Source: Candidatus Methanorudis spinitermitis (GTDB taxonomy: Archaea; Methanobacteriota; Methanobacteria; Methanobacteriales; Methanobacteriaceae). Taken from it: a DNA stretch of 64,000 nucleotides. The stretch's first letter is position 1, and every line of letters starts with the position of its first letter. The notes under the pieces are model-generated. The model was not told the DNA's origin and ran no database searches. It saw only the letters and a program-made list of their open reading frames with translations. The stretch covers positions 1 through 64,000 of the forward strand of contig JAITUQ010000039.1 in assembly GCA_031286225.1 (NCBI GenBank), given 5' to 3'. A program made the position numbers and the translations under genes. Shown in pieces: positions 1 to 64,000 of this stretch.

Positions 1-30
1 TATTAATGTTACTATTTCTATTTACAATTT

Positions 31-50
31 AAAGAGTTAAAAACTCTTTT
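31..50. terminator. Hairpin with T-run, terminator-like
   Basis: An 8-bp perfect stem (AAAGAGTT / AACTCTTT, 3-nt loop) is followed by T residues. It could end a transcript entering from the left edge. No gene is visible on either side within 400 bases, so the assignment rests on the hairpin alone. Confidence 0.3.
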
Positions 51-474
51 ACAAAATAATAAAATTTCCAATTTAAGTAATATACATTTTTCAACCAACT
101 AAAAATTGGACAACCTCCAGTTTTATAATAAAATAGATAAAATATCTTATTTTAAAGATTATAAATAATATAATATATTTCTGGATTTATAAGGTTTTTA
201 AAGATTATAAATAATATAATAATATCTGTTTTAATAAAATTTTTTTATAAATTAAAATAAAAATTTATCTATTGGCTATTTGTTTTATTAGCAGATAAAC
301 AATTAATTTCTCATTTTTTTAATAATATTTATATGTTCTATTTATGATACATATTATTAAAAATTCATGGTATGCTTTAGATTATTTTTATTGATATAGA
401 GTTTTTATTATTAAATGTTTTTTTAAATAGCTATTTAATAAATTTAATAATAATTATTCTAATAGAGGGAAAAA
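51..474. other. Gene-free AT-rich leader upstream of the marker-14 gene
   Basis: No coding region is visible. The stretch holds an IS-end-like sequence near 108-131 and a short direct repeat (AAGATTATAAATAATATAAT near 155-180 and 198-220). A palindromic AAATAGCTATTT lies about 50 bases before the next start codon. Confidence 0.4.
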
Positions 475-1941
475 ATGTCTTTTATAAGTAAAATATTTCG
501 ATTAGGACCTAAACCAGTAATAGCTAAAAGTCAATTTAAAACATTTGAATCTTTAAAGTCATCGCATTTTGCAGCTAAAACTGTTGGTTCAGGTTATTCA
601 ATGAAATCTGATGAATACTACATAGCTGCTTCTGTTGAACTTGGAAATACTACTACAAAATGTATTATAACGGCTACTAATCTTAATACGAGTGAAAGTT
701 ATTTAATAAATAAGACTATTAAGATGACAAGGGATATTCGACCTCCTAAAAAAGGTGAAGAAGTTTTTGGAGAGACAGTTTGGGGAATTGAACTTTCAAA
801 AGAATCAGTAGCTGAAATGATCAGGGATGCTGTTTTAGATTCTGCAAAAAAATCAAACATTAATATTGAAGAAGATTTAGATTTTGTAGTCCGATCAACT
901 GGTGTAACAGCAGGATTTGCAACCACTGAAGAAATTGGAAAGCTTGTTATAGCATTAGCTAATGGTTGCTTAGATGCAGGGGTAATTCCACGAAAAATGG
1001 CGCCCGCTATGTCTGTTGATAATTTTCCGGATAGGTTAAAGGATTATACTTTACTTGATAAGGTTATATTTGATGGTGCTGTTGTAAGTGTCCTACCTCC
1101 GAAAGGAAAAGAAGTAGTAGCTAATGAAATGGAAGGAGAACTTGTTACTGCAGGAATCAAATTAGGGGCAAAATGGACTGATGTAGATTATAGAAATCCT
1201 TGTGTTTCAATAGATTTTGGATCAACATTAGCTGGTCGTGTTGTAAATAATGATGAGCCTTATGCTCATACAGTTGGTAATTTTTTAGGTTTAGCTGGTG
1301 TTATAGCTGATTCATTAGTTAGAGGAACAAATCAAGTTGATAAAGAAGGTGGAGCAGCTATTGATTTATATTCTAAAGACATATTAAAAAAAGCTGATTG
1401 GAAAAAAGCTAAATCAAATGCTGAGAAAGTTCATAAATTAATTGATATTAGAAAGGTTCCACTAGATCGTGAAAGGTTTGGAACAGTTCCACTTGATCCA
1501 GTAGCTGCAGAAAAAGCTGGAACTGTGCTTATTGGTTGTGATGTTGGAGAAAATGCTGATAAAATCCCTGATTTAATTGTTTTAGGAGAAGAACTTTATA
1601 AAAATGATGGTTTAAGTACTTTATTTGCAACTATGGATCATACTACTGCATTAATTGTTAAACGTCTTTTAAAAGTAGCATATGATGAAAATATAGTTCT
1701 TGAAGGTTCTGCTTTAGGAATCACTGGAAGAGCAGGAATTACAGGAAAAAAACCTGAATTAATATTAGAACACACAAAAGACCTTTTCGATGAATGTGTT
1801 TTTGTTTCAGATGGTTTAGCTTTAGGTTCAGCTATTATGGCTCGTTGTATGAATTCTATGGGAACACAATTAGTCCCGGTTGGTGGAAAACGTGGCGGAC
1901 CATGTATTTTAGGAGCTAGACGAAAATTACAAAAGAAATAG
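475..1941 (+). CDS. Methanogenesis marker protein 14 (DUF2114 family)
   Basis: The 488-residue protein matches the methanogen-restricted family called methanogenesis marker 14. Seen: near residue 55 the segment ELGNTTTK and near residue 240 IDFGSTLAGR resemble the two phosphate-binding loops of ASKHA-fold ATPases. A Gly/Ala-rich third segment (GSALGITGRAG) lies near residue 412 and the C-terminus is basic and Gly-rich (GGKRGGP). Known: the family occurs in methanogens and has been linked by phylogenetic profile, not by assay, to methanogenesis. Inference: it may act as an ATP-dependent activator or reductive activase, because similar folds activate corrinoid or radical enzymes. The ATG has a GAGGG motif about 6 nt upstream. 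It is transcribed alone, with cobY about 430 nt downstream. Family assignment is firm and function is not. Confidence 0.85.
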   Translation: MSFISKIFRLGPKPVIAKSQFKTFESLKSSHFAAKTVGSGYSMKSDEYYIAASVELGNTTTKCIITATNLNTSESYLINKTIKMTRDIRPPKKGEEVFGETVWGIELSKESVAEMIRDAVLDSAKKSNINIEEDLDFVVRSTGVTAGFATTEEIGKLVIALANGCLDAGVIPRKMAPAMSVDNFPDRLKDYTLLDKVIFDGAVVSVLPPKGKEVVANEMEGELVTAGIKLGAKWTDVDYRNPCVSIDFGSTLAGRVVNNDEPYAHTVGNFLGLAGVIADSLVRGTNQVDKEGGAAIDLYSKDILKKADWKKAKSNAEKVHKLIDIRKVPLDRERFGTVPLDPVAAEKAGTVLIGCDVGENADKIPDLIVLGEELYKNDGLSTLFATMDHTTALIVKRLLKVAYDENIVLEGSALGITGRAGITGKKPELILEHTKDLFDECVFVSDGLALGSAIMARCMNSMGTQLVPVGGKRGGPCILGARRKLQKK

Positions 1942-1960
1942 TTTTAAATTAATAATCTCA

Positions 1961-2150
1961 AATAATTTTTAAATAAAGATAATAAATTTTTTAATACTTA
2001 TTATTTTTCTCATTATTTTTTTAGTATTAAGGATAATTATTTTTAAATAAAGATAATACTATTTTTAATTTTTATTATTTTTTTCATTATTTTTTTAGTA
2101 TTAAGGATAATTATTTTTAAATAGAGATAATAAATTTTTTAATAATTATA
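1961..2150. repeat. Degenerate tandem repeat, period about 74 bp
   Basis: Two nearly complete units and a partial third unit share TTTTTAAATAAAGATAATA and CATTATTTTTTTAGTATTAA blocks, at about 1961-2032, 2033-2106 and 2107-2150. It fills the gap between the marker-14 gene and cobY. Long T-runs in each unit could end transcription. Confidence 0.6.
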
Positions 2151-2370
2151 AAAAATTTTCGCATGATTAGTTTATTGAAATAATTTTATTAATAAAAAAC
2201 TTTTAAAATTTTTTAAATTAAATTTATATAAATCATTTAATTAATTATAAATTTATAAATAAATTTTTCAATTTTATCAATATTTAAAGACTAGATTATT
2301 TGATTATTAAATTATTAAATTACAATTAAATAACAATAAAATAAAATAAACTTTTTTTATAGTTGATACA

Positions 2371-3081
2371 ATGATTATAGCTATTTTAATGGCTGGAGGA
2401 AAAGGAACTAGATTAAAAAGCAATATTGAAAAACCTCTTTTTAAATTCAAATCTAAAACATTAATTGACCATGTTTTAAATAATTTATCTAACTCTAAAT
2501 ATATTGGAAAGATTATAGTAGCTACTAGTCCACATACTCCTAACACAAAAGAATATATAACTAAAAAAATCAATAATAGTCTTAACAATTTTAAAAATCT
2601 AAGTAATTCCCATAATAAAAATATTGAAGAACATATTGAAATTTCAGGTGAAGATCCCCTAGATTATATTGAAACTCAAGCTAAAACTTATATGGATTAT
2701 ATTGAAACTCCAGGTGAAGGTTACATTGAGGATTTATCTTTTTTATTAGATAAATTTGAAAAAAATAGTAAAAATGATGTATTAGTCATAATAAATGTTG
2801 ACTTACCTTTTGTCACATCAGATATTATTGATAATGTTTTAAAAAAATATTTTAAATCAGAAAAAATAGCTATGTCAGTTCATGTTCCCCTTGAAATTTT
2901 TAATAAATATGGAATAAAACCTTCCTATGTATTTGATAATCTTGTTCCATCAGGATTAAATATATTAACCAGTCAAAATATAGAACAAGTAGAAGAAAAG
3001 TTAATTATTCCTAAGCTAGAGTTAGCCTTGAATATAAATACTCTTGATGATATACACATAGCTAATGAAATATTTAAATAA
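2371..3081 (+). CDS. cobY: GTP:adenosylcobinamide-phosphate guanylyltransferase
   Basis: This is the archaeal enzyme that transfers GMP to adenosylcobinamide phosphate in the last steps of cobamide (B12-type cofactor) synthesis, unrelated to bacterial CobU. Seen: an N-terminal nucleotidyltransferase signature MAGGKGTRL (residues 7-15) followed by EKPLF, TSPHTPNT near residue 52, and NVDLPFV near residue 142, typical of the MobA/CobY fold. The length of 236 exceeds the roughly 195-200 usual for CobY. The extra length sits at about residues 70-115, where a hydrophilic stretch repeats a YIET-type element just before the usual ETPGEGYIEDL segment. TTGAT lies 3 nt before the ATG, the GTGAT-type ribosome site used widely in this window. 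The cobamide is needed by Mtr and by CdhDE encoded here. Confidence 0.85.
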   Translation: MIIAILMAGGKGTRLKSNIEKPLFKFKSKTLIDHVLNNLSNSKYIGKIIVATSPHTPNTKEYITKKINNSLNNFKNLSNSHNKNIEEHIEISGEDPLDYIETQAKTYMDYIETPGEGYIEDLSFLLDKFEKNSKNDVLVIINVDLPFVTSDIIDNVLKKYFKSEKIAMSVHVPLEIFNKYGIKPSYVFDNLVPSGLNILTSQNIEQVEEKLIIPKLELALNINTLDDIHIANEIFK

Positions 3082-3156
3082 AAAGAAAATGTATGTTTAT
3101 ATAAATTTTAGAATATTTATATAATTATTTTTAATATCTTGATTATTGGTGAAAAC

Positions 3157-3432
3157 ATGGATGATAAAGAAATTCCTAAAAAAGAAAAAAAAGAAGAGAA
3201 ACTTTGGAGTCAAATTAAAGGCTATCAAGTAGCTACTAATAATGCAAAAATTGTTGGAGTACTTGACGAACTGATTATTAATCAAAAAACTGGTAGGATA
3301 GTTGATATAGCTGTTAAAATTGAAGAAGATCGTGCTGTCCATGTTAAAGGATCTAGAAGGCATGGAGAATTTTTATTGATTCCATTTGCTCAAGTAGAAA
3401 AAGTTGGCGAATTTATCATTGTATCTGAATAA
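3157..3432 (+). CDS. PRC-barrel domain protein
   Basis: A small acidic/basic N-terminal tail (KEIPKKEKKEEK) is followed by a PRC-barrel beta-domain of about 75 residues: LWSQIKGYQV, then GVLDELIIN and GRIVDIAVKI, ending in LIPFAQVEKVGEFIIV. PRC-barrel proteins in archaea are small, soluble, and found near RNA-processing, cell-division (CdpB) or photosynthetic-type functions elsewhere. The role here is not established. The start is set at the ATG at 3157 rather than the in-frame TTG at 3139 because GGTG lies 5 nt upstream of the ATG. It is probably a single-gene transcript, with an AT-rich gap separating it from the oppositely oriented hdrA. Confidence 0.75.
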   Translation: MDDKEIPKKEKKEEKLWSQIKGYQVATNNAKIVGVLDELIINQKTGRIVDIAVKIEEDRAVHVKGSRRHGEFLLIPFAQVEKVGEFIIVSE

Positions 3433-3699
3433 TCATTTCTATTTAATTTGATAGCTATGGTATTTAGACAACAATGAATATTTTAACCAATTTTTGAAGT
3501 TTGTGATACATTTCCCGATTTTTTCTACTTTAATAGCTCTAATTTATATTATTTTTTAGGTTAAGATTATATTATTTTAAAAATTAAGATTATATTTAAA
3601 ATTATTGTTAAAAATAGCTAATTATAATAATAATTATAATAATAATTTTTGCTTGTATTTAGTTAAAGATTTGATTTTATCTAGATTTTTTTACTTAAT

Positions 3700-6036
3700 T
3701 TAGCTTAAAGACGCGATTTTCCTGTCAAATTTTTTGAATTTATCAGCAAGTCCTCTAAAATATGGTATGTATACATTTGAAAATAAAAGTCTTTTTGGGT
3801 TCATACCATTAGCTGCAATTTCTTTTCTTATTTGTTTCATTTTCTTTTCTACTTCGTGATACATTAAGTCTCCAGGATATTCTCCAATGAAAACTCCGTC
3901 CGCACCATTTTTAAGAGCATAAATTATATGTTTAGGCATTACTCTATTTACTGAGTGAATTTTAATTATATGGATTGATTCAGGATAATCTACTCTGTTA
4001 ACTCCAATATTATCAGCAGCTGTATAACCAACCTGATCTAAGAAAACAAGTATTCTCTTTTCTCCTTCTTTTTTATCTTTTAACATTCCAGAAATAGTTG
4101 CAAATATTTTTTCATCAATATTTCCATGAATATTAATAGCATTAGGCTTACAAACTGTTAAACACCTTCCACATCCAGAACAAGACATTGGATCAATGTA
4201 AATTTTATCATCTTTAACAGACATTGATTTATATTTACAAATAGCTATACAATCTTCACAAAGATTACATTTTTCATTATCTATTTCAGCTATAAATGGT
4301 TCAATTTCAAGCCCATCATTCATGATTTCAGCTACTTTTGAAGCTGCAGCATTAGCTTGCATTATACTGTCTGTGATGTCTTTTGGTCCTTGAGCTGTTC
4401 CACAAACATAAGCTCCTTTCACATCAGTAGCTACTGGCTTTATCTTTGGATGGGTTTCTTTTATAAACAAATCTTCAGTTAATCCAAGATTCATGATATT
4501 AGCTATTTTTTTTGTACCTTCTGATGGTTCAATAGCTGTAGATAAAACAACCATATCTGTTTCAATTTCTGTGAACTTTTTTTGCAATGTGTCTTCCACT
4601 CTTACAATTAATGAATCTCCTTTTTTATCAACTTCACCAGGTCTTCCTCGTATTAATCGTATTCCACTTTCTTGCCCATGTTTATAATATTTTTCATACA
4701 TTCCAGGAGTTCTCATATCTGTGTAACAGATAATTACATCGGTATCAGGGTATTTTTGTTTTATTATATTCGCATTTTTTAAAGCAACCATACAACATAC
4801 TTTTGAGCAGTATTTATGACCATCAGGTTTTTCATCTCTTGAACCAACACATTGTATCATAACTACTCGTCTTGGAACTTTCCCATTTGAGAGCATTCTT
4901 AGTTTGCCTTTTGTTGGTCCATTTACTCCCATAATACGGCCAAGTTCATTTTGTGTCATAATATCTTTATATTTTCCATATCCATATTCTGGTCTGAGAG
5001 TAGGATCAATGTTTTTATGACCAGTAGCTATTACAACAGAACCTGCATTTAAAGGAATCATTTCACTTTCTCCTTTAAGGCATATTGCATCCATAGGGCA
5101 TTGTTTTACACATTTTCCACACTTTTCACAATTTTCCATATCAATTGTGTATGCATCAGGATAACTTTGAGAAAATGGTTTGTAAATTGCTTTTCTAGTT
5201 GAAAGTCCATCATTCCATGAGTCTGGAACTTCTACATGGCATATTTCTGTACATTTTCCACATGAAATACATTTTTCCTCATCTACATATCTTGGCTTTC
5301 TTTTAAGTAAGATATTAAAGTTTCCAGCTCTTTTCTCTACACTTAAGACCTTAGCATTGGTTATAATTTCAATATTCTCATGCCAAATAACTTCATTCAT
5401 AATAGGATTTATCAAACACATTCCACATTCTTCTGCAAGTTTCACTGGAGAGAATACTTTTCCAATCTTTATCATTTTCCCTCCAATAGATGGTTTTTTT
5501 TCTATTAGATAAGTTTTAATTCCTTGTTTTGCAAGTGAAAGAGCAGCACTAATTCCAGAAATTCCTCCTCCAATAACAGCAGCTGTTTCTGGAGTTTGAC
5601 AAAGTATTGGATCAACAGCTTGGGACTGTTTCACTTTCTCTATTGACGCATTAATCAATGTTTTAGCTTTTTCAGTAGCTTTCTTTTCATCATCATGGAT
5701 CCATGAACATTGCTCCCGAAGATTTGCCATATCCATAAGATAAGGGTTCAATGGTTTTATATAATCTTGAAAGGTCTTTTCATGAGTGATTGGTGAGCAA
5801 GCAGCTATCACTACTCTATCTAAATTTTTATTAATGACACTATCTCTAATTACCTTACGTCCATTTAGTGAACATAAATTTTCAAACTCTTCAACAATAT
5901 CTGCATTTATTGAGGTTTTGAGATTTTCGATATCTATAATATCTGAAATGTTTCCTCCACATCTACAAAGAAAAACACCTACTCGTAATTCTGGCTTTGA
6001 AGATATTGGGGGGTTTACAATTGTCATTTTAATCAT
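3700..6036 (-). CDS. hdrA: Heterodisulfide reductase subunit A with fused MvhD-like C-terminal domain
   Basis: This is the flavin and iron-sulfur subunit of the cytoplasmic heterodisulfide reductase, which splits electrons between CoM-S-S-CoB and ferredoxin. Seen: the HdrA N-terminal module (LCRCGGN at 23-29, ACSPITHE at 79-86, REQCSW), an FAD loop GGGISG at 156-161, a [4Fe-4S] pair at about 256-316 (CISCGKCTEIC and CEKCGKCVKQC), an insertion-type CVGSRDEKPDG segment, a second [4Fe-4S] pair at 590-634, and an MvhD/FlpD-like domain at 660-778. The MvhD-like part keeps the fold motifs (AADNIGVNRVDYP, NGADGVFIGEYPGD) but has no cysteine, so its [2Fe-2S] site is missing. Fused HdrA-MvhD proteins (HdrA2 type) are known in other methanogens. 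It is last in hdrC-hdrB-hdrA; M1 or M4 may be the start. It is likely a paralogue of the housekeeping HdrA. Confidence 0.9.
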   Translation of the reverse strand: MIKMTIVNPPISSKPELRVGVFLCRCGGNISDIIDIENLKTSINADIVEEFENLCSLNGRKVIRDSVINKNLDRVVIAACSPITHEKTFQDYIKPLNPYLMDMANLREQCSWIHDDEKKATEKAKTLINASIEKVKQSQAVDPILCQTPETAAVIGGGISGISAALSLAKQGIKTYLIEKKPSIGGKMIKIGKVFSPVKLAEECGMCLINPIMNEVIWHENIEIITNAKVLSVEKRAGNFNILLKRKPRYVDEEKCISCGKCTEICHVEVPDSWNDGLSTRKAIYKPFSQSYPDAYTIDMENCEKCGKCVKQCPMDAICLKGESEMIPLNAGSVVIATGHKNIDPTLRPEYGYGKYKDIMTQNELGRIMGVNGPTKGKLRMLSNGKVPRRVVMIQCVGSRDEKPDGHKYCSKVCCMVALKNANIIKQKYPDTDVIICYTDMRTPGMYEKYYKHGQESGIRLIRGRPGEVDKKGDSLIVRVEDTLQKKFTEIETDMVVLSTAIEPSEGTKKIANIMNLGLTEDLFIKETHPKIKPVATDVKGAYVCGTAQGPKDITDSIMQANAAASKVAEIMNDGLEIEPFIAEIDNEKCNLCEDCIAICKYKSMSVKDDKIYIDPMSCSGCGRCLTVCKPNAINIHGNIDEKIFATISGMLKDKKEGEKRILVFLDQVGYTAADNIGVNRVDYPESIHIIKIHSVNRVMPKHIIYALKNGADGVFIGEYPGDLMYHEVEKKMKQIRKEIAANGMNPKRLLFSNVYIPYFRGLADKFKKFDRKIASLS

Positions 6037-6291
6037 TTTTTTAATTATACTTTTTTTTTAGTTCAAATAATTAATATTATTACTTTTAATAATAATTTTT
6101 TTTATTATTAATAATTTTTTTTTTTTAATTGTAATTCTTAAAATTTAATTCTTTTGAATTTTATTTTTTAAATTTTTATTCTTTTAAATTATAATTCTTT
6201 AATTTTAATTTAGATAATTTTAGTTATTTTTAATTTTTTAACTATTTTCAGCAAGTTTAATTATTTTCGCTGTTTTAACTATTTAAAGCAG
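6037..6291. repeat. Low-complexity T/A-rich hdrB-hdrA spacer
   Basis: The spacer consists of degenerate copies of AATTCTTTTAAATTTTATT-like units. No open frame is supported. Confidence 0.4.
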
Positions 6292-7275
6292 TTAATCTGA
6301 ATAAACATCTTCTACAACTTTTGTTTTTTTCATTTCATGTGAAATAGCTTCTACTTTTTCAATCAATGGTTCTATTGGAACAGTATGTGTTTGGATCCCC
6401 ACTACTTTATAAGGATCAGCACCCATTACAAAAGCAATTAGCTGGGCAATGTTTAAATGAAATATATTAAATTCAATCTTCAAATCTTTAGCTATAAATG
6501 GTTGATATCTATCAAACTGCATTTGGCAATTTGGACACATATGGACTAATATATCTGTATTTTCATCTTTTAAAGTTAATAACTTATCAGTGGTGACTTT
6601 CAAAGATAAATCTCGGTTTACAAATCTTTGTCTAAATCCAGCACCACATGTAGCCCTTTTATTGTTATACCAAGCAATTGGCTCTATTCCACAGCTTTTT
6701 ATAAGTTCATCTAATATTTTAGGATCTCTAAATCCTTCAATGACATCCTCATATTGAACTTTACAGTAATGACAAGCATGGTGAGTGGCTATTCTAAATT
6801 TTGAAAGATTAAGCTTCACATGTTTAGCTATTTCATCTCTTTTATTGTAAAGTATCTCAACTACATGGAAGATATTTGAGGAAGAATCAATACTGTCTTT
6901 CTTATACTTCATTTTTTCAAGTTTAGCTTCTTTAAAAATATCATTAACATCTGATCTTACTTTTTTATTCTTGTTTAATAGTTTAGCTACTTTTTTATGT
7001 ATTGCATAACAAGTAGCACAGAGCATAACTATGTTAGTATTATTAGTATCATTAGCTAAATGGAAGTTACGGGCTCCTATAACTGTGGTGGAAAATTGAT
7101 CAAACACATCAGAGTAATGTCCAAGCCCTGTACAGCAAGACTGCCTGTCATCAACTAAATAATCTATTCCAACTTTATCAAAAATATATTTAGTGGATGA
7201 TTCAACTCCAGGATACTCTCCACTTACTAAACAGCTTTTAAAGAGCATAATATTTTTATCAGGTATATTTTTCAT
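6292..7275 (-). CDS. hdrB: Heterodisulfide reductase subunit B (CCG domains)
   Basis: HdrB is the catalytic subunit carrying two noncubane [4Fe-4S] clusters that cleave the CoM-S-S-CoB disulfide. Seen: the first CCG motif set at C15, C47-C48, C86 and C89, and the second set at C168, C171, C210, C247 and C250. In the second set the paired cysteine is broken: position 209 is threonine (codon ACA), giving T-C instead of C-C. Family members normally have CC in both repeats, so one cluster may be altered. The rest of the fold signature (CHYCK, CPNCQMQFDRYQ) is intact and the length of 327 is slightly above the usual 290-300. AAGGT lies 7-8 nt before the ATG. It sits between hdrC (217-nt gap) and hdrA (255-nt gap), unusually loose spacing for an hdr operon. 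Confidence 0.88.
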   Translation of the reverse strand: MKNIPDKNIMLFKSCLVSGEYPGVESSTKYIFDKVGIDYLVDDRQSCCTGLGHYSDVFDQFSTTVIGARNFHLANDTNNTNIVMLCATCYAIHKKVAKLLNKNKKVRSDVNDIFKEAKLEKMKYKKDSIDSSSNIFHVVEILYNKRDEIAKHVKLNLSKFRIATHHACHYCKVQYEDVIEGFRDPKILDELIKSCGIEPIAWYNNKRATCGAGFRQRFVNRDLSLKVTTDKLLTLKDENTDILVHMCPNCQMQFDRYQPFIAKDLKIEFNIFHLNIAQLIAFVMGADPYKVVGIQTHTVPIEPLIEKVEAISHEMKKTKVVEDVYSD

Positions 7276-7492
7276 TAAAGTACCTTCCAGAATATTATAA
7301 TATAAAATTTTATAATTATGATTGAAATTTTTTATATTTTAAATATTTATCATGGTTGTAAACTTATTTATTTTAAATATTATTATAATTGTAATTTTAT
7401 TTATTTTAGATATTTTCATGATTGTAATTTTATTTATTATTAGATGTAAATAGCTATTGATATATTTTTTCTTATTAGCTATTAAAACTCTA
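7276..7492. repeat. Degenerate tandem repeat between hdrC and hdrB
   Basis: About three units of roughly 50 bp share ATGATTGTAATTTTATTTATT and TTTTAGATATT elements (7315-7442), so the hdrC-hdrB gap has been lengthened by repeat expansion. No gene is seen in it. Confidence 0.5.
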
Positions 7493-8092
7493 CTAATCAT
7501 CTATTTCATGAGTGTCTTTAATTTTTTTAAGTCTTTTATCAAAATTTGTTTTTTCAAGTAATACTCTAATTTCTTTAATAGATTCATCTGGCATTTTAAG
7601 AGGTTTTAATCCTAATTCTAGTCGTATTTCATCTAAATGCAAGTTTTTTTCCATCCATTCTTCACCAATGTCTCTTGTTAAATCATGGTAGAAATTACTT
7701 GGAATACCACCAAGACCTAAATCTAACATTTTATCTCCAAAATCTGAAAAAGGACTTATTTCATTATTAACTATTCCTTTTGCTATAGCTAATTGTCTTA
7801 AAACTTGATTTACTTCACAAGCACTATTATCAACAGGGCAGATACTGTGACATGTATAGCAGTAAAAACACTTCCAAATGTTTTCTTCTTCAATTACACT
7901 TTCATCTCCTTCAAGAACTCTTTCAATCATATCTCGAGGATTGTAATCTGAATTTTTAGCAGAAGGACAAGTAGATGTACACATTCCACATTGTACACAT
8001 TTAAGAAGTCCCATGTTTTCCGATGATTTTAAGTCATTTAATATCTTATTTGCAAGATTTAAAGGATGATCATTTATTTTTAGAGTTTTCAT
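7493..8092 (-). CDS. hdrC: Heterodisulfide reductase subunit C (two [4Fe-4S] clusters)
   Basis: HdrC passes electrons from HdrA to HdrB. Seen: two ferredoxin motifs, C32-x2-C35-x2-C38-x3-C42-P and C75-x2-C78-x2-C81-x3-C85-P, with the usual IWKCFYCYTCHSICP context, and an alpha-helical C-terminal half. The length of 199 is normal for HdrC. It is the first gene of the minus-strand hdrC-hdrB-hdrA set. AGGAG lies 7 nt before the ATG. Just upstream is a perfect 22-bp tandem duplication (8120-8163). Many Methanobacteriales keep hdrA apart from hdrBC; the linked arrangement with a fused HdrA suggests an auxiliary complex rather than the main one. Confidence 0.9.
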   Translation of the reverse strand: MKTLKINDHPLNLANKILNDLKSSENMGLLKCVQCGMCTSTCPSAKNSDYNPRDMIERVLEGDESVIEEENIWKCFYCYTCHSICPVDNSACEVNQVLRQLAIAKGIVNNEISPFSDFGDKMLDLGLGGIPSNFYHDLTRDIGEEWMEKNLHLDEIRLELGLKPLKMPDESIKEIRVLLEKTNFDKRLKKIKDTHEIDD

Positions 8093-8119
8093 TCACTAAC
8101 TCCTAATTATAACCATTAA

Positions 8120-8163
8120 ATTCTAAATTATAATTTGTGATATTCTAAATTATAATTTGTGAT
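8120..8163. repeat. Perfect 22-bp tandem duplication in the hdrC leader
   Basis: The unit ATTCTAAATTATAATTTGTG plus AT occurs at 8120-8141 and 8142-8163 without mismatch, 28 nt upstream of the hdrC start. It lies in the leader or promoter-proximal region. A regulatory role is possible but not shown. Confidence 0.75.
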
Positions 8164-8819
8164 AATAGCACGAAATATTTTGATTTTTTTTATTATTGTT
8201 ACAATATAATGACTTTATTTGACTTAACTAAATATAGTCTTAAGATTATTTAAAATTAATTCAATTTTTAAGCTATGTAATAGCTAATTATATGTAGTTG
8301 AAAAATTTTCAATTTTGTTTCAAACTATAGGAAATTATTTGATAGCTATTCTTATTCAAATCTTATTATACACTTAATGTAATTAAAATTTTCATTATCA
8401 TTGGTAGTAACAATAGTTATATACAATTTGGTTTATAAATTTTTTCAATATAATTAAAATTTTTTTTTTAAAAATTTGTATTAGAAATAAATAATTAAAA
8501 AATAATCAAAAAAATGATTTATTTTTTTTATTAAAATAAAAATCTTAATGGTTAATATATAAATTTTAATTTTATTATTTTTCGCTTATATTTATGCATT
8601 GTTTCATTTTTTAACATGATTTAAAGTGTAATATTACATGAATCAGATTTATGATTGATTTTAATGGTTTTAATCAAATATTATTGTAAATTTTAAAAAA
8701 TAAGATTAATTAAACTTACAATAATAAATATACTGGTAAATATTTTTGTATAATAGCTATTGGGGGTTTTGAATTTATAACTTTTTTTTTTTTTTTTTTA
8801 AATTGAATATATTCTATTA
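8164..8819. other. Gene-free AT-rich intergenic region
   Basis: It separates the divergent hdrC and surface-protein genes. No open frame, RNA or clear repeat was recognised, apart from two ATAGCTATT palindromes (near 8341 and 8751) and a 15-16 base T-run near 8785-8800. Confidence 0.4.
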
Positions 8820-9112
8820 TAATATACTAATATTTGAATGAACATTCACATATTTAAGCGAGGGTTTATATATGATAAAGTTGTAATATCTGGTTTGCAC
8901 ATATTTAAATTAGATATTTTATGTAACTTTATATACGTATTATACTAGTCATTAATACTTGAATGAACATTCAAATATTTATGCGAGTATTTATATATGA
9001 TAAGGTTGTAATATCTGGTTTGCACATATTTAAATTAGATTTTTTATATAGTGGCATATGTGTATTATAATAATTATTGATATTTGAATGAAAATCCAAA
9101 TATTATATATGT
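8820..9112 (+). promoter_or_regulatory. Three tandem 125-bp promoter repeats with palindromic operator-like sites
   Basis: The palindrome TTGAATG-AA-CATTCAA, or a variant, occurs at about 8834-8849, 8959-8974 and, degenerate, at 9083-9100. The TGAATG cores start at 8835, 8960 and 9085, a spacing of exactly 125 bp. A TATA-like box TTTATATATG follows each of the first two (8865-8874 and 8990-8999), and TATTATATATG follows the third (9101-9111). The block GTTGTAATATCTGGTTTGCA is shared by the first two units. The last unit lies about 65-90 bp before the surface-protein start at 9175, so these are probably triplicated promoters with an operator just upstream of each TATA box. Confidence 0.65.
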
Positions 9113-9174
9113 ATTATAATGTTTTTTTGATTTATAAAAAAACATCTATTAATCGATAATTATAGGAAATTAAC

Positions 9175-11556
9175 ATGAACAATTTTAATAAAAAAGCTGA
9201 TAAGTTTGAAACTAAATCAACTTTTAATAAATCTATTTTAAAGAGTTTTTTGCTTTTAACACTTCTTGGAATAGTGTTTTTTACACTAATTTCTGGAGTT
9301 AATGCAAAAACATTTTATGAAGGTGTATCTTCAAATGATATTCAAAATTTTATAAATGATAATAATGAAGGCAATACAATTATTTTTAGTGCAGGAACCT
9401 ACAATAACCTTCAAAATTTGAATATTACAAGAAGTGTTAATATAACATCTAATGGTCAAGTTAATATAAAAGGTAATGGGGGCATCCTTTTTAATATAAC
9501 TGCAAATGATGTTAATATTACTAAACTGAATATTAGTGGATATCAAACAGCTATTAAATCAAATAATAGTAAAATATCAATAATTGGAAATAGTATATCT
9601 ACAAGCGATATTAGTATTAATTGTACTGGTTCTAATTCAATAGATATTTTAATTGAAAATAATACCATAATTTCTTCCATAAGCAATTCAAACTATGGTG
9701 CTATTTATGTGAGTGCCTCTACTGGTTCAATTGTTAGTGCTTCTGTGAAAAATAATAATATCATCGCTAAGGGTGTAGATAATTCTAATGGCGTATATTT
9801 TTGGACTTATAGTTGTAATAATACATTGAATTTTGAAAACAACATTATTATAGGAACAACAGGGAAAGGTGTTTATCTCTATATACACCATAGCAAGAAC
9901 AATATAACTTTCACCAAAAACCATATCATGGGGAACGGAACAGTTGAAGGTGATGGTATTTTAGGTTATGCACATGACAGTAACAACAATTTAACCTTTA
10001 CTGACAATAATATATCAGGAAAAAGATATGGTGTTTTTCTATATGTATTAACTAGTTCCAACAATATAACTTTCACTAATAATAAGATTGTAGGTGAATG
10101 GAGAGCTGTGAAAATTGATGCATTCAGTGGCAACAACACTATAACATTTATTAACAATAACATTATAGGGTATGAAGATGGTTTTGAGATGCCTGCAGCC
10201 TCCAGTACTAACAATATAACTCTCATTAATAACAATATCACAGGATATCTCTCAGGTGTTTGTTTTGATGCACCTAGTAGTAACAATACTTTAACTTTCA
10301 TTGGTAATAATCTCAAAGGAACATTAAACCCTGGTCTTGATATCTATGTACCTGTTAGTAACAACAATATAATCTTAATTAACAACAATATTACTGGTGA
10401 AAACGCTGTTGCTCTTAATTTAGAGATATACAGTAGTAGCAAAAATATTTTAACAGTTTTTAACAATAATATCACTGGAATGAAATGGGGAGGTATTTAT
10501 TTAGATGCATCCAACAGTAACAACGCTGTTTTAAGCTTTGTTGGGAATAATATTACTGGTAATGGTAATAGTTATGCTATGCGTATTGATTTTTGGGGTG
10601 AATTTAGTGGTTTGTCTATATTGAATAATACCTTTAACAGTAATGGGATTGGTTTGCATTTTCGTCTTTATGGTGTTGTTTTAAGTAATGTTAATATTAC
10701 AGGTAATACTATACTCGCGACTAGTACTGGCATTTATTTTCATGAAAATAACCCTAGTTCTGTTGCTTTAACTGTTAATTATAATCGTATTATAGCTCCT
10801 GTTGGCTTAAATTTCATAGCTACTACTGATAATGGTTGTAATTTTGATTATAATTGGTGGGGAATTAACGATATTAGTGATAAAGTTGTTGGTTTTCATA
10901 CTAATAATCATTATATTTTGAATATTATTAATCTTACTAGTTTGGAGAATGTATTTGTTGGAGATAAAGTGAATTTTGCTTTATTGGTATTAAATACTAC
11001 TTTAACTAATATTGGTGTTGAAAACTTACCTTATTTTGATATTAATGGAACATTTAATGGTATTGATTATAATACTAATCGCGATAGTCTTTTTGTCCAT
11101 GAATTCATTATTTTAAATGAAGGTTTACAGTTTTTAAACGCTTCTTTAGATGAACAATATGTAGATTTATCTTTTAATGCATCTTTTGCTGACATTGAAG
11201 AACCTGATAATGGTACTGATATTGGAGATTCTGGTAATGGTACTGATATTGAAGATCTTGATAATGGTACTGATATTGGAGATTCTGGTAATGATGTTGA
11301 AATTGAAGATCCAAGTAATGGTACTTATAATGATTATTCTAGCAATAATCCTGATGGAGAAGAATTAGTTTTTGATAAAAAAGATAATGAAGATAATAAA
11401 GACACTATTAAATATAAAAATACAGATAAAAATACCAACAATCCTAAAAATACTTTTAAAATGTCTGTTGGCATGAAATCTACAGGTATTAACATAGTCA
11501 TACTTTTAATATTAGCTATTTTATCTTTAATAACGTATAGAAGAAATAATAAATAA
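9175..11556 (+). CDS. Adhesin-like surface protein, beta-helix type
   Basis: This large secreted protein has 793 residues. Seen: a positively charged N-terminus and hydrophobic signal segment (about residues 25-44, ending SGVNA), then a right-handed parallel beta-helix from about 55 to 570 built of repeats ending in NNITFTNN-x-I-x-G. A CARDB-like or fibronectin-like region follows at about 580-670. Five 9-residue acidic repeats (NGTDIGDSG type, residues 678-722) precede a charged linker and a C-terminal MKSTGIN-transmembrane-YRRNNK tail. Known: such proteins are abundant on Methanobrevibacter and bind host or microbial partners. Many NxT/NxS sites suggest N-glycosylation. AGGA lies 8 nt before the ATG. 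The promoter is the triple 125-bp repeat. Its tail is shared with the next surface gene. The ligand is unknown. Confidence 0.8.
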   Translation: MNNFNKKADKFETKSTFNKSILKSFLLLTLLGIVFFTLISGVNAKTFYEGVSSNDIQNFINDNNEGNTIIFSAGTYNNLQNLNITRSVNITSNGQVNIKGNGGILFNITANDVNITKLNISGYQTAIKSNNSKISIIGNSISTSDISINCTGSNSIDILIENNTIISSISNSNYGAIYVSASTGSIVSASVKNNNIIAKGVDNSNGVYFWTYSCNNTLNFENNIIIGTTGKGVYLYIHHSKNNITFTKNHIMGNGTVEGDGILGYAHDSNNNLTFTDNNISGKRYGVFLYVLTSSNNITFTNNKIVGEWRAVKIDAFSGNNTITFINNNIIGYEDGFEMPAASSTNNITLINNNITGYLSGVCFDAPSSNNTLTFIGNNLKGTLNPGLDIYVPVSNNNIILINNNITGENAVALNLEIYSSSKNILTVFNNNITGMKWGGIYLDASNSNNAVLSFVGNNITGNGNSYAMRIDFWGEFSGLSILNNTFNSNGIGLHFRLYGVVLSNVNITGNTILATSTGIYFHENNPSSVALTVNYNRIIAPVGLNFIATTDNGCNFDYNWWGINDISDKVVGFHTNNHYILNIINLTSLENVFVGDKVNFALLVLNTTLTNIGVENLPYFDINGTFNGIDYNTNRDSLFVHEFIILNEGLQFLNASLDEQYVDLSFNASFADIEEPDNGTDIGDSGNGTDIEDLDNGTDIGDSGNDVEIEDPSNGTYNDYSSNNPDGEELVFDKKDNEDNKDTIKYKNTDKNTNNPKNTFKMSVGMKSTGINIVILLILAILSLITYRRNNK
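11206..11340 (+). repeat. 27-bp coding tandem repeat (9-residue units)
   Basis: Five in-frame 27-bp units encode DNGTDIGDS-type 9-mers in the stalk of the surface protein; the last two have diverged. Repeat-number changes here would alter stalk length without a frameshift. Confidence 0.8.
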
Positions 11557-11666
11557 AACAAGCTTTTTTTTTAAATAGCTTATTTATATTTTTAAATAAA
11601 ATTTTTTTTTAAGTATTTTATTTTATAAAAAATATGTTTTAATAAATAAATTATAGGATATTAAAT

Positions 11667-11804
11667 ATGAAAAATTTTAATAAGAAAGATGATATGTTAG
11701 AAACTAAATTAACTCTTAATAAATCTGTTTTAAAGAGTTATTTTACTTTTAATGATAAACACATACTTTTTTTCATTTTAAGGAGGTGGAAAAATTATAT
11801 TTGA
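11667..11804 (+). pseudogene. Orphan N-terminal fragment of an adhesin-like gene
   Basis: A 45-codon frame starting MKNFNKKDDMLETKLTLNKS matches the N-terminus of the upstream surface protein (MNNFNKKADKFETKSTFNKS) for about 25 residues, then diverges and ends at TGA 11802-11804. The upstream bases ATTATAGGA-TATTAA are also shared with that gene's ribosome site. It is best read as the 5' remnant of a lost paralogue. It might instead act as a leader frame, because its end overlaps the start of the next gene and contains that gene's AGGAGGTG. Confidence 0.65.
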
Positions 11805-13920
11805 AGAAAAACACAAAAAACCATTAATTCATTTTTTAATGGTACTAAGTTTTTTATTCATAGTTTGTAGTTTACAAACACCTTATGCAGCTAACCAAAC
11901 AATTGATAATACAACTGTTGGTGGAATAGCACAAGGTATAAACAATACAGGGATTGGAGAAATCTTATTTTTACAACCTGGAATATACAATAAAGCAGGT
12001 GATATTGGAATAATGATAAATAAAAGTATAACAATACAAGGTAATGGCTCAACAGACACAGTAATTATAGATGGGCAAAAATTAAAGAGAATATTCGAAA
12101 TAAGGAATAATAATATAAAATTTATAAACATAACATTTATAAATGGAAATAATACTAATGGTGGTGCTATCTACAATAATAATAAATATGCAAATATAAC
12201 ATTCATAAATTGTAAATTCATTAATAATACAGCTACTAGTTCTGGTGGAGCTATTTCCAATAGTAATGGTTATAATTTCGTACTGATAAACTGTACTTTC
12301 ACAAACAACAAAGCAACTTATGATGGTGGTGCTATCTATGAGTATGGATCTAATATTACATTAATAGATTGTATTTTCACAAACAACACAGCCGAAGAAT
12401 ATGGTGGTGCTATCTTTATTGGTGGGGGGTTTAATTTCACTATAATAAACAGCAACTTCACTAATAACACAGCTCAATGGGGTGGTGCTATTTTTGGTTG
12501 GCTTGAAAATGATGTTAAAATAATAAACAGTACTTTCACTAATAACACAGCCAAAGATGTTGGTGCTGCTGGTGGTGCTATCTACTTTGAAGGTAATAAT
12601 TATCTTATAGTAAATAGTACTTTCACAAACAACGTTGCCACCTTTGGGTATGGTGGTGCTCTAATTAATCATGGAGCCAATAATTCAATTATAAACTGTA
12701 CTTTCACAAACAACAGAGCATACTATAGCGGGGGTGCTATATATGTATATAATAAGTCTTATGTTGGCACTGAATCTTATAGTTTTAAAATAATGAATTC
12801 TAATTTCACTAATAACACAGCCCAATTTGGTGGTGCTATCTACAATCAGTGTAATTCTTCCACAATAATAAATAGTAAGTTCAGTAATAACAATGCATCA
12901 AATCGTGGTGGTGCAATCTATAATATTGGTAATCTTAGTGTAACTAATTCTAATTTCGAAAATAACCTGGCATCATATTATGGTGGGGCTATTTATAATA
13001 ATGGATTTATGGGTGTTTTTAACAATACTATGAAAGGTAATTTTGCAGATTTAGGGCAGATGATCTATAATAATGGTAATATGGGCATTTTAAACCTGAC
13101 TTACTTAAAAAATAGTACTATAAAAGTTGTAAAAGGTCAGATTGTTACTTTATATGCTACTTTAACTGATGATATGGGTAATACTGTAACAGGTCAAAGT
13201 ATAAGTTTCATGGTTAATGGAACTAGTATTGGATCTGCAAATTCTGTTGAAGGATATGCTAGTATAAATTATACTGTACCTGATTTTGAAGATTTACTTC
13301 CTGTTTCTGGTGATTATGCTGGTCATACAAATTATCAAATAATTCTATTAAATGGCCAATTAAGAGCCGCAATAGAAACTAACTCAACAATAAACACTCC
13401 AAATAATGTTAAAGTCGGTCAAAAAATTAATATAACAGGTACTGCAACTGATAAAAATGGAAATCCAATAGCTAACACCATCATCACCGTCACAGTAAAT
13501 GGTAAAACGTATACCGTAACTACTGATGGTAATGGGAACTGGATTTTATCTTACACACCAACTCAAGCTGGAAACATTATTGTTTCAGTTCAATGGGATG
13601 GAAATGACAGTTACTTTGGATTTATCAATAGTACATCATTTGATGTTACTGGAAATGATTCTAATTCAACTGATGAAAATAAAACTAATAATACAGATAA
13701 TAATACGGATAATCCTATTAATGATTCTGATGATGAAGAGTTAGACCATGATAAAAATGGTATTGGCGATAATAATAAAGATAAAGGTGTAGATAATAAT
13801 CTCAGTAAACCTAATCTTTTAAATGTTCATACTAGTATGAAATCTACTGGTATTAACATAGCTATACTCTTAGTATTAGCTATTTTAACTTTAGTAGCAT
13901 ATAGAAGAAATAGTAAATAA
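11794..13920 (+). CDS. Adhesin-like surface protein with FTNNTA/GGAIY repeats and Ig-like domains
   Basis: This is a secreted beta-helix protein. Seen: a signal segment (about 20 hydrophobic residues ending TPYAA), then about 12 repeats of the type NSTFTNNTA-x-x-x-GGAIY forming a polymorphic beta-helix (to about residue 410). Two beta-sandwich regions follow: an Ig-like unit around NMGILNLTYLKN to residue 520 and a bacterial Ig-like unit (NVKVGQKINITGTATDKNG). The end is an Asn/Asp-rich linker and an MKSTGIN-transmembrane-YRRNSK tail. Start: the first ATG is 11839, but a strong AGGAGGTG at 11781-11788 lies 7 nt (from GGAGG) before an in-frame ATT at 11794, which adds a basic n-region (EEKHKK) to the signal peptide, so ATT is preferred. 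It follows an orphan adhesin fragment, suggesting recombination between surface genes. Confidence 0.78.
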   Translation: MIFEEKHKKPLIHFLMVLSFLFIVCSLQTPYAANQTIDNTTVGGIAQGINNTGIGEILFLQPGIYNKAGDIGIMINKSITIQGNGSTDTVIIDGQKLKRIFEIRNNNIKFINITFINGNNTNGGAIYNNNKYANITFINCKFINNTATSSGGAISNSNGYNFVLINCTFTNNKATYDGGAIYEYGSNITLIDCIFTNNTAEEYGGAIFIGGGFNFTIINSNFTNNTAQWGGAIFGWLENDVKIINSTFTNNTAKDVGAAGGAIYFEGNNYLIVNSTFTNNVATFGYGGALINHGANNSIINCTFTNNRAYYSGGAIYVYNKSYVGTESYSFKIMNSNFTNNTAQFGGAIYNQCNSSTIINSKFSNNNASNRGGAIYNIGNLSVTNSNFENNLASYYGGAIYNNGFMGVFNNTMKGNFADLGQMIYNNGNMGILNLTYLKNSTIKVVKGQIVTLYATLTDDMGNTVTGQSISFMVNGTSIGSANSVEGYASINYTVPDFEDLLPVSGDYAGHTNYQIILLNGQLRAAIETNSTINTPNNVKVGQKINITGTATDKNGNPIANTIITVTVNGKTYTVTTDGNGNWILSYTPTQAGNIIVSVQWDGNDSYFGFINSTSFDVTGNDSNSTDENKTNNTDNNTDNPINDSDDEELDHDKNGIGDNNKDKGVDNNLSKPNLLNVHTSMKSTGINIAILLVLAILTLVAYRRNSK

Positions 13921-14232
13921 ATAAATTTTTTTCAATAGTTGATTTTTATTTTTTTAAATCAACATATTTTTCTTTTTTAAATATTTTTTTTTGACATAAT
14001 ATTTTTAATTAATAATTATAAATTATTTGTTTTAAATGTTATGAATATTTTATTTTTTTATATAATTTTTTATTTTTATTAATATCTTATTTGTTTTTTT
14101 TTAATATTAAAGAATATTTTATTATTTTTTAAGACTTCAAATCTTAGATTTTTGTTAAAATTAAAAAAATTATATAAAAAAACTAATTTGGATTGAAAAA
14201 ACAGTAAAAAAAAATTATTCATGTTTAAAAGG
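13921..14232. other. Gene-free AT-rich gap
   Basis: The gap lies between the convergent surface-protein gene and sufB. It holds an AATAGTTGATTTTT / AAAATCAACATATT-type inverted repeat near 13935-13970 that could end transcription from the surface-protein gene. No gene is seen. Confidence 0.4.
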
Positions 14233-15474
14233 TTAAATACCTTCTAAACTCATATCAATCATTTTTTTAGTTTCATTAGCTAATTCTGGAGGAAGACCTG
14301 TAATATCCATACTTAAAAATCCTCTTACAATCATAGAAGTAGCTTCATCTTCAGTTAATCCTCTTGAAGTTAAATAATAAATTTCTTCTTCAGCTATTTT
14401 TCCAACAGCTGCTTCATGAGACATTTCAAGATTAGCTGCACTTGCTTCAAGTTCTGGAACTGCATAAATCATTGAATCATCTGAAAGAACAAGTCCATGA
14501 CATTCAAGATGTCCTTTAACCCCTTGAACAGTTCCAGCTAAATGTCCTCTTGAATATATCTTTGACTCATCATGAGAAACTGCTCTTGATATAACTTCTG
14601 ATTTTGAACCTTTCCCAGATAAATAAACACGAGATCCAACATCAATAACAGAGTCTTTCTGTCCACTTTGAATACTTTGAAAAATAGCTTTTGAATTTTC
14701 ACCTTCACAATATGCTGTTGGGTATGATTGGATTGTTTTAACAGGACTTGTTAAAATATAGTTGTTGATTAATGTTCCATTATCACTAATTCTAATTCCT
14801 GTTCTTGGACGAACTTCTACTTGTTCTGCCCAATTATGAACCATTGTAAATGTTACTTTAGACCCTGGCTTAAGAAAAAATTCTGATACTCCAACGTGAA
14901 GTGCAGAGCTCACATCTTCACCTGTTGCACAACCTGTTATAACATGAAGCTCTGAATTTTCTTCAGCTATTATTATATTGTGAGAAGTTTGCATTACTGC
15001 CTCATCACCAATAAACATACATGCTTGCATAGGAAATACTTCTTTAGTCCCTGGAAGGGACCTTATGAAGTATCCACTTTTAGTACCTTCTTGAGTTTCT
15101 CTAAGTGCAGTTTGGGCTGTGTATTTATCAGCGTCTGGTGAGACTGTATTCCACATATAGTCACTTAACCAGCTATGTTTGTTTAAAGCTGATTCTAAGT
15201 TCATTAATTCAATGGATTTGGAATTTGAACTAGAGTATATATTACTTTGATCCATTTGAAGAAATGACCCTGCTCTTTCATTTTCTGTAGAATCTACTCC
15301 AACTTGTAGTAACGTACCTTTGACTTTTTGGGGAATGTCTTCTATACTTTCAACAGTTTCATGTTCTTCTTTATTTTCTTTTGTGAAATTTCCCAAGTCA
15401 ATGTCAGATCCAATAGCTGCTTTTTTATGTTCTGCTTTTTTAGCTTTTTGTAGAGCATTTCGCACATTCAACAC
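14233..15474 (-). CDS. sufB: Fe-S cluster assembly scaffold SufB (SufBD family)
   Basis: This is the scaffold of the minimal archaeal SufBC system, on which iron-sulfur clusters are built with ATP hydrolysis by SufC. Seen: a charged N-terminal region, then the SufBD beta-helix core. The C-terminal functional segment LECHGLVLSDDSMIYAVPEL aligns with the E. coli SufB Cys405 region, and MSHEA aligns with its His433-Glu434. The C-terminal helix EDEATSMIVRGFLS is typical. The length of 413 is normal for the archaeal protein. The start is a GTG (15474) inside the last codons of sufC, a 35-nt overlap, so the two genes are translationally coupled. A methanogen needs this system for Hdr, CODH and ferredoxins encoded in this window. 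Confidence 0.9.
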   Translation of the reverse strand: MLNVRNALQKAKKAEHKKAAIGSDIDLGNFTKENKEEHETVESIEDIPQKVKGTLLQVGVDSTENERAGSFLQMDQSNIYSSSNSKSIELMNLESALNKHSWLSDYMWNTVSPDADKYTAQTALRETQEGTKSGYFIRSLPGTKEVFPMQACMFIGDEAVMQTSHNIIIAEENSELHVITGCATGEDVSSALHVGVSEFFLKPGSKVTFTMVHNWAEQVEVRPRTGIRISDNGTLINNYILTSPVKTIQSYPTAYCEGENSKAIFQSIQSGQKDSVIDVGSRVYLSGKGSKSEVISRAVSHDESKIYSRGHLAGTVQGVKGHLECHGLVLSDDSMIYAVPELEASAANLEMSHEAAVGKIAEEEIYYLTSRGLTEDEATSMIVRGFLSMDITGLPPELANETKKMIDMSLEGI

Positions 15475-16207
15475 ATCCTTTGAATCCTTCTTTTCTTACA
15501 TCTGCTAATATTTCATCTGGATTTCCAGAACAAGCTATTTTTCCATCCATTAAAACATGAGCTATGTCTGCATTAACAAAATTTAAGATATAACCTAAGT
15601 GGGTAATTAGCAAACCAGATCTTTTTCTTTGTCTATGTTTTTTGTCTTTATCAAGTAATATGTTAATTTCTTCAGCTAATAATTCTACATTTTCAATATC
15701 AACACCAGAATCTGGTTCATCAAACATGGTAAAGTCTGGTTTTTGAGCAAGTAGCTGAAGTATTTCTGACCTTTTTACTTCTCCTCCTGAAAATCCAAGG
15801 TTAACATCTCTTTTTAAGAAATCATCATTAAATTTGAGTTTTTGGGCTAATTTATACATTTTTGGAGTTAATTTCTCTTCTTTAAGACTTTGCCCACTTT
15901 CTACCTTTAAAAGATCCTTCATACTCACACCACGAATAGCTGGAGGATTTTGGAAACTTACTCCAATTCCCTTTTTAACTCTTTCTGTTGTATTGAGTTC
16001 TGTTATATCTTCTCCTTTAAAGAATATGCTCCCATTTGTAACATTATATTTGGGAAATCCTAAAATACTCATAAATAGAGTGCTTTTTCCACTTCCATTT
16101 GGTCCTAAGAGAACATGAGTTTCTCCTGCTTTTATAGACAAATTAATATCTTTTAACACTTGTCTTCCACTAACTTCAACTGCTAAATCCTTTATTTCAA
16201 GTAACAA
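15440..16207 (-). CDS. sufC: Fe-S cluster assembly ATPase SufC
   Basis: This is the ABC-type cytosolic ATPase that energises SufB. Seen: Walker A GPNGSGKST (about residues 34-42), a Q-loop in GVSFQNPPAIRG, the SufC-type signature FSGGEVKRSEILQ (about 139), Walker B DFTMFDEPDSGVD and a switch histidine in LLITHLGYIL. The length of 255 is standard. The start codon is TTG at 16207, with GGTGAG 4 nt upstream. The C-terminus carries an extra CVECAKC tail of unknown use that overlaps the sufB start. It is the first gene of the sufCB pair on the minus strand. Confidence 0.92.
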   Translation of the reverse strand: MLLEIKDLAVEVSGRQVLKDINLSIKAGETHVLLGPNGSGKSTLFMSILGFPKYNVTNGSIFFKGEDITELNTTERVKKGIGVSFQNPPAIRGVSMKDLLKVESGQSLKEEKLTPKMYKLAQKLKFNDDFLKRDVNLGFSGGEVKRSEILQLLAQKPDFTMFDEPDSGVDIENVELLAEEINILLDKDKKHRQRKRSGLLITHLGYILNFVNADIAHVLMDGKIACSGNPDEILADVRKEGFKGCVECAKCSTKS

Positions 16208-16539
16208 TTACTCACCACCATTGTTTATCATTCACTTAATTATTTAAAATTTTCTATAAATTATTTTATGAAAAAATAGCTATTTAATGGAAATAAATTT
16301 TTGAGCATTTATTATAATTTTTTTATTTCACATAATCAATAATTAATTATTACTAAATTTTTTTTATAGTTGAATCAATTATTAATACTATTATATTTTA
16401 TTTTTATTTTAATGATTAATTATTAATATTGTTATAATTTTATTTATAAGTAATCTATTATTGATATTGTATAAGAGTATCTTATATTCAATATTTTCAT
16501 TTGTTATGTTTTATTTAGAATAAAAAAGCATTAATAATT
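16208..16539. repeat. AT-rich degenerate repeats between suf genes and DUF357 gene
   Basis: Copies of TTATTAATATTRTTATAATTTTATTT-like units with a period of about 50-60 bp fill 16330-16480. No gene is seen. The sufC promoter should lie in its left part. Confidence 0.4.
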
Positions 16540-16773
16540 TTAAATAAGATTATGTTTAATTTTTAAAGCATCAATTAAACCATGGCTATAGGTAATGCAT
16601 CCAAAAGAGCTTAATTCATCTCTTTTTTCAAGATAATATTCACAGTCATCTCTGTAATTTTTTGCCCTTTCAATAATTTTTTTTTCTTTATCTGAAAGAT
16701 TTAAATCTCTAATTTCTTTAAAACTATTTTCAAGCTTATCTATATCTATTAAAATTCTTTCTCTACATTCCAT
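16540..16773 (-). CDS. DUF357 family protein
   Basis: A 77-residue helical protein typical of DUF357: an N-terminal helix (ILIDIDKLENSFKEI), then KIIERAKNYRDDCEYYLEK and the signature GCITYSHGLIDALK. DUF357 is an archaeal family of unknown function, often next to CDP-alcohol phosphatidyltransferase or RNA-related genes. Here it follows the phosphatidyltransferase gene by 52 nt on the same strand, so the two probably form an operon. The ribosome site is weak. Confidence 0.8.
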   Translation of the reverse strand: MECRERILIDIDKLENSFKEIRDLNLSDKEKKIIERAKNYRDDCEYYLEKRDELSSFGCITYSHGLIDALKIKHNLI

Positions 16774-16825
16774 ACTATCATTTACTCAAAATAAATTTAT
16801 TTTTTAACTTTTTATCTTTTTTAAA

Positions 16826-17410
16826 TCATTCAGGAAATTTTTGCTTTTTAGTCCAGTTCCAAACATGAACTATTCTTTGGATTACTGTAATATAAGCTAG
16901 AAAAACTAATGTTAAAATAGCTATGCTCATATACATTTTACCAAGGTATGAGGCTATAAATGCTCCAACAATTAAAATTATCAAACGAGTTGCTCTTTCA
17001 CCGATTCCTACTGTACAAGGAATTCCTTTAGATTCAGCTATTGCTCTAACATAGCTAACAGTTATAGATGAATGAATAGCTAATACTCCTAACACCCAAG
17101 TTGTATATCCTCCTGCAAGGAGTCCTATAATAATCAGAGTATCAGAAAATCTATCAGTGGTTGAATCAAGAAAAGCACCGAATTTAGTCACTTTATTATG
17201 GTATCTAGCTATTGCACCATCAAAAACATCTAATAAACCACTTAAAAATAATAATACTCCTCCAACTATTAAACTATTCAATGCAAAAGATACAGCAGCA
17301 ATAACTGCAATTATTAAAGAAAAAATAGTTATTATATTAGGATTTATATCAAGTTCTTTAGCTATTGGGCTTAAAACTTTTTCAAGAAGTGGTCTAAATC
17401 TTTCAAACAT
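16826..17410 (-). CDS. CDP-alcohol phosphatidyltransferase, probable archaetidylinositol phosphate synthase
   Basis: An integral membrane enzyme of polar lipid synthesis. It replaces CMP of a CDP-lipid with an alcohol phosphate. Seen: the full family motif DGx2ARx8Gx3Dx3D in the stretch DVFDGAIARYHNKVTKF and the following GAFLDSTTDRFSD (about residues 61-91), with five or six hydrophobic helices and a basic C-terminus. The length of 194 matches the archaeal group that condenses CDP-archaeol with inositol 1-phosphate to give archaetidylinositol phosphate. Substrate choice is inferred from family resemblance and genome type, so other headgroups cannot be excluded. It lies first in a probable two-gene unit with the DUF357 gene. 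Confidence 0.8.
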   Translation of the reverse strand: MFERFRPLLEKVLSPIAKELDINPNIITIFSLIIAVIAAVSFALNSLIVGGVLLFLSGLLDVFDGAIARYHNKVTKFGAFLDSTTDRFSDTLIIIGLLAGGYTTWVLGVLAIHSSITVSYVRAIAESKGIPCTVGIGERATRLIILIVGAFIASYLGKMYMSIAILTLVFLAYITVIQRIVHVWNWTKKQKFPE

Positions 17411-18002
17411 AATTCTAATTATATAAACTACTATTTATATAATTATTTAGCTTTAATCTTATTATGGCGTTGTAAAATTTTATGGTGTTTAACATGAAAT
17501 TATGAGTTCATTTGTAAATTTTGAATTTTGTGAAAATGGAAGATTCTTGCAATATTCACAAATAAACTAATTTAATCAATTTAATTTAAATCTCAATTTT
17601 CACTTGAAAAATCTGAAAATTCAATTTACACCAGAAAAATTTACATAGTCCTTATATAATCATTTAATATATAGAACAATTTTAGTATTATAATATTTTA
17701 AAAAACTTGATTTTATCTTTTGATAGTCTTTTTTTATTATTTTTTATCTTTGAATTGAGGAATATTATGACTTATATTAAGCCGTAGAGAAATTTTATGA
17801 ATAGTGAGTTTTAAATACTAATTATAACAAATATTTTCATAATTGTTAGTAATAAGCAAACTAAGATAAAGCACATAATGTTTTTATTTTTAATTTTACT
17901 GTTTTTGTAGTAAACATTAATTATTATTTCATTTAGTATATTAATAATATTATTAAGTTGATTAACAACTCCATTTTACTTTAAATCAGTTTGAAAATAA
18001 AA
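17411..18002. other. Gene-free intergenic region
   Basis: No coding frame is supported. It contains the divergent promoters for the lipid gene and the membrane-protein gene at 18302. A short stretch near 17560-17645 alternates TTTACAC and TTTTCAC elements. No RNA gene was recognised. Confidence 0.35.
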
Positions 18003-18117
18003 GAAAGTTCTATTTTATTCAGGAACACACTTTTAAAATAGAAATTAATTATTATAGTTAAAGGAAAGTTCTATTTTATTCAGGAACACACTTTTAAAAT
18101 AGAAATTAATTATTATA
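18003..18117. repeat. 61-bp tandem duplication of a hairpin sequence
   Basis: A unit GAAAGTTCTATTTTATTCAG...AAAATAGAAATTAATTATTATA occurs twice with a period of 61 (starts 18003 and 18064). Inside each unit TTCTATTTTA pairs with TAAAATAGAA around an identical loop containing CAGGAACACAC. Two identical hairpins in a row, next to a small minus-strand frame, look like a mobile-element end or a duplicated terminator. Confidence 0.75.
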
Positions 18118-18226
18118 ATACTTCTCCTAACTTTTGTGACATAGATAAAATATGACGTGAGAAATTTTTTCTATTTATAACTCGCTTAATCATGTTTTCA
18201 ACGATTTCTAGAGCTTTTTTCTTCAT
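18113..18226 (-). pseudogene. Small orphan frame, possible gene remnant
   Basis: A 37-codon minus-strand frame (MKKKALEIVENMIKRVINRK and then NFSRHILSMSQKLGEVL) has a balanced, non-AT-biased residue mix unlike random frames here. It is amphipathic and basic. A stop codon lies two codons upstream of the ATG. It might be the C-terminal scrap of a transposase or DNA-binding protein, or a real small protein. I do not recognise it. Confidence 0.3.
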
Positions 18227-18301
18227 CTAGTTAGAATGATAAAATGCCACATAAGTGAATGAAAGTACTATATTTGAAAAAATTAAATAGGAATTCTAAA
18301 A

Positions 18302-19039
18302 ATGGGCAGTAAAAAAGAAAAAACACCTGAAGAGGAACTGGTAGATAAGCTAGTTGGTTCAGGTTCTCAAAAAAGTGATAATCTTAAAAAGGTTTTAAAA
18401 AGTTCTTTCTCCAGAAATGAGTTACAAGAAATTGTCCAAGGGGCATGGAAAAATGGAAATTCAATTAGTGAAATTCGAAAAGTCTATGTTGACAATTTAG
18501 TCAAATTTAAATCTTCAGATGAAGAAATTAATGAATCTGAACCTTTGTATAAAAATGTAACATTTCTTATAGCTACTATAATTATTATATGTCTTGTAGT
18601 TGGAGGAATTTATTCAATTTTTTTCATGCAATATACTTATACGTCTTTTAATGAATTTGAAATTGATGGAGTATCCTTTAATATTCCAAGTGATTATGAA
18701 TTAAGTGCTGCTGGGGAAGATGGAGATTCCTTTTTTAATAAGTATATTACTGAGTATACTATGTATTATGGTGATGGTGAGGATAGAGAAGAAATAACAA
18801 AGTATATTAATCTCGAAGTATATGTTTATAAAAATAAATCTGTTCAACAGGTAATATCAAGTATATCATCAGAAGGATGGAGTGTACATAATACTTCTTA
18901 TGGAACATATTCAGGCTATGAACTTGAACACCCTATGTTTGAAGGCTGTTGGTTCATATTTAAAAAGGATGGAAAAACTGTTGCTTTTTATTGTGAGAGA
19001 AAAGCTATTAAAGATAATATTGAAAGAATTATAGGCTAA
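18302..19039 (+). CDS. Single-pass membrane protein of unknown function
   Basis: The 245-residue protein has a charged cytoplasmic N-terminal region (residues 1-85) with a helical stretch SRNELQEIVQGAWKNGNSIS, one transmembrane helix (about 88-110) and an outside domain of about 130 residues. The outside part begins YTSFNEFEIDGVSFNIPSDY and contains repeated Tyr/Ser/Gly-rich strands, consistent with a small beta-domain seen in Methanobacteriales proteins that start with a 'FNIP' segment. No catalytic motif is visible. AGGA lies 9 nt before the ATG. I do not recognise a function. It could be a membrane sensor or cell-envelope protein. Confidence 0.7.
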   Translation: MGSKKEKTPEEELVDKLVGSGSQKSDNLKKVLKSSFSRNELQEIVQGAWKNGNSISEIRKVYVDNLVKFKSSDEEINESEPLYKNVTFLIATIIIICLVVGGIYSIFFMQYTYTSFNEFEIDGVSFNIPSDYELSAAGEDGDSFFNKYITEYTMYYGDGEDREEITKYINLEVYVYKNKSVQQVISSISSEGWSVHNTSYGTYSGYELEHPMFEGCWFIFKKDGKTVAFYCERKAIKDNIERIIG

Positions 19040-19142
19040 TTTAAATTTTTCACTATTTAATTTTGGTGGAAATTAGGCTTGTTTACTAACTTTGATAAAA
19101 CAAGCTAAACAAGAGTTTTAGTTATGAATTATATGTGATTTG

Positions 19143-19742
19143 ATGAGAATAATTAAGATGAATCCTGAAGATCCAGATGAAGAATCAATAAATAAAGCTA
19201 TTGATGTCTTATTTTCAGGTGGTGTGATTTTGTATCCTACTGATACTGTTTATGGATTGGGAGCTAATGTTTTTAATCAGGATGCCGTAGAAAGAATATA
19301 TAAGATCAAGAATAGAGATTTTAATAAACCTCTTTCTGTATCTGTTTCATCCATAAATGATCTTTTATTAATAGCTGAGGTAAGAATAGAACATAGGAGC
19401 TTGCTTATTGATAAACTTCCAGGACCATTCACATTTGTTCTTTATAGAAATCCAGTTATTCCAGATGATTATATTTCAAGTAGTAAAAAAATCGGTGTTA
19501 GAATTCCTAATAGTAAAATAGCTACTAAATTATCTCAAATTTTCCCAATAACTTCTACTAGTGCAAATCTATCCTCAAAAGAAACTCTAAAAACACCTAA
19601 AAAAATAGCTAAACAATTAAATGCTGATGTTGATTTAGCTATTGATGTAGGGTCATTAGCTTCTGAAAAAGCTTCTACAGTGGTTGATATAACAAAAAAA
19701 GATTATAACATTTTAAGACAAGGTGCTGGATTTATTCAATAG
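19143..19742 (+). CDS. L-threonylcarbamoyladenylate synthase (Sua5/YrdC family)
   Basis: It makes threonylcarbamoyl-AMP from threonine, bicarbonate and ATP for the tRNA modification t6A at position 37. Seen: the YrdC-fold signature ILYPTDTVYGLGAN (about residues 29-42), KIKNRDFNKPLSV, the LPGPFTFVL segment and TSTSANLS near 140. The length of 199 corresponds to the short YrdC form without the C-terminal Sua5 domain. The start is set at ATG 19143 rather than the adjacent TTG 19140 because TGTGAT ends 3 nt upstream. It is a single gene, with the radB gene about 430 nt downstream. Confidence 0.88.
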   Translation: MRIIKMNPEDPDEESINKAIDVLFSGGVILYPTDTVYGLGANVFNQDAVERIYKIKNRDFNKPLSVSVSSINDLLLIAEVRIEHRSLLIDKLPGPFTFVLYRNPVIPDDYISSSKKIGVRIPNSKIATKLSQIFPITSTSANLSSKETLKTPKKIAKQLNADVDLAIDVGSLASEKASTVVDITKKDYNILRQGAGFIQ

Positions 19743-20171
19743 CTAAGTTTATTGAAGGTTTTTTAGATTTTATAAACTAGGTTAGTATTTGATTTACAAG
19801 TTAATTTTCATTATAATTTTCTTATTTTATAAGTATTTTAATAGTACCTTAAAAATATTTTTTATTTTATTGATAAAGTATTAATAAATATAAAATAAAT
19901 TTAATAAATATATCTTAATCATCTAATTTACAATATTTATTTAATAAATTTATTTTAATCATTTAATTTATAATGTCTAGAAAATTTTTATTATTTAATT
20001 TAAGTATTAAATTTATTTTAATCATTTAATTTGTAATATTTAGAAAATTTTTATTATTTAATTTAAGTATTAAATTTATTTTAATCATTTAATTATAATA
20101 TAAAGTATATTTTAATCGTTTTATTTATAATAATCATTAATAATTTTAATCTTTAAAATTTTGAGGAAACT
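19743..20171. repeat. Tandem repeats, period about 65 bp, upstream of radB
   Basis: From about 19880 to 20130 four degenerate units contain TTTATTTTAATCATTTAATT and, in two of them, an identical AGAAAATTTTTATTATTTAA block. No coding frame is present. The radB promoter must lie inside or after this array. Confidence 0.6.
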
Positions 20172-20876
20172 ATGAAAGTATTAACAAATATTGGAGATTC
20201 TCCTAAAATCCCCACGGATTCTTCTCTTGATAATATTTTAGGGGGAGGAATTGAAAAAAGGAATATAACTCAATTTTACGGACCTCCTGGCTCTGGTAAA
20301 ACAAATATTACTTTAAAATTAGCTGTTCAAGTAGCTAAAAATGGGAAAAAAGTAGCTTATATTGACACAGAAGGTGGGTTGTCAATTGATAGGATAAAAC
20401 AAATAGCTACTGATGATTTTGATAAAGTAGCTAATAATATTGTTGTTTTTGAACCTAGCTCATTTAAGCAGCAAGGTGATGATTTAAAAACAATTGAATC
20501 TTGGCTTAAATCAAACAAAGAAGAAATTGATTTGGTAATTTTAGATTCTGCAGTAGCCCTTTATAGATTAAATGATAAAAATTCTTCAACTCTCAATAAA
20601 GAACTTGGTAAACAAATGGGACTTTTATCAGGATTATCTCGTAAATACAACATAGCTATTGTCATCACCAACCAAATTTATTCTGGTTTTGATGGAGAAG
20701 GCACAGATAATGTCATGCCTGTCGGTGGAACGATTTTAAAGTATTGGAGTAAAGTTATATTAGAACTTAAAAAATCAGATATTGTTGGTCAAAGAATAGC
20801 TACTTTAAAAAGGCATAGAAGCATGCCTGAAGGAAAAAGCACTAAATTTTTCATTACAGGTAATGGTATTAAATAA
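20172..20876 (+). CDS. radB: DNA repair and recombination protein RadB
   Basis: This is an archaeal RecA/RadA paralogue that assists homologous recombination. Seen: no N-terminal helix-hairpin-helix domain (which distinguishes RadB from RadA), a start directly at SLDNILGGGIEKRNITQFYG, Walker A GPPGSGKT (about residues 37-44), AYIDTEGGLS, Walker B LVILDSAVALYR (about 120-131), VITNQIYS and VGGTILKYWSK, and a C-terminal RHRSMPEGKS loop. The length of 234 is normal. GAGG lies 5 nt before the ATG. It sits alone between long repeat-rich gaps. Confidence 0.92.
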   Translation: MKVLTNIGDSPKIPTDSSLDNILGGGIEKRNITQFYGPPGSGKTNITLKLAVQVAKNGKKVAYIDTEGGLSIDRIKQIATDDFDKVANNIVVFEPSSFKQQGDDLKTIESWLKSNKEEIDLVILDSAVALYRLNDKNSSTLNKELGKQMGLLSGLSRKYNIAIVITNQIYSGFDGEGTDNVMPVGGTILKYWSKVILELKKSDIVGQRIATLKRHRSMPEGKSTKFFITGNGIK

Positions 20877-21542
20877 TAAGCATACTCATTTACAATTTTT
20901 CATTATTATAATCTAATATTCAGTTTTAAATACTTTCTCCAGAAATACTAACTTTTCTGTCTTTTTTTTAACTTTTTAGATTTTTTAAGATTTTTTCTGA
21001 TTTTATCCGTATTTTGATAAATTTTCACAAAAAAATAGGCAAATTTATAATCTTGATAAATAAATCATCATTTAAAACAAATACTTTTATATTTATCCTA
21101 TAAAATACTATGTTTCTTCAATATAAAATTTTTTCATACTTGTTTTCGAGATTAAACGGAATAAATTTAATTGTCTTAATAGATGTTGTTTTTATTTGAG
21201 AAAAGTTTATATAATTGCATTATATAATAGGAATATGCCTGATTATACTTATTACACTCTAAGATTATACATAATTGATAATAATTGTACTATTCAATGA
21301 ATAATCTTATTGTATATAATTTTTTAATAGACTATCTATTGTATCTTTAAATATATATGTACTTTTCTTATAATTAGGCAAACATGTGCTTTTGTAAAAT
21401 GATAAATATATAATGAAACATCAATTACTCGAAACTCAGATAGAGATGTTATAACCATAAGGAAGTAATGAAAAATACAATGTTGTTAAATCTGATAATA
21501 AGATAATGTTAGCAGAGTATAGTGGTTGATAAGGTATGCTTA
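20877..21542. other. Gene-free intergenic region
   Basis: No coding frame is supported on either strand. Part of it (21440-21540) has somewhat higher G+C than the flanks and includes an open but unrecognised minus-strand stretch of about 33 codons, so it may be decayed coding DNA. Confidence 0.35.
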
Positions 21543-21798
21543 TAGCTTTATTTAAAGAATTTTTTAAGGTATGTTAATTATAAAAATTCCTCTCTCGAAC
21601 TATAATTATTGATGCTTTAAACTTCTTGTGAAAAGCTTTTAGGTCATTTTATCAGCGACATCTTTAGTGGTAGCTTTATTTAAAGAATTTTTTAAGGTAT
21701 GTTAATTATAAAAATTCCTCTCTCGAACTATAATTATTGATGCTTTAAACTTCTTGTGAAAAGCTTTTAGGTCATTTTATTAGTGGGTATCATTAGTG
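21543..21798. repeat. 128-bp near-perfect tandem duplication
   Basis: Copy 1 (21543-21670) and copy 2 (21671-21798) agree almost base for base until the last 15-20 bases. Each contains CCTCTCTCGAACTATAATTA and a GCTTT...AAAGC hairpin. On the minus strand one frame reads AFHKKFKASIIIVRERNFYN and then stops, protein-like in composition. The high identity means the duplication is recent or conserved. No known RNA family was recognised. Confidence 0.75.
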
Positions 21799-22036
21799 AT
21801 AGCTATATTTTATTTTTAATTTCACTTTTTTTTTAATTTTTTTTTAAATGATTAGCTTTATTAACAACTTTTAATAAAATTCTAATAGAATTAATTATTA
21901 TACTATTTTGTTAACAGAATGTGTTTGAATAAAAATAATTATTTAAAACCAATGCTTTTCAATTGGGCTTTTTTAATTAAATAATTTATTTTCAATCAAT
22001 AATGTTAATTTTCCATTGATAAATATATGTGATATA
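21799..22036. other. Leader of the aminotransferase gene
   Basis: AT-rich sequence with T-runs. TGTGAT at 22029-22034 is the ribosome-binding site for the start at 22037. Nothing else is recognised. Confidence 0.35.
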
Positions 22037-23188
22037 ATGATCCTCCCTAAAAAATTCGCTAAATCTTCAAAAATACCTCCCAAAGGATTTAAAACAGCTA
22101 ATGAGTTTTTTGAATATGTTTTTAATGATAAAAAAATGATTTGGATGGGTCAAAATACTAATCATCTTCATGAAAAAAATGAAATAATGGATGCTATGGT
22201 AAGTTGCCTTCAAAGTAAAGAGTACTGTAAATATCCTCCTCCAGAAGGATTTCCAGAACTTAAAAGATTAATTCTTCAAGATTTAAACCTTGAAAGTTTT
22301 GATGTTTTAATAACAGCTGGAGGAACAGAATCTTTGTATCTTTGTATCAGTAATATTTTAAAACCTGATGATAATATTATAACCTGTGATCCTGGATATT
22401 TAATCATTGATGATTTTGCAGGTAGATTTTCAAATGAGGTAATATCAGTTCCAATCTATAGTAGTGAAAATGATTATAAACTAACTCCAGATCTTGTAAA
22501 GGAACATATGAATGAAAACACAAAAATCATTGTTTTAATTGATCCTTTAAATCCATTAGGATCAAGTTATACTGAAGAAGAAATGAAAGAGTTCGCAAAA
22601 ATAGCTACTGAAAATAATATATATCTTTTACATGATATAACTTATAGAGACTTTGCACAAAATCATTTTTTAGCTGCAAAATATGCTCCTAATCATTCAA
22701 TAACAATTTACAGCTTTTCAAAGGTTTTTGGAATGGCTGGAATGAGAATTGGTTCAATCATTGGAACATCCAAAATAATCAATTCTGTGAGGACTGTTCT
22801 TATTAATGATTTAGGAACCAATGTAATATCTCAAGTAGGAGCTATATCTGCTTTAAAATCAAAAAAAGATTGGATTGAAAATGTCACAACAACTACTAGA
22901 AACAATCAAAAAATAATTAAAGAAGCTATTGATGAAATTAAAGGAGTATTTATTCCTGTTTATCCTTCTAGTAGTAATATGTTAGCTATTGACCTTCAAG
23001 GAACTGGTATTGATCCTAAAGACATGGCAAAACATCTTCTTGAGAAAAAAATATTTACAAGACAAGGTGCTTATACAAGCAAAAGGTTTGGAGATAATTA
23101 CTTAAGAGTAAGTTTTTCAATTCCAGAATATCAGGTTGAAATCTTTGTCGATGAATTTAAGAAGGCTGTTGAGTTTTTAAGAGAATAA
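22037..23188 (+). CDS. PLP-dependent aminotransferase, class I/II
   Basis: A fold-type I pyridoxal-phosphate enzyme. Seen: the [14 protein letters not shown] segment, an AGGTESLYL cofactor loop, DPGY, the aromatic/Asp pair region [11 protein letters not shown] (normally NPTG in this family, here NPLG), DITYRDF, the Schiff-base lysine in [15 protein letters not shown], and a substrate-arginine region [10 protein letters not shown] near the C-terminus. The length from ATG 22037 is 383, typical for aspartate, aromatic or histidinol-phosphate type transaminases. The start is ATG 22037, with TGTGAT 3 nt upstream; the in-frame TTG 22016 lacks such a site. It stands alone, so the substrate is not indicated by context. 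Confidence 0.8.
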
Positions 23189-24090
23189 ATTAAATAAATA
23201 TTCCTATTTAAGCTTATAGCTAATATTTTTTCTTATTTTGTTTTAAATTAAATTATTTTAAATTAAATTTTTTTATTTTAGATTATTTTATTTTAAAATT
23301 AGTTATTTTTTTATTTTCCTTTATTTTCAATATAAATATTTTTTCAATAGTTATTAATTATTATAAGTTTCTATTGGCAATATTTTAGCTTAATAATCTA
23401 TCATATGTCTTTATTTTTTCTTTATCATATACAATCATTTTTTTTTATTTATTTATTTTTTATGATAAAGATTTTTGAGAATTTATAATATAGCTAATGA
23501 TAATATTAACTAAATTATAATGATAATCATCTTATGTTAATTTTAATAATTTTAAAGATATTTTTAATTAATTTAGTAAAAATACTCAATTTAAAAAATA
23601 ATCTCAAACTAAAAGTTTATAAGCTTTAAAAACTAAGTAATAACGTTATTTAATATTCTTAAGTACAAAAATCTAATATTGAATTTTAAACTAATTAACA
23701 TATTTTTCTATATGTAAAATTGGTAAATATTTATCATTCAATTATCTGGTTAAAATAGCTATAATCATCTGGCAAATAGCTATAGCCTTCTGATTAATAG
23801 CTATAGTTTAATAAAAATCTGAAAATTTGTTTTTTTCACAATAGACAAATTCACACTTAAGAAATTGAATAAAAAAAATTTATATTTATTAGAATTTAAA
23901 TAATTTATAAGTAAATTAAATATTTTTATTAGATTTAAATATTTTAGATTAGATTAAATATTTAGCAATAATTTATCAGCTAATGTATTTAATAAAGATT
24001 TATATGGAAACTGAATATTTAATAGTTATAATATGAATTAGATATTCATATCCTTTAATTACTAGGTAATTGATTAATAAAGAGGATATA
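23189..24090. other. Gene-free intergenic region with clustered ATAGCTATA palindromes
   Basis: Nine hundred bases have no supported frame. At 23753-23812 three ATAGCTATA words occur within 60 bases, part of the genome-wide excess of TAGCTA. The remainder is low-complexity T/A sequence, with the next gene's promoter near the right end. Confidence 0.4.
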
Positions 24091-25203
24091 ATGGATAAAA
24101 CAAAGAAATTGATAATATTTTTCATGTTGCTTTCTTGCTTTTTCATAATTATCAGCTCTGCATCATCAGCTGATTTTAGTGTAAAAGATAAAACAACGCA
24201 TAAGGATATTACAAATTGGATGAAAACTGCGAAAAAAGGTGAAAATCTAATTTTCACTGGTTCAGAATATAATTTGACGGATTCTATTATTATAGACAAA
24301 ACTATTAATGTTAAAAGTACTAAAAATACAAAAATTTCTTTTAACAAAAATAAACCTATGTTTTATATAATAGCTAGTGGTGTTACATTTTCTAATCTGA
24401 CTTTAAATCATAATGGTCAGGGAAATAATCAAAGTAAGTTTGCTGTAGTATCTGCTTCAAGAGATACAGTTAAAAAAATAAATTTTAATAGAATTACTAT
24501 TAATGCAAAAAATAGCTATGTCTCAGGTATTGATGTTCCACTTTGGAATGGAAGTGTTTCTAACTCTAAAATTAATATCAAAGGTTTTTGGGGTTGTGGT
24601 GTAAGTTCTGAGCAATGGAATGGTAATATTGTAAATAGCCATATAGTTACTTCTGGTAAACGTTCAGTAGCTATTAGTTCAATTTATTGGTTTGGTAAAG
24701 TATCTGGTTCAAAAATTTATAATAATGCTCTTTTTGATGTTGGAGGAGTTCCAACAGGTGTTATTTTTGTATATGGAAAAGGTACTATTTCTAAGTCTCA
24801 AATAATAGTTCCTGATGGCAGAGCACTTAGGTTAGATAAAAATATAAAAGTCACTAGTTGTTCTCTTAAATCTAAAAAAGGATTCGCTAGTCATTATAAG
24901 TTCCTTCCAGATTTATCTATAAATAATAAAAGTATAAAAAGATCAGGGAATACTTATTCTATAAAAGTGACTAATAATTATTATGGATTTTCTAATGTAT
25001 GTTACTTAGGAATTAAAGTTGGTAACTATGTTAAAACAGTTAAAGTTAAGGCATTAGCCTTTTCTCAGTCTACGACTGTTAAAGTGACATTACCTTCTAA
25101 ATATATAAGTAAAAGTTATACTAAAACTGTTAAAGTAGATTATTACAACAAAGTTAAAGAAGAAACTAAAAATAATAATATTTTTAAGTTTACTTATTGT
25201 TAA
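24091..25203 (+). CDS. Secreted beta-helix protein with C-terminal CARDB-like domain
   Basis: The 370-residue exported protein has a basic start (MDKTKKL), a hydrophobic signal segment and likely cleavage after SSASSA. It continues into a parallel beta-helix (about residues 40-265) with strands such as TINVKSTKNTKISF and IYNNALFDVGG. The C-terminal domain of about 90 residues (PDLSINNKSIKRSGNTYSIK onward) looks like CARDB. The lack of a C-terminal membrane anchor means it is either released or bound non-covalently to the wall. The start is ATG 24091, not the in-frame TTG 24070, because GAGG lies 5 nt upstream. It is related in architecture to the two large adhesins but far shorter. Confidence 0.75.
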   Translation: MDKTKKLIIFFMLLSCFFIIISSASSADFSVKDKTTHKDITNWMKTAKKGENLIFTGSEYNLTDSIIIDKTINVKSTKNTKISFNKNKPMFYIIASGVTFSNLTLNHNGQGNNQSKFAVVSASRDTVKKINFNRITINAKNSYVSGIDVPLWNGSVSNSKINIKGFWGCGVSSEQWNGNIVNSHIVTSGKRSVAISSIYWFGKVSGSKIYNNALFDVGGVPTGVIFVYGKGTISKSQIIVPDGRALRLDKNIKVTSCSLKSKKGFASHYKFLPDLSINNKSIKRSGNTYSIKVTNNYYGFSNVCYLGIKVGNYVKTVKVKALAFSQSTTVKVTLPSKYISKSYTKTVKVDYYNKVKEETKNNNIFKFTYC

Positions 25204-25570
<367 letters not shown>

Positions 25571-27376
25571 CTATTTATCTTTTAAATAGTAATATTCTCC
25601 TTCTTCTTTCTGCTCTCTATCCAAATAGCTATTTAACTTGTTTACTCTTGGTCTTTTTGTTTCTTTATCCCTTCTAAATGTTATGTTGAGATCTTTTAAG
25701 AATTTGTTCATAGACGTTCTTAAATCAGTTGGCTTAGTAGCTATTCCATTTAAACCAGAGTCTCCATAGAAAACCATAGCTCTGTCAGATACATAATCAA
25801 TAAATACAATATCATGGTCTATGATAAGTGAAGCTGCATTTTTACTTTCAATTATTTTCCTAATAGCACTTCCTGCTATTAATCTTTGCTCAACATCTAA
25901 AAATGCAGTTGGCTCATCTAAAAGGTATATTTCGGCTTCTTTTGAAAGAGTAGTAGCTATTGCTAATCTTTGAAGTTCTCCACCACTTAATTCATTAACT
26001 TCTTTATCTAATAGCTCCTCTAAAGAAAATGGTTTCATAATTTCGCTTTTGAAAATATTTGACCCATAGCTAGGTGCATTAGTGTAAAGGAAGTCTTCAA
26101 CTCTTCCATCAAAATTTGAAACAATGTATTGTGGTTTATAAGCAATTGTAACCTTTTCTTCAATTTCTCCATTATCTGGCTTTTCTACTTCAGCTAATAT
26201 CTTTGCAAAGGTAGTTTTTCCTATACCATTTGAACCAAAAGCTGTTACAATTTCGCTGTGAAATATTTCTCCAGCTTCTACTTCAAGTGAAAATCCTTCA
26301 TATGATTTTCCTAAATTTGTGTATGAACTAATAGCTTCTCCTTCATCTTCCTTTGTTGGTGGGCGAACAATAAATTCAATAGCTTGTTTTCTGATTCTTA
26401 TATTTTCTTCTTTTAAGAAACCATTAATATAAGCATTTATTCCTACTCTAACTCCTTTCATTTGAGATACTACACCATAAGCACCTGAACGACCATAAAG
26501 TATATGGACATAATCTGAAATTGCATCTAAAGTAGCTAAATCATGTTCTATTACCATTACAGATTTTCCACTTTCAGCTAATGATCTAATTACCTTAACA
26601 GCATTTAATCTTTGTCTTACATCTAACCAAGATGTTGGTTCATCAAAATAATAAAAATTTCCATCTTTAAGGACAGTTGCAGCTATAGCTACTCTTTGAA
26701 GCTCTCCTCCACTGAGATTAGCTATTTCACGTGATAAGATATTTTTTAAATCAAGTGTTTCTAAGATTTCATCAAATTTCCCTCTTTCATCAACACCATT
26801 TAAAAGAGTTTCTACATTTCCTTTAACGAACTTGGGTAGCTGATCAACCATTTGTGGTTTGTGAATAACTTTTGATTTCCCATAAGATAAATTTTTGAAG
26901 TATTTTTGCATTTGTGATCCTTTAAAGTGATTGATGACATCTTCCCACTTTTCTTCATTAGCTATTTCCTTATCATTTCTGTATTTTTCCCAATTACCTA
27001 AGTTTGGTATTAACTCTCCTGAAAGGATTCTTATTATTGTAGATTTCCCAATACCATTTGGTCCAAGTATTCCTACTACAGAACCATCACTTAGATTGGG
27101 AAGATGAAATAATTCAAACATATTTTGCCCATATCTATGAATTGGTTCTTCAAGAGCTTCTGGAATATTGATAACACTTATTGCATCAAATGGGCATCGA
27201 TTAGTACAAATTCCACAACCAGAACATAATTCTTCAGATATTAATGGTCTTTTTGATTTTTCATCAATAACTATGGTATCTTCGTCCATTCGAACTCCAG
27301 GACAATATTCAATACACATATATTTGCATTTTTTTGGCTGGCAGCGATCATGATCTAATATGGAAATCCTACTCAA
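25571..27376 (-). CDS. Ribosome recycling ATPase ABCE1 (RLI)
   Basis: This essential archaeal/eukaryal twin-ABC ATPase splits ribosomes after termination. Seen: an N-terminal Fe-S domain with two [4Fe-4S] sets (C12, C17, C21, C25; then [16 protein letters not shown] about 51-66), Walker [10 protein letters not shown] (about 107), a first LSGGELQR signature (about 222), a hinge, a second Walker [10 protein letters not shown] (about 382), a second LSGGELQR (about 462) and two EPTxxLDVxQR Walker-B/D-loop stretches. The length of 601 is standard. The start is TTG at 27376, with a perfect GGTGAT 3 nt upstream. It is a monocistronic minus-strand gene, divergent from pth2. Confidence 0.95.
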
Positions 27377-27607
27377 TTTATCACCTATTTAATTAAAAAT
27401 TCCTTAATTGTTAGTATTTATCTTATTTCTAATTATCCTATTTTTATTAAAAATAATATTATAAATTAATATTAAACTATATTAAATATATAGAAAATTT
27501 TTCTGTTCTTTTAATATTTTCTTTATTTCATTTTAATTATTTTTTTTCATTGAATTTTATAAATTCATTTTAAATAATTTAATATTTAATATAATAATGG
27601 TGCAATA

Positions 27608-27949
27608 ATGAAACAAGTAATTGTAGTACGTAATGATCTTAAAATGTCTAAAGGAAAAATAGCTGCTCAATGTTGTCACGGTTGTTTAGGGGCATTTAAA
27701 AGATCTGACTCTAATAAAATTAAAAAATGGGAAGAAGAAGGAGAAAAAAAAGTTATTGTTAAAGTGAATAGCTTAGAAGAACTTTTCCAAATAAAAGAAA
27801 TAGCTAAAAAAAATAATCTTAGTAATTATATGGTAAAAGATGCTGGAAGAACTGAGTTACCTGCAGGAAGTATAACTTGTTTAGCTATAGGCCCTGATGA
27901 AGATAAAATTATTGATAAAGTGACTCAGGATTTAAAATTGCTTAGCTAA
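27608..27949 (+). CDS. pth2: Peptidyl-tRNA hydrolase, Pth2 type
   Basis: It releases peptides from peptidyl-tRNA that dissociates from ribosomes. Seen: the Pth2 N-terminal signature VVRNDLKMSKGKIAAQCCHG (residues 6-25) with the catalytic-region lysine and Gly-Lys-Ala-like loop, then AGRTELPAGSITCLAIGP near the C-terminus, covering the whole family domain at its normal length of 113. GGTG lies 5 nt upstream of the ATG. It is divergent from ABCE1, another translation-termination/rescue gene, with about 230 nt between them. Confidence 0.93.
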   Translation: MKQVIVVRNDLKMSKGKIAAQCCHGCLGAFKRSDSNKIKKWEEEGEKKVIVKVNSLEELFQIKEIAKKNNLSNYMVKDAGRTELPAGSITCLAIGPDEDKIIDKVTQDLKLLS

Positions 27950-28185
27950 TTTATCATTTTAATTAGTAGCTATTTCAATTTAAATAATACTTATAATTTT
28001 TAAATCAGCAAACTTTTTAAAATTTCAAAATCATAATTTTCAATCTCAAGATTTTTTTTAATCTTAAAAACATTTTCATATAATAATTGAATTTATTATA
28101 TCCCTAAATTATAAAAAAAATATTTAATAAATAGATATGGGAATATAGTATTAATTACTAAGATAATAAGATAAATTAGGTGTGA

Positions 28186-28656
28186 ATGATAATGAAGATT
28201 ATTGAAAGAGAAACTTTCTATATTTGTGGATATGGTGTCGAAACAACTGGTGATAAAAATGTTGAAGACCTTTCCAATCTATACAAAGATTTTTTTGCTA
28301 GTGACAAGGAATCCATTTTACTAGGTTTCTCAGGTAGTAAAAAAGGATATTTTGGATTAATGTGGTACACATCAGGACATGAAAAATATTATTATCTCCT
28401 TGGCATTGAGGTGGATAAAGAGAATGAACTGCCTGAAAGTGCAATACTCAAAACCGTTCCTAAAACTACCTATGCAGTTGCCTATTATCCTCATGATAAA
28501 GATGCTGTTGAAGCATGGACAGAATTTTTCTATACAGATATTTCCAAAGAAGGTTATGCTATCAATGAACAACATAATCTTTACTTTGAGTATTTTTCAG
28601 AAAATGTAGATGGAGATTATGAATTATGGGCTCCAGTAGTGAAATCTGATGAATGA
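28186..28656 (+). CDS. GyrI-like small-molecule-binding domain protein
   Basis: A stand-alone 156-residue effector-binding domain of the GyrI/AraC-effector type: an IIERETFYICGYGVE first strand, LGFSGSKKGYFGLMWY, the YYYLLGIEVDKENELP core, the TYAVAYYPHD strand, then EAWTEFF and YAINEQHNLYFEYF, ending with ELWAPVVK. Known members bind hydrophobic or cationic ligands, sense drugs or inhibit gyrase. No DNA-binding domain is present. ATG 28186 and ATG 28192 are both possible; GGTG is 3 nt from the first. A related but broken gene lies at 61381-61636, and nine further GyrI-like domains occur in the three large proteins at 33-41 kb. Confidence 0.75.
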   Translation: MIMKIIERETFYICGYGVETTGDKNVEDLSNLYKDFFASDKESILLGFSGSKKGYFGLMWYTSGHEKYYYLLGIEVDKENELPESAILKTVPKTTYAVAYYPHDKDAVEAWTEFFYTDISKEGYAINEQHNLYFEYFSENVDGDYELWAPVVKSDE

Positions 28657-28847
28657 AATATCCTTAATAATCAATATCTTCACAAATTGTAATATTTTCA
28701 TTTTTCCAATTATTTTTACTACTTTTGTTCTATTTTTTTATTTTTCAAATTTATTTTAATTAATATATTAAAATTTAAATAATAAATATATAATAATTAA
28801 ATTATTATATTTATAAAATCATTAATAATTAGCTATTTGGTGATATA

Positions 28848-29507
28848 ATTATTGATTGGGTTGTTAAGATAGGAGGAAGTTTATTTCCACAGAAAGCTAT
28901 TGAACTGGTAAATGCATTAAAAGGCACTAATTGTTTAATAATAAATGGTGGAGGAGACTTTGCTAATCTTGTCCGTGAATATGACTGGGAAATAGGATTT
29001 TCAAATCATATTACTCATGAAGTAGCTATTGATTCAATGGATATTATAGCTAAACTACTTAATGACAAATTTGAATTTACAAAAATTGTATATGACTTAG
29101 ATGAAGTAAAAAAAATAGCTAATTTAAATAAAATTCCAATATTAGCTTGTTCAAAAATATTAAAGGATTTAGACCCATTTGAACATTCTTGGAATGTAAG
29201 TTCAGATTCAATAGCTGCATATGTTTCAAACCTTTTAGAAGCAAAACTTTTAATAGCAACAAATGTAGATGGTATATATACCCGAAAACCTACACATGAT
29301 ATGTCAAATTTTATCGATGAAATTGATGCTAAAGAACTACTAAATTTTGATGAAACATCGGTTGATTTGATGTTAGCTGAGCTACTCTCTAAATTCGGGT
29401 CTAATTGTTTTGTTGTAAATGGAAACTATCCTGAAAGGGTTCTGTCTATTATTAACAACAATATTGATGCTTATGATTTTCAATACACATATATTCGAGG
29501 TGATTAA
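28848..29507 (+). CDS. mfnE: Amino-acid-kinase-family enzyme, probable MfnE (methanofuran biosynthesis)
   Basis: MfnE phosphorylates 5-(aminomethyl)-3-furanmethanol phosphate to the diphosphate in methanofuran synthesis. Seen: a start VVKIGGSLF (kinase phosphate loop), LIINGGGDFANLVREYD, then ATNVDGIYTRKPTHD and a C-terminal FVVNGNYPERVLSII, the arrangement of the archaeal MJ0458-like group. Start: the first ATG is 29037, but that would remove the nucleotide-binding loop and about 63 residues. The frame is open upstream, and GGTGAT (28839-28844) lies exactly 3 nt before an in-frame ATT at 28848. ATT is therefore the likely initiator, giving 219 residues, the usual size. Its last codons contain the GGTGAT of the zinc-ribbon gene, which starts one base after the stop. 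Confidence 0.82.
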   Translation: MIDWVVKIGGSLFPQKAIELVNALKGTNCLIINGGGDFANLVREYDWEIGFSNHITHEVAIDSMDIIAKLLNDKFEFTKIVYDLDEVKKIANLNKIPILACSKILKDLDPFEHSWNVSSDSIAAYVSNLLEAKLLIATNVDGIYTRKPTHDMSNFIDEIDAKELLNFDETSVDLMLAELLSKFGSNCFVVNGNYPERVLSIINNNIDAYDFQYTYIRGD

Positions 29508-29669
29508 ATGAACAAAGTAGAATGTAAGTCTTGTAATCAAGAAATTCCATTAATTGACCCTTATGTAAAATTCACATGTCCTGAATGTGACGAAATCATT
29601 GTTAGATGTGAAAAATGTCGTACTTTTGGTCATACATACACATGTGAATGTGGCTTTGAAGGACCATAA
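29508..29669 (+). CDS. Small zinc-ribbon protein, archaeal HVO_2753/DUF1610 type
   Basis: A 53-residue protein with four CxxC-type knuckles: CKSC (6-9), CPEC (24-27), CEKC (34-37) and CEC (46-48), ending CGFEGP. This is the archaeal small zinc-finger family that usually sits next to EF-1beta and is predicted to bind RNA or rRNA. It starts at ATG 29508, the base after the mfnE TAA, and GGTGAT overlaps the end of mfnE, so translation is coupled. The EF-1beta gene lies about 680 nt downstream in the same direction. Confidence 0.85.
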
Positions 29670-30351
29670 ATTTTACCTTAAAGCATGATGATTTTAAAAA
29701 TCATTTAATTTTATAATATTCATGTTTAATAGCTATTTTGTGGGATTTTACTGTATTTTTTTGTCTTTGTGTTTATTTGAAATAGCTGTTTTATAAGATT
29801 TACATAGTTTAAATTTTATAGATTAAATTATTATTATCCTGAAGCTAATTTTTTCTCCGTGCACATGAGATAATATTATTAAATTAATTTTTACTATATG
29901 AAATATTATTATTTTTAAAAATAATTAATAAAAATTGTATATATAAATTAACAATTATTAATAAAAATTAATTTTTAATTCTAAAAATTAAGATATTTTA
30001 AAAAAATTTTACCTTCAAATATAATCATATTTATTAAAAACTTGATATAATTTTTAATAAAATTCAAAATCTATTTTTAATTAACATTTAATTATTAAAT
30101 CATTGCTTGATTTATTTGGTATTAATAAATTTATTTATATTAAAATAATAATTGTTTTGAAATAAACCACAAAACATATATGATAATATTACGAATAGCT
30201 ATGTAAGTATTACTAATGACTAAAAAGTAAACTATATGAGAAAATAAAGATGTACAAATTTTTTCACAGAAAGTATATATGCACCACAGTAGTATACTAT
30301 AATTGAAAATAAATAATAAAACAAATACACTAGTTCTATGGAGGAATAATA
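29670..30351. other. Gene-free gap before EF-1beta with terminator-like hairpin
   Basis: A perfect palindrome ATGATTTT-A-AAAATCAT at 29688-29704 followed by T-rich DNA probably ends the mfnE/zinc-ribbon transcript. A further imperfect pair ATTATC...GATAAT (29831-29876) encloses a sequence with CTCCGTGCACATGAG. The right end holds the EF-1beta leader with GGAGG at 30340-30344. No open frame is supported. Confidence 0.45.
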
Positions 30352-30621
30352 ATGGGAGAAGTTGTTGCAACTGTAAAATTAATGCCTGAAGGACCTGATG
30401 TTGATTTAGAGCAAATAAAAGTTAATGTTCAAGATACTGTAAATGAAGATGCTGAATTTCATAAAATTGATGAAGAACCAATAGCTTTTGGTTTAGTTTC
30501 CCTAAATGTCATGTTTATTGTTGATGATGGGGAAGGAGGAACTGAGGTTGTTGAAGAAAAATTAGCTAAAATTCCAGGAGTCAGTTCTATAGAAGTTCTT
30601 GATGTTAGAAGATTAATGTAA
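30352..30621 (+). CDS. ef1b: Translation elongation factor 1-beta
   Basis: This is the guanine-nucleotide exchange factor of EF-1alpha. Seen: the full 89-residue archaeal EF-1beta fold, KLMPEGPDVDLEQIK at the N-terminus, IDEEPIAFGLVSLNVMFIV in the centre and VSSIEVLDVRRLM at the end. It starts at ATG 30352 with GGAGG and 7 nt spacing, the same ribosome-site layout used by the ATT-start gene at 44551. It is highly conserved and expressed alone or with the zinc-ribbon gene. Confidence 0.95.
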   Translation: MGEVVATVKLMPEGPDVDLEQIKVNVQDTVNEDAEFHKIDEEPIAFGLVSLNVMFIVDDGEGGTEVVEEKLAKIPGVSSIEVLDVRRLM

Positions 30622-30654
30622 TTTCCATTTTTAAATGATTATTACATTAAATAT

Positions 30655-30840
30655 TAATTATAAAGAAAATAAATAATAAGATATCGATATTTATTCCATT
30701 TAAATATAATTAATAAAAAAATAAATTATAAGATATCAACCTTTATTTCATTTAATATAAATTATAAAAGTAAATAATTAAAAATAATCGGATCTTAATG
30801 TTTATTTTATTAAAATATAAATTACAAATATTATAAACTA
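30655..30840. repeat. Degenerate tandem repeat, period about 65-70 bp
   Basis: Three units share AAATAAATAATAAGATATC and ATTTATTCCATTTAAATATA motifs, following EF-1beta. The region from 30841 to 31063 is featureless A/T-rich DNA ahead of the next gene. Confidence 0.5.
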
Positions 30841-31063
30841 TTGAATTATAAAAAAATCATAAATATTTTAAATCATTTCATTGGTATGATTAAAAAATTA
30901 AAAAAAGTTTAAATTATTATAATGAATAATTTTTAGAAAATTGTTGTTTTTGGAAAATTTTAATTGTATTTATTAGAAGTTTTTAGAAAATCATTGTAAT
31001 AATAAATAATTGTGAAAATGTAGATTATAATTATAAAATAAATTTGTTTGCAAGTGTGATAGG

Positions 31064-32320
31064 ATGTTTGATCTTATCTTAGCTTGCTTTTTAGGAATAA
31101 TTTGTGGTGCGTTTACAGGAATAATTCCAGGAATTCATGTTAACACAGCGGGAGCTATTGTATTTGCATCCTCTACTTTTCTTTTAAGCTTCCTATCCCA
31201 TGAGTTTTTATGTGTTATGTTAATAGCTATGTCTGTAGCACATGCTTTAATTGAATTTGTACCTTCTATTTTTCTTGGTGTTCCTGAGGAAGGAACAGCT
31301 CTATCAGTTCTTCCAGGACATAGGATGGTTCTTGAAGGTAGATCTAAAGAAGCTATTAGAATCGTTTCATTAGGAGGATTTGGAGCTATCATAGTAATTA
31401 TTTTCTTGTTACCTATTTTTGCTATTCTTTTACCTACTTTTCATTCTTTTACTAAAGAAATTACTTTTATAATATTACTATCTGTTTCTTTATATATGAT
31501 TTGGAGATTAAGTAATGGAAAAAAAGCATTTTTTTTCTCACTTCTTTTATTTATTTTATCTGGAATTTTAGGATGGATTGTATTTCAAACTCCAATTTCA
31601 TCTGGAGTTTCATTAATGTGTATTTTTTCAGGACTTTTTGGAATAAGTACAATAATGTTCAGCTTAAAAGAAAGTTCTTTTATTCCACATCAAAACAAGT
31701 TTTATGACTTAAATTTAAATAGACATATGTTAAAAGGAATTTTCGCTGGAGGAGTAGCTGGGGCTATTTTATCATTTTTACCAGGGTTTGGACCAGCTCA
31801 AGGTGGAATAATAGCTCAAGAAGCAAGCGGTGGAAGTGGTGAAAATGGTACTGAAAATTTTTTAACAGCTATAAGTGGATTAAACACATCAGATACTTTA
31901 TTTTCTGTAATTACAATTTATTTAATTGGAAGGCCTAGAAGTGGAATAGCTGTTTACATGAATTATTTAATTGAAACATTTTCAATATCCCATCTTTTAA
32001 TTTTTTCTTTTGCTGGACTACTAGCTGCTTCAATATCAGTAATAATTTGTTTAAAAATCGGCGACGGCTTTTCAAAGCTAATTGAAGGAATTGACTATAA
32101 AAAATTATCTATCTTTGCTATAATTTTAATGATAGTTATTTTACTGGTATTTGCAATAATTTATGAGGTATCTATTCCATATTTTGTACTTATTTTAATT
32201 ACTTCAACTGCTTTAGGACTCTTACCTCACTATTTGGGAGTTAGTAAATCACATTTAATGGGTGTTTTAATCATTCCAGCTATGATAATTTATTTTAACA
32301 TATTTATTACTAGTCTATAA
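31064..32320 (+). CDS. TctA-like (DUF112) multi-pass membrane protein
   Basis: The 418-residue integral membrane protein has about ten to twelve helices. Seen: the TctA-type motif FTGIIPGIHVNTAG near residue 18 and its internal repeat FLPGFGPAQGG near residue 240, both with conserved Pro/Gly. TctA is the large permease subunit of tripartite tricarboxylate carriers. This archaeal DUF112 form lacks TctB and TctC partners here, so the substrate is unknown. TGTGAT lies 3 nt before the ATG. No operon partner is evident. Confidence 0.78.
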   Translation: MFDLILACFLGIICGAFTGIIPGIHVNTAGAIVFASSTFLLSFLSHEFLCVMLIAMSVAHALIEFVPSIFLGVPEEGTALSVLPGHRMVLEGRSKEAIRIVSLGGFGAIIVIIFLLPIFAILLPTFHSFTKEITFIILLSVSLYMIWRLSNGKKAFFFSLLLFILSGILGWIVFQTPISSGVSLMCIFSGLFGISTIMFSLKESSFIPHQNKFYDLNLNRHMLKGIFAGGVAGAILSFLPGFGPAQGGIIAQEASGGSGENGTENFLTAISGLNTSDTLFSVITIYLIGRPRSGIAVYMNYLIETFSISHLLIFSFAGLLAASISVIICLKIGDGFSKLIEGIDYKKLSIFAIILMIVILLVFAIIYEVSIPYFVLILITSTALGLLPHYLGVSKSHLMGVLIIPAMIIYFNIFITSL

Positions 32321-33236
32321 GTAAGAATAAAAAAATAATTTTTTAAATTTCATAAATTTTTGCACTTCTTGATATCTTCATTAGAAATATTTTTCTTGGC
32401 AGTTAGTTAGCTAAAAGAATGAACAAATTTATATAATAATTGGCAATGGATTAAATAATTATTTGACTGATAATATTACCTGATAATTTTATTGCAAGAA
32501 GACTTATTTTTTAAAGCAGAAATAATATTAATTAATCTCTTTATTTATAATTTAAGAAATTAATACAGATTTTCCATTAAAAGACCAAACAATAAATTTT
32601 AAAACTTGAATTTTTAAATATTTTATTAACAAAATAATAGTTATTATGAACTAAAATATTTTTATTGACTGTGTTACAATATTAATATATAATTGTATAT
32701 ATTATAAGTGATACATAACTTTTAATAAGAGTAAATTCAATATATTAATGAAAAAAATTTTTGTAAATACTTTCTCTAAAATTAGTCATATTAAATATAT
32801 GATATTAAATAATTAGTTTATAGTATTATTATTATAATATTAAATGTATAGTATTAGATAATTAGTTTATAGCTTAATTATTAAATATATGGAATTTAAT
32901 AATTAATTTATAGTAGTATTTAGAAATAATTAATCAATAGCATAATTTATTAATATTATTATGACAATAATTTATTAGTATTATTATGGCAATAGGAAAC
33001 TGGATGTGTTAGCCAATGAAAAAGATGATTTTTTTTTTAAAATCATTGCAGATTATAATAAGTATGTATTATCATAATCTATAGTTTATATATTAAAAAT
33101 CAGAATTAGTAGCTAATATTTCAATAAATCCATATCATTGTAATAAATGAGACTATTAAACAGAATTTGAATGAATAAAAATGCTTAAATTAAGTATTTT
33201 GAAATGAAAAGAGTGATTAATATAAAAGGGGTTTAA
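32321..33236. other. Repeat-rich leader of the first triple-GyrI gene
   Basis: No gene is present. At 32805-32990 short units related to ATAATTAGTTTATAGTATTA repeat about five times. A hairpin ATGATTTT...AAAATCAT at 33025-33046 followed by TGCAGATT corresponds to hairpins upstream of the two paralogues (37248-37280 and 39690-39725), so part of this leader is conserved among copies. Confidence 0.5.
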
Positions 33237-34664
33237 ATGAATAATGAAGTAAGAGTTGAGGATGTTGATATAGGGAAAATAGCTGCTATAAAACATCAAG
33301 GTTCTTTTAAAGAGTTTAATTTAATTTTTAAACAAATGGAGAGTTGGATTAAAGATAACAATTTTAAAAATACTGGAACTTATTTTTTCAGATTTGATCC
33401 AGAATACAAGGATTTATCAAGGGATAATCTACTTTTTGAGCTAGGTATATCTGTAAAAAACATAGCTAAAAATGAAAATCTCGCAAAAATTTATCAAATC
33501 CTTGATCGTGACGTTATATCTGCACTATATAAAGGACCTTATTCTAATCTTCCTTCAATTCATGGAATTTTAGAAGATTATGCGAGAAAAAATGATTTAG
33601 CACCTATGGATTCTCCTACAGAGATTTATTTAAACGACCCCTTTGAAGTAAAATCCAATGACCTATTAACAGAAGTTCAATTTACAGTATTTGATTTCAA
33701 ATCTGAAGATATTCCTTATGTTCCATTATTTAGTAAGATTGAAAGAAAGACAATAGAAAAACAAACAATGGCGATTATAGAACATTATGGACTTATTGAA
33801 GATGTTTATAAAGTTCGTATAGATTTAATTAAATGGGCTGAAAAGCACAATATTAAAGTAGATGCTATACATTTTAAACATTACTTTAATCCAGAGGGAA
33901 TTACTCCTAGAGGAATGGTTTTTAAAGCTGGAACGCCTGTAGACGATGATTTTAAAGGTGATGGGGATATGAAAATTGTAGAAGTTCCTGAACATGAAGT
34001 ATTATCTGCAGTATACAAAGGGCCTTATGTGAATATTCCTAATGTTACTAGAATGATGGTAGATTATGCATTTGAAAATAATTTTGAACTTATTGATTTT
34101 GCTGAAGAAATTTATTTAAATAGTATTTTTGATGTAAGCTGTGATGATTTGCTTACAGAAGTTAGAATGGATGTGATTGACTTTAATTTTGATAGAAATA
34201 TCAAATTAGAAAAGGAAATTGAAAGAAAAACAATTGAAATACATCAAATAGCTTCTATAAGACAAACTGGATCTTTTCAAAAGGTTAATAAAATTAAAAC
34301 AGATTTATTCAATTGGATTGAAAAAAATAACATTAAAACATCAGGAAATTATTTTTTAAGATTTCATAATCATCCACGTAGCTTATCTCCAGAAAATATT
34401 TCCTATGAAATAGGAATACCTATAGATGGTGATGTTGAAGATCTTATATTAGTAATAGATTTTCCAATTCATAAAATTTTGTACTATACTCATAAAGGAC
34501 CAATTTCAACTCTCAAAAATACCCATGATTTTATCTACAACTATGCTAAAGAAAATGAATTTATACCAATTAATATTCCTGTAAATTCTTTTATTGATAA
34601 ATTTCCTGAAAATATTGAGGATGAGCAAATTATTGAAGTTGGACTTCCAGTGAAAAAGATTTGA
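33237..34664 (+). CDS. Triple GyrI-like effector-binding protein, copy 1
   Basis: The 475-residue protein consists of three GyrI-like ligand-binding units (about 1-160, 165-320 and 325-475) with no DNA-binding or membrane part. Each unit has a first strand plus helix (KIAAIKHQGSFKEFN in unit 1, MAIIEHYGLIEDVYK in unit 2, IASIRQTGSFQKVNK in unit 3) and the second-half signature YKGPYxN...DYAxEN...EIYLN in units 1 and 2. Unit 3 is weaker (HKGPISTLKNTHDFI). Known: GyrI-like domains bind hydrophobic or cationic small molecules and usually come as one unit or fused to AraC/MerR regulators. The three-unit form repeated in three genes, two with a conserved leader hairpin, is unusual. The GGGG before ATG is the ribosome site. 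A MATE pump gene follows at 35530. Confidence 0.75.
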   Translation: MNNEVRVEDVDIGKIAAIKHQGSFKEFNLIFKQMESWIKDNNFKNTGTYFFRFDPEYKDLSRDNLLFELGISVKNIAKNENLAKIYQILDRDVISALYKGPYSNLPSIHGILEDYARKNDLAPMDSPTEIYLNDPFEVKSNDLLTEVQFTVFDFKSEDIPYVPLFSKIERKTIEKQTMAIIEHYGLIEDVYKVRIDLIKWAEKHNIKVDAIHFKHYFNPEGITPRGMVFKAGTPVDDDFKGDGDMKIVEVPEHEVLSAVYKGPYVNIPNVTRMMVDYAFENNFELIDFAEEIYLNSIFDVSCDDLLTEVRMDVIDFNFDRNIKLEKEIERKTIEIHQIASIRQTGSFQKVNKIKTDLFNWIEKNNIKTSGNYFLRFHNHPRSLSPENISYEIGIPIDGDVEDLILVIDFPIHKILYYTHKGPISTLKNTHDFIYNYAKENEFIPINIPVNSFIDKFPENIEDEQIIEVGLPVKKI

Positions 34665-35029
34665 TTATTTTTATCATACTTTTTTTAAATTTATAAGTTT
34701 ACACTTCTATAAGCTATTTATATTTTTTTTAGTCTTTTTTTTTATTGTTATTATTTGCTTTTGATTGTTTTTTATCATTTTAATTTATTTGTTATTATTT
34801 GTTTTTGATTGTTTTTTTATCATTTTAATTTATTTGTTATTATTTGTTTTAAATTATTTCTTTAATCTTTTTTATTACATTAACATTTATTATTATTTAT
34901 TTTTACTAAAAAAATTGTCCATAAAAATTGATATTTTCAAATATTATGAGGTTTTATAGATATTAAAGATTATTATTGAAATATTTCTTTAAGATATTTT
35001 AAAATTTTATTAATATATGGCATATCACT
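34665..35029. repeat. Short tandem repeat after copy 1
   Basis: At about 34749-34860 the 48-bp unit TTATTATTTGTTTTTGATTG...TTTTAATTTATTTG repeats twice with a partial third. The low-complexity 64-codon frame it creates is not a gene. The rest is AT-rich. Confidence 0.55.
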
Positions 35030-35190
35030 AAAAAATTGTAACAAGTGATAATTTCCATGATTTTATAAAAACTTTTAAAAATCCTTTAATCTAATTTAAA
35101 GAACGTTTATAGATATAAAACACGTTTATAGATATTAAATATTATTAAAATTAAATTATCTGTAGCAAACCTTTAGTAACAGACTATAAA
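35030..35190. repeat. Left arm of an imperfect long inverted repeat
   Basis: Two blocks are shared in reverse orientation with 39330-39480. Block one is about 90 bp, from CACTAAAAAATTG (35036) to about 35117, roughly 85-90% alike by eye. Block two is about 35 bp around CTGTAGCAAACCTTTAGTAA (35158-35190). An extra 25 bp or so, including a duplicated CGTTTATAGATAT, lies between the blocks in this arm. The pair encloses the MATE pump and the second triple-GyrI gene. Confidence 0.65.
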
Positions 35191-35529
35191 TTAAATTTTG
35201 AAAATATTCATTTAATTTTAACTAAATATTTTTTAAAAAAACAAGAATTTTAATAAAAGGCATGTTTGTTAATCTTAAGAAATGTCAAAAAAGTTTTTTT
35301 TTTAAATAATTTCACTAATGATTATAATTAAACAAAAAATTTAAATTGACTAAACATAATAGATTAATTATATTATAGGATTATATAACTTTTATCATAT
35401 AGATATATATACTATGATTTTTAATTATAATTTTCTTAAATTTTTAAAATTTTTATTATAATTATTTATCACATTTTTTATCATAGTTTTATAATTTTTT
35501 TATTATTTTTTCATAATGAGAGGGTATCA
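35191..35529. other. Leader of the MATE gene
   Basis: AT-rich sequence with a TATA-like TATATATACTATG near 35405. GAGGG lies 5 nt before the MATE start. No frame is supported. Confidence 0.35.
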
Positions 35530-36972
35530 ATGATTGATATTGACAGGGATAAGAAAAAATTTCATCAGGATTTGAATAATAATTCAGAAAAAAATAATGA
35601 AGTAACAGATGGTGTTTCAACTATATTGGGAGACCCAAAAAAAGCTATTTTAAAGTTTCAACCTTTGATAATAGCTATGATAATTGCTGCATTGAATAAT
35701 ATAATTGATATAATGTGGATTTCTGGTCTTGGTCCTAATGCATTAGCTGCAGTTGGATTTATAACTCCTCTGCTTGGAATAATCACTGGACTTTCAAGTG
35801 GTCTTAGTAGTGGAGCAGTATCAGTTTTATCTAGGTTTATTGGGGCTAATAATAAAAAAGAAGCAGATAATGCTGCACTTCATATATTGTTTGTTACAAT
35901 TATATTTACTGTAATTATAATGATTACAGTAGGTTTATTCCTTGAACCAATTCTTATAATGCTTGGAGCAGGTTCTACAGTAGATCTTGGACTTCACTAT
36001 GGTTATATAATATTTGGTGGTGCTATTTTCCCAATGTTCACCACAGCGGCACATGGTATTCTTAGAGCAGAAGGAAATATTAATAAAACAATTTATGCAA
36101 TGGCAATTGCAGCTCTTTTGAATATGATTCTTGATCCTATATTCATTTATACATTAAATATGGGAATAGCTGGTGGAAGTTTAGGTACTATACTATCACT
36201 GGTTGTAGCAACTATGGTAATACTTTACTGGTTTAGAGGAGATACATATATTGATCTTTCACTTAAAAATTTTAAATATAATCCAGATACTATTAAAAAA
36301 ATCTTAACTGTTAGCTTACCTGCTGGTTCAGAATATTTCATAATAGCATTATCTGTTGGAGTAATAAATATGATATTAGTCACTGTTTCAGGTACTCATG
36401 GAGTAGCTATTTTCACAGTTGGCTGGAATTTCATTTTATTAGCTATTATTATTTTAGCTCCTCTTTCTATTTCTACAATAGCTACTGTAGGATCATCTTT
36501 AGGTGCAAAAAAATATGAAAACTTTAATATTATTCAAAATTTTTCTACGAAATTAGGAATTTTAATAGCTATTATAATGGCGATAGCTACTTTTCTGTTA
36601 GCACCATATATTGCAGTAATATTTACCTATTCTTCAGAAGCAACAGGTCTCAGTGGCCCAATAACTGAATTTTTAAGATTGATGGCAGTATTCTTTTTAT
36701 TTGTTCCAATAGGATCTGTTGCAACATCCATGTTCCTTGGTGTTGGAAAAGGGCTTGAATCTTTCATATTAATTACATTAAGACAATTCTTATTATCTGT
36801 TGTGCTTGCATATGTTTTAGCTATTCCTTTAGGATTTGGTCAACAAGGAGTATGGTGTGGAATAATTTTTGGAAACATAATTGGAAGTTTAATTGCTCTA
36901 TTATGGTCTAAATTATACATAAAAAAAATTATAGCAACTAATAAAGAAGAACACAATCCTATAAAGTCATAA
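35530..36972 (+). CDS. MATE family multidrug efflux transporter
   Basis: An integral membrane antiporter with twelve predicted helices in two bundles. Seen: the first-bundle segments QPLIIAMIIAALNNIIDIMW and NALAAVGFITPLLGIITG, the FGGAIFPMFTTAAHG helix, and second-bundle GWNFILLAIIILAPLSIST and PIGSVATSMFLGVGK. The length of 480 is typical. A hydrophilic 40-residue N-terminus precedes the first helix. It exports cationic drugs or metabolites using Na+ or H+ (family knowledge). Its position between two triple-GyrI genes and inside the inverted repeat suggests that the two activities share ligands; this is inference. Confidence 0.88.
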   Translation: MIDIDRDKKKFHQDLNNNSEKNNEVTDGVSTILGDPKKAILKFQPLIIAMIIAALNNIIDIMWISGLGPNALAAVGFITPLLGIITGLSSGLSSGAVSVLSRFIGANNKKEADNAALHILFVTIIFTVIIMITVGLFLEPILIMLGAGSTVDLGLHYGYIIFGGAIFPMFTTAAHGILRAEGNINKTIYAMAIAALLNMILDPIFIYTLNMGIAGGSLGTILSLVVATMVILYWFRGDTYIDLSLKNFKYNPDTIKKILTVSLPAGSEYFIIALSVGVINMILVTVSGTHGVAIFTVGWNFILLAIIILAPLSISTIATVGSSLGAKKYENFNIIQNFSTKLGILIAIIMAIATFLLAPYIAVIFTYSSEATGLSGPITEFLRLMAVFFLFVPIGSVATSMFLGVGKGLESFILITLRQFLLSVVLAYVLAIPLGFGQQGVWCGIIFGNIIGSLIALLWSKLYIKKIIATNKEEHNPIKS

Positions 36973-37562
36973 CAATTTATCCTATGAGTGAAAGTTAAAA
37001 TTCAATAAAAATTTAAAGCTGTATTACAAAAATTTTACAAAAACTATTAATTTTTTTTTTAAAATCATTATTTTTATTATTATCCCTATTCTAATTTTTT
37101 ATTACTAAAATTAAACTATTAAAACTTTTTTTGAGAATATTGGATTTATTTACAACCAAAAAATATACAAAAATTACTTTAATTTAAAGGTTTTTTTATA
37201 TAGTTATCGAAAGTGTTTTTAATAACTTTTTTAATAATATATTTAAAGAGGATTTTTTCTCTAAAAAAACCACTGTAGGTTGATATGAGTTTTACCATTA
37301 TTATAATCTAAAAATTATATATTCTATATTTAGAATAATACTTATTGATTCAATAAGTCCATAGCTATTGTTATTAAAAGAGATAAAAATGATCTTGAAA
37401 ATTATATCTAAATGCTTGATGATTTTTAATAAGATGATGAAGTATATATTATTAAAATTTTAGAAAAATGATAAATTTCTGTTTTAAGGTGATTAATAAA
37501 GATTTAATACCTTTAATAATATTTCAGATGTGTTAATAATTTTTTTTCGATTTGGGGTTTAA
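36973..37562. other. Leader of triple-GyrI copy 2, homologous to that of copy 3
   Basis: From about 37070 to 37290 this leader matches the leader of copy 3 (39530-39730): TTTTTTATTACTAAAATTAAA-like, AACTTTTTTGAGAATATT-like and AAAGAGGATTTTTTCT blocks in the same order. The GAGGATTTTTT-CTCT-AAAAAAACC hairpin is at 37248-37270. No coding frame is present. Confidence 0.5.
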
Positions 37563-38987
37563 ATGGATAAAGAAGTTAAAATTGAAAATATGAAAGCAGG
37601 AAGTTCAGCTATTATAAAACACAAAGGCTCTTTTGAAGAGCTCAATTTAATTTACAAGCAGATAAATAAGTGGGTTAAAGATAAAAATTTTGGAATCTTT
37701 GGAAATTTTTATTCTAGATTTGATTTCGAGCACAATGACTTATCCTCTAATAATATATTATTTGAGCTTGGGATACGTGTAAAAGAAAAAATTAAGGATA
37801 AAAATTTTGTTAAAATTGTTGAAGTCCCTGGACGCGAGGTTATATCTGCATTATATAAAGGACCTTATTTAAATCTTCATTCAATACATCAAATCTTAGC
37901 AGATTATGCAAGAAAGAATGATCTTGCACCTATGAGCTATCCTACAGAAATATATTTAAATGATCCTCTTAAAGTAAAATCTAATGAATTATTAACTGAA
38001 GTTCAATTTCCAATATTAGATTACAATCCTGAAAACATTCAATATGTTCCATTAGTTACTAACATTGAAAAAAAAACAATAAAAAAACAAAAGATGCTTG
38101 TTATGGAACACTATGGATTCATTGAAGACGTTTTTAAAGTTCGTGTAGATTTACTTAAATGGGCCGAAAAACACAGTATTGAAGTAAAAGCTTTTCATTT
38201 TAAATATCATGCGAATCCAGATGGAATTTCTCCAGAAGGAATGGTTTTTAGAGTTGGTATACCTGTAGATAGAGATGTTAAAAAAGATAGTAATATGAAA
38301 ATTGTGGAAAATCAAGAACATGAAGTTTTATCTGCAGTATACAAAGGACCTTATGTGAATATCCCTAGTGTTGCTCGAATGATGGTAGATTATGCATTTG
38401 AAAATAATCTTGAAATTATTGATTTTGCTGAGGAAATTTATTTAAATAGTATTTTTGATGTAAGTTGTGATGATTTACTTACTGAAGTTAGAATGGACGT
38501 GATGGATTTTAACTTTGATAGAAATATCAAATTAGAGAAAGAAATTGAAAGAAAAATAATTAAAAAACATGAAGTTGCTTTTATAAGACAAACTGGATCT
38601 TTTGAAAAGATAAATAAAATCAAAACAGATTTATTCAACTGGGTCGAAAAAAATAATATTAAAGTATCAGGACATCATTTTTTAAGATTTATTAACCATC
38701 CAAGTTTATATCCAGAAAATATTTCCTATGAGATAGGAATACCTATAGATAGTAATGTTGAAGGTGTTATGAAAGTATTAAGTTATCCAAAACATAAAAC
38801 TTTATCTTTAACTCATACAGGATCCATTTCAACTCTTAAAGATACACATGAAATTATAAAAAATCATGCTGAGGAAAATAAGTTTCAGCTACTTGGTCTT
38901 CCTGTAACTTCTTTTGTGGATAAAATCCCTGAAAATCATGAAGAGGAGCTATTGATTAAAGTTCGCCATCCTGCAAGAAAGATTTAA
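37563..38987 (+). CDS. Triple GyrI-like effector-binding protein, copy 2
   Basis: The 474-residue paralogue of the gene at 33237 has the same three-unit plan: unit 1 SAIIKHKGSFEELNLIYKQI with LYKGPYLNLHSIHQILADYA, unit 2 MLVMEHYGFIEDVFKVRVDL with VYKGPYVNIPSVARMMVDYA, unit 3 VAFIRQTGSFEKINKIKTDL with a modified THTGSISTLKDTHE. It is nearer to copy 3 than to copy 1 by residue identity, and shares its leader with copy 3. GGGG lies 5 nt before the ATG. It is inside the inverted repeat together with the MATE gene. The function is most likely ligand sequestration or sensing, since no regulatory domain is attached. Confidence 0.75.
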   Translation: MDKEVKIENMKAGSSAIIKHKGSFEELNLIYKQINKWVKDKNFGIFGNFYSRFDFEHNDLSSNNILFELGIRVKEKIKDKNFVKIVEVPGREVISALYKGPYLNLHSIHQILADYARKNDLAPMSYPTEIYLNDPLKVKSNELLTEVQFPILDYNPENIQYVPLVTNIEKKTIKKQKMLVMEHYGFIEDVFKVRVDLLKWAEKHSIEVKAFHFKYHANPDGISPEGMVFRVGIPVDRDVKKDSNMKIVENQEHEVLSAVYKGPYVNIPSVARMMVDYAFENNLEIIDFAEEIYLNSIFDVSCDDLLTEVRMDVMDFNFDRNIKLEKEIERKIIKKHEVAFIRQTGSFEKINKIKTDLFNWVEKNNIKVSGHHFLRFINHPSLYPENISYEIGIPIDSNVEGVMKVLSYPKHKTLSLTHTGSISTLKDTHEIIKNHAEENKFQLLGLPVTSFVDKIPENHEEELLIKVRHPARKI

Positions 38988-39329
38988 TTTTAGTTATCAC
39001 TTACTTTTTATTAAGAGGTATGTATTATTTATAGATTAAGGTATGTATTATTTTCTGGTTTTTTTTTAATTTTATAAATTAAGATCTCTTGTCATTAATT
39101 GCTGGTTTTTTTTATTTTATCAAATTAAAACTTAATTTGAAAAGGGTGATATATAGTATAGCACCAAATTTTTGGTAAAATTACTTATAATTTTTTAATG
39201 GATAAAATTATTTTATTTATCTTTAAAATTATTTATTATAAATATTTATTAATATAATCCGTTTTTATAGTTTATTTTAACATTTAATAAATTTTAACTC
39301 TTTATTTTAAAAAATATTCATTTCAATTA
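38988..39329. other. Gap after copy 2
   Basis: It contains a direct repeat AGGTATGTATTATT (39016 and 39040 areas) and AT-rich DNA. No frame is supported. Confidence 0.35.
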
Positions 39330-39480
39330 TAGTCTATTGCCAAAGGTTTGCTACAGATGGTTTAATTTTGAAAATATTTAATAGTTATAAATATTCTTTA
39401 AATTTAAATTAAAGGATTTTTAGAAGCTTTTAAAAAATCATGAAAATTATCATTTGTTGCAATTTTTCAGTAATGTACTA
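39330..39480. repeat. Right arm of the imperfect long inverted repeat
   Basis: This is the reverse complement of the 35030-35190 region: TAGTCTATTGCCAAAGGTTT at 39330-39350 and the block from TAAAGGATTTTTAGAAG (39410) to TTTTTCAGTAATG (39474). The spacer between blocks is about 25 bp shorter than in the left arm. It lies between triple-GyrI copies 2 and 3. Confidence 0.65.
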
Positions 39481-39982
39481 TAAAATTAAAAAATTAATTT
39501 TTGCAAAAATAATGTTTTTGTACTGTATTATTCCTCTCATAATTTTTTATTAATAAAACTAAAATATTAAAACTCTTTTTGGGAATATTAAATCTATTCA
39601 CAATCAAAGCTATACTTAAATTACTTAATTTAAGGCTTTTTTTATAATTATCGAAAATTTTTTAAATAACTTTTTCAATAATATATATAAAGAGGATTTT
39701 TTCTTTAAAAAATCATTGTAGATTTATGAATGTTTAATTGTCATATTATAAAAATTGCATATTAAAATTTAAGAATAGTGACAATTGATTCATCCATTAG
39801 CCATTGTCATTTTAAAAAATGAAAAATAAAGGGGAACATTATATTTCATTGCTTGATTATAAGATTGTGAAAGACATATTTTAGAAAAATTCGTAAATCC
39901 CATGCTTCAATCTGATTAACAGGAATTTCTCTACTTAATAATATTCTAATTTGATTAATAATTTTTGATTTTGAGGGATTGA
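39481..39982. other. Leader of triple-GyrI copy 3
   Basis: It is homologous to the copy-2 leader over about 200 bp, including the hairpin GATTTTTT-CTTT-AAAAAATC (39695-39714) and the following CATTGTAGATT. GAGGG lies 5 nt before the start. There is no frame. Confidence 0.5.
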
Positions 39983-41413
39983 ATGAATAAAGAGGTTCAA
40001 GTTGGAATTATGGAAGCAGGACGTGCTGTTACTATAAAACATAGTGGTTCTTTTGAAGAACTCAATTTGATTTATAAAAAACTAAACAAATGGATTAAAA
40101 ATAACAATTTTAAAAGTGCTGGAGATTATTATTCTAGATTTGATTTGAAACATGAAGATGTATCATCTAATAACATATTTTTTGATAGTGGTATACGTAT
40201 AACAAGTGAAATTAAAGATAAAAATTTTGTAAGAATCATTCAAGTCCCTGAATGTGAAGTTATATCTGCATTATATAAAGGACCTTATTTCAATCTTCCT
40301 TCAATTCATGGAATCTTAGCAGATTATGCAAGAAAGAATGATTTAGTACCTATGGATTTCCCTACAGAAATATATTTAAATGATCCTCTTGAAGTAAAAT
40401 CCAATGAATTATTAACTGAAGTTCAACTCACGGTATTGGATTACAAGCCTCAAAATATTCAATATGTTCCATTAGTTAATAAAATTGAAAGAAAAACGAT
40501 TAAAAAGCAAAAAATGCTGACTATGGAAAACTATGGATCTATTGAAGATGTTTTTAAAGTTCGTGTAGATTTACTTAAATGGGCTGAAAAACATGATATT
40601 AAAGTAAATACTGTTCATTTTAAATACAACATAAATCCAGAAGGAGTTTATCCTGAAGGAATGGTTTTTAAAGCTAGCATACCAATTGATGGGGATATTA
40701 AAGAAGAAAATAAGCTGAAAGTTGTGGAAATTCCTGAACATGAAGTTTTATCTACAGTATACAAGGGACATTATGTAAATATTCCTAATGTTACTAGAAT
40801 GATGGTGGATTATGCATTTGAAAATGACCTTGAACTTATTGACTTTCCTGAAGAAATTTATTTAAATAGTATTTTTGATGTAAGCTGTGATGATTTACTT
40901 ACTGAAATTAGAATGGATGTAATAGATTTTAACTATGATAAAAATATCAAATTGGAGAAAGGAATTGAAAGAAAAATAGTTAAAAAACATGAACTTGCTT
41001 TTATAAGACAAATAGGATCTTTTGAAAAGATTAATGAAATTAAAACCGATTTATTCAATTGGGTTGAGAAAAATAATATTAAAACATCAGGATATCATCA
41101 TTTAAGATTTATTAACCATCCACATAGCTTATCTCCAGAAAATATTTCCTATGAAATTGGAATACCTTTAGATAGTGTTGTTGAAAATATTATAAAAGTA
41201 CTGGATTTTCCAAGACATAAAGTTTTATCCCTAGCTCATAAAGGACCAATTTCAACTCTTAAAAGTACTTATGATGTCATTAAAAGTTATGCTGAAGAAA
41301 ATGGTTTTCAGCTACTTGGTCTTCCTGTAACTGGATTCATAGATAAAATCCCTGAAAATCATGAAGAGGAACTATCTATTATAATTCAGCATCCAGTAAG
41401 AAAGATTGTGTGA
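39983..41413 (+). CDS. Triple GyrI-like effector-binding protein, copy 3
   Basis: The 476-residue third paralogue has unit 1 AVTIKHSGSFEELNLIYKKL with LYKGPYFNLPSIHGILADYA. Unit 2 is MLTMENYGSIEDVFKVRVDL with VYKGHYVNIPNVTRMMVDYA, where KGPY is KGHY. Unit 3 is LAFIRQIGSFEKINEIKTDL with AHKGPISTLKSTYDV. The conserved EIYLN-DP...LLTEVQ strand of unit 1 and the SIFDVSCDDLLTE strand of unit 2 are nearly identical to copies 1 and 2, implying strong constraint on unit 2's far edge. It ends 18 bp from the stop of the convergent methyltransferase gene. Confidence 0.75.
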   Translation: MNKEVQVGIMEAGRAVTIKHSGSFEELNLIYKKLNKWIKNNNFKSAGDYYSRFDLKHEDVSSNNIFFDSGIRITSEIKDKNFVRIIQVPECEVISALYKGPYFNLPSIHGILADYARKNDLVPMDFPTEIYLNDPLEVKSNELLTEVQLTVLDYKPQNIQYVPLVNKIERKTIKKQKMLTMENYGSIEDVFKVRVDLLKWAEKHDIKVNTVHFKYNINPEGVYPEGMVFKASIPIDGDIKEENKLKVVEIPEHEVLSTVYKGHYVNIPNVTRMMVDYAFENDLELIDFPEEIYLNSIFDVSCDDLLTEIRMDVIDFNYDKNIKLEKGIERKIVKKHELAFIRQIGSFEKINEIKTDLFNWVEKNNIKTSGYHHLRFINHPHSLSPENISYEIGIPLDSVVENIIKVLDFPRHKVLSLAHKGPISTLKSTYDVIKSYAEENGFQLLGLPVTGFIDKIPENHEEELSIIIQHPVRKIV

Positions 41414-41431
41414 TGTTTTAATTTATTATTG

Positions 41432-42586
41432 TTAAATAATCCAAACATCATTAGCTACTGATTTAGCTATTTTTTCAAATTTACTAGTATTTACATTTGG
41501 AAAACAATCAAGGATACATATATCAATTTTTTCATGATTATACTTTAAATTACTAGCTAAATTTTCAATAGCTAAGTTGTAAACTTCAAATTTTTCTCCT
41601 TCAGCTATTTTATAATTTAAAGGATTTATCTTATTAGTTTTAATATCATCAATTTCATTTTTCTTATTAAAATTATGAACATTATAATTATGAAAATAAA
41701 AATTATTATTTTCACTATTATTTTTATAATTATTTTCATTACTTAAAAAATCTGTTTTAAATCCATTGGATTGGAGGTTTATACTACTTGTAACAGTAGC
41801 TGGATACCAAATATCATTAAAAATGACTTTTTTCACACCATATTTTAATAAAAATATTCCTAGTGATCCATTTCCACAAGTTCCATCTAATATTTTTAAA
41901 TTAGCTACTTTTTCTCCTGTATAGTGTTTTGATTTAATATAGCTACATAGCTTCATTATTTTATTTTCCATCGATTTTGGAAATTCTAAATAGCTTAAAC
42001 GCTGAATTTTATTAATAGCTATTGGTTCTAAAGGAGATTTAAGGATATCGCATCTAATATCACATCCTGAAAGAAGTTCATAAACAATAGCTGGGCTGTT
42101 TGAATCTTTAATTCCAACAGTATCATGGGAACTTCCTTTTAAAACTCCTTTAACCTCATTAATATTTTCAACAATATATTTCCCATGTTCTTTTTCTAAT
42201 CTATCATCTAATATTACTAAAGAGTTTTCGCCAATAAATGGGAAGTTTTTTGTGGTGTAAAAAGGAGTGATTAAAGGTGTAGGTCCATTTCTAAGTGTAT
42301 TTTTTCCAATATCAATATTTAAATCTAAAATAGCTTTTAAAACATGGACCATTACTGAATCAAGTGATCGCTTCTTGCAACTACACTTTCCAAAATCATT
42401 GTCAATATCATTTAAAGAAAATTGATCAGATAATGGTTTAAATTTTTTAATATTCGGTTCCTTACATTGAGGGCATGGATCATTAGCTTTTAAAGATTTT
42501 TCAATCTCTTTTGAGGTGATCATACAATTATTTTCACATGAACATTCTACTGCCATTAAATACTCTTTTGGGTTTTCTATTCCCAT
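41432..42586 (-). CDS. Predicted SAM-dependent methyltransferase with N-terminal Cys-rich domain
   Basis: Seen: an N-terminal zinc-ribbon-like part (CSCENNC, then CPQC, and CSCKKR), a central domain of about 150 residues with TPLITPFYTTKNFPF and LSGCDIRCDILKSP, a Rossmann methyltransferase motif LDGTCGNGSLGIFLLKYG (about residue 230) with IFNDIW, and a C-terminal ILDCFPN. A 45-residue Asn-rich insert (NENNYKNNSENNN region) interrupts the methyltransferase fold. The substrate is unknown. The start is uncertain: the frame is open to ATG 42706, but the first 40 residues are hydrophobic and low-complexity, and the bases GAGATTTTATGGGAATA are duplicated around ATG 42625 and ATG 42586. The second ATG is chosen because it begins the conserved-looking part. 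Confidence 0.65.
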   Translation of the reverse strand: MGIENPKEYLMAVECSCENNCMITSKEIEKSLKANDPCPQCKEPNIKKFKPLSDQFSLNDIDNDFGKCSCKKRSLDSVMVHVLKAILDLNIDIGKNTLRNGPTPLITPFYTTKNFPFIGENSLVILDDRLEKEHGKYIVENINEVKGVLKGSSHDTVGIKDSNSPAIVYELLSGCDIRCDILKSPLEPIAINKIQRLSYLEFPKSMENKIMKLCSYIKSKHYTGEKVANLKILDGTCGNGSLGIFLLKYGVKKVIFNDIWYPATVTSSINLQSNGFKTDFLSNENNYKNNSENNNFYFHNYNVHNFNKKNEIDDIKTNKINPLNYKIAEGEKFEVYNLAIENLASNLKYNHEKIDICILDCFPNVNTSKFEKIAKSVANDVWII

Positions 42587-42879
42587 AAAATCTCTTTTGT
42601 TTTTAACATCTTTATATATTCCCATAAAATCTCTAAATTTTATATTAAAAATCATAAGCTTTATTAATAAAATAATATAAATTATAATAGTAATACTAAT
42701 AATCATTTTAATAATAATTATAATTTTAATAATAGTTATAATTTTAATTTTTTTTATTATTTTAGATGATGATTATAGTATTTTTTTCCTTGATTGCTTT
42801 ATTAAAGATATTTTTAATATTTTTTTTAATATTAGGAATGTTTAATCTATTTAAAATAGGATATATTTGGTAATATTTC

Positions 42880-44511
42880 ATGAAAATTCAAAATAATATG
42901 AAAAAAGATAATAATTTAGTTCCAAAATATGAATTGATTAAATCAGAATTTTCAAAAGAAGAAAAAAAATTGCTTGAGGATTTAAGAAATAGTTTAGTAG
43001 ATTTAGCTATTTCATCTGGAAATAATTTTCAAATTGATGAATTAGCTCTTTTAAATGATATTAAAGATTTCTTAAAAGTTAAATTACCATTTTCAAATAA
43101 TCAAAATTTTGACAATGGGAATTTTTCTGGCTCAAATATTACAAAATCAGATTTAACTAATTTTTCTAATTTAGATAATTTTTCACAGCTTGATTTGTTG
43201 GATATTTCTAATTCATTAGGTATTTCAGAGTTTGATTTATTAAATATTTCTAAAAATCAAACTAATGCTCCATTTGAAAAAAATAATAATTTTAGCTATT
43301 TAGAAAAATTAGCTAATAAATTTTTTCAAGAAATTTTAGGTTATGGTGAATTAGATCCTTTAATAAAAGATGATGAATTAGAAGAAATAATGATAATTGG
43401 TATAAATAAGCCAGTGTATGTTTATCATAGGGAATATGGGATGATGGAGTCTAATTTAATATTTAAAAATGATGAAAAAATAGTTTCAATCATTGACTCA
43501 ATAGCTAGACAAATCAGTAGAAGAATTGATAAAGAATCTCCTATTTTAGATGCAAGACTTCCTGATGGATCAAGAGTAAATGCAACCATTCCTCCAGTAT
43601 CTGCTGATGGGCCATCATTAACTATTCGTAAATTTAAAAAAGATCCATTTACAATTATAGATTTAATTAATTTGAATACCTTGAATTCGGAGGTAGCTGC
43701 ATTTTTCTGGTTATGCTTTGATGGAATGGGAGTTAAATCAGCTAATGCTATTATTTCAGGAGGAACAAGCTCTGGAAAAACCACTACATTAAATGCATTA
43801 TCATCATTTATCAACCCTAAAGAAAGAATAATAACTATTGAAGATACTTTAGAACTTCAAATTCCTCACAAACATGTTATCAGAATGGAAACAAGACCTC
43901 CAAATGTAGAAAACAAAGGAAAACTTAATATGGATGATTTGCTTAAAAATTCTCTAAGACAGCGACCTGATAGGATAATTGTTGGTGAAGTAAGAGGAAA
44001 AGAAGCTATAACACTTTTTACAGCTTTAAACACTGGGCATTCTGGATTTGGAACATTACATTCCAATAACGCCAGAGAAACCATAACAAGATTAACAAAT
44101 CCTCCAATGAATGTTCCTAAAATCATGATTTCGGCTATTGATTTTATTATAATGCAAAATAGGATTTATAAATCTGATGGAGTATCAATAAGGCGAATAA
44201 ATGAAATTGTTGAAGTTGTAGGAATGGAAGAAGGAACAATTCAGTTAAATAAGCTATTTCAATGGAATCATGAGCATGATGAAATTCAAAATATATCTAT
44301 AGCTAGTAATACTTTAAGAACAATAGCTGATATGCGAGGGATTTCTCCTAAAAAATTAGATGAAGAAATAGCTAAAAGAAAATTAGTTTTAGATTTCATG
44401 GTTAAAAACAAAATAAGATCTAATAATGAAGTGGGAAATATTATTGGAAATTATTATTTAGATTCTGATTATTTAATAAATTATATATTAGATTTTAATG
44501 GAAATAAATAG
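42880..44511 (+). CDS. tadA: TadA/GspE-type secretion or pilus assembly ATPase
   Basis: This cytoplasmic hexameric ATPase powers type IV pilus-like or type II/IV secretion machinery. Seen: a variable Asn-rich N-terminal region (about residues 40-140), a conserved N-domain [32 protein letters not shown], Walker A GGTSSGKT (about 294-301), Asp box [11 protein letters not shown], Walker [15 protein letters not shown] and the His box [11 protein letters not shown]. The length of 543 is within the archaeal CpaF/TadA range. It is followed 40-110 nt downstream by the membrane platform gene, the usual archaeal pair. No pilin or prepilin peptidase gene is next to it. The ribosome site is weak, and ATG 42898 is an alternative start. 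Confidence 0.88.
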
Positions 44512-44550
44512 TTTTCAAAGTTTTGATTTTACTTATTTGGAGGAATAATT

Positions 44551-45798
44551 ATTTTAAAAAACTTTTTTAAGCTTATAACTGATTTATTTCTAATTTTCAT
44601 TGATTTTATCTTTAAAATCATGAATTTTTTAGGTTCTATATCTTTTAAGTTAGTTATTTTTTGTAAAAAATTATTTAAACATCATAATAATGAAAATATT
44701 AAAAAAAATAATTATAAGCATAATAATGATTATATTGATAATCTTTATAATAAAGATTTATTAAATCATGAAAATGATTTTTATAAGGATCATGTTAATA
44801 ATTTTCATAATGAAACTTTATTAAGTTTTGAAAATAAAGAAGATAATGAAGATAGTCAAGAAAAAAATGATAATAATTACTTAAAAAATATTTATTTTAA
44901 AATAAAAAATAAATTAAATGTAAATAATGATAATAATCAAGAATTATTATTTAAAGAGCTTAAAAATCAGTTTGATCATGATAATCAATACAATAATCTA
45001 AACAATTTCAACAATACTATTAAAGGTAAAAATAGCTTTTATAAAAAATATTCTCTAAATAAGATACTAAGTCAAAATATTCAAGAAAAAATTAATATAA
45101 GAATATTTTTCCCTATTACTTTAGCTATTTTAGTTATTAGTGCTGTTTTGTCTTATATTCTACTTGGCTTTGAAATAGCACTAATTATTATATTGATAGG
45201 CTTGATTGGATTTTTTTTAATATTTTACTTTCCAAAAATGGAAAAAAAGAAAAAATATTCTGAAATTTCAAGGGAACTTCCATATGCATTAAGACACATG
45301 GTTACTGAACTTAAATCTGGTAAGGGGTTACATGATACCCTTAATTCAATAGCTATGCATGACTATGGAGCACTTTCTGAGGAGTTTTCAAGGGTTCTTG
45401 AGGAGATAAAATATGGGGAAAATACAGAAGTTTCTCTTATAAATATGTCTTTGAGAGTCTCATCAAATGGATTAGACAGAGTAGTACGCCAAATTATTGG
45501 AACACTTAGAACAGGTGGAAATTTATCCAACACTCTAAATATTATAGCTGAAGATATTACTCATGATCTTCAAATGGAATTGAAGGATTACTCTCAAAAA
45601 TTAAACGCTTTTGTCATGATTTACACGTTTTTAGCTATTTTAGGACCAGTAATTTTTCTTATAATGTTAATGGCTGCTTCTACAGTAATGGGTGATATAG
45701 TTCCATCAAATCTAATATTAATATTGTACCTCTTTTTCTTTCCAATGATAGTTATTTTCATGGGTTTAATGATAAAAAGATTAGAACCAAGTGTGTAG
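44551..45798 (+). CDS. tadC: TadC/GspF-type membrane platform protein
   Basis: The inner-membrane platform partner of the preceding ATPase. Seen: an N-terminal hydrophobic stretch, an Asn/Asp-rich soluble insert of about 120 residues (about 50-170), two helices (about 185-230), the T2SSF domain with ELPYALRHMVTELKSGKGLHDTL and RVVRQIIGTLRTGGNLSNTL, and two C-terminal helices. Start: the first ATG is 44620, but GGAGG at 44539-44543 lies 7 nt before an in-frame ATT (44551), exactly the layout of EF-1beta (GGAGGAATAATA before ATG). ATT start is therefore likely, adding 23 residues (LKNFFKLITDLFLIF) of a membrane or amphipathic helix. It is 40 nt after tadA and thus one operon. Confidence 0.82.
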   Translation: MLKNFFKLITDLFLIFIDFIFKIMNFLGSISFKLVIFCKKLFKHHNNENIKKNNYKHNNDYIDNLYNKDLLNHENDFYKDHVNNFHNETLLSFENKEDNEDSQEKNDNNYLKNIYFKIKNKLNVNNDNNQELLFKELKNQFDHDNQYNNLNNFNNTIKGKNSFYKKYSLNKILSQNIQEKINIRIFFPITLAILVISAVLSYILLGFEIALIIILIGLIGFFLIFYFPKMEKKKKYSEISRELPYALRHMVTELKSGKGLHDTLNSIAMHDYGALSEEFSRVLEEIKYGENTEVSLINMSLRVSSNGLDRVVRQIIGTLRTGGNLSNTLNIIAEDITHDLQMELKDYSQKLNAFVMIYTFLAILGPVIFLIMLMAASTVMGDIVPSNLILILYLFFFPMIVIFMGLMIKRLEPSV

Positions 45799-46116
45799 TA
45801 CCTTAATCAATTCTGTTTAAAAATTATCTTCATTTTCATGAAAAGCTTAGAAAAATTGAAATAATGACTACTTTAAAAAAGTAATGATTAGTACTTTAAC
45901 ATAAGTTTTCAAAATTATTATTAAACTAATAATATATGTTATCATATTGATTATTAATATGTTATTATACTGATTATTAAAATATAAATTATAAATGTTT
46001 TAATAATGAAAATAAAGATAATTATTAATTTAATAAATAAAATAATAAACATTATCCAATTATATATGAAAATAACAATTATAATAAAAATTGTTACTTT
46101 TAAATATTTCACTATT
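45799..46116. other. Gene-free gap after tadC
   Basis: AT-rich sequence with no supported frame. Short repeated ATATTGATTATTAATATG motifs occur near 45940-45980. Confidence 0.35.
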
Positions 46117-46341
46117 ATATATGAGGCTGTTTAATAATTCGACTTTTTGTGTTATTCAGATTTTTAAAAACTCTTTAAAAATTATTAAAAGAAATATATT
46201 TATTTAATTATTTTTAATTTTAAAAACAAATAACTAATATCCCTATTTAAAGTTAATAATCAATTTATAGTCATTTAATTCTAAATTAAAGAAACTAAAA
46301 ATTTCACTAAAATCAATTATTGGACAGCATCATATAGAATA
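46117..46341. mobile_element. MITE-like element with terminal inverted repeats
   Basis: TATATGAGGCTGTTTAATAA (46119 onward) and, read on the minus strand from about 46339, TATATGATGCTGTCCAATAA agree at 17 of 20 bases, in inverted orientation about 220 bp apart. The ends resemble those of IS-derived elements (GGCTGTT/GGACAGC). The interior is non-coding. No target duplication could be fixed with certainty in such AT-rich DNA. It lies between convergent tadC and cbiQ. Confidence 0.5.
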
Positions 46342-46383
46342 TAATTTTAAAAAATCAATAAAGTAATAAAGAAACTTTCTCAT

Positions 46384-46520
46384 CTAACGATTATTAGGTA
46401 AGTAGTTATCTAACGATTGTTAGGTAAACAATTATCTAATGATTGTTAGGTAAGTAGTTATCTAACGATTGTTAGGTAAATAAAATTCTTAAATCAGTTG
46501 TACCTAACAATTGTTAGGTA
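46384..46520. repeat. 26-bp-period array of palindromes downstream of cbiQ
   Basis: CTAACGATTGTTAGGTA-type imperfect palindromes start at 46384, 46410, 46436 and 46462, exactly 26 bp apart. A fifth, TACCTAACAATTGTTAGGTA, is a perfect 20-bp palindrome at 46501-46520. They end 18 bp from the cbiQ stop. The spacing of about 2.5 helical turns suggests cooperative protein binding or serial hairpins. Confidence 0.7.
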
Positions 46521-46538
46521 TGATTCAATGGTGTTTTT

Positions 46539-47330
46539 TTAAATAAACCCATTAAAACGGATTATTTCTGATGAAAATATTATAATCAAAGTTAAAACTA
46601 TTATTCCATAGTCTACTTTCATTATTGGACTTTCTTCTTTGTAGCTAATAGCTTCACCATTATAAGCTCTAGCTAACATACTGTAGTATACAGTTTCTCC
46701 CTTTTCAAATGACTTTAAAAATAACATCATTATTGTATAAGCAATTTGCTTTAGTCTCCAGCTATAGCTAGTTTTTTTACTTCCTATATTAAAGCATCTT
46801 GATTTTTGTGATGTTCTAATATTTTTAAGTTCATCAAAAAAAACAAACAGGTATCTAACTGTCATACTCAATATCATTGCCATTTCTTTTGGAAAACCAA
46901 GTTTTCTCATAGAGTTCACTATAGAGTCTAATGGAGTTACAGATGATAAAAGGACAATAGCTGATAAACAGACTATTAATCTTGAAAATAATAATGTTCC
47001 AAAGAGGATTCCTTCATAACTAACAGTTAATCCAAAAGGAAGAGTATATAAAATTAGGCCTTCTTTTATAAATGGCTGGAAAATAGCTATAAAGCCTCCA
47101 AATGGTAAAATCATCAAAATTCTTTTTACAAAGTAGCTAATGGATATTTTAGACAGTAGAAGGAGTATTATTACATATATTTCTAACAATAGAAGAACAA
47201 AAAAATCAGTTGTGTAAACTGTATATACAATAATTAGGATGGTTAATATAAGTTTTATTCTAGCATCTAAGCTATGTATTATACTATCTTTCCAAGATTC
47301 TTGTTCTATCTTATCTATTGTTATGTTCAT
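46539..47330 (-). CDS. cbiQ: CbiQ-type cobalt/nickel transporter transmembrane component
   Basis: This is the T-component of an energy-coupling-factor (ECF) cobalt/nickel uptake system. Seen: about five to six helices, a DARIKLILTILIIV start segment, the family Ala-Arg-Gly type coupling motifs MRKLGFPKEMAMILSMTVRY and KSRCFN (here in the form FDELKNIRTSQKSRCFN), and an ARAYNG motif near the C-terminus. The length of 263 is typical. It is third in cbiM-cbiN-cbiQ. A cbiO-type ATPase is expected next but is absent; a palindrome array and a MITE-like element occupy that place. Confidence 0.85.
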   Translation of the reverse strand: MNITIDKIEQESWKDSIIHSLDARIKLILTILIIVYTVYTTDFFVLLLLEIYVIILLLLSKISISYFVKRILMILPFGGFIAIFQPFIKEGLILYTLPFGLTVSYEGILFGTLLFSRLIVCLSAIVLLSSVTPLDSIVNSMRKLGFPKEMAMILSMTVRYLFVFFDELKNIRTSQKSRCFNIGSKKTSYSWRLKQIAYTIMMLFLKSFEKGETVYYSMLARAYNGEAISYKEESPIMKVDYGIIVLTLIIIFSSEIIRFNGFI

Positions 47331-47366
47331 TCTTTCACTTTATAAAAGCATTATTTTTTCTTCATT

Positions 47367-47663
47367 TTATTTTTTCTTTCTTCTCTTTACAAAATATCCT
47401 AAACCATATGCTAGTATAAATACTACAATGATTCCAGCTATGATTGCTATTGAATTTGATACTGGAGTTTCTCCAAACATAGGGATTTCATAATCTGGCA
47501 TAGGTGATTCAATTAAATGTTTTTCGCCAAATTCAGGAAGTATTTCTTCTATTGATTTTTCTAATCCATCTGGTTCACTAGATGCAAAAAAAGCACTTGT
47601 AACTCCTATTAAAATTGCAGCTATTATTCCCCCAATAATTAATTGTTTTGTTTTTTTATCCAT
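47367..47663 (-). CDS. cbiN: PDGLE-domain metal transport protein (CbiN/NikN role)
   Basis: The 98-residue membrane protein has an N-terminal helix (LIIGGIIAAILIGVTSAFFA), an extracytoplasmic PDGLEKSIEEI motif diagnostic for the PDGLE domain, GPE/PDYEIP spacer sequences and a C-terminal helix ending in KRRKKK. The domain serves as the small subunit next to CbiM in nickel or cobalt ECF importers. Its ATG lies within the last codons of cbiM (8-nt overlap), so translation is coupled. The metal (Co or Ni) cannot be decided from sequence. Confidence 0.85.
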   Translation of the reverse strand: MDKKTKQLIIGGIIAAILIGVTSAFFASSEPDGLEKSIEEILPEFGEKHLIESPMPDYEIPMFGETPVSNSIAIIAGIIVVFILAYGLGYFVKRRKKK

Positions 47664-48291
47664 TGTTAACTACTCCAGATAGTAAATCAGGTCTAATTTT
47701 TTTAAGTGAAGTATAAACAATTGTACTAATTAAACCTTCTACAACTAATCCAATAATAATATGGTAAGTACTCATTAAGAATAATCCTTCTTTTAAAGGG
47801 AAACGTCCTGCAACCCATAACTCTATTGCAATTATCAATGCTGGGATTAGTAATGATAAAAAACTTCCAATAAATACTGCAGGAATATCTTTGATAATAG
47901 ATTTTAAACCTTTGAAGCTATAAAATCCAATAGAACTTCCTAGAACTCCCATATTAAATATATTGATTCCAAGGGCGGTTATGCCTCCATCTCCAAAAAC
48001 TAATCCTTGGATAATTAAAACAACTGCTAATACTAAAAATCCTGCAAAGGGACTTCCAAGTAAAATAGCTACTAATGCTGCTCCTACCATATGACCACTA
48101 GCACCCAAAGGAGTAGGTATGTTCAAAACTTGTATTGCAAAAATACCCGCTGCTAAAATAGCAAGTAATGGTATTTGTTTTTCATGTAAGTTTTCTTTTG
48201 CCCATTTTACTGCAAAGTATCCAACAATTATCACTATTATGTAATAAATTATACATTGCCATAGTGGTATAAATCCATCAGGTATGTGCAT
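47656..48291 (-). CDS. cbiM: CbiM-type cobalt/nickel substrate-binding membrane protein
   Basis: This is the S-component that captures the metal ion. Seen: the invariant N-terminus MHIPDGF, whose His2 and free amino group form the metal site, then helices with LGASGHMVGAALVAILLGSP (conserved His) and VFGDGGITALGINIFNMG, a family signature. The length of 211 is normal. It is the first gene of the operon with an inverted-repeat site and TATA box upstream. GGAG lies 7 nt before the ATG. It supplies cobalt for cobamides or nickel for methyl-CoM reductase, hydrogenases and CODH/ACS. Confidence 0.9.
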   Translation of the reverse strand: MHIPDGFIPLWQCIIYYIIVIIVGYFAVKWAKENLHEKQIPLLAILAAGIFAIQVLNIPTPLGASGHMVGAALVAILLGSPFAGFLVLAVVLIIQGLVFGDGGITALGINIFNMGVLGSSIGFYSFKGLKSIIKDIPAVFIGSFLSLLIPALIIAIELWVAGRFPLKEGLFLMSTYHIIIGLVVEGLISTIVYTSLKKIRPDLLSGVVNNG

Positions 48292-48473
48292 CTTTTTTCT
48301 CCATAATAAATTTGGTTTTATTCAGCTATTTGTATTTCAAACTTCATTTATTTCTTTTCAGTAAAAAACTCTAGTTGAAGTATTACTCTTTTTAATTTTA
48401 TTTATAAACTAAGTATTACATTTTCAGCTTTATAGTGTATATTTCTAACATTAAAAGTGTATTTAATCCTTAT

Positions 48474-48530
48474 TTTCTAATTGACCACTCTTTAATAATT
48501 AGAAATTATGGAAACCAATATATAAATATT
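48474..48530 (-). promoter_or_regulatory. cbiMNQ promoter with candidate operator
   Basis: On the minus strand a TATA-like AATATTTATATATT (48530-48517) is followed 11-12 nt later by the inverted repeat TTTCTAATT-N14-AATTAGAAA (48505-48474). A palindrome with a wide spacer overlapping the expected transcription start resembles NikR-type metal operators. The sequence match to a known site is not claimed. Confidence 0.5.
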
Positions 48531-49017
48531 TTCTTTTTATTACTATAACTATTATTTTCTCAATAAAGTATTACTATTTTAACTATTTTTTTGCTTCTAT
48601 CTTTATAAATTAGTTTGAAAATTATTTTAAAGTTTGATATTAAACTAACTAAAAAAATAATTTTCAAAATATTATTTAATATAAAACTGCAATTTAATAG
48701 AAAACAATAGCTATTTTTCGTTTTAAAGCTTTAAACGGGTTTTAAATCTATGAATTAGCTATAATTTTATTTAACTTCTAAAATCAATATAATTATTTTT
48801 AAATTGAGTACCTTTTTTATTAAAAACTGATTCAAATTCAAATAATTGTTTTTTTTTAAAAAATAGCTATTTAATAAAATATTTTTTTATTTAAAAAAAT
48901 TATTGATAATTTTTTATATTTATAATTCAAATTAAGTATAAAAAAATTAAAGAATTATTAAGAAAATAAAAAATTTTAAAAATAGTAAAAATGCTTGGTG
49001 TTTTAACTTTTTAAATA
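48531..49017. other. Gene-free gap
   Basis: No frame is supported between the cbiM promoter and the DUF2262-like gene, which transcribes away from it. AT-rich DNA with several ATAGCTAT words. Confidence 0.35.
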
Positions 49018-49548
49018 TTAACCCCAAAGTCCTTTATACTTTAAACTTTTATTTTTGTCAATATCTACCATTAAACAATGTCCTGTAAAGTAATCTGGAT
49101 TGCATAAAATTATCAATTCTAATAAAGGAGTTTCCCTACATTTATCAAACTTCATAGAAATTGTTTCAATATATAAGCTATTGGAGAAATCATCAGTAGT
49201 TATTGGAAAGAACACCTTTTTTCCATCCTCCATTACATAACATTCTTCTTCCACACAGTCTAATAGAGGATAACTACTTGCCCATTCTTCAGCTAATTCT
49301 AAACAATTATTTTCAAGCAATAGCTCTTCAATCTTATCTTTATTCTTTTCAATCCAATTTAACTCTTCATTAATAAGATTTAGATTATTATTTAGCCACT
49401 GATTTTCATCCTTTTCCTCCGGAAAATCAATAGCTATAGTTGTTCCGTTTTTCCAAATAGTGGAATATGTTTCAAAGGAAAAATTGTCACTAATTATAAA
49501 ATCTTTTAAAATCTTGGGGGCATGTTTTATCATTGTTTTAATTGTCAA
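49018..49548 (-). CDS. DUF2262-like protein
   Basis: The 176-residue soluble acidic protein has an N-terminal KDFIISDNFSFETYSTIWKN, a helical hairpin KDENQWLNNNLNLINEELNW, a region VFFPITTDDFSNSLYIETISMKF and a C-terminal GHCLMVDIDKN segment. The last two resemble DUF2262 proteins, a family found in bacteria and some archaea and often tied to polymorphic-toxin or immunity gene sets. Function is unknown. Its start lies inside the TPR gene (11-nt overlap), so the pair is translationally coupled. Confidence 0.5.
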   Translation of the reverse strand: MTIKTMIKHAPKILKDFIISDNFSFETYSTIWKNGTTIAIDFPEEKDENQWLNNNLNLINEELNWIEKNKDKIEELLLENNCLELAEEWASSYPLLDCVEEECYVMEDGKKVFFPITTDDFSNSLYIETISMKFDKCRETPLLELIILCNPDYFTGHCLMVDIDKNKSLKYKGLWG

Positions 49549-49924
49549 TTTCCTCTAAATAGCTATTTTTCATAAATATATGTACTTTTGCCATATCTAA
49601 AAATGACTCTATTTTTTGATCATCTTTATCCAAATCATGAGCTATTTGAAACTCTCTCAATGCATCTTCATGGTTACCAAGGAAAAAATAAGCATATCCA
49701 AGTCTGTGATGCCAAAGAGGATCATCAACACCATTTTCTTTAATAATAAATAGCTGTTCAATAGCTTCTTCAAAATAATTCATATTATTGTAAGCTCTAG
49801 CTAAGTGAGAGATTACATCATAATCTCTGTCAGATTCAGGAATTTCTAAAATCCTATCTATTATTTTATCATGAGCATCTTCTTCATGCCAATAATTTAA
49901 TTTTTTTAGTAATAATTTATTCAT
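49538..49924 (-). CDS. TPR-repeat protein
   Basis: The 128-residue helical protein contains about three tetratricopeptide repeats (ISHLARAYNNMNYFEEAIEQ, HHRLGYAYFFLGNHEDALRE and flanking half repeats). Such small TPR proteins mediate protein contacts. It overlaps the start of the DUF2262-like gene and is the first gene of the two-gene unit. The combination of TPR with DUF2262-like proteins suggests a dedicated complex; the role is unknown. Confidence 0.75.
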   Translation of the reverse strand: MNKLLLKKLNYWHEEDAHDKIIDRILEIPESDRDYDVISHLARAYNNMNYFEEAIEQLFIIKENGVDDPLWHHRLGYAYFFLGNHEDALREFQIAHDLDKDDQKIESFLDMAKVHIFMKNSYLEEIDN

Positions 49925-50745
49925 TAGATCATCAAAAATATCTTTGTTTTTTTTAATTAAAATGTAAATGTTAATATAATGATTTTTTTACTTTTTTAGA
50001 TTTCTTTACTTTTTATAGTATTTTTTTATTTTTTTAATATACTAATGAAGTTTTTATTTTTTATAATAATCTTTATCTTTTATTAATTTTTCCTCTTAAT
50101 AATTATTAATATTGTGATTTCTTTAAAATATTATTATTTTTTTAAAATAATCATAGCAATTTAATTATTTTATTATTTAAAGAAATTAAAGTCTTTTTCA
50201 CATTTGAAGTCATAGGCTTAGGATTTTCATATCAACAGTTATATCTCATTTTCAAACTTTAACCTTAAAATAATTTATTTTAACTATTGTCTAGCTATTT
50301 ATATCTTACAATTTTAATGTTTGTTTTTTTAAGTTAAATCTTTTTATTTATTTTTATTTTATTATTTTAAGAATTTTTGGCTTGGTTTTAATCTTATAAT
50401 TGCATATTGTTTATTATTATAGCTATATAATTATCACTGTTTATTAATACCAAATAATATATATATTTTAAATTAAAAATAAGATATTATTATAATCTTT
50501 AATAATTATTTCAATTTTTAAAAAATAATTCTAACTTAAAAATTTAATAAGAATTGGTATTTACTTTTAATTTATTATAAAGTATTTGTATTAATTTTTA
50601 AAGTTTTATAAATTATTTAAAAACTTTATCAATTATTTAACTGGGTAAATTAATTACTTATCAGTTTTTATTAATTGTTTATTATTTATCTCAATATTCA
50701 ACCATTAATTCACATGATTATTAAAATACAATAAATTACAAATGA
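49925..50745. other. Gene-free leader region of the CODH/ACS cluster
   Basis: Eight hundred bases have no supported frame. A TATA-like AATAATATATATATTTT at about 50452-50468 may be the cdh promoter, which would give a long leader of about 260 nt. Short direct repeats of AAATTATTTAAAAACTTTAT type occur near 50600-50640. Confidence 0.35.
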
Positions 50746-50757
50746 TTGGTGATGACT

Positions 50758-53109
50758 TTGACACCTAATTCAATAAAACCTGAAGATTTAAAAGATGATT
50801 TTTGGAAATCTAAGGATATTAAAATTTCTTTTGGAGAAATCCTTTTCGAGGATGAAAAAGATGATTTTGAAGATATAAAGATGGGTCCTACTCCTAAACC
50901 ATCATCCACAGATTTAAGATCTTGGGATATGAAGTTGTTGGAAAGATATGAGCCATTTTACGCTCCATTTTGTGACATGTGTTGTTTGTGTACATTTGGA
51001 AAATGTGATCTTACAGGTAAAAAAGGAGCTTGTGGAATATCTATTGAAGCTCAACAAGGACGTTTTACATTATTAACATGTTGTATAGGTTCAGCTGCTC
51101 ATTCAGGTCATGCAAGACACTTATTAGAATATTTAATCCATAAAGTTGGAGTCACCCATCCAATTGATTTTGGAAATAATATTGATATAGAGGCACCAAT
51201 TATAAGAACGTTAATTGGAAAAAAACCTAAAACTCTTGGAGATTTAAGGGAAGCTATGTCCTACATGGAAGAGCAAAATCTTCATCTTCTTTCAGCTTGC
51301 CATACTGGTCAAGAAGGAAACCATCTTGATTTTGAATCTAAAGCACTTCACGCTGGATTAATGGACAATATTGGAAAAGAAATTGGAGATATTGCTCAAA
51401 TAGCTGCACTTGATCTTCCAAAAGGAGATGCGGATTTACCTCTTGTAGAGCTTGGTGTAGGAGTTGTAGATAGAGATAAACCAGTAATATTATGCATTGG
51501 TCATAATGTAGCTCCTGGTTCTGGAATTGTTGATTATCTTGAAGATAATGACATGGAAGGTGAAGTTGAGCTATGTGGAATATGCTGTGCATCAATAGAT
51601 ATAACAAGATATGATCATAGAGCTAAAGTTGTTGGGCCAATTTCTAAACAACTTAAATTCTTGAGAGCTGGAGTAGCTGATGTAATAGTTGTAGATGAAC
51701 AATGTATAAGATGTGATGTTCTTGAAGAAGCTAAAAAGACTGACACTGCAGTAATAGCTACTACAGATAAAATGTGTTTAGGTTTACCTGATAGAACAAA
51801 TGACTCTGCAGATGAGATTGTAGCTGATATATTAAGTAAAAAGATTGATGGGGCATTAATTTTATCTCCAGAGAAAGTTGGAGAAGTAGCTACAAAATTG
51901 GCTATTCCTTTATCAAGCAGAAGAGCAAATTTAAAAATATTACCTGATATGGATGAAATCCAAAAAGAGGCAAGTAAATGTACAAAATGTGAATGGTGTG
52001 TAAGAGTTTGTCCAAATAGTATTAAAATCATGGATGCTGTAAGTGCTGCAGGGTCTGGAGATTTCCAAATGTGTGAAAAACTCTATGATTATAGTATTTG
52101 TTATACTTGTGGAAGATGTGAGCAGGAGTGTCCAGAAGACATTAAAATCATCTCTTTAATGGCTAAAATTGGTGAAAATAATCTTAATAAATATAAGTAC
52201 AATGTTCGTGTTGGCAGAGGACCAGTACAAGATGTTGAAGTAAGACGTGTTGGAGCTCCAATTGTTTTAGGAGATATTCCTGGTGTAATTGCTTTTGTAG
52301 GTTGTACTAATTTTCCAGAAGGTTCAAAAGATGTAGCTATAATGGCTGAAGAGTTTTTAAAGCGTAATTATATTGTGGTTACTACTGGTTGTGGTGCAAT
52401 GTCTATTGGTGAATACAAGGATGAGGAAGGAAAAACCTTGTATGAAAAGTATGGTGGAGAGTTTGATGCTCGAGGACTTGTAAATATGGGGTCATGTTTG
52501 TCAAATGCTCATATTCCAGGAGTAGCTATAAAAATAGCTAATATATTTGCAAAAAAACCGCTTGAAGGAAATTTTGAAGAGATTGCAGATTATATACTTA
52601 ATCGTGTAGGTGCCTGTGGAATGGCATGGGGGCCATATTCGCAAAAAGCAGCAGCTATTGCTTCTGGTGTTAATCGTTGGGGAATTCCAGTTGTTCTTGG
52701 ACCACATGGTTCAAAATACAGAAGGCTCTATCTTGGCAGATCTGATAAAGAAGAAACATGGAAATTAAATGATATGAGAACTGGAAAAGTAATCCAAGGT
52801 GAACCAGCTCCCGAACACTTACTTTATGCAGCTGAAAATCGTGAAGAAGCTACTGTATTTTTAGCTAAGCTATGTCTTAGACCAACTGACAATAATAAAG
52901 GAAGGCAAATAAAATTAAATAATTATATTGATTTACATAAAAAATATTTCTCCAATATTCCTAAAGATATTTATAAATTTGTTAGATCTGAAAAAGATAT
53001 TCCAATTACCTATAAAAAAGAAGTTAAAGCAATTTTAGAGCAAAATAATTGGGAACCCCGAGAATTAGCTATGGAACCATCAATTCTTGATTTTTCTGGT
53101 AATAAATAG
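50758..53109 (+). CDS. cdhA: CO dehydrogenase/acetyl-CoA synthase complex, alpha subunit
   Basis: CdhA is the nickel-iron CO dehydrogenase of the archaeal complex. It reduces CO2 to CO for acetyl-CoA synthesis (or the reverse). Seen: an N-terminal cysteine cluster [22 protein letters not shown] (B/D-cluster region), [29 protein letters not shown] and [13 protein letters not shown] with [13 protein letters not shown] for two ferredoxin-type clusters. C-cluster cysteines follow in [24 protein letters not shown] and [11 protein letters not shown]. The length of about 783 matches archaeal CdhA. Start: ATG 50752 overlaps its own GGTGAT, so TTG 50758 (4 nt after GGTGAT) is preferred; TTG 50746 is also in frame. 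It is first in the cdh cluster. The 3' end is partly duplicated just after the stop. Confidence 0.95.
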
Positions 53110-53160
53110 GAAAGGACTGTTAAATTGGTTTTTCTGGTAATAAATAGGAAAGGACTGTTA
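53091..53160 (+). repeat. Tandem duplication of the cdhA 3' end
   Basis: TTTTTCTGGTAATAAATAGG plus AAAGGACTGTTA occurs at about 53090-53122 and 53128-53160. The first copy carries the cdhA stop (FSGNK-stop); the second is non-coding duplicate DNA. It separates cdhA from the VOC gene. Confidence 0.75.
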
Positions 53161-53226
53161 TAATAAGTGTATATTTTAAAGTAGTAAATAATCAATTTTT
53201 AAATAATAATTTGATCTAGTGATAAA

Positions 53227-53709
53227 ATGGATTGGTTACCAAAAGGAAGTTCAAATATTACCATTAATTTAATGGTACCAGATAGTAAAGAAGCAATTGA
53301 ATTTTATAAAAAAGCATTTGGAGCAGAAGAGTGCGGAATATTCACTATCCCAAATACAGATCAAGTTCTCCACGCTGCAATATCTATTGGGGAAACAGCT
53401 ATTTACATAGCCGATTCAAATCCAGAAATGGATATGCCTTCACCAGCAGAATTAGGTGGATGTCCAGTAGCTATTTGTATCTATACAAAAAATCCAGATA
53501 AGCTATTTGATCAGGCTGTAGCTGCAGGATGTACAATAATTATGCCTTTAGCTGACATGTTTTGGGGAGAAAGAACTGGGAACTTATTAGATCCTTATGG
53601 ATATAATTGGGCAATTTCTTCTCAATTCGAAGAGGTCAGTGAAGAAGAAATTCAAAAAAGATCAGAAGCATTTTTCAAAGAAAATCCAGAAATGTTTAAA
53701 AAAAATTAG
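53227..53709 (+). CDS. VOC (glyoxalase/PhnB-like) family protein inside the cdh cluster
   Basis: The 160-residue vicinal-oxygen-chelate fold protein has two beta-alpha-beta3 halves: ITINLMVPDSKEAIEFYKKAFGAEE and the PhnB-like HAAISIGETAIYIADSNPEM, then MFWGERTGNLLDPYGYNWAIS. Conserved metal-site positions are partly present (His at HAAIS; E/D in LLDPYG). PhnB-like proteins are common in bacteria, few in methanogens, and their substrates are unknown. GTGAT lies 3 nt before the ATG. It sits between cdhA and cdhB, same strand, so it is probably co-transcribed with cdh. Inference: a recent insertion by transfer, possibly useful for detoxification or metal handling. Confidence 0.8.
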   Translation: MDWLPKGSSNITINLMVPDSKEAIEFYKKAFGAEECGIFTIPNTDQVLHAAISIGETAIYIADSNPEMDMPSPAELGGCPVAICIYTKNPDKLFDQAVAAGCTIIMPLADMFWGERTGNLLDPYGYNWAISSQFEEVSEEEIQKRSEAFFKENPEMFKKN

Positions 53710-53755
53710 TGATTTTTACCATGAATAATGAAAAAACAGAGGAGTTTTTGATTAA

Positions 53756-54268
53756 ATGAATGATAGAGTGATTCCATGGCAACCAACAGTTATAGCTGGA
53801 CCAAAACAAGCATTACTGGTTACTCCTGAGACAGCTAAGTTAATGCTTCAAAAATCAAAAAGGCCTTTATTTGTTGTTGGACCATATGCTAAAAATGAAC
53901 CTATTAAGACTTATGTAAAAGATATAGCTAATGACTGGGATCTTCCAATTGTTACAACCTCAGATACTTATAAAGTCTTTGAAGAAAATGGAATTTCCAG
54001 TGATTATTATGGTATTATTGAGATAATTAATCTATTAAAAGATCCAAATTGGAAAGGTATAAAAGGTGAAGGACAGCATGACTTTGTCATGTTTATAGGT
54101 TGTATTTATTATATAGCTTCTCAAGGACTTTCTACTTTAAAACACTTTGCACCTCATTTAAAGACTTTAACAATATGTAAATATTTCCATTCAAATGCTG
54201 ATGCATCTTTTCCAAATATGAAAGATGAAGAATGGCATGACTTTTTAGAAAATATGAAAATTAAATAG
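53756..54268 (+). CDS. cdhB: CO dehydrogenase/acetyl-CoA synthase complex, epsilon subunit
   Basis: CdhB binds CdhA and stabilises the CO dehydrogenase core, probably with flavin-like Rossmann features. Seen: the start [48 protein letters not shown] and [30 protein letters not shown], all characteristic of the archaeal epsilon subunit. The length of 170 is normal. GGAG and TGATT lie upstream of the ATG. A 24-bp unit (see repeat) and then a second VOC gene separate it from cdhC. Confidence 0.92.
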
Positions 54269-54271
54269 CTC

Positions 54272-54326
54272 ATGGTTAAGTAGGGATGGTTATTAGATTA
54301 TGGTTGAGTAGGGATGGTTATTAGAT
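54272..54326 (+). repeat. 28-bp tandem duplication between cdhB and the second VOC gene
   Basis: ATGGTTAAGTAGGGATGGTT plus ATTAGATT occurs twice, with one A/G and one T/A difference, at about 54272-54325. Such small tandem duplications also flank the other VOC gene, suggesting local slippage or insertion scars. Confidence 0.65.
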
Positions 54327-54354
54327 ATAGTTAATAGGTATGGTATGGTTAAAT

Positions 54355-54840
54355 ATGAAATTTATGTCTGCTGTGATTGTTGTTAAAGATATGGAAAAAT
54401 CTAGAAACTTTTATGAGACTTTACTTAATCAGAAAGTTAAAATGGATCTAGGAGCTAATGTTTCTTATGAAGGTTTTTCACTTCAAACTTTGGAAACTTG
54501 GATAGATTTTATAGAAAAAGTAGAAAATGATATTAGTCTTTCAAAAAATAATGTTCATGAATTATATTTTGAAATCGATGATTATGATACTTTTATTAAA
54601 AAATTAAATAATTATAATGATTTTGAAATTGAAATTGTTCATAAAACTAAAGAGTTTCCATGGGGACAAAGAGTTATTAGATTCTATGATCCTGATAATC
54701 ATATGATTGAAGTAGGGGAAAGTTTGGATTCTGTCATTAAAAAGTTCTTTGATGATGGAATGTTTATAGAAGATATTGCTGAGAAAACAGGTCTTCCTGT
54801 AGAACATCTCGCTGATTTAAAAAATAAATTAAAAATATAG
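54355..54840 (+). CDS. VOC-fold protein with C-terminal helix-turn-helix-like tail
   Basis: The 161-residue protein (from ATG 54355) starts SAVIVVKDMEKSRNFYETLL, the classical glyoxalase first half. It continues ISLSKNNVHELYFEIDDYD, then WGQRVIRFYDPDNHMIEVGE with the metal-type Glu. The C-terminal 40 residues (DDGMFIEDIAEKTGLPVEHLADLKNK) form a helical segment absent from the first VOC protein. It is not closely related to that protein, so two independent VOC genes are interleaved with cdh genes. The start codon is uncertain: ATG 54340, 54355 or 54364. Confidence 0.75.
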   Translation: MKFMSAVIVVKDMEKSRNFYETLLNQKVKMDLGANVSYEGFSLQTLETWIDFIEKVENDISLSKNNVHELYFEIDDYDTFIKKLNNYNDFEIEIVHKTKEFPWGQRVIRFYDPDNHMIEVGESLDSVIKKFFDDGMFIEDIAEKTGLPVEHLADLKNKLKI

Positions 54841-55183
54841 GGTTTTATTTAATATTTTTACAAATTAAATTTTTATAAAAACTTTTAAGAATTTATATTA
54901 AATTTAAAATGATTTATTAGCTTATTAATTAAAAATTATTAGTATTAAATTTAAAATGATTTAATTGATTATTATTAAAATGATTTTATAAAAATGTTAA
55001 AAAATTTGTAATATAATATAAAATACATGGTTGAATTAAGATAATTAAGTGGAGATTATTAAATAATTTAAAATGATTTAATATTGTTTTAATGTATCAA
55101 ATAACTTAAAAATAGCTAATAAAATATTTAAATATATTAAATTAAATATTGTTATTAATATTCAATTGATAGGGGAGAATTAA
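54841..55183. other. AT-rich gap before cdhC
   Basis: Direct repeats of TATTAAATTTAAAATGATTT occur near 54896 and 54945. No frame is supported. GGGGAG lies 6-7 nt before the cdhC start. A separate promoter for cdhC onward is possible. Confidence 0.4.
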
Positions 55184-56602
55184 ATGTTTTCTGATATTCC
55201 TGTTGATGTAAGTCCTATGCACGAAGGTGAAAGAATACGTGCTGCTAACATGTATGTTGAGTTAGCAGGTCCAAAATCTATTGGTGCAGAACTTGTCCAA
55301 GTTGATGATTCTGTAGAAGATGGGAAATATGAAGTAATAGGACCTGAACTATCTGAAATGACTAAAGGTGAAATTTATCCTTTTTGTATAAAAATTGGTA
55401 TTAAAGGAGAAAAATTAGAAAAAGAACTTGAAGGCGTTATTGAAAGAAGAAATCATGATTTATGTAACTATGTTCAAGGGTTTATGCATTTAAATCAACG
55501 TGATCAGATTTGGTGTCGTGTAAGTACAGAAGCTATTGGCACGGGATTTAAACTTGTTGATTTAGCTAAAGCTATTGGGATTTTGTTTAAAGAAGAATTT
55601 CCAATTATTGAGGAAATATCAGTTGCAATATTAACTAAAGAAGAGGAAGTTAAAGATTTTGTAAATAAAGCTCGAGAAATATATTCTACAAGAGATGAAA
55701 GAGCAAGAGAACTTTCTGATGAAGATGTAGATGTATTTTATGGATGTACTATGTGTCAATCATTTGCACCAACCCATATGTGTGTTGTAACTCCTGATAG
55801 AACTGCGTTATGTGGGGCTATTAATTGGTTTGATTGTAGAGCTTCAGCTAAAATGGATCCTGATGGATCTATATTTGAAATTGATAAAGGTGAAGTTTTA
55901 GATGGGATGAAAGGCGAATATACAAATGTTAACAATCTCATAAGTCAAAAAACTCAGGGAGAAACTGAAAGAGTATATTTACATAGTGTTTTTGAATACC
56001 CTCATACTTCTTGTGGTTGTTTTGAAGCAGTAGCTTTTTATATTCCAGAACTTGATGGCATTGGTATTGTCAATCGTGATTTTCCTAATCAAACACCATT
56101 AGGAATTCCATTTTCCTCTATGGCTGGGCAATGCTCTGGTGGAAAACAAGTTGAAGGCTTCACAGGCCTTAGTTTAGAATATATGAGGTCTCCAAAATTT
56201 TTACAAGCTGATGGAGCATATGAAAGAATTGTTTGGCTACCAAATGAGGTTAAAGAATCTCTTAAGGGTTTTATCCCAGAAGATCTCTTTGATAAAATAC
56301 CAACAGAAGAAGATGCAACAACTATTAATGATATTAAAGCTTTTTTAATAGAAAAAAATCATCCTATTTTAGAAAGACTTGATAATGCGTCAGATGATGC
56401 TAAAGAGGAACTTAGTGAAAAAAAGATTAGTGAAGAAGAACTTAGTGAAAATGTGTCTTTAGATGAAGTAACTGAAGCTAATCAAGAATTTATTCCAATA
56501 ACATCTATTCCAGAAATGACAATGCCTATTTCAGGTGGAACTAAAATAATCTTTAAAAATGCAAAAATATATGCTGAAAAAGTTATAATTAAGAAAAAAT
56601 AA
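55184..56602 (+). CDS. cdhC: CO dehydrogenase/acetyl-CoA synthase complex, beta subunit (acetyl-CoA synthase)
   Basis: CdhC joins CO, a methyl group from CdhDE and CoA to form acetyl-CoA at its A-cluster. Seen: GERIRAANMYVELAGPKS near the N-terminus and the A-cluster cysteines C188, C191, C200 and C210 within GCTMCQSFAPTHMCVV... and ...CGAINWFDC. VFEYPHTSCGCFEAVAFYIP and GQCSGGKQVEGFTG follow, all typical. The C-terminus has a charged 50-residue linker and a small domain of ISGGTKIIFKNAKIYAE type. The length of 472 is normal for the archaeal protein, which lacks the N-terminal domains of bacterial ACS. GGGGAG precedes the ATG. Confidence 0.95.
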   Translation: MFSDIPVDVSPMHEGERIRAANMYVELAGPKSIGAELVQVDDSVEDGKYEVIGPELSEMTKGEIYPFCIKIGIKGEKLEKELEGVIERRNHDLCNYVQGFMHLNQRDQIWCRVSTEAIGTGFKLVDLAKAIGILFKEEFPIIEEISVAILTKEEEVKDFVNKAREIYSTRDERARELSDEDVDVFYGCTMCQSFAPTHMCVVTPDRTALCGAINWFDCRASAKMDPDGSIFEIDKGEVLDGMKGEYTNVNNLISQKTQGETERVYLHSVFEYPHTSCGCFEAVAFYIPELDGIGIVNRDFPNQTPLGIPFSSMAGQCSGGKQVEGFTGLSLEYMRSPKFLQADGAYERIVWLPNEVKESLKGFIPEDLFDKIPTEEDATTINDIKAFLIEKNHPILERLDNASDDAKEELSEKKISEEELSENVSLDEVTEANQEFIPITSIPEMTMPISGGTKIIFKNAKIYAEKVIIKKK

Positions 56603-56825
56603 CTCCAAACTTTTTTTTTTTAAAAAGTTTGAACGAAAAAAAATTCATTGAAAATAGCTTTAAATTTTTTTAGAAAAAATTTTATCAAAAGTTCCATGAA
56701 AATAGCTTTTCAAACGTTTAAATAATATTTAAAAGATGTTTACATGATATTTAGGTGATATTCACATGATATTCTCATGTTTAAAAAATATTCCATTATT
56801 AACAAATTAAATAGGGCTTGATAAA

Positions 56826-57584
56826 TTGATAATTGCAGTTAGTGGAAAAGGTGGAACTGGAAAGACTCTTGTTTCATCTATACTTGTAAAATTATTATCT
56901 AAAACAGGAAAAGATCTTCTTGTGATTGATGCAGACCCTGATTCAAACATGCCAGAAACTTTAGGCGTTGATGTTGAAAAAACTGTTGGGGATGTAAGAG
57001 AAGATCTTAAAAAGGATATAAACGATGGTAATATTCCTGCTGGGATGAATAAATGGGATATTTTAGATTATAAGATTATGGAGTCAATTATTGAAACTCG
57101 TGATTTTGATTTACTTATGATGGGAAGACCAGAAGGAAGTGGATGCTATTGTGCTGTAAATAATATGCTTAGAAAAATCATAGAAAATGTCTCTTCTAAC
57201 TATGATTTTATAGTTATTGATACTGAAGCAGGTCTAGAACATTTAAGTCGTAGAACAACTCAAAGTGTTGATACTATGCTTGTTGTTTCTGATTCCTCAA
57301 GAAGGGGGTTACAAACAGCTTCTAGAGTTGGAAAATTAGCTAAAGATTTAGAAATATCTTTTAAAAATCTTTATTTAATATTAAATAGGGTTAAAGTAGA
57401 TAATAAAGAAGAATTAATTGAAAAAGCTAAAAAAACAGGTATAGAGTTAGTAGGGGTAATTCCTGATGATAAAACTATTGCTGAATTTGATTTAAAAGGA
57501 AGACCACTAATGGAATTATCTGATGATAGTAAACCAGTTATCGCTGTTAAAAAAATCTTAGATAAAATTGTTGATTATAACTAA
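56826..57584 (+). CDS. cooC: CooC-type nickel-insertion ATPase
   Basis: This is a P-loop maturation factor for CO dehydrogenase. Seen: a deviant Walker A SGKGGTGKT (6-14), DADPDSNMPETLGV, the CxC motif at C107 and C109 in SGCYCAVN that binds nickel at the dimer interface, IDTEAGLEHLSRRT and the RVGKLAKDLE region. The length of 252 is normal. The start codon is TTG 56826, with TTGAT 3 nt upstream. It lies between cdhC and cdhD as in many methanogen cdh operons. Confidence 0.92.
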   Translation: MIIAVSGKGGTGKTLVSSILVKLLSKTGKDLLVIDADPDSNMPETLGVDVEKTVGDVREDLKKDINDGNIPAGMNKWDILDYKIMESIIETRDFDLLMMGRPEGSGCYCAVNNMLRKIIENVSSNYDFIVIDTEAGLEHLSRRTTQSVDTMLVVSDSSRRGLQTASRVGKLAKDLEISFKNLYLILNRVKVDNKEELIEKAKKTGIELVGVIPDDKTIAEFDLKGRPLMELSDDSKPVIAVKKILDKIVDYN

Positions 57585-57927
57585 AATAAACTTTAATTAA
57601 TAAATTAAAATCTCATAATAAATATTTTAATTAATAATATTTTAATTAATAAAATTTTTATTATTAAAATAAATTAGATTATTATAATAAAATTTATCTA
57701 ATCGTTAATAAGGAATTTAAATCTTTATAGTTAATAGTATATCAAATAAAGAATAAAATAATCCTTATATAAAAAAATAATAATAGTTATATATAAAATA
57801 AAAAAATTAAATAAATTATAAAACCTAATAAATGAAATATTATAAAAAAAAGTTTTATTGTTATTAGAGTTTTATTGCTATTAGGAATGTATAATTGATA
57901 AATGGGAATTAATATGGATGTGGATTG
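57585..57927. other. AT-rich gap between cooC and cdhD
   Basis: No frame is supported. The AT-rich sequence has degenerate TAATTAATAAAATTTT-like units. An ATTAGATTATTATAATAAAA / TTTATCTAAT partial inverted repeat lies near 57675-57700. Confidence 0.35.
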
Positions 57928-59097
57928 ATGGATCAAATCAATCAGCTTTTAAAGCTATTGGAAAATGCAGAATCTATTGAAATCGATGATTTTAGGATGG
58001 ATTTTGAAGAATTAGAAATAAATTTAGCTCCAGCTATTGCTCGAACAATTCAACAAACTGTAGCTAAACAAGAAGACATGAAAAAATCAATGGAAAAAAC
58101 TTTGCTAAAAGCAGGAGAATTTAAATTACCAATTAAAGAATATTCTGGAAATATTGCTCAAGTTCAACTTGGGGATAAAAGTAGAAAACCAGTTTATCTT
58201 GGTGGACAAACTGCACTTTATAGATTTGAAGAACCACAACCTAATCCTCCAGTTGTAACTTTTGATGTTTTTGATATTCCAATGCCAGGACTTCCTAGAC
58301 CTATAAGAGAACATTTTTCTGATGTTATGGATTCTCCTGGAGAATGGGCTAAAAAAGCAGTTAAAGATTATGGGGCAAATATGGTTACAGTTCATTTAAT
58401 TGGAACTGGACCAAAAGTTATGGATAAAAGTCCTAGAGAAGGTGCTCAAGCTATAGAAGAGGTACTTCAAGCTGTAGATGTCCCTCTTGCTATTGGAGGT
58501 TCAGGTGATCCAGCTAAAGATCCACTTGTATTAGAAGCAGCAGCTGAAGCAGCTGAAGGGGAAAGATGTTTACTTGCTTCAGCAAGTATGGAATTAGACT
58601 ATCATAAAATAGCTAAAGCAGCAGTTGATTATGGTCACGCCGTTCTTTCATGGGCTATTACTGATCTTAATATGCAAAAATCACTTAACCGATACCTGAT
58701 GAAAGATGGGTTAAAAAAAGAAGATATTGTTATGGATCCAACTACTTGTGCTCTTGGTTATGGAATTGAATTTTCAATTGATGTTATAACAAGAACAAGA
58801 CTTAGTGGCCTTAAAGGAGATCCTGAATTGCAAATGCCAATGTCTTCTGGCACAACTAATGCATGGGGCTCAAGAGAAGCTTGGATGAAGAAAGATGAAT
58901 GGGGACCAACCGATTATAGAGGACCTTTATGGGAGATTTTCACAGGTCTTACATTAATGTTAAATGGTGTAGATATTTTTATGATGCTTCACCCAGATTC
59001 AGTACGAATTCTTAGAGAAATTGGTGAAACATTTACTAAAAATTATTTATCCGAGCCATGTCCTGAAATTGAAAATTGGATAACTGAGTTAGAATAA
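57928..59097 (+). CDS. cdhD: CO dehydrogenase/acetyl-CoA synthase complex, delta subunit (small corrinoid/Fe-S protein subunit)
   Basis: CdhD forms, with CdhE, the corrinoid/iron-sulfur protein that carries the methyl group to CdhC. Seen: a helical N-terminal segment with LLKLLENAESIEIDDFRMDFE, GGQTALYRFEEPQPNPPVVTF, a TIM-barrel region with AVDVPLAIGGSGDPAKDPLV, MDPTTCALGYGIEFSIDVITR and PMSSGTTNAWGSREAW. The length of about 389 is normal. The start is ATG 57928, with GTGGAT 3 nt upstream; the preceding TTG 57925 is less likely. cdhE follows 17 bp later. Confidence 0.93.
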   Translation: MDQINQLLKLLENAESIEIDDFRMDFEELEINLAPAIARTIQQTVAKQEDMKKSMEKTLLKAGEFKLPIKEYSGNIAQVQLGDKSRKPVYLGGQTALYRFEEPQPNPPVVTFDVFDIPMPGLPRPIREHFSDVMDSPGEWAKKAVKDYGANMVTVHLIGTGPKVMDKSPREGAQAIEEVLQAVDVPLAIGGSGDPAKDPLVLEAAAEAAEGERCLLASASMELDYHKIAKAAVDYGHAVLSWAITDLNMQKSLNRYLMKDGLKKEDIVMDPTTCALGYGIEFSIDVITRTRLSGLKGDPELQMPMSSGTTNAWGSREAWMKKDEWGPTDYRGPLWEIFTGLTLMLNGVDIFMMLHPDSVRILREIGETFTKNYLSEPCPEIENWITELE

Positions 59098-59114
59098 TTG
59101 TAGGAGTTTTTATC

Positions 59115-60491
59115 ATGGTTAAAGTTACTGCAATGGATGTTTATAAGTTACTGCCTCAAACAAACTGTGAAAAGTGTGGAGAAGCAAGTTGCATGGCTTT
59201 TGCAACAAAATTATCAGAAAAAGAGGTGGATCTTTCTTTATGCACTGAATTATCTGATGAAAAATTCAAAAAGCTAGATGATTTACTTGCCCCAGCAGTT
59301 AAAGAAATTATCATTGGAAAAAATGATAAATCTTGTATTATTGGTGGAGATGAAGTTCTTTATAGGTATGAAGAATCCTATTATAACCAGACAATTATAG
59401 CTATTGATGTTCCAGATGATTTAGACCAATCTGATTTTGATGATCGAGTTAAAAAAATTGAAAATATTGGGTTTGAAAGAACTGGTGAGGTTTTAACTCT
59501 GGACGCCATAGCTTTAAGAAATAAATCTCAAAACCCAGAAAAGTTTGCAAAATGTGCAAAAAAACTAAAATCATCTAAATATCCAGTTTTTTTACTTACA
59601 TTCGATACATTAGCTATGGAGGCAGCACTTAAAGAAATTGGAGATGAACGTCCACTTATCTATGCAGCTTGTGAGGATAATATCTATGAAATGGGAAATT
59701 TAGCTATTAAATATCAATGTCCTATTACAGTCTCATCACCAAATGATTTAGAAAAAATGAAAGATATGGTTTTTACTCTTAAATCATTAGGTGTGGAAGA
59801 TATTGTAATGGATCCTGGAACACTTGCAGGAGAGGCTATTGGAGATACTTTAGATAATTTTGTAATGAGTAGACGATTAGCTATTGAGGAGAAGGATGAA
59901 AACTTTAGATATCCTATTTTAGGGATTCCTACACTGGTTAGATTGAACAATGAAGATGATGAAATTAAAAAAAGTATCATGGAAGCTACATTAGCTTCAA
60001 CGTTAATTAATAAATATGCTGATATTATTATACTCAAAGGAACTGAAATTTGGGAACTTATTCCAATCCTTACTCTTAGACAAAGTGTTTACACTGATCC
60101 AAGAAGACCACAATCTGTTGATCCAGGTATTTATGAATTTGGTGAGGTTGATAAACATTCTCCAGTTATACTCACCACAAACTTCTCATTAACCTTTTAT
60201 ACAGTTGAAGGAGATCTTAAATCTGGAAATGCTACTTGTTACTTACTAGTTCTTGATACAGTTGGAAGAGCAGTAGATGTAGCTATTGCTGGAGGTCAAT
60301 TTGATGGTAAAGCAGTAGCTGATCTTATTAAAGATACTGGAATTGAAAATAATATTAATACAAGAAAAATGGTTATTCCAGGGTTGGCGGCTCCTTTAAG
60401 TGGTGAAATTGAAGATGAAACTGGTTGGAATGTAATGGTTGGTCCAAGAGATTCTTCAGCAGCTGCAGAATTCATAGCTGAAAAATTTTAG
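59115..60491 (+). CDS. cdhE: CO dehydrogenase/acetyl-CoA synthase complex, gamma subunit (large corrinoid/Fe-S protein subunit)
   Basis: CdhE holds the cobamide and a [4Fe-4S] cluster. Seen: the N-terminal Fe-S motif C18-x2-C21-x4-C26-x16-C43, IIGGDEVLYRYEESYYNQT, a TIM-barrel core with VMDPGTLAGEAIGDTLDNF, GEVDKHSPVILTTNFSLTFY and the C-terminal corrinoid-binding part ending AAPLSGEIEDETGWNVMVGP. The length of 458 is standard. AGGAG lies 8 nt before the ATG. Methyl transfer from tetrahydromethanopterin to this cobamide depends on Cob synthesis genes such as cobY. Confidence 0.94.
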   Translation: MVKVTAMDVYKLLPQTNCEKCGEASCMAFATKLSEKEVDLSLCTELSDEKFKKLDDLLAPAVKEIIIGKNDKSCIIGGDEVLYRYEESYYNQTIIAIDVPDDLDQSDFDDRVKKIENIGFERTGEVLTLDAIALRNKSQNPEKFAKCAKKLKSSKYPVFLLTFDTLAMEAALKEIGDERPLIYAACEDNIYEMGNLAIKYQCPITVSSPNDLEKMKDMVFTLKSLGVEDIVMDPGTLAGEAIGDTLDNFVMSRRLAIEEKDENFRYPILGIPTLVRLNNEDDEIKKSIMEATLASTLINKYADIIILKGTEIWELIPILTLRQSVYTDPRRPQSVDPGIYEFGEVDKHSPVILTTNFSLTFYTVEGDLKSGNATCYLLVLDTVGRAVDVAIAGGQFDGKAVADLIKDTGIENNINTRKMVIPGLAAPLSGEIEDETGWNVMVGPRDSSAAAEFIAEKF

Positions 60492-60645
60492 CTATTGAGA
60501 AGCCGAATTATTTTAACTTTTTATTAGCTAAATTTTAGCTCTTTTGGGACTGAAATTTTATTATTAATTAGTAAAATTATTATTAATTAGTAAAATTTTA
60601 GCTTTATAAAAAATATTTTATTAGTATCTTATCCTAGGTGATAAA

Positions 60646-61113
60646 ATGAAGACACTTATGGTTACAGACTCTCAAATGTGTACTGGGTGTGAAGCATGTA
60701 TAAATGCTTGTGAAAAAGAACATGGAACTGCTAGAGCAAAAAAAACAGAAACTATTCCCATATTTTGTATGCATTGTCATCCAGATAAAGCACCATGTGT
60801 TAAAATTTGTCCAGCAGGAGCTATTGAAGACATGGACGGTATTTTAAAAGTTAATGAAAATGATTGTCTTTTATGTAGGCTATGTATAATAGCTTGCCCA
60901 ATTGGAATAATGGCTTTTGACAAGGAAAAAAAGTCTGCTGAGAAATGTACACTTTGTTTAGAGTCTGATAGAATTATTCCAGCTTGTGTTGAAGCATGTA
61001 AAGATAGTGTTTTAAATGTTTTTTCTATTGAAGATTTACAAAAACTGAAAAATGACCATGATTTAATTTTTCAATTAGAAGAAGCTATTAAAGCATTTAA
61101 AACTGGGAATTAG
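60646..61113 (+). CDS. CooF-like ferredoxin with four [4Fe-4S] motifs
   Basis: The 155-residue electron carrier has four cysteine sets: CTGCEACINACEKEH (near 12-26), CMHCHPDKAPCVKICPAGAI, CLLCRLCIIACPIG and CTLCLESDRIIPACVEACK. This is the pattern of the HycB/CooF/DMSO-reductase-B family. Known members link CO dehydrogenase to other redox partners. Its position after cdhE, same strand, suggests that it carries electrons to or from CODH/ACS, possibly from HdrA or hydrogenases. GGTGAT lies 3 nt before the ATG. Confidence 0.85.
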   Translation: MKTLMVTDSQMCTGCEACINACEKEHGTARAKKTETIPIFCMHCHPDKAPCVKICPAGAIEDMDGILKVNENDCLLCRLCIIACPIGIMAFDKEKKSAEKCTLCLESDRIIPACVEACKDSVLNVFSIEDLQKLKNDHDLIFQLEEAIKAFKTGN

Positions 61114-61380
61114 TTATTATTTTATTATTATTCCCACACTTAATTATTTCAGCTTTTTTTATTTTTATTATTATTTTTTATAAAAATTACTATTTTTATT
61201 TTGATAAAATTTTTAATAAACAATCTTTTTTAAAATTATTATAATTTATATTCCATAATTTATATTTAATTATTAAATCAATAAATGATTTTAATAATAT
61301 ATTTTTAATTATAACTTTATTTAAAATATTATAATTAAAAATAAAATAATATTTTAGAATTAAATTATTTTAAAATTTAG
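61114..61380. other. AT-rich gap after the ferredoxin gene
   Basis: No frame is supported. T-runs at 61150-61170 could terminate the cdh transcript. Confidence 0.35.
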
Positions 61381-61636
61381 AAAAACAAGGATTTTGCAGA
61401 GCTTAAGAACTTTTCCAAAAGTATTATTGATAAAGAAGGGTATATTCTATTATCTTTTTTTGCTGTTGTAATTGTTTCAAAAGAAATGACAGCTATTGAA
61501 GCTTGGACAGAGTTTTTACAAAGACATACCAGAAAGTGAACACATACATAATGAATAACATGGAATATACTTCGAATTTCACAACGAAAAAGGAAATTTT
61601 GAACTTTGGACACAAATAAAATCAATAGACAAATAA
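61381..61636 (+). pseudogene. Broken GyrI-like gene
   Basis: An open but start-less frame reads KNKDFAELKNFSKSIIDKEG and then, in the same frame, TAIEAWTEF, matching the paralogue at 28186 (AVEAWTEFF). A one-base shift near 61520 moves the match into the next frame (KDIPESEHIHNE), where a TAA (61556-61558) interrupts it before HGIYFEFHNEKGNFELWTQIK, matching NLYFEYFSENVDGDYELWAPV. The 5' half and start are missing. It is a decayed GyrI-like gene with one frameshift and one in-frame stop. Confidence 0.75.
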
Positions 61637-61875
61637 TTAGGTTTTCATAAGTTTTAATAATTTCACTTTTTAAAAGGATATTTTACTGTATTGCTCATCG
61701 TTTCTTTTTTTGAAATACTTTTTATTGAATATGTTTAAATATAATTGATTTTAATCTAATAGTGTAATAATTCTGTTTTCAAGAAAAATTTTTATAGCTA
61801 TTTTTACCAGAATATTAATTAAAGATGATATTTATGGGAAAAATCATAAAAAAATTATTATGGAGTGTGTAAATT

Positions 61876-62553
61876 ATGAAGGCAATTAAAAAGCTATTTG
61901 TAATACTAATAGTATCCGTGGTCATGATTTCTATGGTGGCAACTACAGTTTCTGCTGTAAATGTACCAAAAAATGAAAAAAAAGACACAGGAATCACTAT
62001 TGAGTCTAAATCAAAAACAATTAGCTATAAAATCACATGGAATGCTAATGGTGGAAAAATAGGGAATAAAAATATAATAACAACTACTGTTAAAAAAGGT
62101 TCCAAATTAAAACCAGTTACTACACCAAAAAGGAGTGGTTACATATTTTTAGGATGGTATACTAAGAAAAGCGCTGGGAAAAAAATAAGTGCAAACACCA
62201 AACCTACAAAAAGTACTACTTACTATGCCCAGTGGAGATTAAAACTAGTGGGAACTTGGAAAGATTCTTCTAATACTTTTATTTTTACTAATAACGGGAA
62301 ATTTAGATATACTCAGAGTAGTGGTTCCAAATCTTTAGTGACAGAAGGTAAATATAAAGTTAATGGTGGAAAAATATATTTCACAAAAATTATCTCTGAA
62401 CCTGGAAAAGCTAAGGAACAACCTCGAAAGGATACAGTATTTGAACACAAGTTTGTCAAGGACAGTGGAGGAGAATACCTTCTCATACCAACAGTATTTA
62501 ATGATATGCCTTATGTGGATATTAGCTATGGTACTGGACTTAGAAAAGGTTGA
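61876..62553 (+). CDS. Secreted protein with InlB-type B-repeat
   Basis: The 225-residue exported protein has a signal segment (FVILIVSVVMISMVATTVSA), then a single InlB B-repeat (about residues 51-118) with ITWNANGGKIGNK, YIFLGWYTKKSAGKKI and TTYYAQW. A C-terminal 100-residue beta-rich domain (LVGTWKDSSNTFIFTNNGKF; lipocalin-like) follows. Known: B-repeats occur in surface proteins of bacteria and gut methanogens and are thought to aid contact. There is no membrane anchor at the end, so it is probably released or wall-bound. GGAG lies about 11 nt before the ATG. Confidence 0.8.
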   Translation: MKAIKKLFVILIVSVVMISMVATTVSAVNVPKNEKKDTGITIESKSKTISYKITWNANGGKIGNKNIITTTVKKGSKLKPVTTPKRSGYIFLGWYTKKSAGKKISANTKPTKSTTYYAQWRLKLVGTWKDSSNTFIFTNNGKFRYTQSSGSKSLVTEGKYKVNGGKIYFTKIISEPGKAKEQPRKDTVFEHKFVKDSGGEYLLIPTVFNDMPYVDISYGTGLRKG

Positions 62554-62742
62554 CCATCTTTTGTAATGAGAAAAAATAATTTGAATTATTTTTAATTTTT
62601 TTTAATCCTTTTAAATCATTAATTCATGATTTTAATATTTTTTTTTAACTTTTAATTCCTTTAAGTCATGATTTTAATACTTTTTTAAAATATTCTTTTT
62701 TATATCTTATTTTTCTTTATTTATTTTTTTTAATTATTTTAA
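62554..62742. other. T-rich convergent gap
   Basis: Poly-T tracts and CATTAATTCATGATTTTAATA-like repeats occupy the gap between convergent genes. Bidirectional termination is likely. Confidence 0.4.
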
Positions 62743-63219
62743 TTATCTTATTACTTTTTCTTTTTCAATTTTTATTCCTTCATTTTTAAGCATTTCTTTT
62801 TTCATATCCAAACCACCACGAAAACCAGTTAATTTCATGTTTGATCCAATTACTCTATGGCATGGAACAATAATAGCTATGGGATTTTTATTAAGTGCAT
62901 TTCCAACAGCTCTATACCCTTTAGTTCCAATAGCTTCTCCAATTTCTTTATAACTTTTTACTTCTCCTTTGGAAATCTTCATAGTTTCAATGTAGACTTT
63001 TTTTTCAAAATCTGTTATATTTAGCATGTTTAAATCAATATATTTTGAGAAATCTATGTTTTTTCCTCTAAAAGAATCTTTCAACAGCATTCCTATATTT
63101 TCACACCTAATCAATCCTTCTTTTTTTAGTTTTTCTTTTTTTTCTAAAAATATATCCTCTTTTCCTAAAAAAACTTTCATAACCTTATTATCTTTACAGT
63201 AAGCTGTGATTCCATCCAT
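62743..63219 (-). CDS. ogt: Methylated-DNA--protein-cysteine methyltransferase
   Basis: A suicide repair protein that removes methyl groups from O6-methylguanine in DNA. Seen: the C-terminal domain VYIETMKISKGEVKSYKEIGEAIG (DNA-binding helix-turn-helix, with arginine finger in GYRAVGNALNKNP) and the active-site motif IVPCHRVIGSN (Cys near 119) followed by GFRGGLDMKKEML. The N-terminal domain is short and divergent. The length of 158 is normal. The start is ATG 63219. It stands alone. Confidence 0.92.
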   Translation of the reverse strand: MDGITAYCKDNKVMKVFLGKEDIFLEKKEKLKKEGLIRCENIGMLLKDSFRGKNIDFSKYIDLNMLNITDFEKKVYIETMKISKGEVKSYKEIGEAIGTKGYRAVGNALNKNPIAIIVPCHRVIGSNMKLTGFRGGLDMKKEMLKNEGIKIEKEKVIR

Positions 63220-63561
63220 AGTAATCTCTTTGTTTTTTTAAATAATATTATTAATATTAACTATAGCTTTTTGCTAATAATATTTATTTTCATTCAGTCT
63301 ATCAACTTTTAATATATTGTATTTTACTTTTTCATCTTAAATCAAATTGAATATTAAATAACTCATTTTCATGATTTTATTCTTATTTATTTTTATAATT
63401 TTACTTTTTTTTTAAAAAATTTTTTTATATAGTTTTTATAGCTATTTACATGAAAAAATAATAATGTTGTTTATAGCTAAAATTGTTTTTTAAAATAATT
63501 GTTTTATATTATCAGAATGATATAGGGGTTAATGTTTTTATATAGGATAAAAAAATAACTA

Positions 63562-64000
63562 CTAAAGTTTAATGCTTTTTTTAAATCTAAAAATATTAGC
63601 TAAGTATACTAAAAACCCAAGTATAAAGTAAACAATAACATTTATGTCTAATATTCCTGTTTCAATACCTAAAATTGTGTAAGTTAAAAGAATAGCATAA
63701 ATGGCGATATAAAATGAATCTTTTGTTTTTTGAAGAATTTTATATCCTAGCCCTAAGATAAAGCCAAGAAGGCCCATTCCAATAGCTACTCCAAAACGAC
63801 CAAAATCAACTATCATCGGTCCTATGAGGGTTGGGGTAACTGTTACTTCTGATCTCCAAGCTATCAATTTTCCAATTGCCATTCTTGGACCTAATTCACT
63901 TCCAGGAATCGAACTAAGAGTTAATAATCCATGTTTAAGTCCAAAATCTCCAGAAATATAATTCAATAGATTTAAAACATGTAAAGTAAAATCAGCTCTA
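63562..64000 (-). CDS. Polysaccharide (oligosaccharide repeat unit) polymerase-like membrane protein, 3' part
   Basis: The C-terminal ~146 residues of a multi-helix membrane protein; the frame is open to the window's right edge, so the start lies outside. Seen: a periplasmic loop GLLTLSSIPGSELGPRMAIG, then VTPTLIGPMIVDFGRFGVAIG and four to five C-terminal helices. This resembles the tail of Wzy-like oligosaccharide repeat unit polymerases found in Methanobrevibacter surface polysaccharide loci. Identification is moderate because only the end is visible. Confidence 0.55.
   Translation of the reverse strand, partial: RADFTLHVLNLLNYISGDFGLKHGLLTLSSIPGSELGPRMAIGKLIAWRSEVTVTPTLIGPMIVDFGRFGVAIGMGLLGFILGLGYKILQKTKDSFYIAIYAILLTYTILGIETGILDINVIVYFILGFLVYLANIFRFKKSIKL

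Follow-up and report, generated by a model that had tools for sequence, protein, structure and literature searches.

How electrons reach the flavin of an HdrA protein whose fused MvhD-like domain contains no cysteine is the question raised by a gene in the window, by which we mean the whole stretch of 64,000 nucleotides analysed here from a contig of Candidatus Methanorudis spinitermitis. A recent survey reported that fused HdrA carries the [2Fe-2S] cluster of MvhD and left open the path of electrons to its flavin (PMC12054007). The window protein resembles the type Ia HdrA of that survey (Lyu et al. 2025, PMC12054007) in having an HdrA core followed by a C-terminal MvhD domain. However, type Ia HdrA was described with one [2Fe-2S] cluster in the fused domain, whereas the class of the window protein lacks it.

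The C-terminal domain of the fused HdrA

The open reading frame at positions 3700–6036 on the reverse strand encodes an HdrA of 778 amino acids. Its core (4072–6036, reverse strand) comprises an N-terminal Fe-S domain, an FAD domain with an inserted ferredoxin domain, and a C-terminal ferredoxin domain, and matched the HdrA of M. thermolithotrophicus (5odc_A). The core is followed by a tail of 123 residues (3703–4071, reverse strand), and all 31 cysteines of the protein are in the core, with none in the tail. Residues 662–777 matched the FlpD family PF02662 (whole-protein score 88.9 bits, gathering cut-off 22.3), and the motifs GVNRVDYP and NGADGVFIGEYPGD were present. Structure prediction, which the initial annotation had suggested as a check, gave a confident MvhD-like fold: the AlphaFold2 model of the domain had a mean pLDDT of 92.1, and its closest matches in the PDB were MvhD/ElpC chains (5odh_D with a TM score of 0.88, then 8rvu_F and 7bkb_F). 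The family match, the structural match and the absence of cysteine bear out the initial annotation of an MvhD/FlpD-fold tail without cysteines, which had located the domain correctly but drawn it slightly too small (3700–4060 instead of 3703–4071).

In the alignment with MvhD, suggested at the same time, the tail was identical to the cell's own separate MvhD (L001) at 34 of 123 aligned residues. All six cysteine positions of that MvhD were replaced in the tail, counting every cysteine without singling out the ligands, and two cysteine-bearing loops were shortened by deletions. The tail thus resembles MvhD and ElpC in its fold and its PF02662 match, but differs from them in the missing cluster cysteines, the shortened loops, and the fusion to HdrA. 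Elsewhere in the same genome (contig C24, positions 2603–5868 of locus L149), FdhA-like and FdhB-like genes lie beside the separate canonical MvhD gene, an arrangement that by eye resembles an Elp cluster. Because the tail has no cysteine ligands of its own for a [2Fe-2S] cluster, electron entry must bypass it or borrow cysteines from elsewhere, in agreement with the earlier view that entry through a cluster in this domain would need another route.

Among 68 distinct tails from Methanobacteriaceae, 51 contained no cysteine and 17 contained one, a conservation that is not attributable to chance. A lone cysteine is left at the last of the old cysteine positions in some lineages (L039, L040), as might be expected if the tail were a functionless, decaying remnant. 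However, the domain is full-length across the family, with 42–85% identity to the window tail (35% in the paralog L043), and it carries new conserved motifs such as YIPYFxGLA, and we consider decay scarcely credible.

An HdrA1-like class and its altered core

The window HdrA scored 1451.2 bits against the NCBIfam model NF041891 (hdrA_Methbact), above the cut-off of 1300, and 769.3 bits against the HdrA2 model NF040770, below the cut-off of 1100. The name of NF041891 reads CoB-CoM heterodisulfide reductase, although a name is no proof of a tested function. Two Methanosarcina proteins of the HdrA1 type (L092, L093) were assigned to NF041778, and L142, a Methanosarcina HdrA2, was assigned to the HdrA2 model. 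In a core-only HdrA tree, obtained by a quick search and containing some long branches, the window protein grouped with the other Methanobacteriaceae proteins, L092, L093, an ANME-related protein from a GoM-Arc1 genome (L098), and a second Methanobacteriaceae paralog (L043), with an SH-aLRT support of 100. The members of this group were all cysteine-poor and stood apart from HdrA2, and a single clade of all cysteine-poor fused proteins was not rejected (p-AU 0.654). Judged by sequence, the window HdrA is a member of an HdrA1-like class, named "ferredoxin:CoB-CoM heterodisulfide reductase" by NCBIfam, and not of HdrA2. The initial annotation had implied an HdrA2-type protein, which fits neither its score of 769 against 1100 nor its branching with Methanosarcina HdrA1.

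Window-type fused HdrA was present in most of the Methanobacteriaceae genomes searched, some of which are fragmentary. The tails of the Methanosarcina HdrA1-type proteins matched PF02662 at 52–55 bits and contained one or two cysteines, without those of the cluster. A review named the MvhD extension as the feature that distinguishes HdrA2 from the HdrA1 of M. acetivorans (PMC6019823); contrary to this contrast, the HdrA1-type proteins of Methanosarcina analysed here carry the extension too, without the cluster cysteines. The HdrA2 proteins (MA2868 type, NF040770) of Methanosarcina, Methanolobus, Methanothrix, and ANME relatives are likewise HdrA fused to an MvhD domain, but they keep 5–7 cysteines in the tail, retain the glutamate corresponding to Glu356 of M. 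thermolithotrophicus HdrA, and form a separate branch. It is therefore almost certain that the cluster was lost throughout the tails of the HdrA1-like class, and the same loss across the class rules out that it is unique to the window protein. The initial annotation had conceded that its case would fail if the loss were typical of the whole HdrA2 group. This proved half true, since the loss is typical of the whole HdrA1-like class, whereas HdrA2 keeps its cysteines.

The closest known counterpart, Methanosarcina HdrA1 (MA3128 type, NF041778), shares with the window protein its branch, a fused cysteine-poor FlpD domain and a glycine or alanine at the Glu356 position, and its locus encodes a similar HdrB (47–49% identity) and HdrC. 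It differs in an overall identity of 41%, in the gene order A-C-B, and in having no coenzyme M (CoM) genes seen next to it, and it has been reported as methylotrophy-specific. L043 (G135:C4) is a divergent, cysteine-less fused HdrA with 47% identity to the window protein and with its own HdrB and HdrC. A scan of the genomes' contigs with this single divergent paralog as query returned no match and was redone with an alignment, and a tblastn search of plasmids yielded only distant HdrA matches. Other fused HdrA proteins with 0–2 tail cysteines were found in Thermoplasmata, Bathyarchaeota and other groups (L104, L105, L118, L134, L139); in the 40-row alignment described below, which included all of these except L134, they keep Glu at the Glu356 position.

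In an alignment of 40 HdrA rows, 28 from the cysteine-poor class and 12 others, the Fe-S cysteines of the core were kept throughout, apart from gaps in L098. The residue pair Lys409 and Glu356 has been proposed to tell bifurcating from non-bifurcating proteins (PMC12054007). The lysine, which is near N5 of the FAD, was invariant in all 40 rows and corresponds to Lys420 of the window protein (codon at 4777–4779, reverse strand). The Glu356 position, with its register taken from the alignment with M. thermolithotrophicus HdrA, was occupied by glycine or alanine in each of the 28 class rows and by glutamate in the 12 others; in the window protein it is Gly366 (codon at 4939–4941, reverse strand). 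Of the pair proposed for a bifurcating HdrA, the window protein thus keeps the lysine and has glycine for the glutamate. A further class-specific feature is an insertion of four residues (residues 197–200; 5437–5448, reverse strand) shortly before Cys204 and Cys207, which was present in 28 of 28 class rows and a gap in 12 of 12 others. Cys207 aligns with Cys197, a residue that in the solved complex is a ligand to a cluster in the partner HdrA (PMC9012536). Together, the loss of Glu356 and the insertion indicate that the alterations of this class reach beyond the tail.

The alignment also bears on where a replacement for the lost cluster might come from. The missing relay could be supplied by the cell's separate MvhD or by cysteines of the HdrA core or of another subunit, and two observations favour this: the genome also encodes a canonical MvhD, and in the core Cys437 is almost specific to the class (Cys545 is largely so). 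Yet a fused domain with the MvhD fold would be expected to fill the MvhD site itself, the operon contains no mvhD, and two of the loops that bear cysteines in MvhD are shortened in the tail, all of which makes such a relay very improbable. Core cysteines in particular are unlikely replacement ligands, as neither Cys146 nor Cys319 is conserved among class members, although the near specificity of Cys437 leaves some room.

Alternatively, the flavin might be reduced directly, as the initial annotation had suggested: F420H2 or another hydride donor might act on the FAD of HdrA, as proposed for HdrA2B2C2, so that a tail cluster would not be needed. F420H2-dependent activity has been shown for HdrA2B2C2, which has no conventional F420 site (PMC5296606, PMC12054007), and the loss of Glu356 could conceivably make room at the FAD. 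However, the window protein is not an HdrA2, HdrA2 itself retains its tail cysteines, and no FrhB- or FdhB-like gene was noticed beside hdrCBA in the loci that were read by eye. Direct reduction therefore appears improbable.

The partner subunits are encoded on the same strand as HdrA. HdrB (6292–7275, reverse strand) scored 551 bits against NF041780 (cut-off 450), and HdrC (7493–8092, reverse strand), with two 4Fe-4S motifs, scored 311 bits against NF041890 (cut-off 270), so that NCBIfam places all three subunits in ferredoxin-type Hdr models. The N-terminal CCG motif of HdrB is intact and the C-terminal one reads TCG, a change common to Methanobacteriaceae and L092/L093; the Methanobacteriaceae proteins have an extra cysteine in a CHYC sequence. 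In the HdrB proteins of L098 and L043, the N-terminal motif is altered instead.

Linkage to coenzyme M genes

In many genomes the fused hdrA gene is part of an operon with the order comA, MMP16, hdrC, hdrB, hdrA, with comD and comE nearby. In 67 of the 106 genomes, MMP16 (coenzyme M synthase, ComF) was located at most 6 kb from the fused hdrA. These genomes belong to five genera (g3, g5, g6, g9, g10); no such proximity was seen in any other genus, that of the window included. In the window's own genome, hdrCBA is on contig C12 and MMP16/comA on contig C42, not adjacent. Adjacency was found in 0 of 18 Methanosphaera-type genomes, and CoM genes were not adjacent in the two Methanosarcina loci that were read. 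According to work on M. acetivorans, the primary coenzyme M synthase there is MMP16, and the known CoM auxotroph Methanobrevibacter ruminantium M1 is without it (PMC12068725). No paper tying Hdr to MMP16/ComA operons in Methanobrevibacter was found in the open-access literature.

The two genes also co-occur. The comparison was restricted to high-quality Methanobacteriaceae genomes, with a completeness of 90% or more and a contamination of 5% or less, and presence was called from the listed matches. Of the 78 genomes of this quality, 67 had both MMP16 and the fused HdrA, 8 had neither, 2 had MMP16 only, and 1 had HdrA only (Fisher p = 1.7e-8, a value that ignores relatedness). The fused HdrA was absent from 8 of the 9 genomes without MMP16, and ComA showed a presence and absence pattern like that of MMP16 in the same genomes. 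The joint absences were spread over three genera, but they are not independent events, because the genes are adjacent there and one deletion could remove them all. The fused HdrA is missing from two high-quality genomes that do encode MMP16 and ComA (G133, G138). It is also missing from the other families of the phylum, in which ComA is present and MMP16 mostly so. All tabulated genomes lacking the fused HdrA retain a type I-like HdrA with 41–43% identity.

Several neighbouring genes were observed in passing. L054 (G055:C30) contains a tandem pair of MMP16-hdrC-hdrB-hdrA sets. At positions 660–2635 of L098, in the GoM-Arc1 genome, an XcbA-family gene (its model name is CoM-related) and a NadA-like gene lie directly upstream of hdrCBA. 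The window itself encodes a DUF2114 protein (PF09887; 475–1941, forward strand), which we take to be methanogenesis marker 14, and homologues of the genes neighbouring it are also found beside hdrCBA in L065. Two large repetitive proteins with similar C-termini, adhesin-like by eye, are encoded at 9175–13920 on the forward strand.

Electron donor and role of the complex

Published phenotypes of M. acetivorans fit a CoM-related role. Deletion of MMP16 led to upregulation of hdrABC, cs, comDE, and ssu (PMC12068725), and deletion of hdrA1B1C1 led to upregulation of sulfonate transporters, cysteate synthase, and comDE, with lower CoM-SH (PMC12713407). Without sulfide, the doubling time of the hdrA1B1C1 mutant was 81% longer than that of the parent, and the mutant was rescued by CoM plus acetate, CoM alone being insufficient (PMC9963511). 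The authors of these studies explained the mutant phenotype by ferredoxin cycling and thiol homeostasis (PMC9963511, PMC12713407).

That account corresponds to the main rival of our own reading. In this rival, the complex would be a ferredoxin:CoM-S-S-CoB reductase of energy metabolism with a cluster-free tail, as modelled for M. acetivorans HdrA1B1C1, and the link to CoM genes would reflect regulation of the CoM pool. The NCBIfam names and scores agree with such a reductase, as does the M. acetivorans work, which reads HdrABC in terms of ferredoxin and heterodisulfide recycling (PMC9963511, PMC12713407). However, these hydrogenotrophs already have a type I HdrABC with MvhD, which is retained where the window-type complex is lost. 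CoM auxotrophs would still need heterodisulfide recycling, yet the complex is missing where MMP16 is missing, and the second CCG motif is altered in HdrB of the class. We therefore regard this rival as unlikely, though a serious one.

The reading that we prefer, with a probability of roughly one half for the whole, is that of a capped, ferredoxin-fed, non-bifurcating complex that supports CoM synthesis; we infer its donor, its lack of bifurcation, its cap, and its substrate. The fused MvhD domain would have lost its [2Fe-2S] site long ago in a distinct HdrA1-like class. It keeps the MvhD fold and probably occupies the MvhD site on HdrA as a structural cap, which would keep Mvh, Elp, or Fdh partners from docking, so that electrons would not enter through the tail. 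Reduced ferredoxin, suggested as the donor of the NF041891 class by the model name, would most likely feed the ferredoxin domains of HdrA. From there, electrons would run via the 4Fe-4S clusters of the core and the FAD to HdrC and HdrB, presumably without bifurcation because Glu356 is gone. The substrate of the complex might then be a disulfide or persulfide related to CoM, and its reduction would probably assist CoM synthesis by MMP16/ComF. The task of the complex would be CoM synthesis or thiol reduction, not bifurcation driven by a hydrogenase. Because Glu356 has been lost as well and the genes accompany those for CoM biosynthesis, a ferredoxin-fed, non-bifurcating role seems more plausible than entry from a hydrogenase or a formate dehydrogenase at some new point. 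A stronger version, in which HdrCBA of this class would be a reductase dedicated to MMP16/ComF and repurposed from energy metabolism, with a cap tail and a non-bifurcating FAD, and M. acetivorans HdrA1B1C1 likewise, is tentative and somewhat unlikely.

A large natural class that has neither the cluster nor the residue proposed for bifurcation offers a ready comparison for the question of how electrons enter the flavin of HdrA. If the link to MMP16 is true, it would identify a reductant for the final step in the making of coenzyme M, and would provide an alternative reading of the CoM-starvation-like response of the M. acetivorans hdrABC mutant.

What the first reader, a model, noticed from the sequence alone, without database searches (positions are those of the whole stretch)
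33237..41413. Triplicated three-domain GyrI-like proteins around a MATE efflux pump: candidate new ligand sensing/sequestration system
Three paralogous genes each encode three tandem GyrI-like domains with no regulatory domain attached: nine domains in 8 kb. A MATE pump lies between copies 1 and 2. Two further GyrI-like loci, one intact (28186) and one broken (61381), occur in the window. GyrI-like domains bind hydrophobic or cationic molecules (family knowledge). Inference: the proteins sequester or sense compounds that the pump exports.
Basis: partly seen in the sequence, partly recalled or inferred. Interest (0 to 1): 0.75.

Follow-up and report, generated by a model that had tools for sequence, protein, structure and literature searches.

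The report
Triple-domain drug-binding-like proteins in methanogens
A methane-producing archaeon of a gut-dwelling group carries a small cluster of unusual proteins, each made of three fused copies of a small-molecule-binding domain, beside an efflux pump; the fusion is found in all three sequenced members of its genus and in no other genome of its phylum searched, so it may be a lineage-specific way to mop up toxic compounds, though no ligand is known.

Summary
Three intact genes (33237-34664, 37563-38987, 39983-41413) each encode three GyrI-like domains (PF06445, E 1e-34 to 1e-36); a MATE pump gene lies at 35530-36972; the extra loci at 28186 (intact) and about 61.4 kb (broken) are real. New here: (1) The fusion occurs in all 3 genomes of the genus (11 copies) and in none of 149 other Methanobacteriota genomes, where the domain occurs singly. 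(2) Domains 1, 2 and 3 each form one clade across the 11 proteins: domain triplication came first, gene amplification later. (3) Domains 1 and 2 always keep the conserved groove glutamate (22/22); domain 3 has always lost it (0/11), as in the albicidin trap STM3175/YgiV. (4) All domains are under purifying selection. (5) A MATE gene neighbours a fusion gene in all three genomes, but gaps of 590-995 bp argue against one operon, so pump coupling is only suggestive. Best reading: cytoplasmic multi-pocket binding (sequestration) proteins. The ligand is unknown; sensing, carrier and enzymatic roles are not excluded. New variant of a known kind, of moderate interest.

The parts
33237..34664 (+). Copy 1 (W1): three tandem GyrI-like domains, about residues 1-160, 164-322, 325-475
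   Evidence: PF06445 E=1.7e-34; orthologue group on the TctA side of the array
35530..36972 (+). MATE-family efflux transporter
   Evidence: TIGR00797 177 bits over cut-off 147.4; array-linked MATE clade, support 100/99
37563..38987 (+). Copy 2 (W2): three tandem GyrI-like domains
   Evidence: PF06445 E=3.6e-34; methyltransferase-side paralogue group
39983..41413 (+). Copy 3 (W3): three tandem GyrI-like domains
   Evidence: PF06445 E=1.2e-36; AlphaFold model shows six beta-alpha half-modules
31064..32320 (+). TctA-type membrane protein that borders the array on the left, also in G002
   Evidence: PF01970 E=2e-58; orthologue next to three fusion genes on L066
41432..42706 (-). Methyltransferase-like gene that borders the array on the right, also in G001 and G002
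   Evidence: weak MTS/PrmA match; orthologues beside fusion genes on L033 and L067
28186..28656 (+). Single-domain Cass2/GyrI-like protein, a different subfamily
   Evidence: PF14526 E=9.2e-13
61350..61640 (+). Remnant of a single-domain GyrI-like gene broken by frame changes (approximate ends)
   Evidence: fragments in two frames
35016..35188 (+). MITE-like dispersed repeat, left of the MATE and copy 2 segment; judged not part of the system
39328..39482 (-). Second copy of the same repeat in inverted orientation, between copies 2 and 3; judged not part of the system

Best explanation
The genes encode cytoplasmic small-molecule-binding proteins built from three fused GyrI-like domains. Shown: the domains, the single origin of the fusion, later gene amplification, purifying selection, retention of the canonical acidic groove residue in domains 1 and 2, and its loss in domain 3. 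Inferred: domains 1 and 2 bind cationic or amphipathic toxic compounds, and domain 3, like the glutamate-less groove of STM3175/YgiV, either binds an uncharged aromatic compound or serves as a scaffold. The protein works by trapping the compound stoichiometrically rather than by switching transcription, and extra pockets per chain and extra gene copies raise trapping capacity. Inferred with less confidence: the neighbouring MATE pump exports the same compounds, so that trap and pump form a loose resistance island.
For: Profiles: PF06445 at E 1e-34 to 1e-36 with no other domain. Closest solved relatives by profile are CtaZ (E 2.4e-10), EcmrR and CTR107, all ligand binders. Foldseek of the full model finds only GyrI-like folds on top: Rho-tag, CTR107, STM3175, EcmrR, CtaZ, BmrR, SbmC (E 3e-6 to 7e-5). 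The groove glutamate of the ExY motif is in 22/22 domains 1 and 2, and in 0/11 domains 3. D1, D2 and D3 each form one clade, support 99-100. NG86 dN/dS is 0.14-0.61 in every domain and pair tested. Fusion in 3/3 genomes of the genus and 0/149 other genomes of the phylum. A MATE gene neighbours a fusion gene in all three genomes, and the array-linked MATEs form one clade. Precedent: a GyrI-like domain whose gene amplification traps albicidin and raises resistance up to 1000-fold (PMC10414762).
Against: No ligand, binding or expression evidence. Intergenic gaps of 590-995 bp and no apparent shared upstream motif argue against co-transcription with the pump. Linkage within three species of one genus can be inherited synteny. 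One copy in G001 (contig 164) has an AAA ATPase rather than a MATE beside it on its short contig. The model is only moderately confident (pLDDT 67, pTM 0.50). Single-domain relatives are nearly universal in the phylum (141/152 genomes have PF06445), often beside moeA, which could point to a housekeeping role.
Confidence: 0.5

Rival explanations
1. A metabolite carrier or chaperone unrelated to resistance. The ancestral single-domain protein, next to moeA in many relatives, handles a cofactor or precursor (for example a pterin or tetrapyrrole), and the fusion is an expanded version; the MATE is a bystander.
For: PF06445 proteins in 141/152 Methanobacteriota genomes; single-domain gene next to moeA in several genera; non-operonic spacing; the fold is related to heme-binding SOUL proteins (E about 3e-3).
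Against: The moeA-linked gene is retained separately in the same genome and falls outside the fusion clade. Repeated gene amplification is more typical of dosage-limited binding than of housekeeping (inference).
Confidence: 0.22
2. Ligand sensors that act in trans: the fusion binds a compound and then a separate DNA-binding protein or RNA polymerase to induce the MATE gene.
For: GyrI-like domains often serve as sensors in BmrR, EcmrR, Rob and BrlR (structural hits). In related genomes single-domain genes lie beside a gene that looks TetR-like (that label rests on the start of the sequence only).
Against: No DNA-binding domain in the proteins, no recognisable regulator among the neighbours examined, no apparent shared upstream motif.
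Confidence: 0.15
3. Enzymes, such as the cyclopropanoid cyclopropyl hydrolases, that destroy electrophilic toxins.
For: Some archaeal and bacterial GyrI-like proteins are such hydrolases (PMC5684135); the lin2189 structures are found by profile and fold.
Against: The hydrolases use an acidic pair E157/E185 and an aromatic cage with W85 and W99 (PMC5684135). Each of the 33 domains has exactly one Trp, in helix 1, so the two-Trp cage is absent. E185 probably has its counterpart in D1 and D2 only.
Confidence: 0.1

Closest known systems
STM3175/YgiV GyrI-like albicidin trap (PMC10414762, PDB 7r3w)
   Same: GyrI-like groove; lost groove glutamate (as in domain 3 here); gene copy number raises the effect; binding rather than catalysis proposed
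   Different: One GyrI-like domain, fused to an AraC DNA-binding domain in STM3175; copies arise under drug selection, whereas here at least part of the duplication predates the split of the species and copies in the window share only 66-74% protein identity
CtaZ, closthioamide-binding protein of Ruminiclostridium cellulolyticum (PDB 7zhd, 7zhe)
   Same: Stand-alone GyrI-like protein of an anaerobe; best match to the domain profile (E 2.4e-10)
   Different: Single domain; its role in self-resistance is recalled from general knowledge, the paper was not in the library
CTR107 and SAV2435 multidrug-binding GyrI-like proteins (PDB 5kax, 5kat; PMC12814168)
   Same: No regulatory domain; CTR107 has an EIYL motif like domains 1 and 2
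   Different: Single domain; no gene array known to me
Cyclopropanoid cyclopropyl hydrolases, lin2189 and YtkR7 (PMC5684135)
   Same: Same fold
   Different: Need an acidic pair and a two-Trp aromatic cage that these domains lack
MATE efflux transporters (TIGR00797)
   Same: The pump gene passes the family cut-off
   Different: Ordinary member; substrate unknown

Membership tests
[quoted passage not shown]
   119-127 bits against 26; matches in all three thirds of each protein
[quoted passage not shown]
   Full-length model has six beta-alpha half-modules; top Foldseek hits are all GyrI-like; model confidence moderate. The model of domain 3 alone packed poorly (pTM 0.42, TM about 0.4)
[quoted passage not shown]
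   Met in domains 1 and 2 (22/22), not met in domain 3 (0/11). The equation with E253/E185 is by position and by alignment to CTR107, EcmrR and CtaZ
[quoted passage not shown]
   needs a binding assay
Cyclopropanoid cyclopropyl hydrolase subfamily | Two-Trp aromatic cage plus acidic pair | tested here: not met
   One Trp per domain, in helix 1; cage residues from PMC5684135; the E157 position was not aligned directly
GyrI-like transcription regulators (BmrR, EcmrR, Rob, STM3175) | Fused DNA-binding domain | tested here: not met
   No such Pfam or NCBIfam match
MATE efflux transporter (TIGR00797) | Profile over cut-off with two MatE repeats | tested here: met
   177 bits against 147.4; two MatE stretches
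Known anti-phage defence systems | Match in PADLOC-DB | tested here: not met
   no match up to E 0.1

The most novel reading that the evidence does not exclude
A genus-specific multi-pocket 'sponge': one chain with two acidic and one non-acidic GyrI-like pocket, amplified in gene copy and paired with a MATE pump, forming an archaeal trap-and-export defence against several classes of gut toxins at once.
Probability: 0.2. Interest if true: 0.65.

Novelty: new variant of a known kind. Interest (0 to 1): 0.42.

Why it matters
Drug trapping by GyrI-like domains is an emerging resistance mechanism in bacteria. A lineage that has both tripled the domain within the protein and amplified the gene would show the same dosage logic fixed over evolutionary time, in an archaeon from an environment rich in plant and microbial toxins. 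It would also give a testable case of one chain with two kinds of pocket.

Tried and rejected
Phage or plasmid origin: no relative of the fusion in IMG/VR or PLSDB. Anti-phage system: no PADLOC match. Structured RNA in the gaps: no Rfam match in 28-43 kb. Shared operator: the upstream 170 bp of all 11 fusion genes and 5 MATE genes were compared by eye only, and no common motif beyond a purine-rich stretch before many start codons was seen. Inverted repeat around MATE and copy 2 as part of the system: rejected, because the same element is dispersed in 16 full-length copies in this genome and is absent at full length in the two congeners. Cyclopropanoid hydrolase: rejected on missing cage tryptophans. 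Single-domain relatives next to MATE in other genera: one case with a MATE about 4 kb away (L101) and none in the other fetched stretches around single-domain genes, so no general MATE link. The single-domain structure model of domain 3 packed poorly and was not relied on. Whether three-domain fusions exist in bacteria could not be tested genome-wide: the single genome-contig scan, which finds close relatives only, returned just the congener.

Full report
What is there. The three ORFs at 33237-34664, 37563-38987 and 39983-41413 are intact and start with ATG. Pfam finds PF06445 GyrI-like in each at E 1e-34 to 1e-36 and no DNA-binding or enzymatic domain; a six-frame search places matches in all three thirds. 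The ORF at 35530-36972 is a MATE transporter over its curated cut-off. The single-domain gene at 28186 and the broken remnant near 61.4 kb are as described. The genes are separated by 590-995 bp, so they are probably separate transcription units.

Where else it occurs. In 152 genomes of the phylum, full-length three-domain matches occur only in the three genomes of this genus: three copies here, three in G001 (68% complete) and five in G002. The other genomes that have PF06445 show frames of about 115-250 aa, usually one to five per genome (the list of matches is cut at the weak end). G002 is Methanobrevibacter sp. Th196P3bin91 in GenBank (its contigs have the same lengths as those of G002). 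A MAG with the same Th196 sample prefix is placed in the arthropod-gut genus Methanorudis (PMC13135261), so the genus is probably Methanorudis or a close neighbour (inference).

How it arose. On a tree of 33 domains and 9 single-domain relatives, domains 1, 2 and 3 each form one clade (support 99-100) and all 33 are separated from the single-domain proteins (100/97). So the domain was tripled once, and the tripled gene was then amplified. The 11 full proteins fall into two groups, one on the methyltransferase side of the locus (W2, W3, G2c135, G1c193) and one on the TctA side (W1 and the rest); each group has members from all three species, so this duplication is older than their split. G002 contigs show TctA plus three fusion genes, and a fusion gene plus the methyltransferase and the secretion-type ATPase gene, as in the window; G001 shows a fusion gene plus the methyltransferase. 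NG86 dN/dS values of 0.14-0.61 in all three domains indicate continued selection, with domain 2 the most constrained in every pair and domain 3 the least in most.

The pump. A MATE gene lies beside a fusion gene in the window, on G001 contig 119 and on both sides of a fusion gene on G002 contig 141. These four MATE genes form one clade within the family (100/99). By position alone, two close MATE relatives in a 1.9-Mb genome would put one inside an 8.2-kb array by chance in about 1% of cases, but the genome has more distant MATE genes too, and the three genomes share synteny and are not independent. No shared upstream motif was apparent by eye. Coupling is suggested, not shown.

What the domains can do. 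The closest solved relatives by profile are CtaZ, EcmrR and CTR107. The AlphaFold model (pLDDT 67) shows six beta-alpha half-modules, and its best Foldseek matches are Rho-tag, CTR107, STM3175, EcmrR, CtaZ, BmrR and SbmC. In solved relatives the groove glutamate sits in an ExY or ExF motif (E-I-Y in CTR107, E-S-Y in EcmrR, E-V-F in CtaZ). All 22 domains 1 and 2 have E-x-Y; none of the 11 domains 3 does: the glutamate is N, T, Y or I, and the tyrosine is always F. STM3175 and YgiV also lack this glutamate, STM3175 has a mostly hydrophobic groove and traps albicidin, and their gene amplification raises resistance (PMC10414762). Thus a natural reading is two acidic pockets and one neutral pocket or scaffold per chain. 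The cyclopropanoid hydrolases need cage tryptophans (PMC5684135); each domain here has a single Trp, in helix 1, so that enzymatic subfamily is unlikely.

Verdict. The sequestration idea is plausible by homology (about 0.5), the link to the MATE pump is weaker, and sensing has no direct support. It is a new variant of a known kind of ligand-binding protein.

Noticed in passing
35016-35188 (+) and 39328-39482 (-); 16 full-length copies in the genome: A 155-173-nt MITE-like element with imperfect terminal inverted repeats (TATAGT.TATTACT...) at 89-96% identity to a consensus assembled by eye (81% for the copy at 35016), absent at full length in the two congeners. Two copies in opposite orientation flank the MATE and copy 2 segment and could promote inversion or rearrangement.
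   Followed up: partly
about 28840-29507 (+): The MfnE-like kinase ORF listed from an internal ATG at 29037 extends upstream in frame (...IIIDWVVKIGGSLFPQK...) without an ATG, GTG or TTG before the conserved KIGGS, so it may use a rare start codon or have lost its start.
   Followed up: partly
L099 11020-11968; L101 5923-6974 (other Methanobacteriaceae): Pairs of adjacent single-domain GyrI-like genes in the same direction (gaps 37 and 119 bp), a possible model for how tandem fusion could begin; in L101 they lie divergent from a gene that looks TetR-like, with a MATE about 4 kb away.
   Followed up: partly
L001, L011, L034-L036, L038-L040: A single-domain GyrI-like gene sits next to a moeA-like gene in several genera of the family, including this genome (contig 8), hinting at an unexplored conserved role (moeA is named from the sequence, not from a profile search).
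   Followed up: no
L065 542-1744: One G001 fusion gene lies beside an AAA ATPase-like gene instead of the TctA, MATE or methyltransferase neighbours, so at least one copy may sit outside the main array.
   Followed up: no
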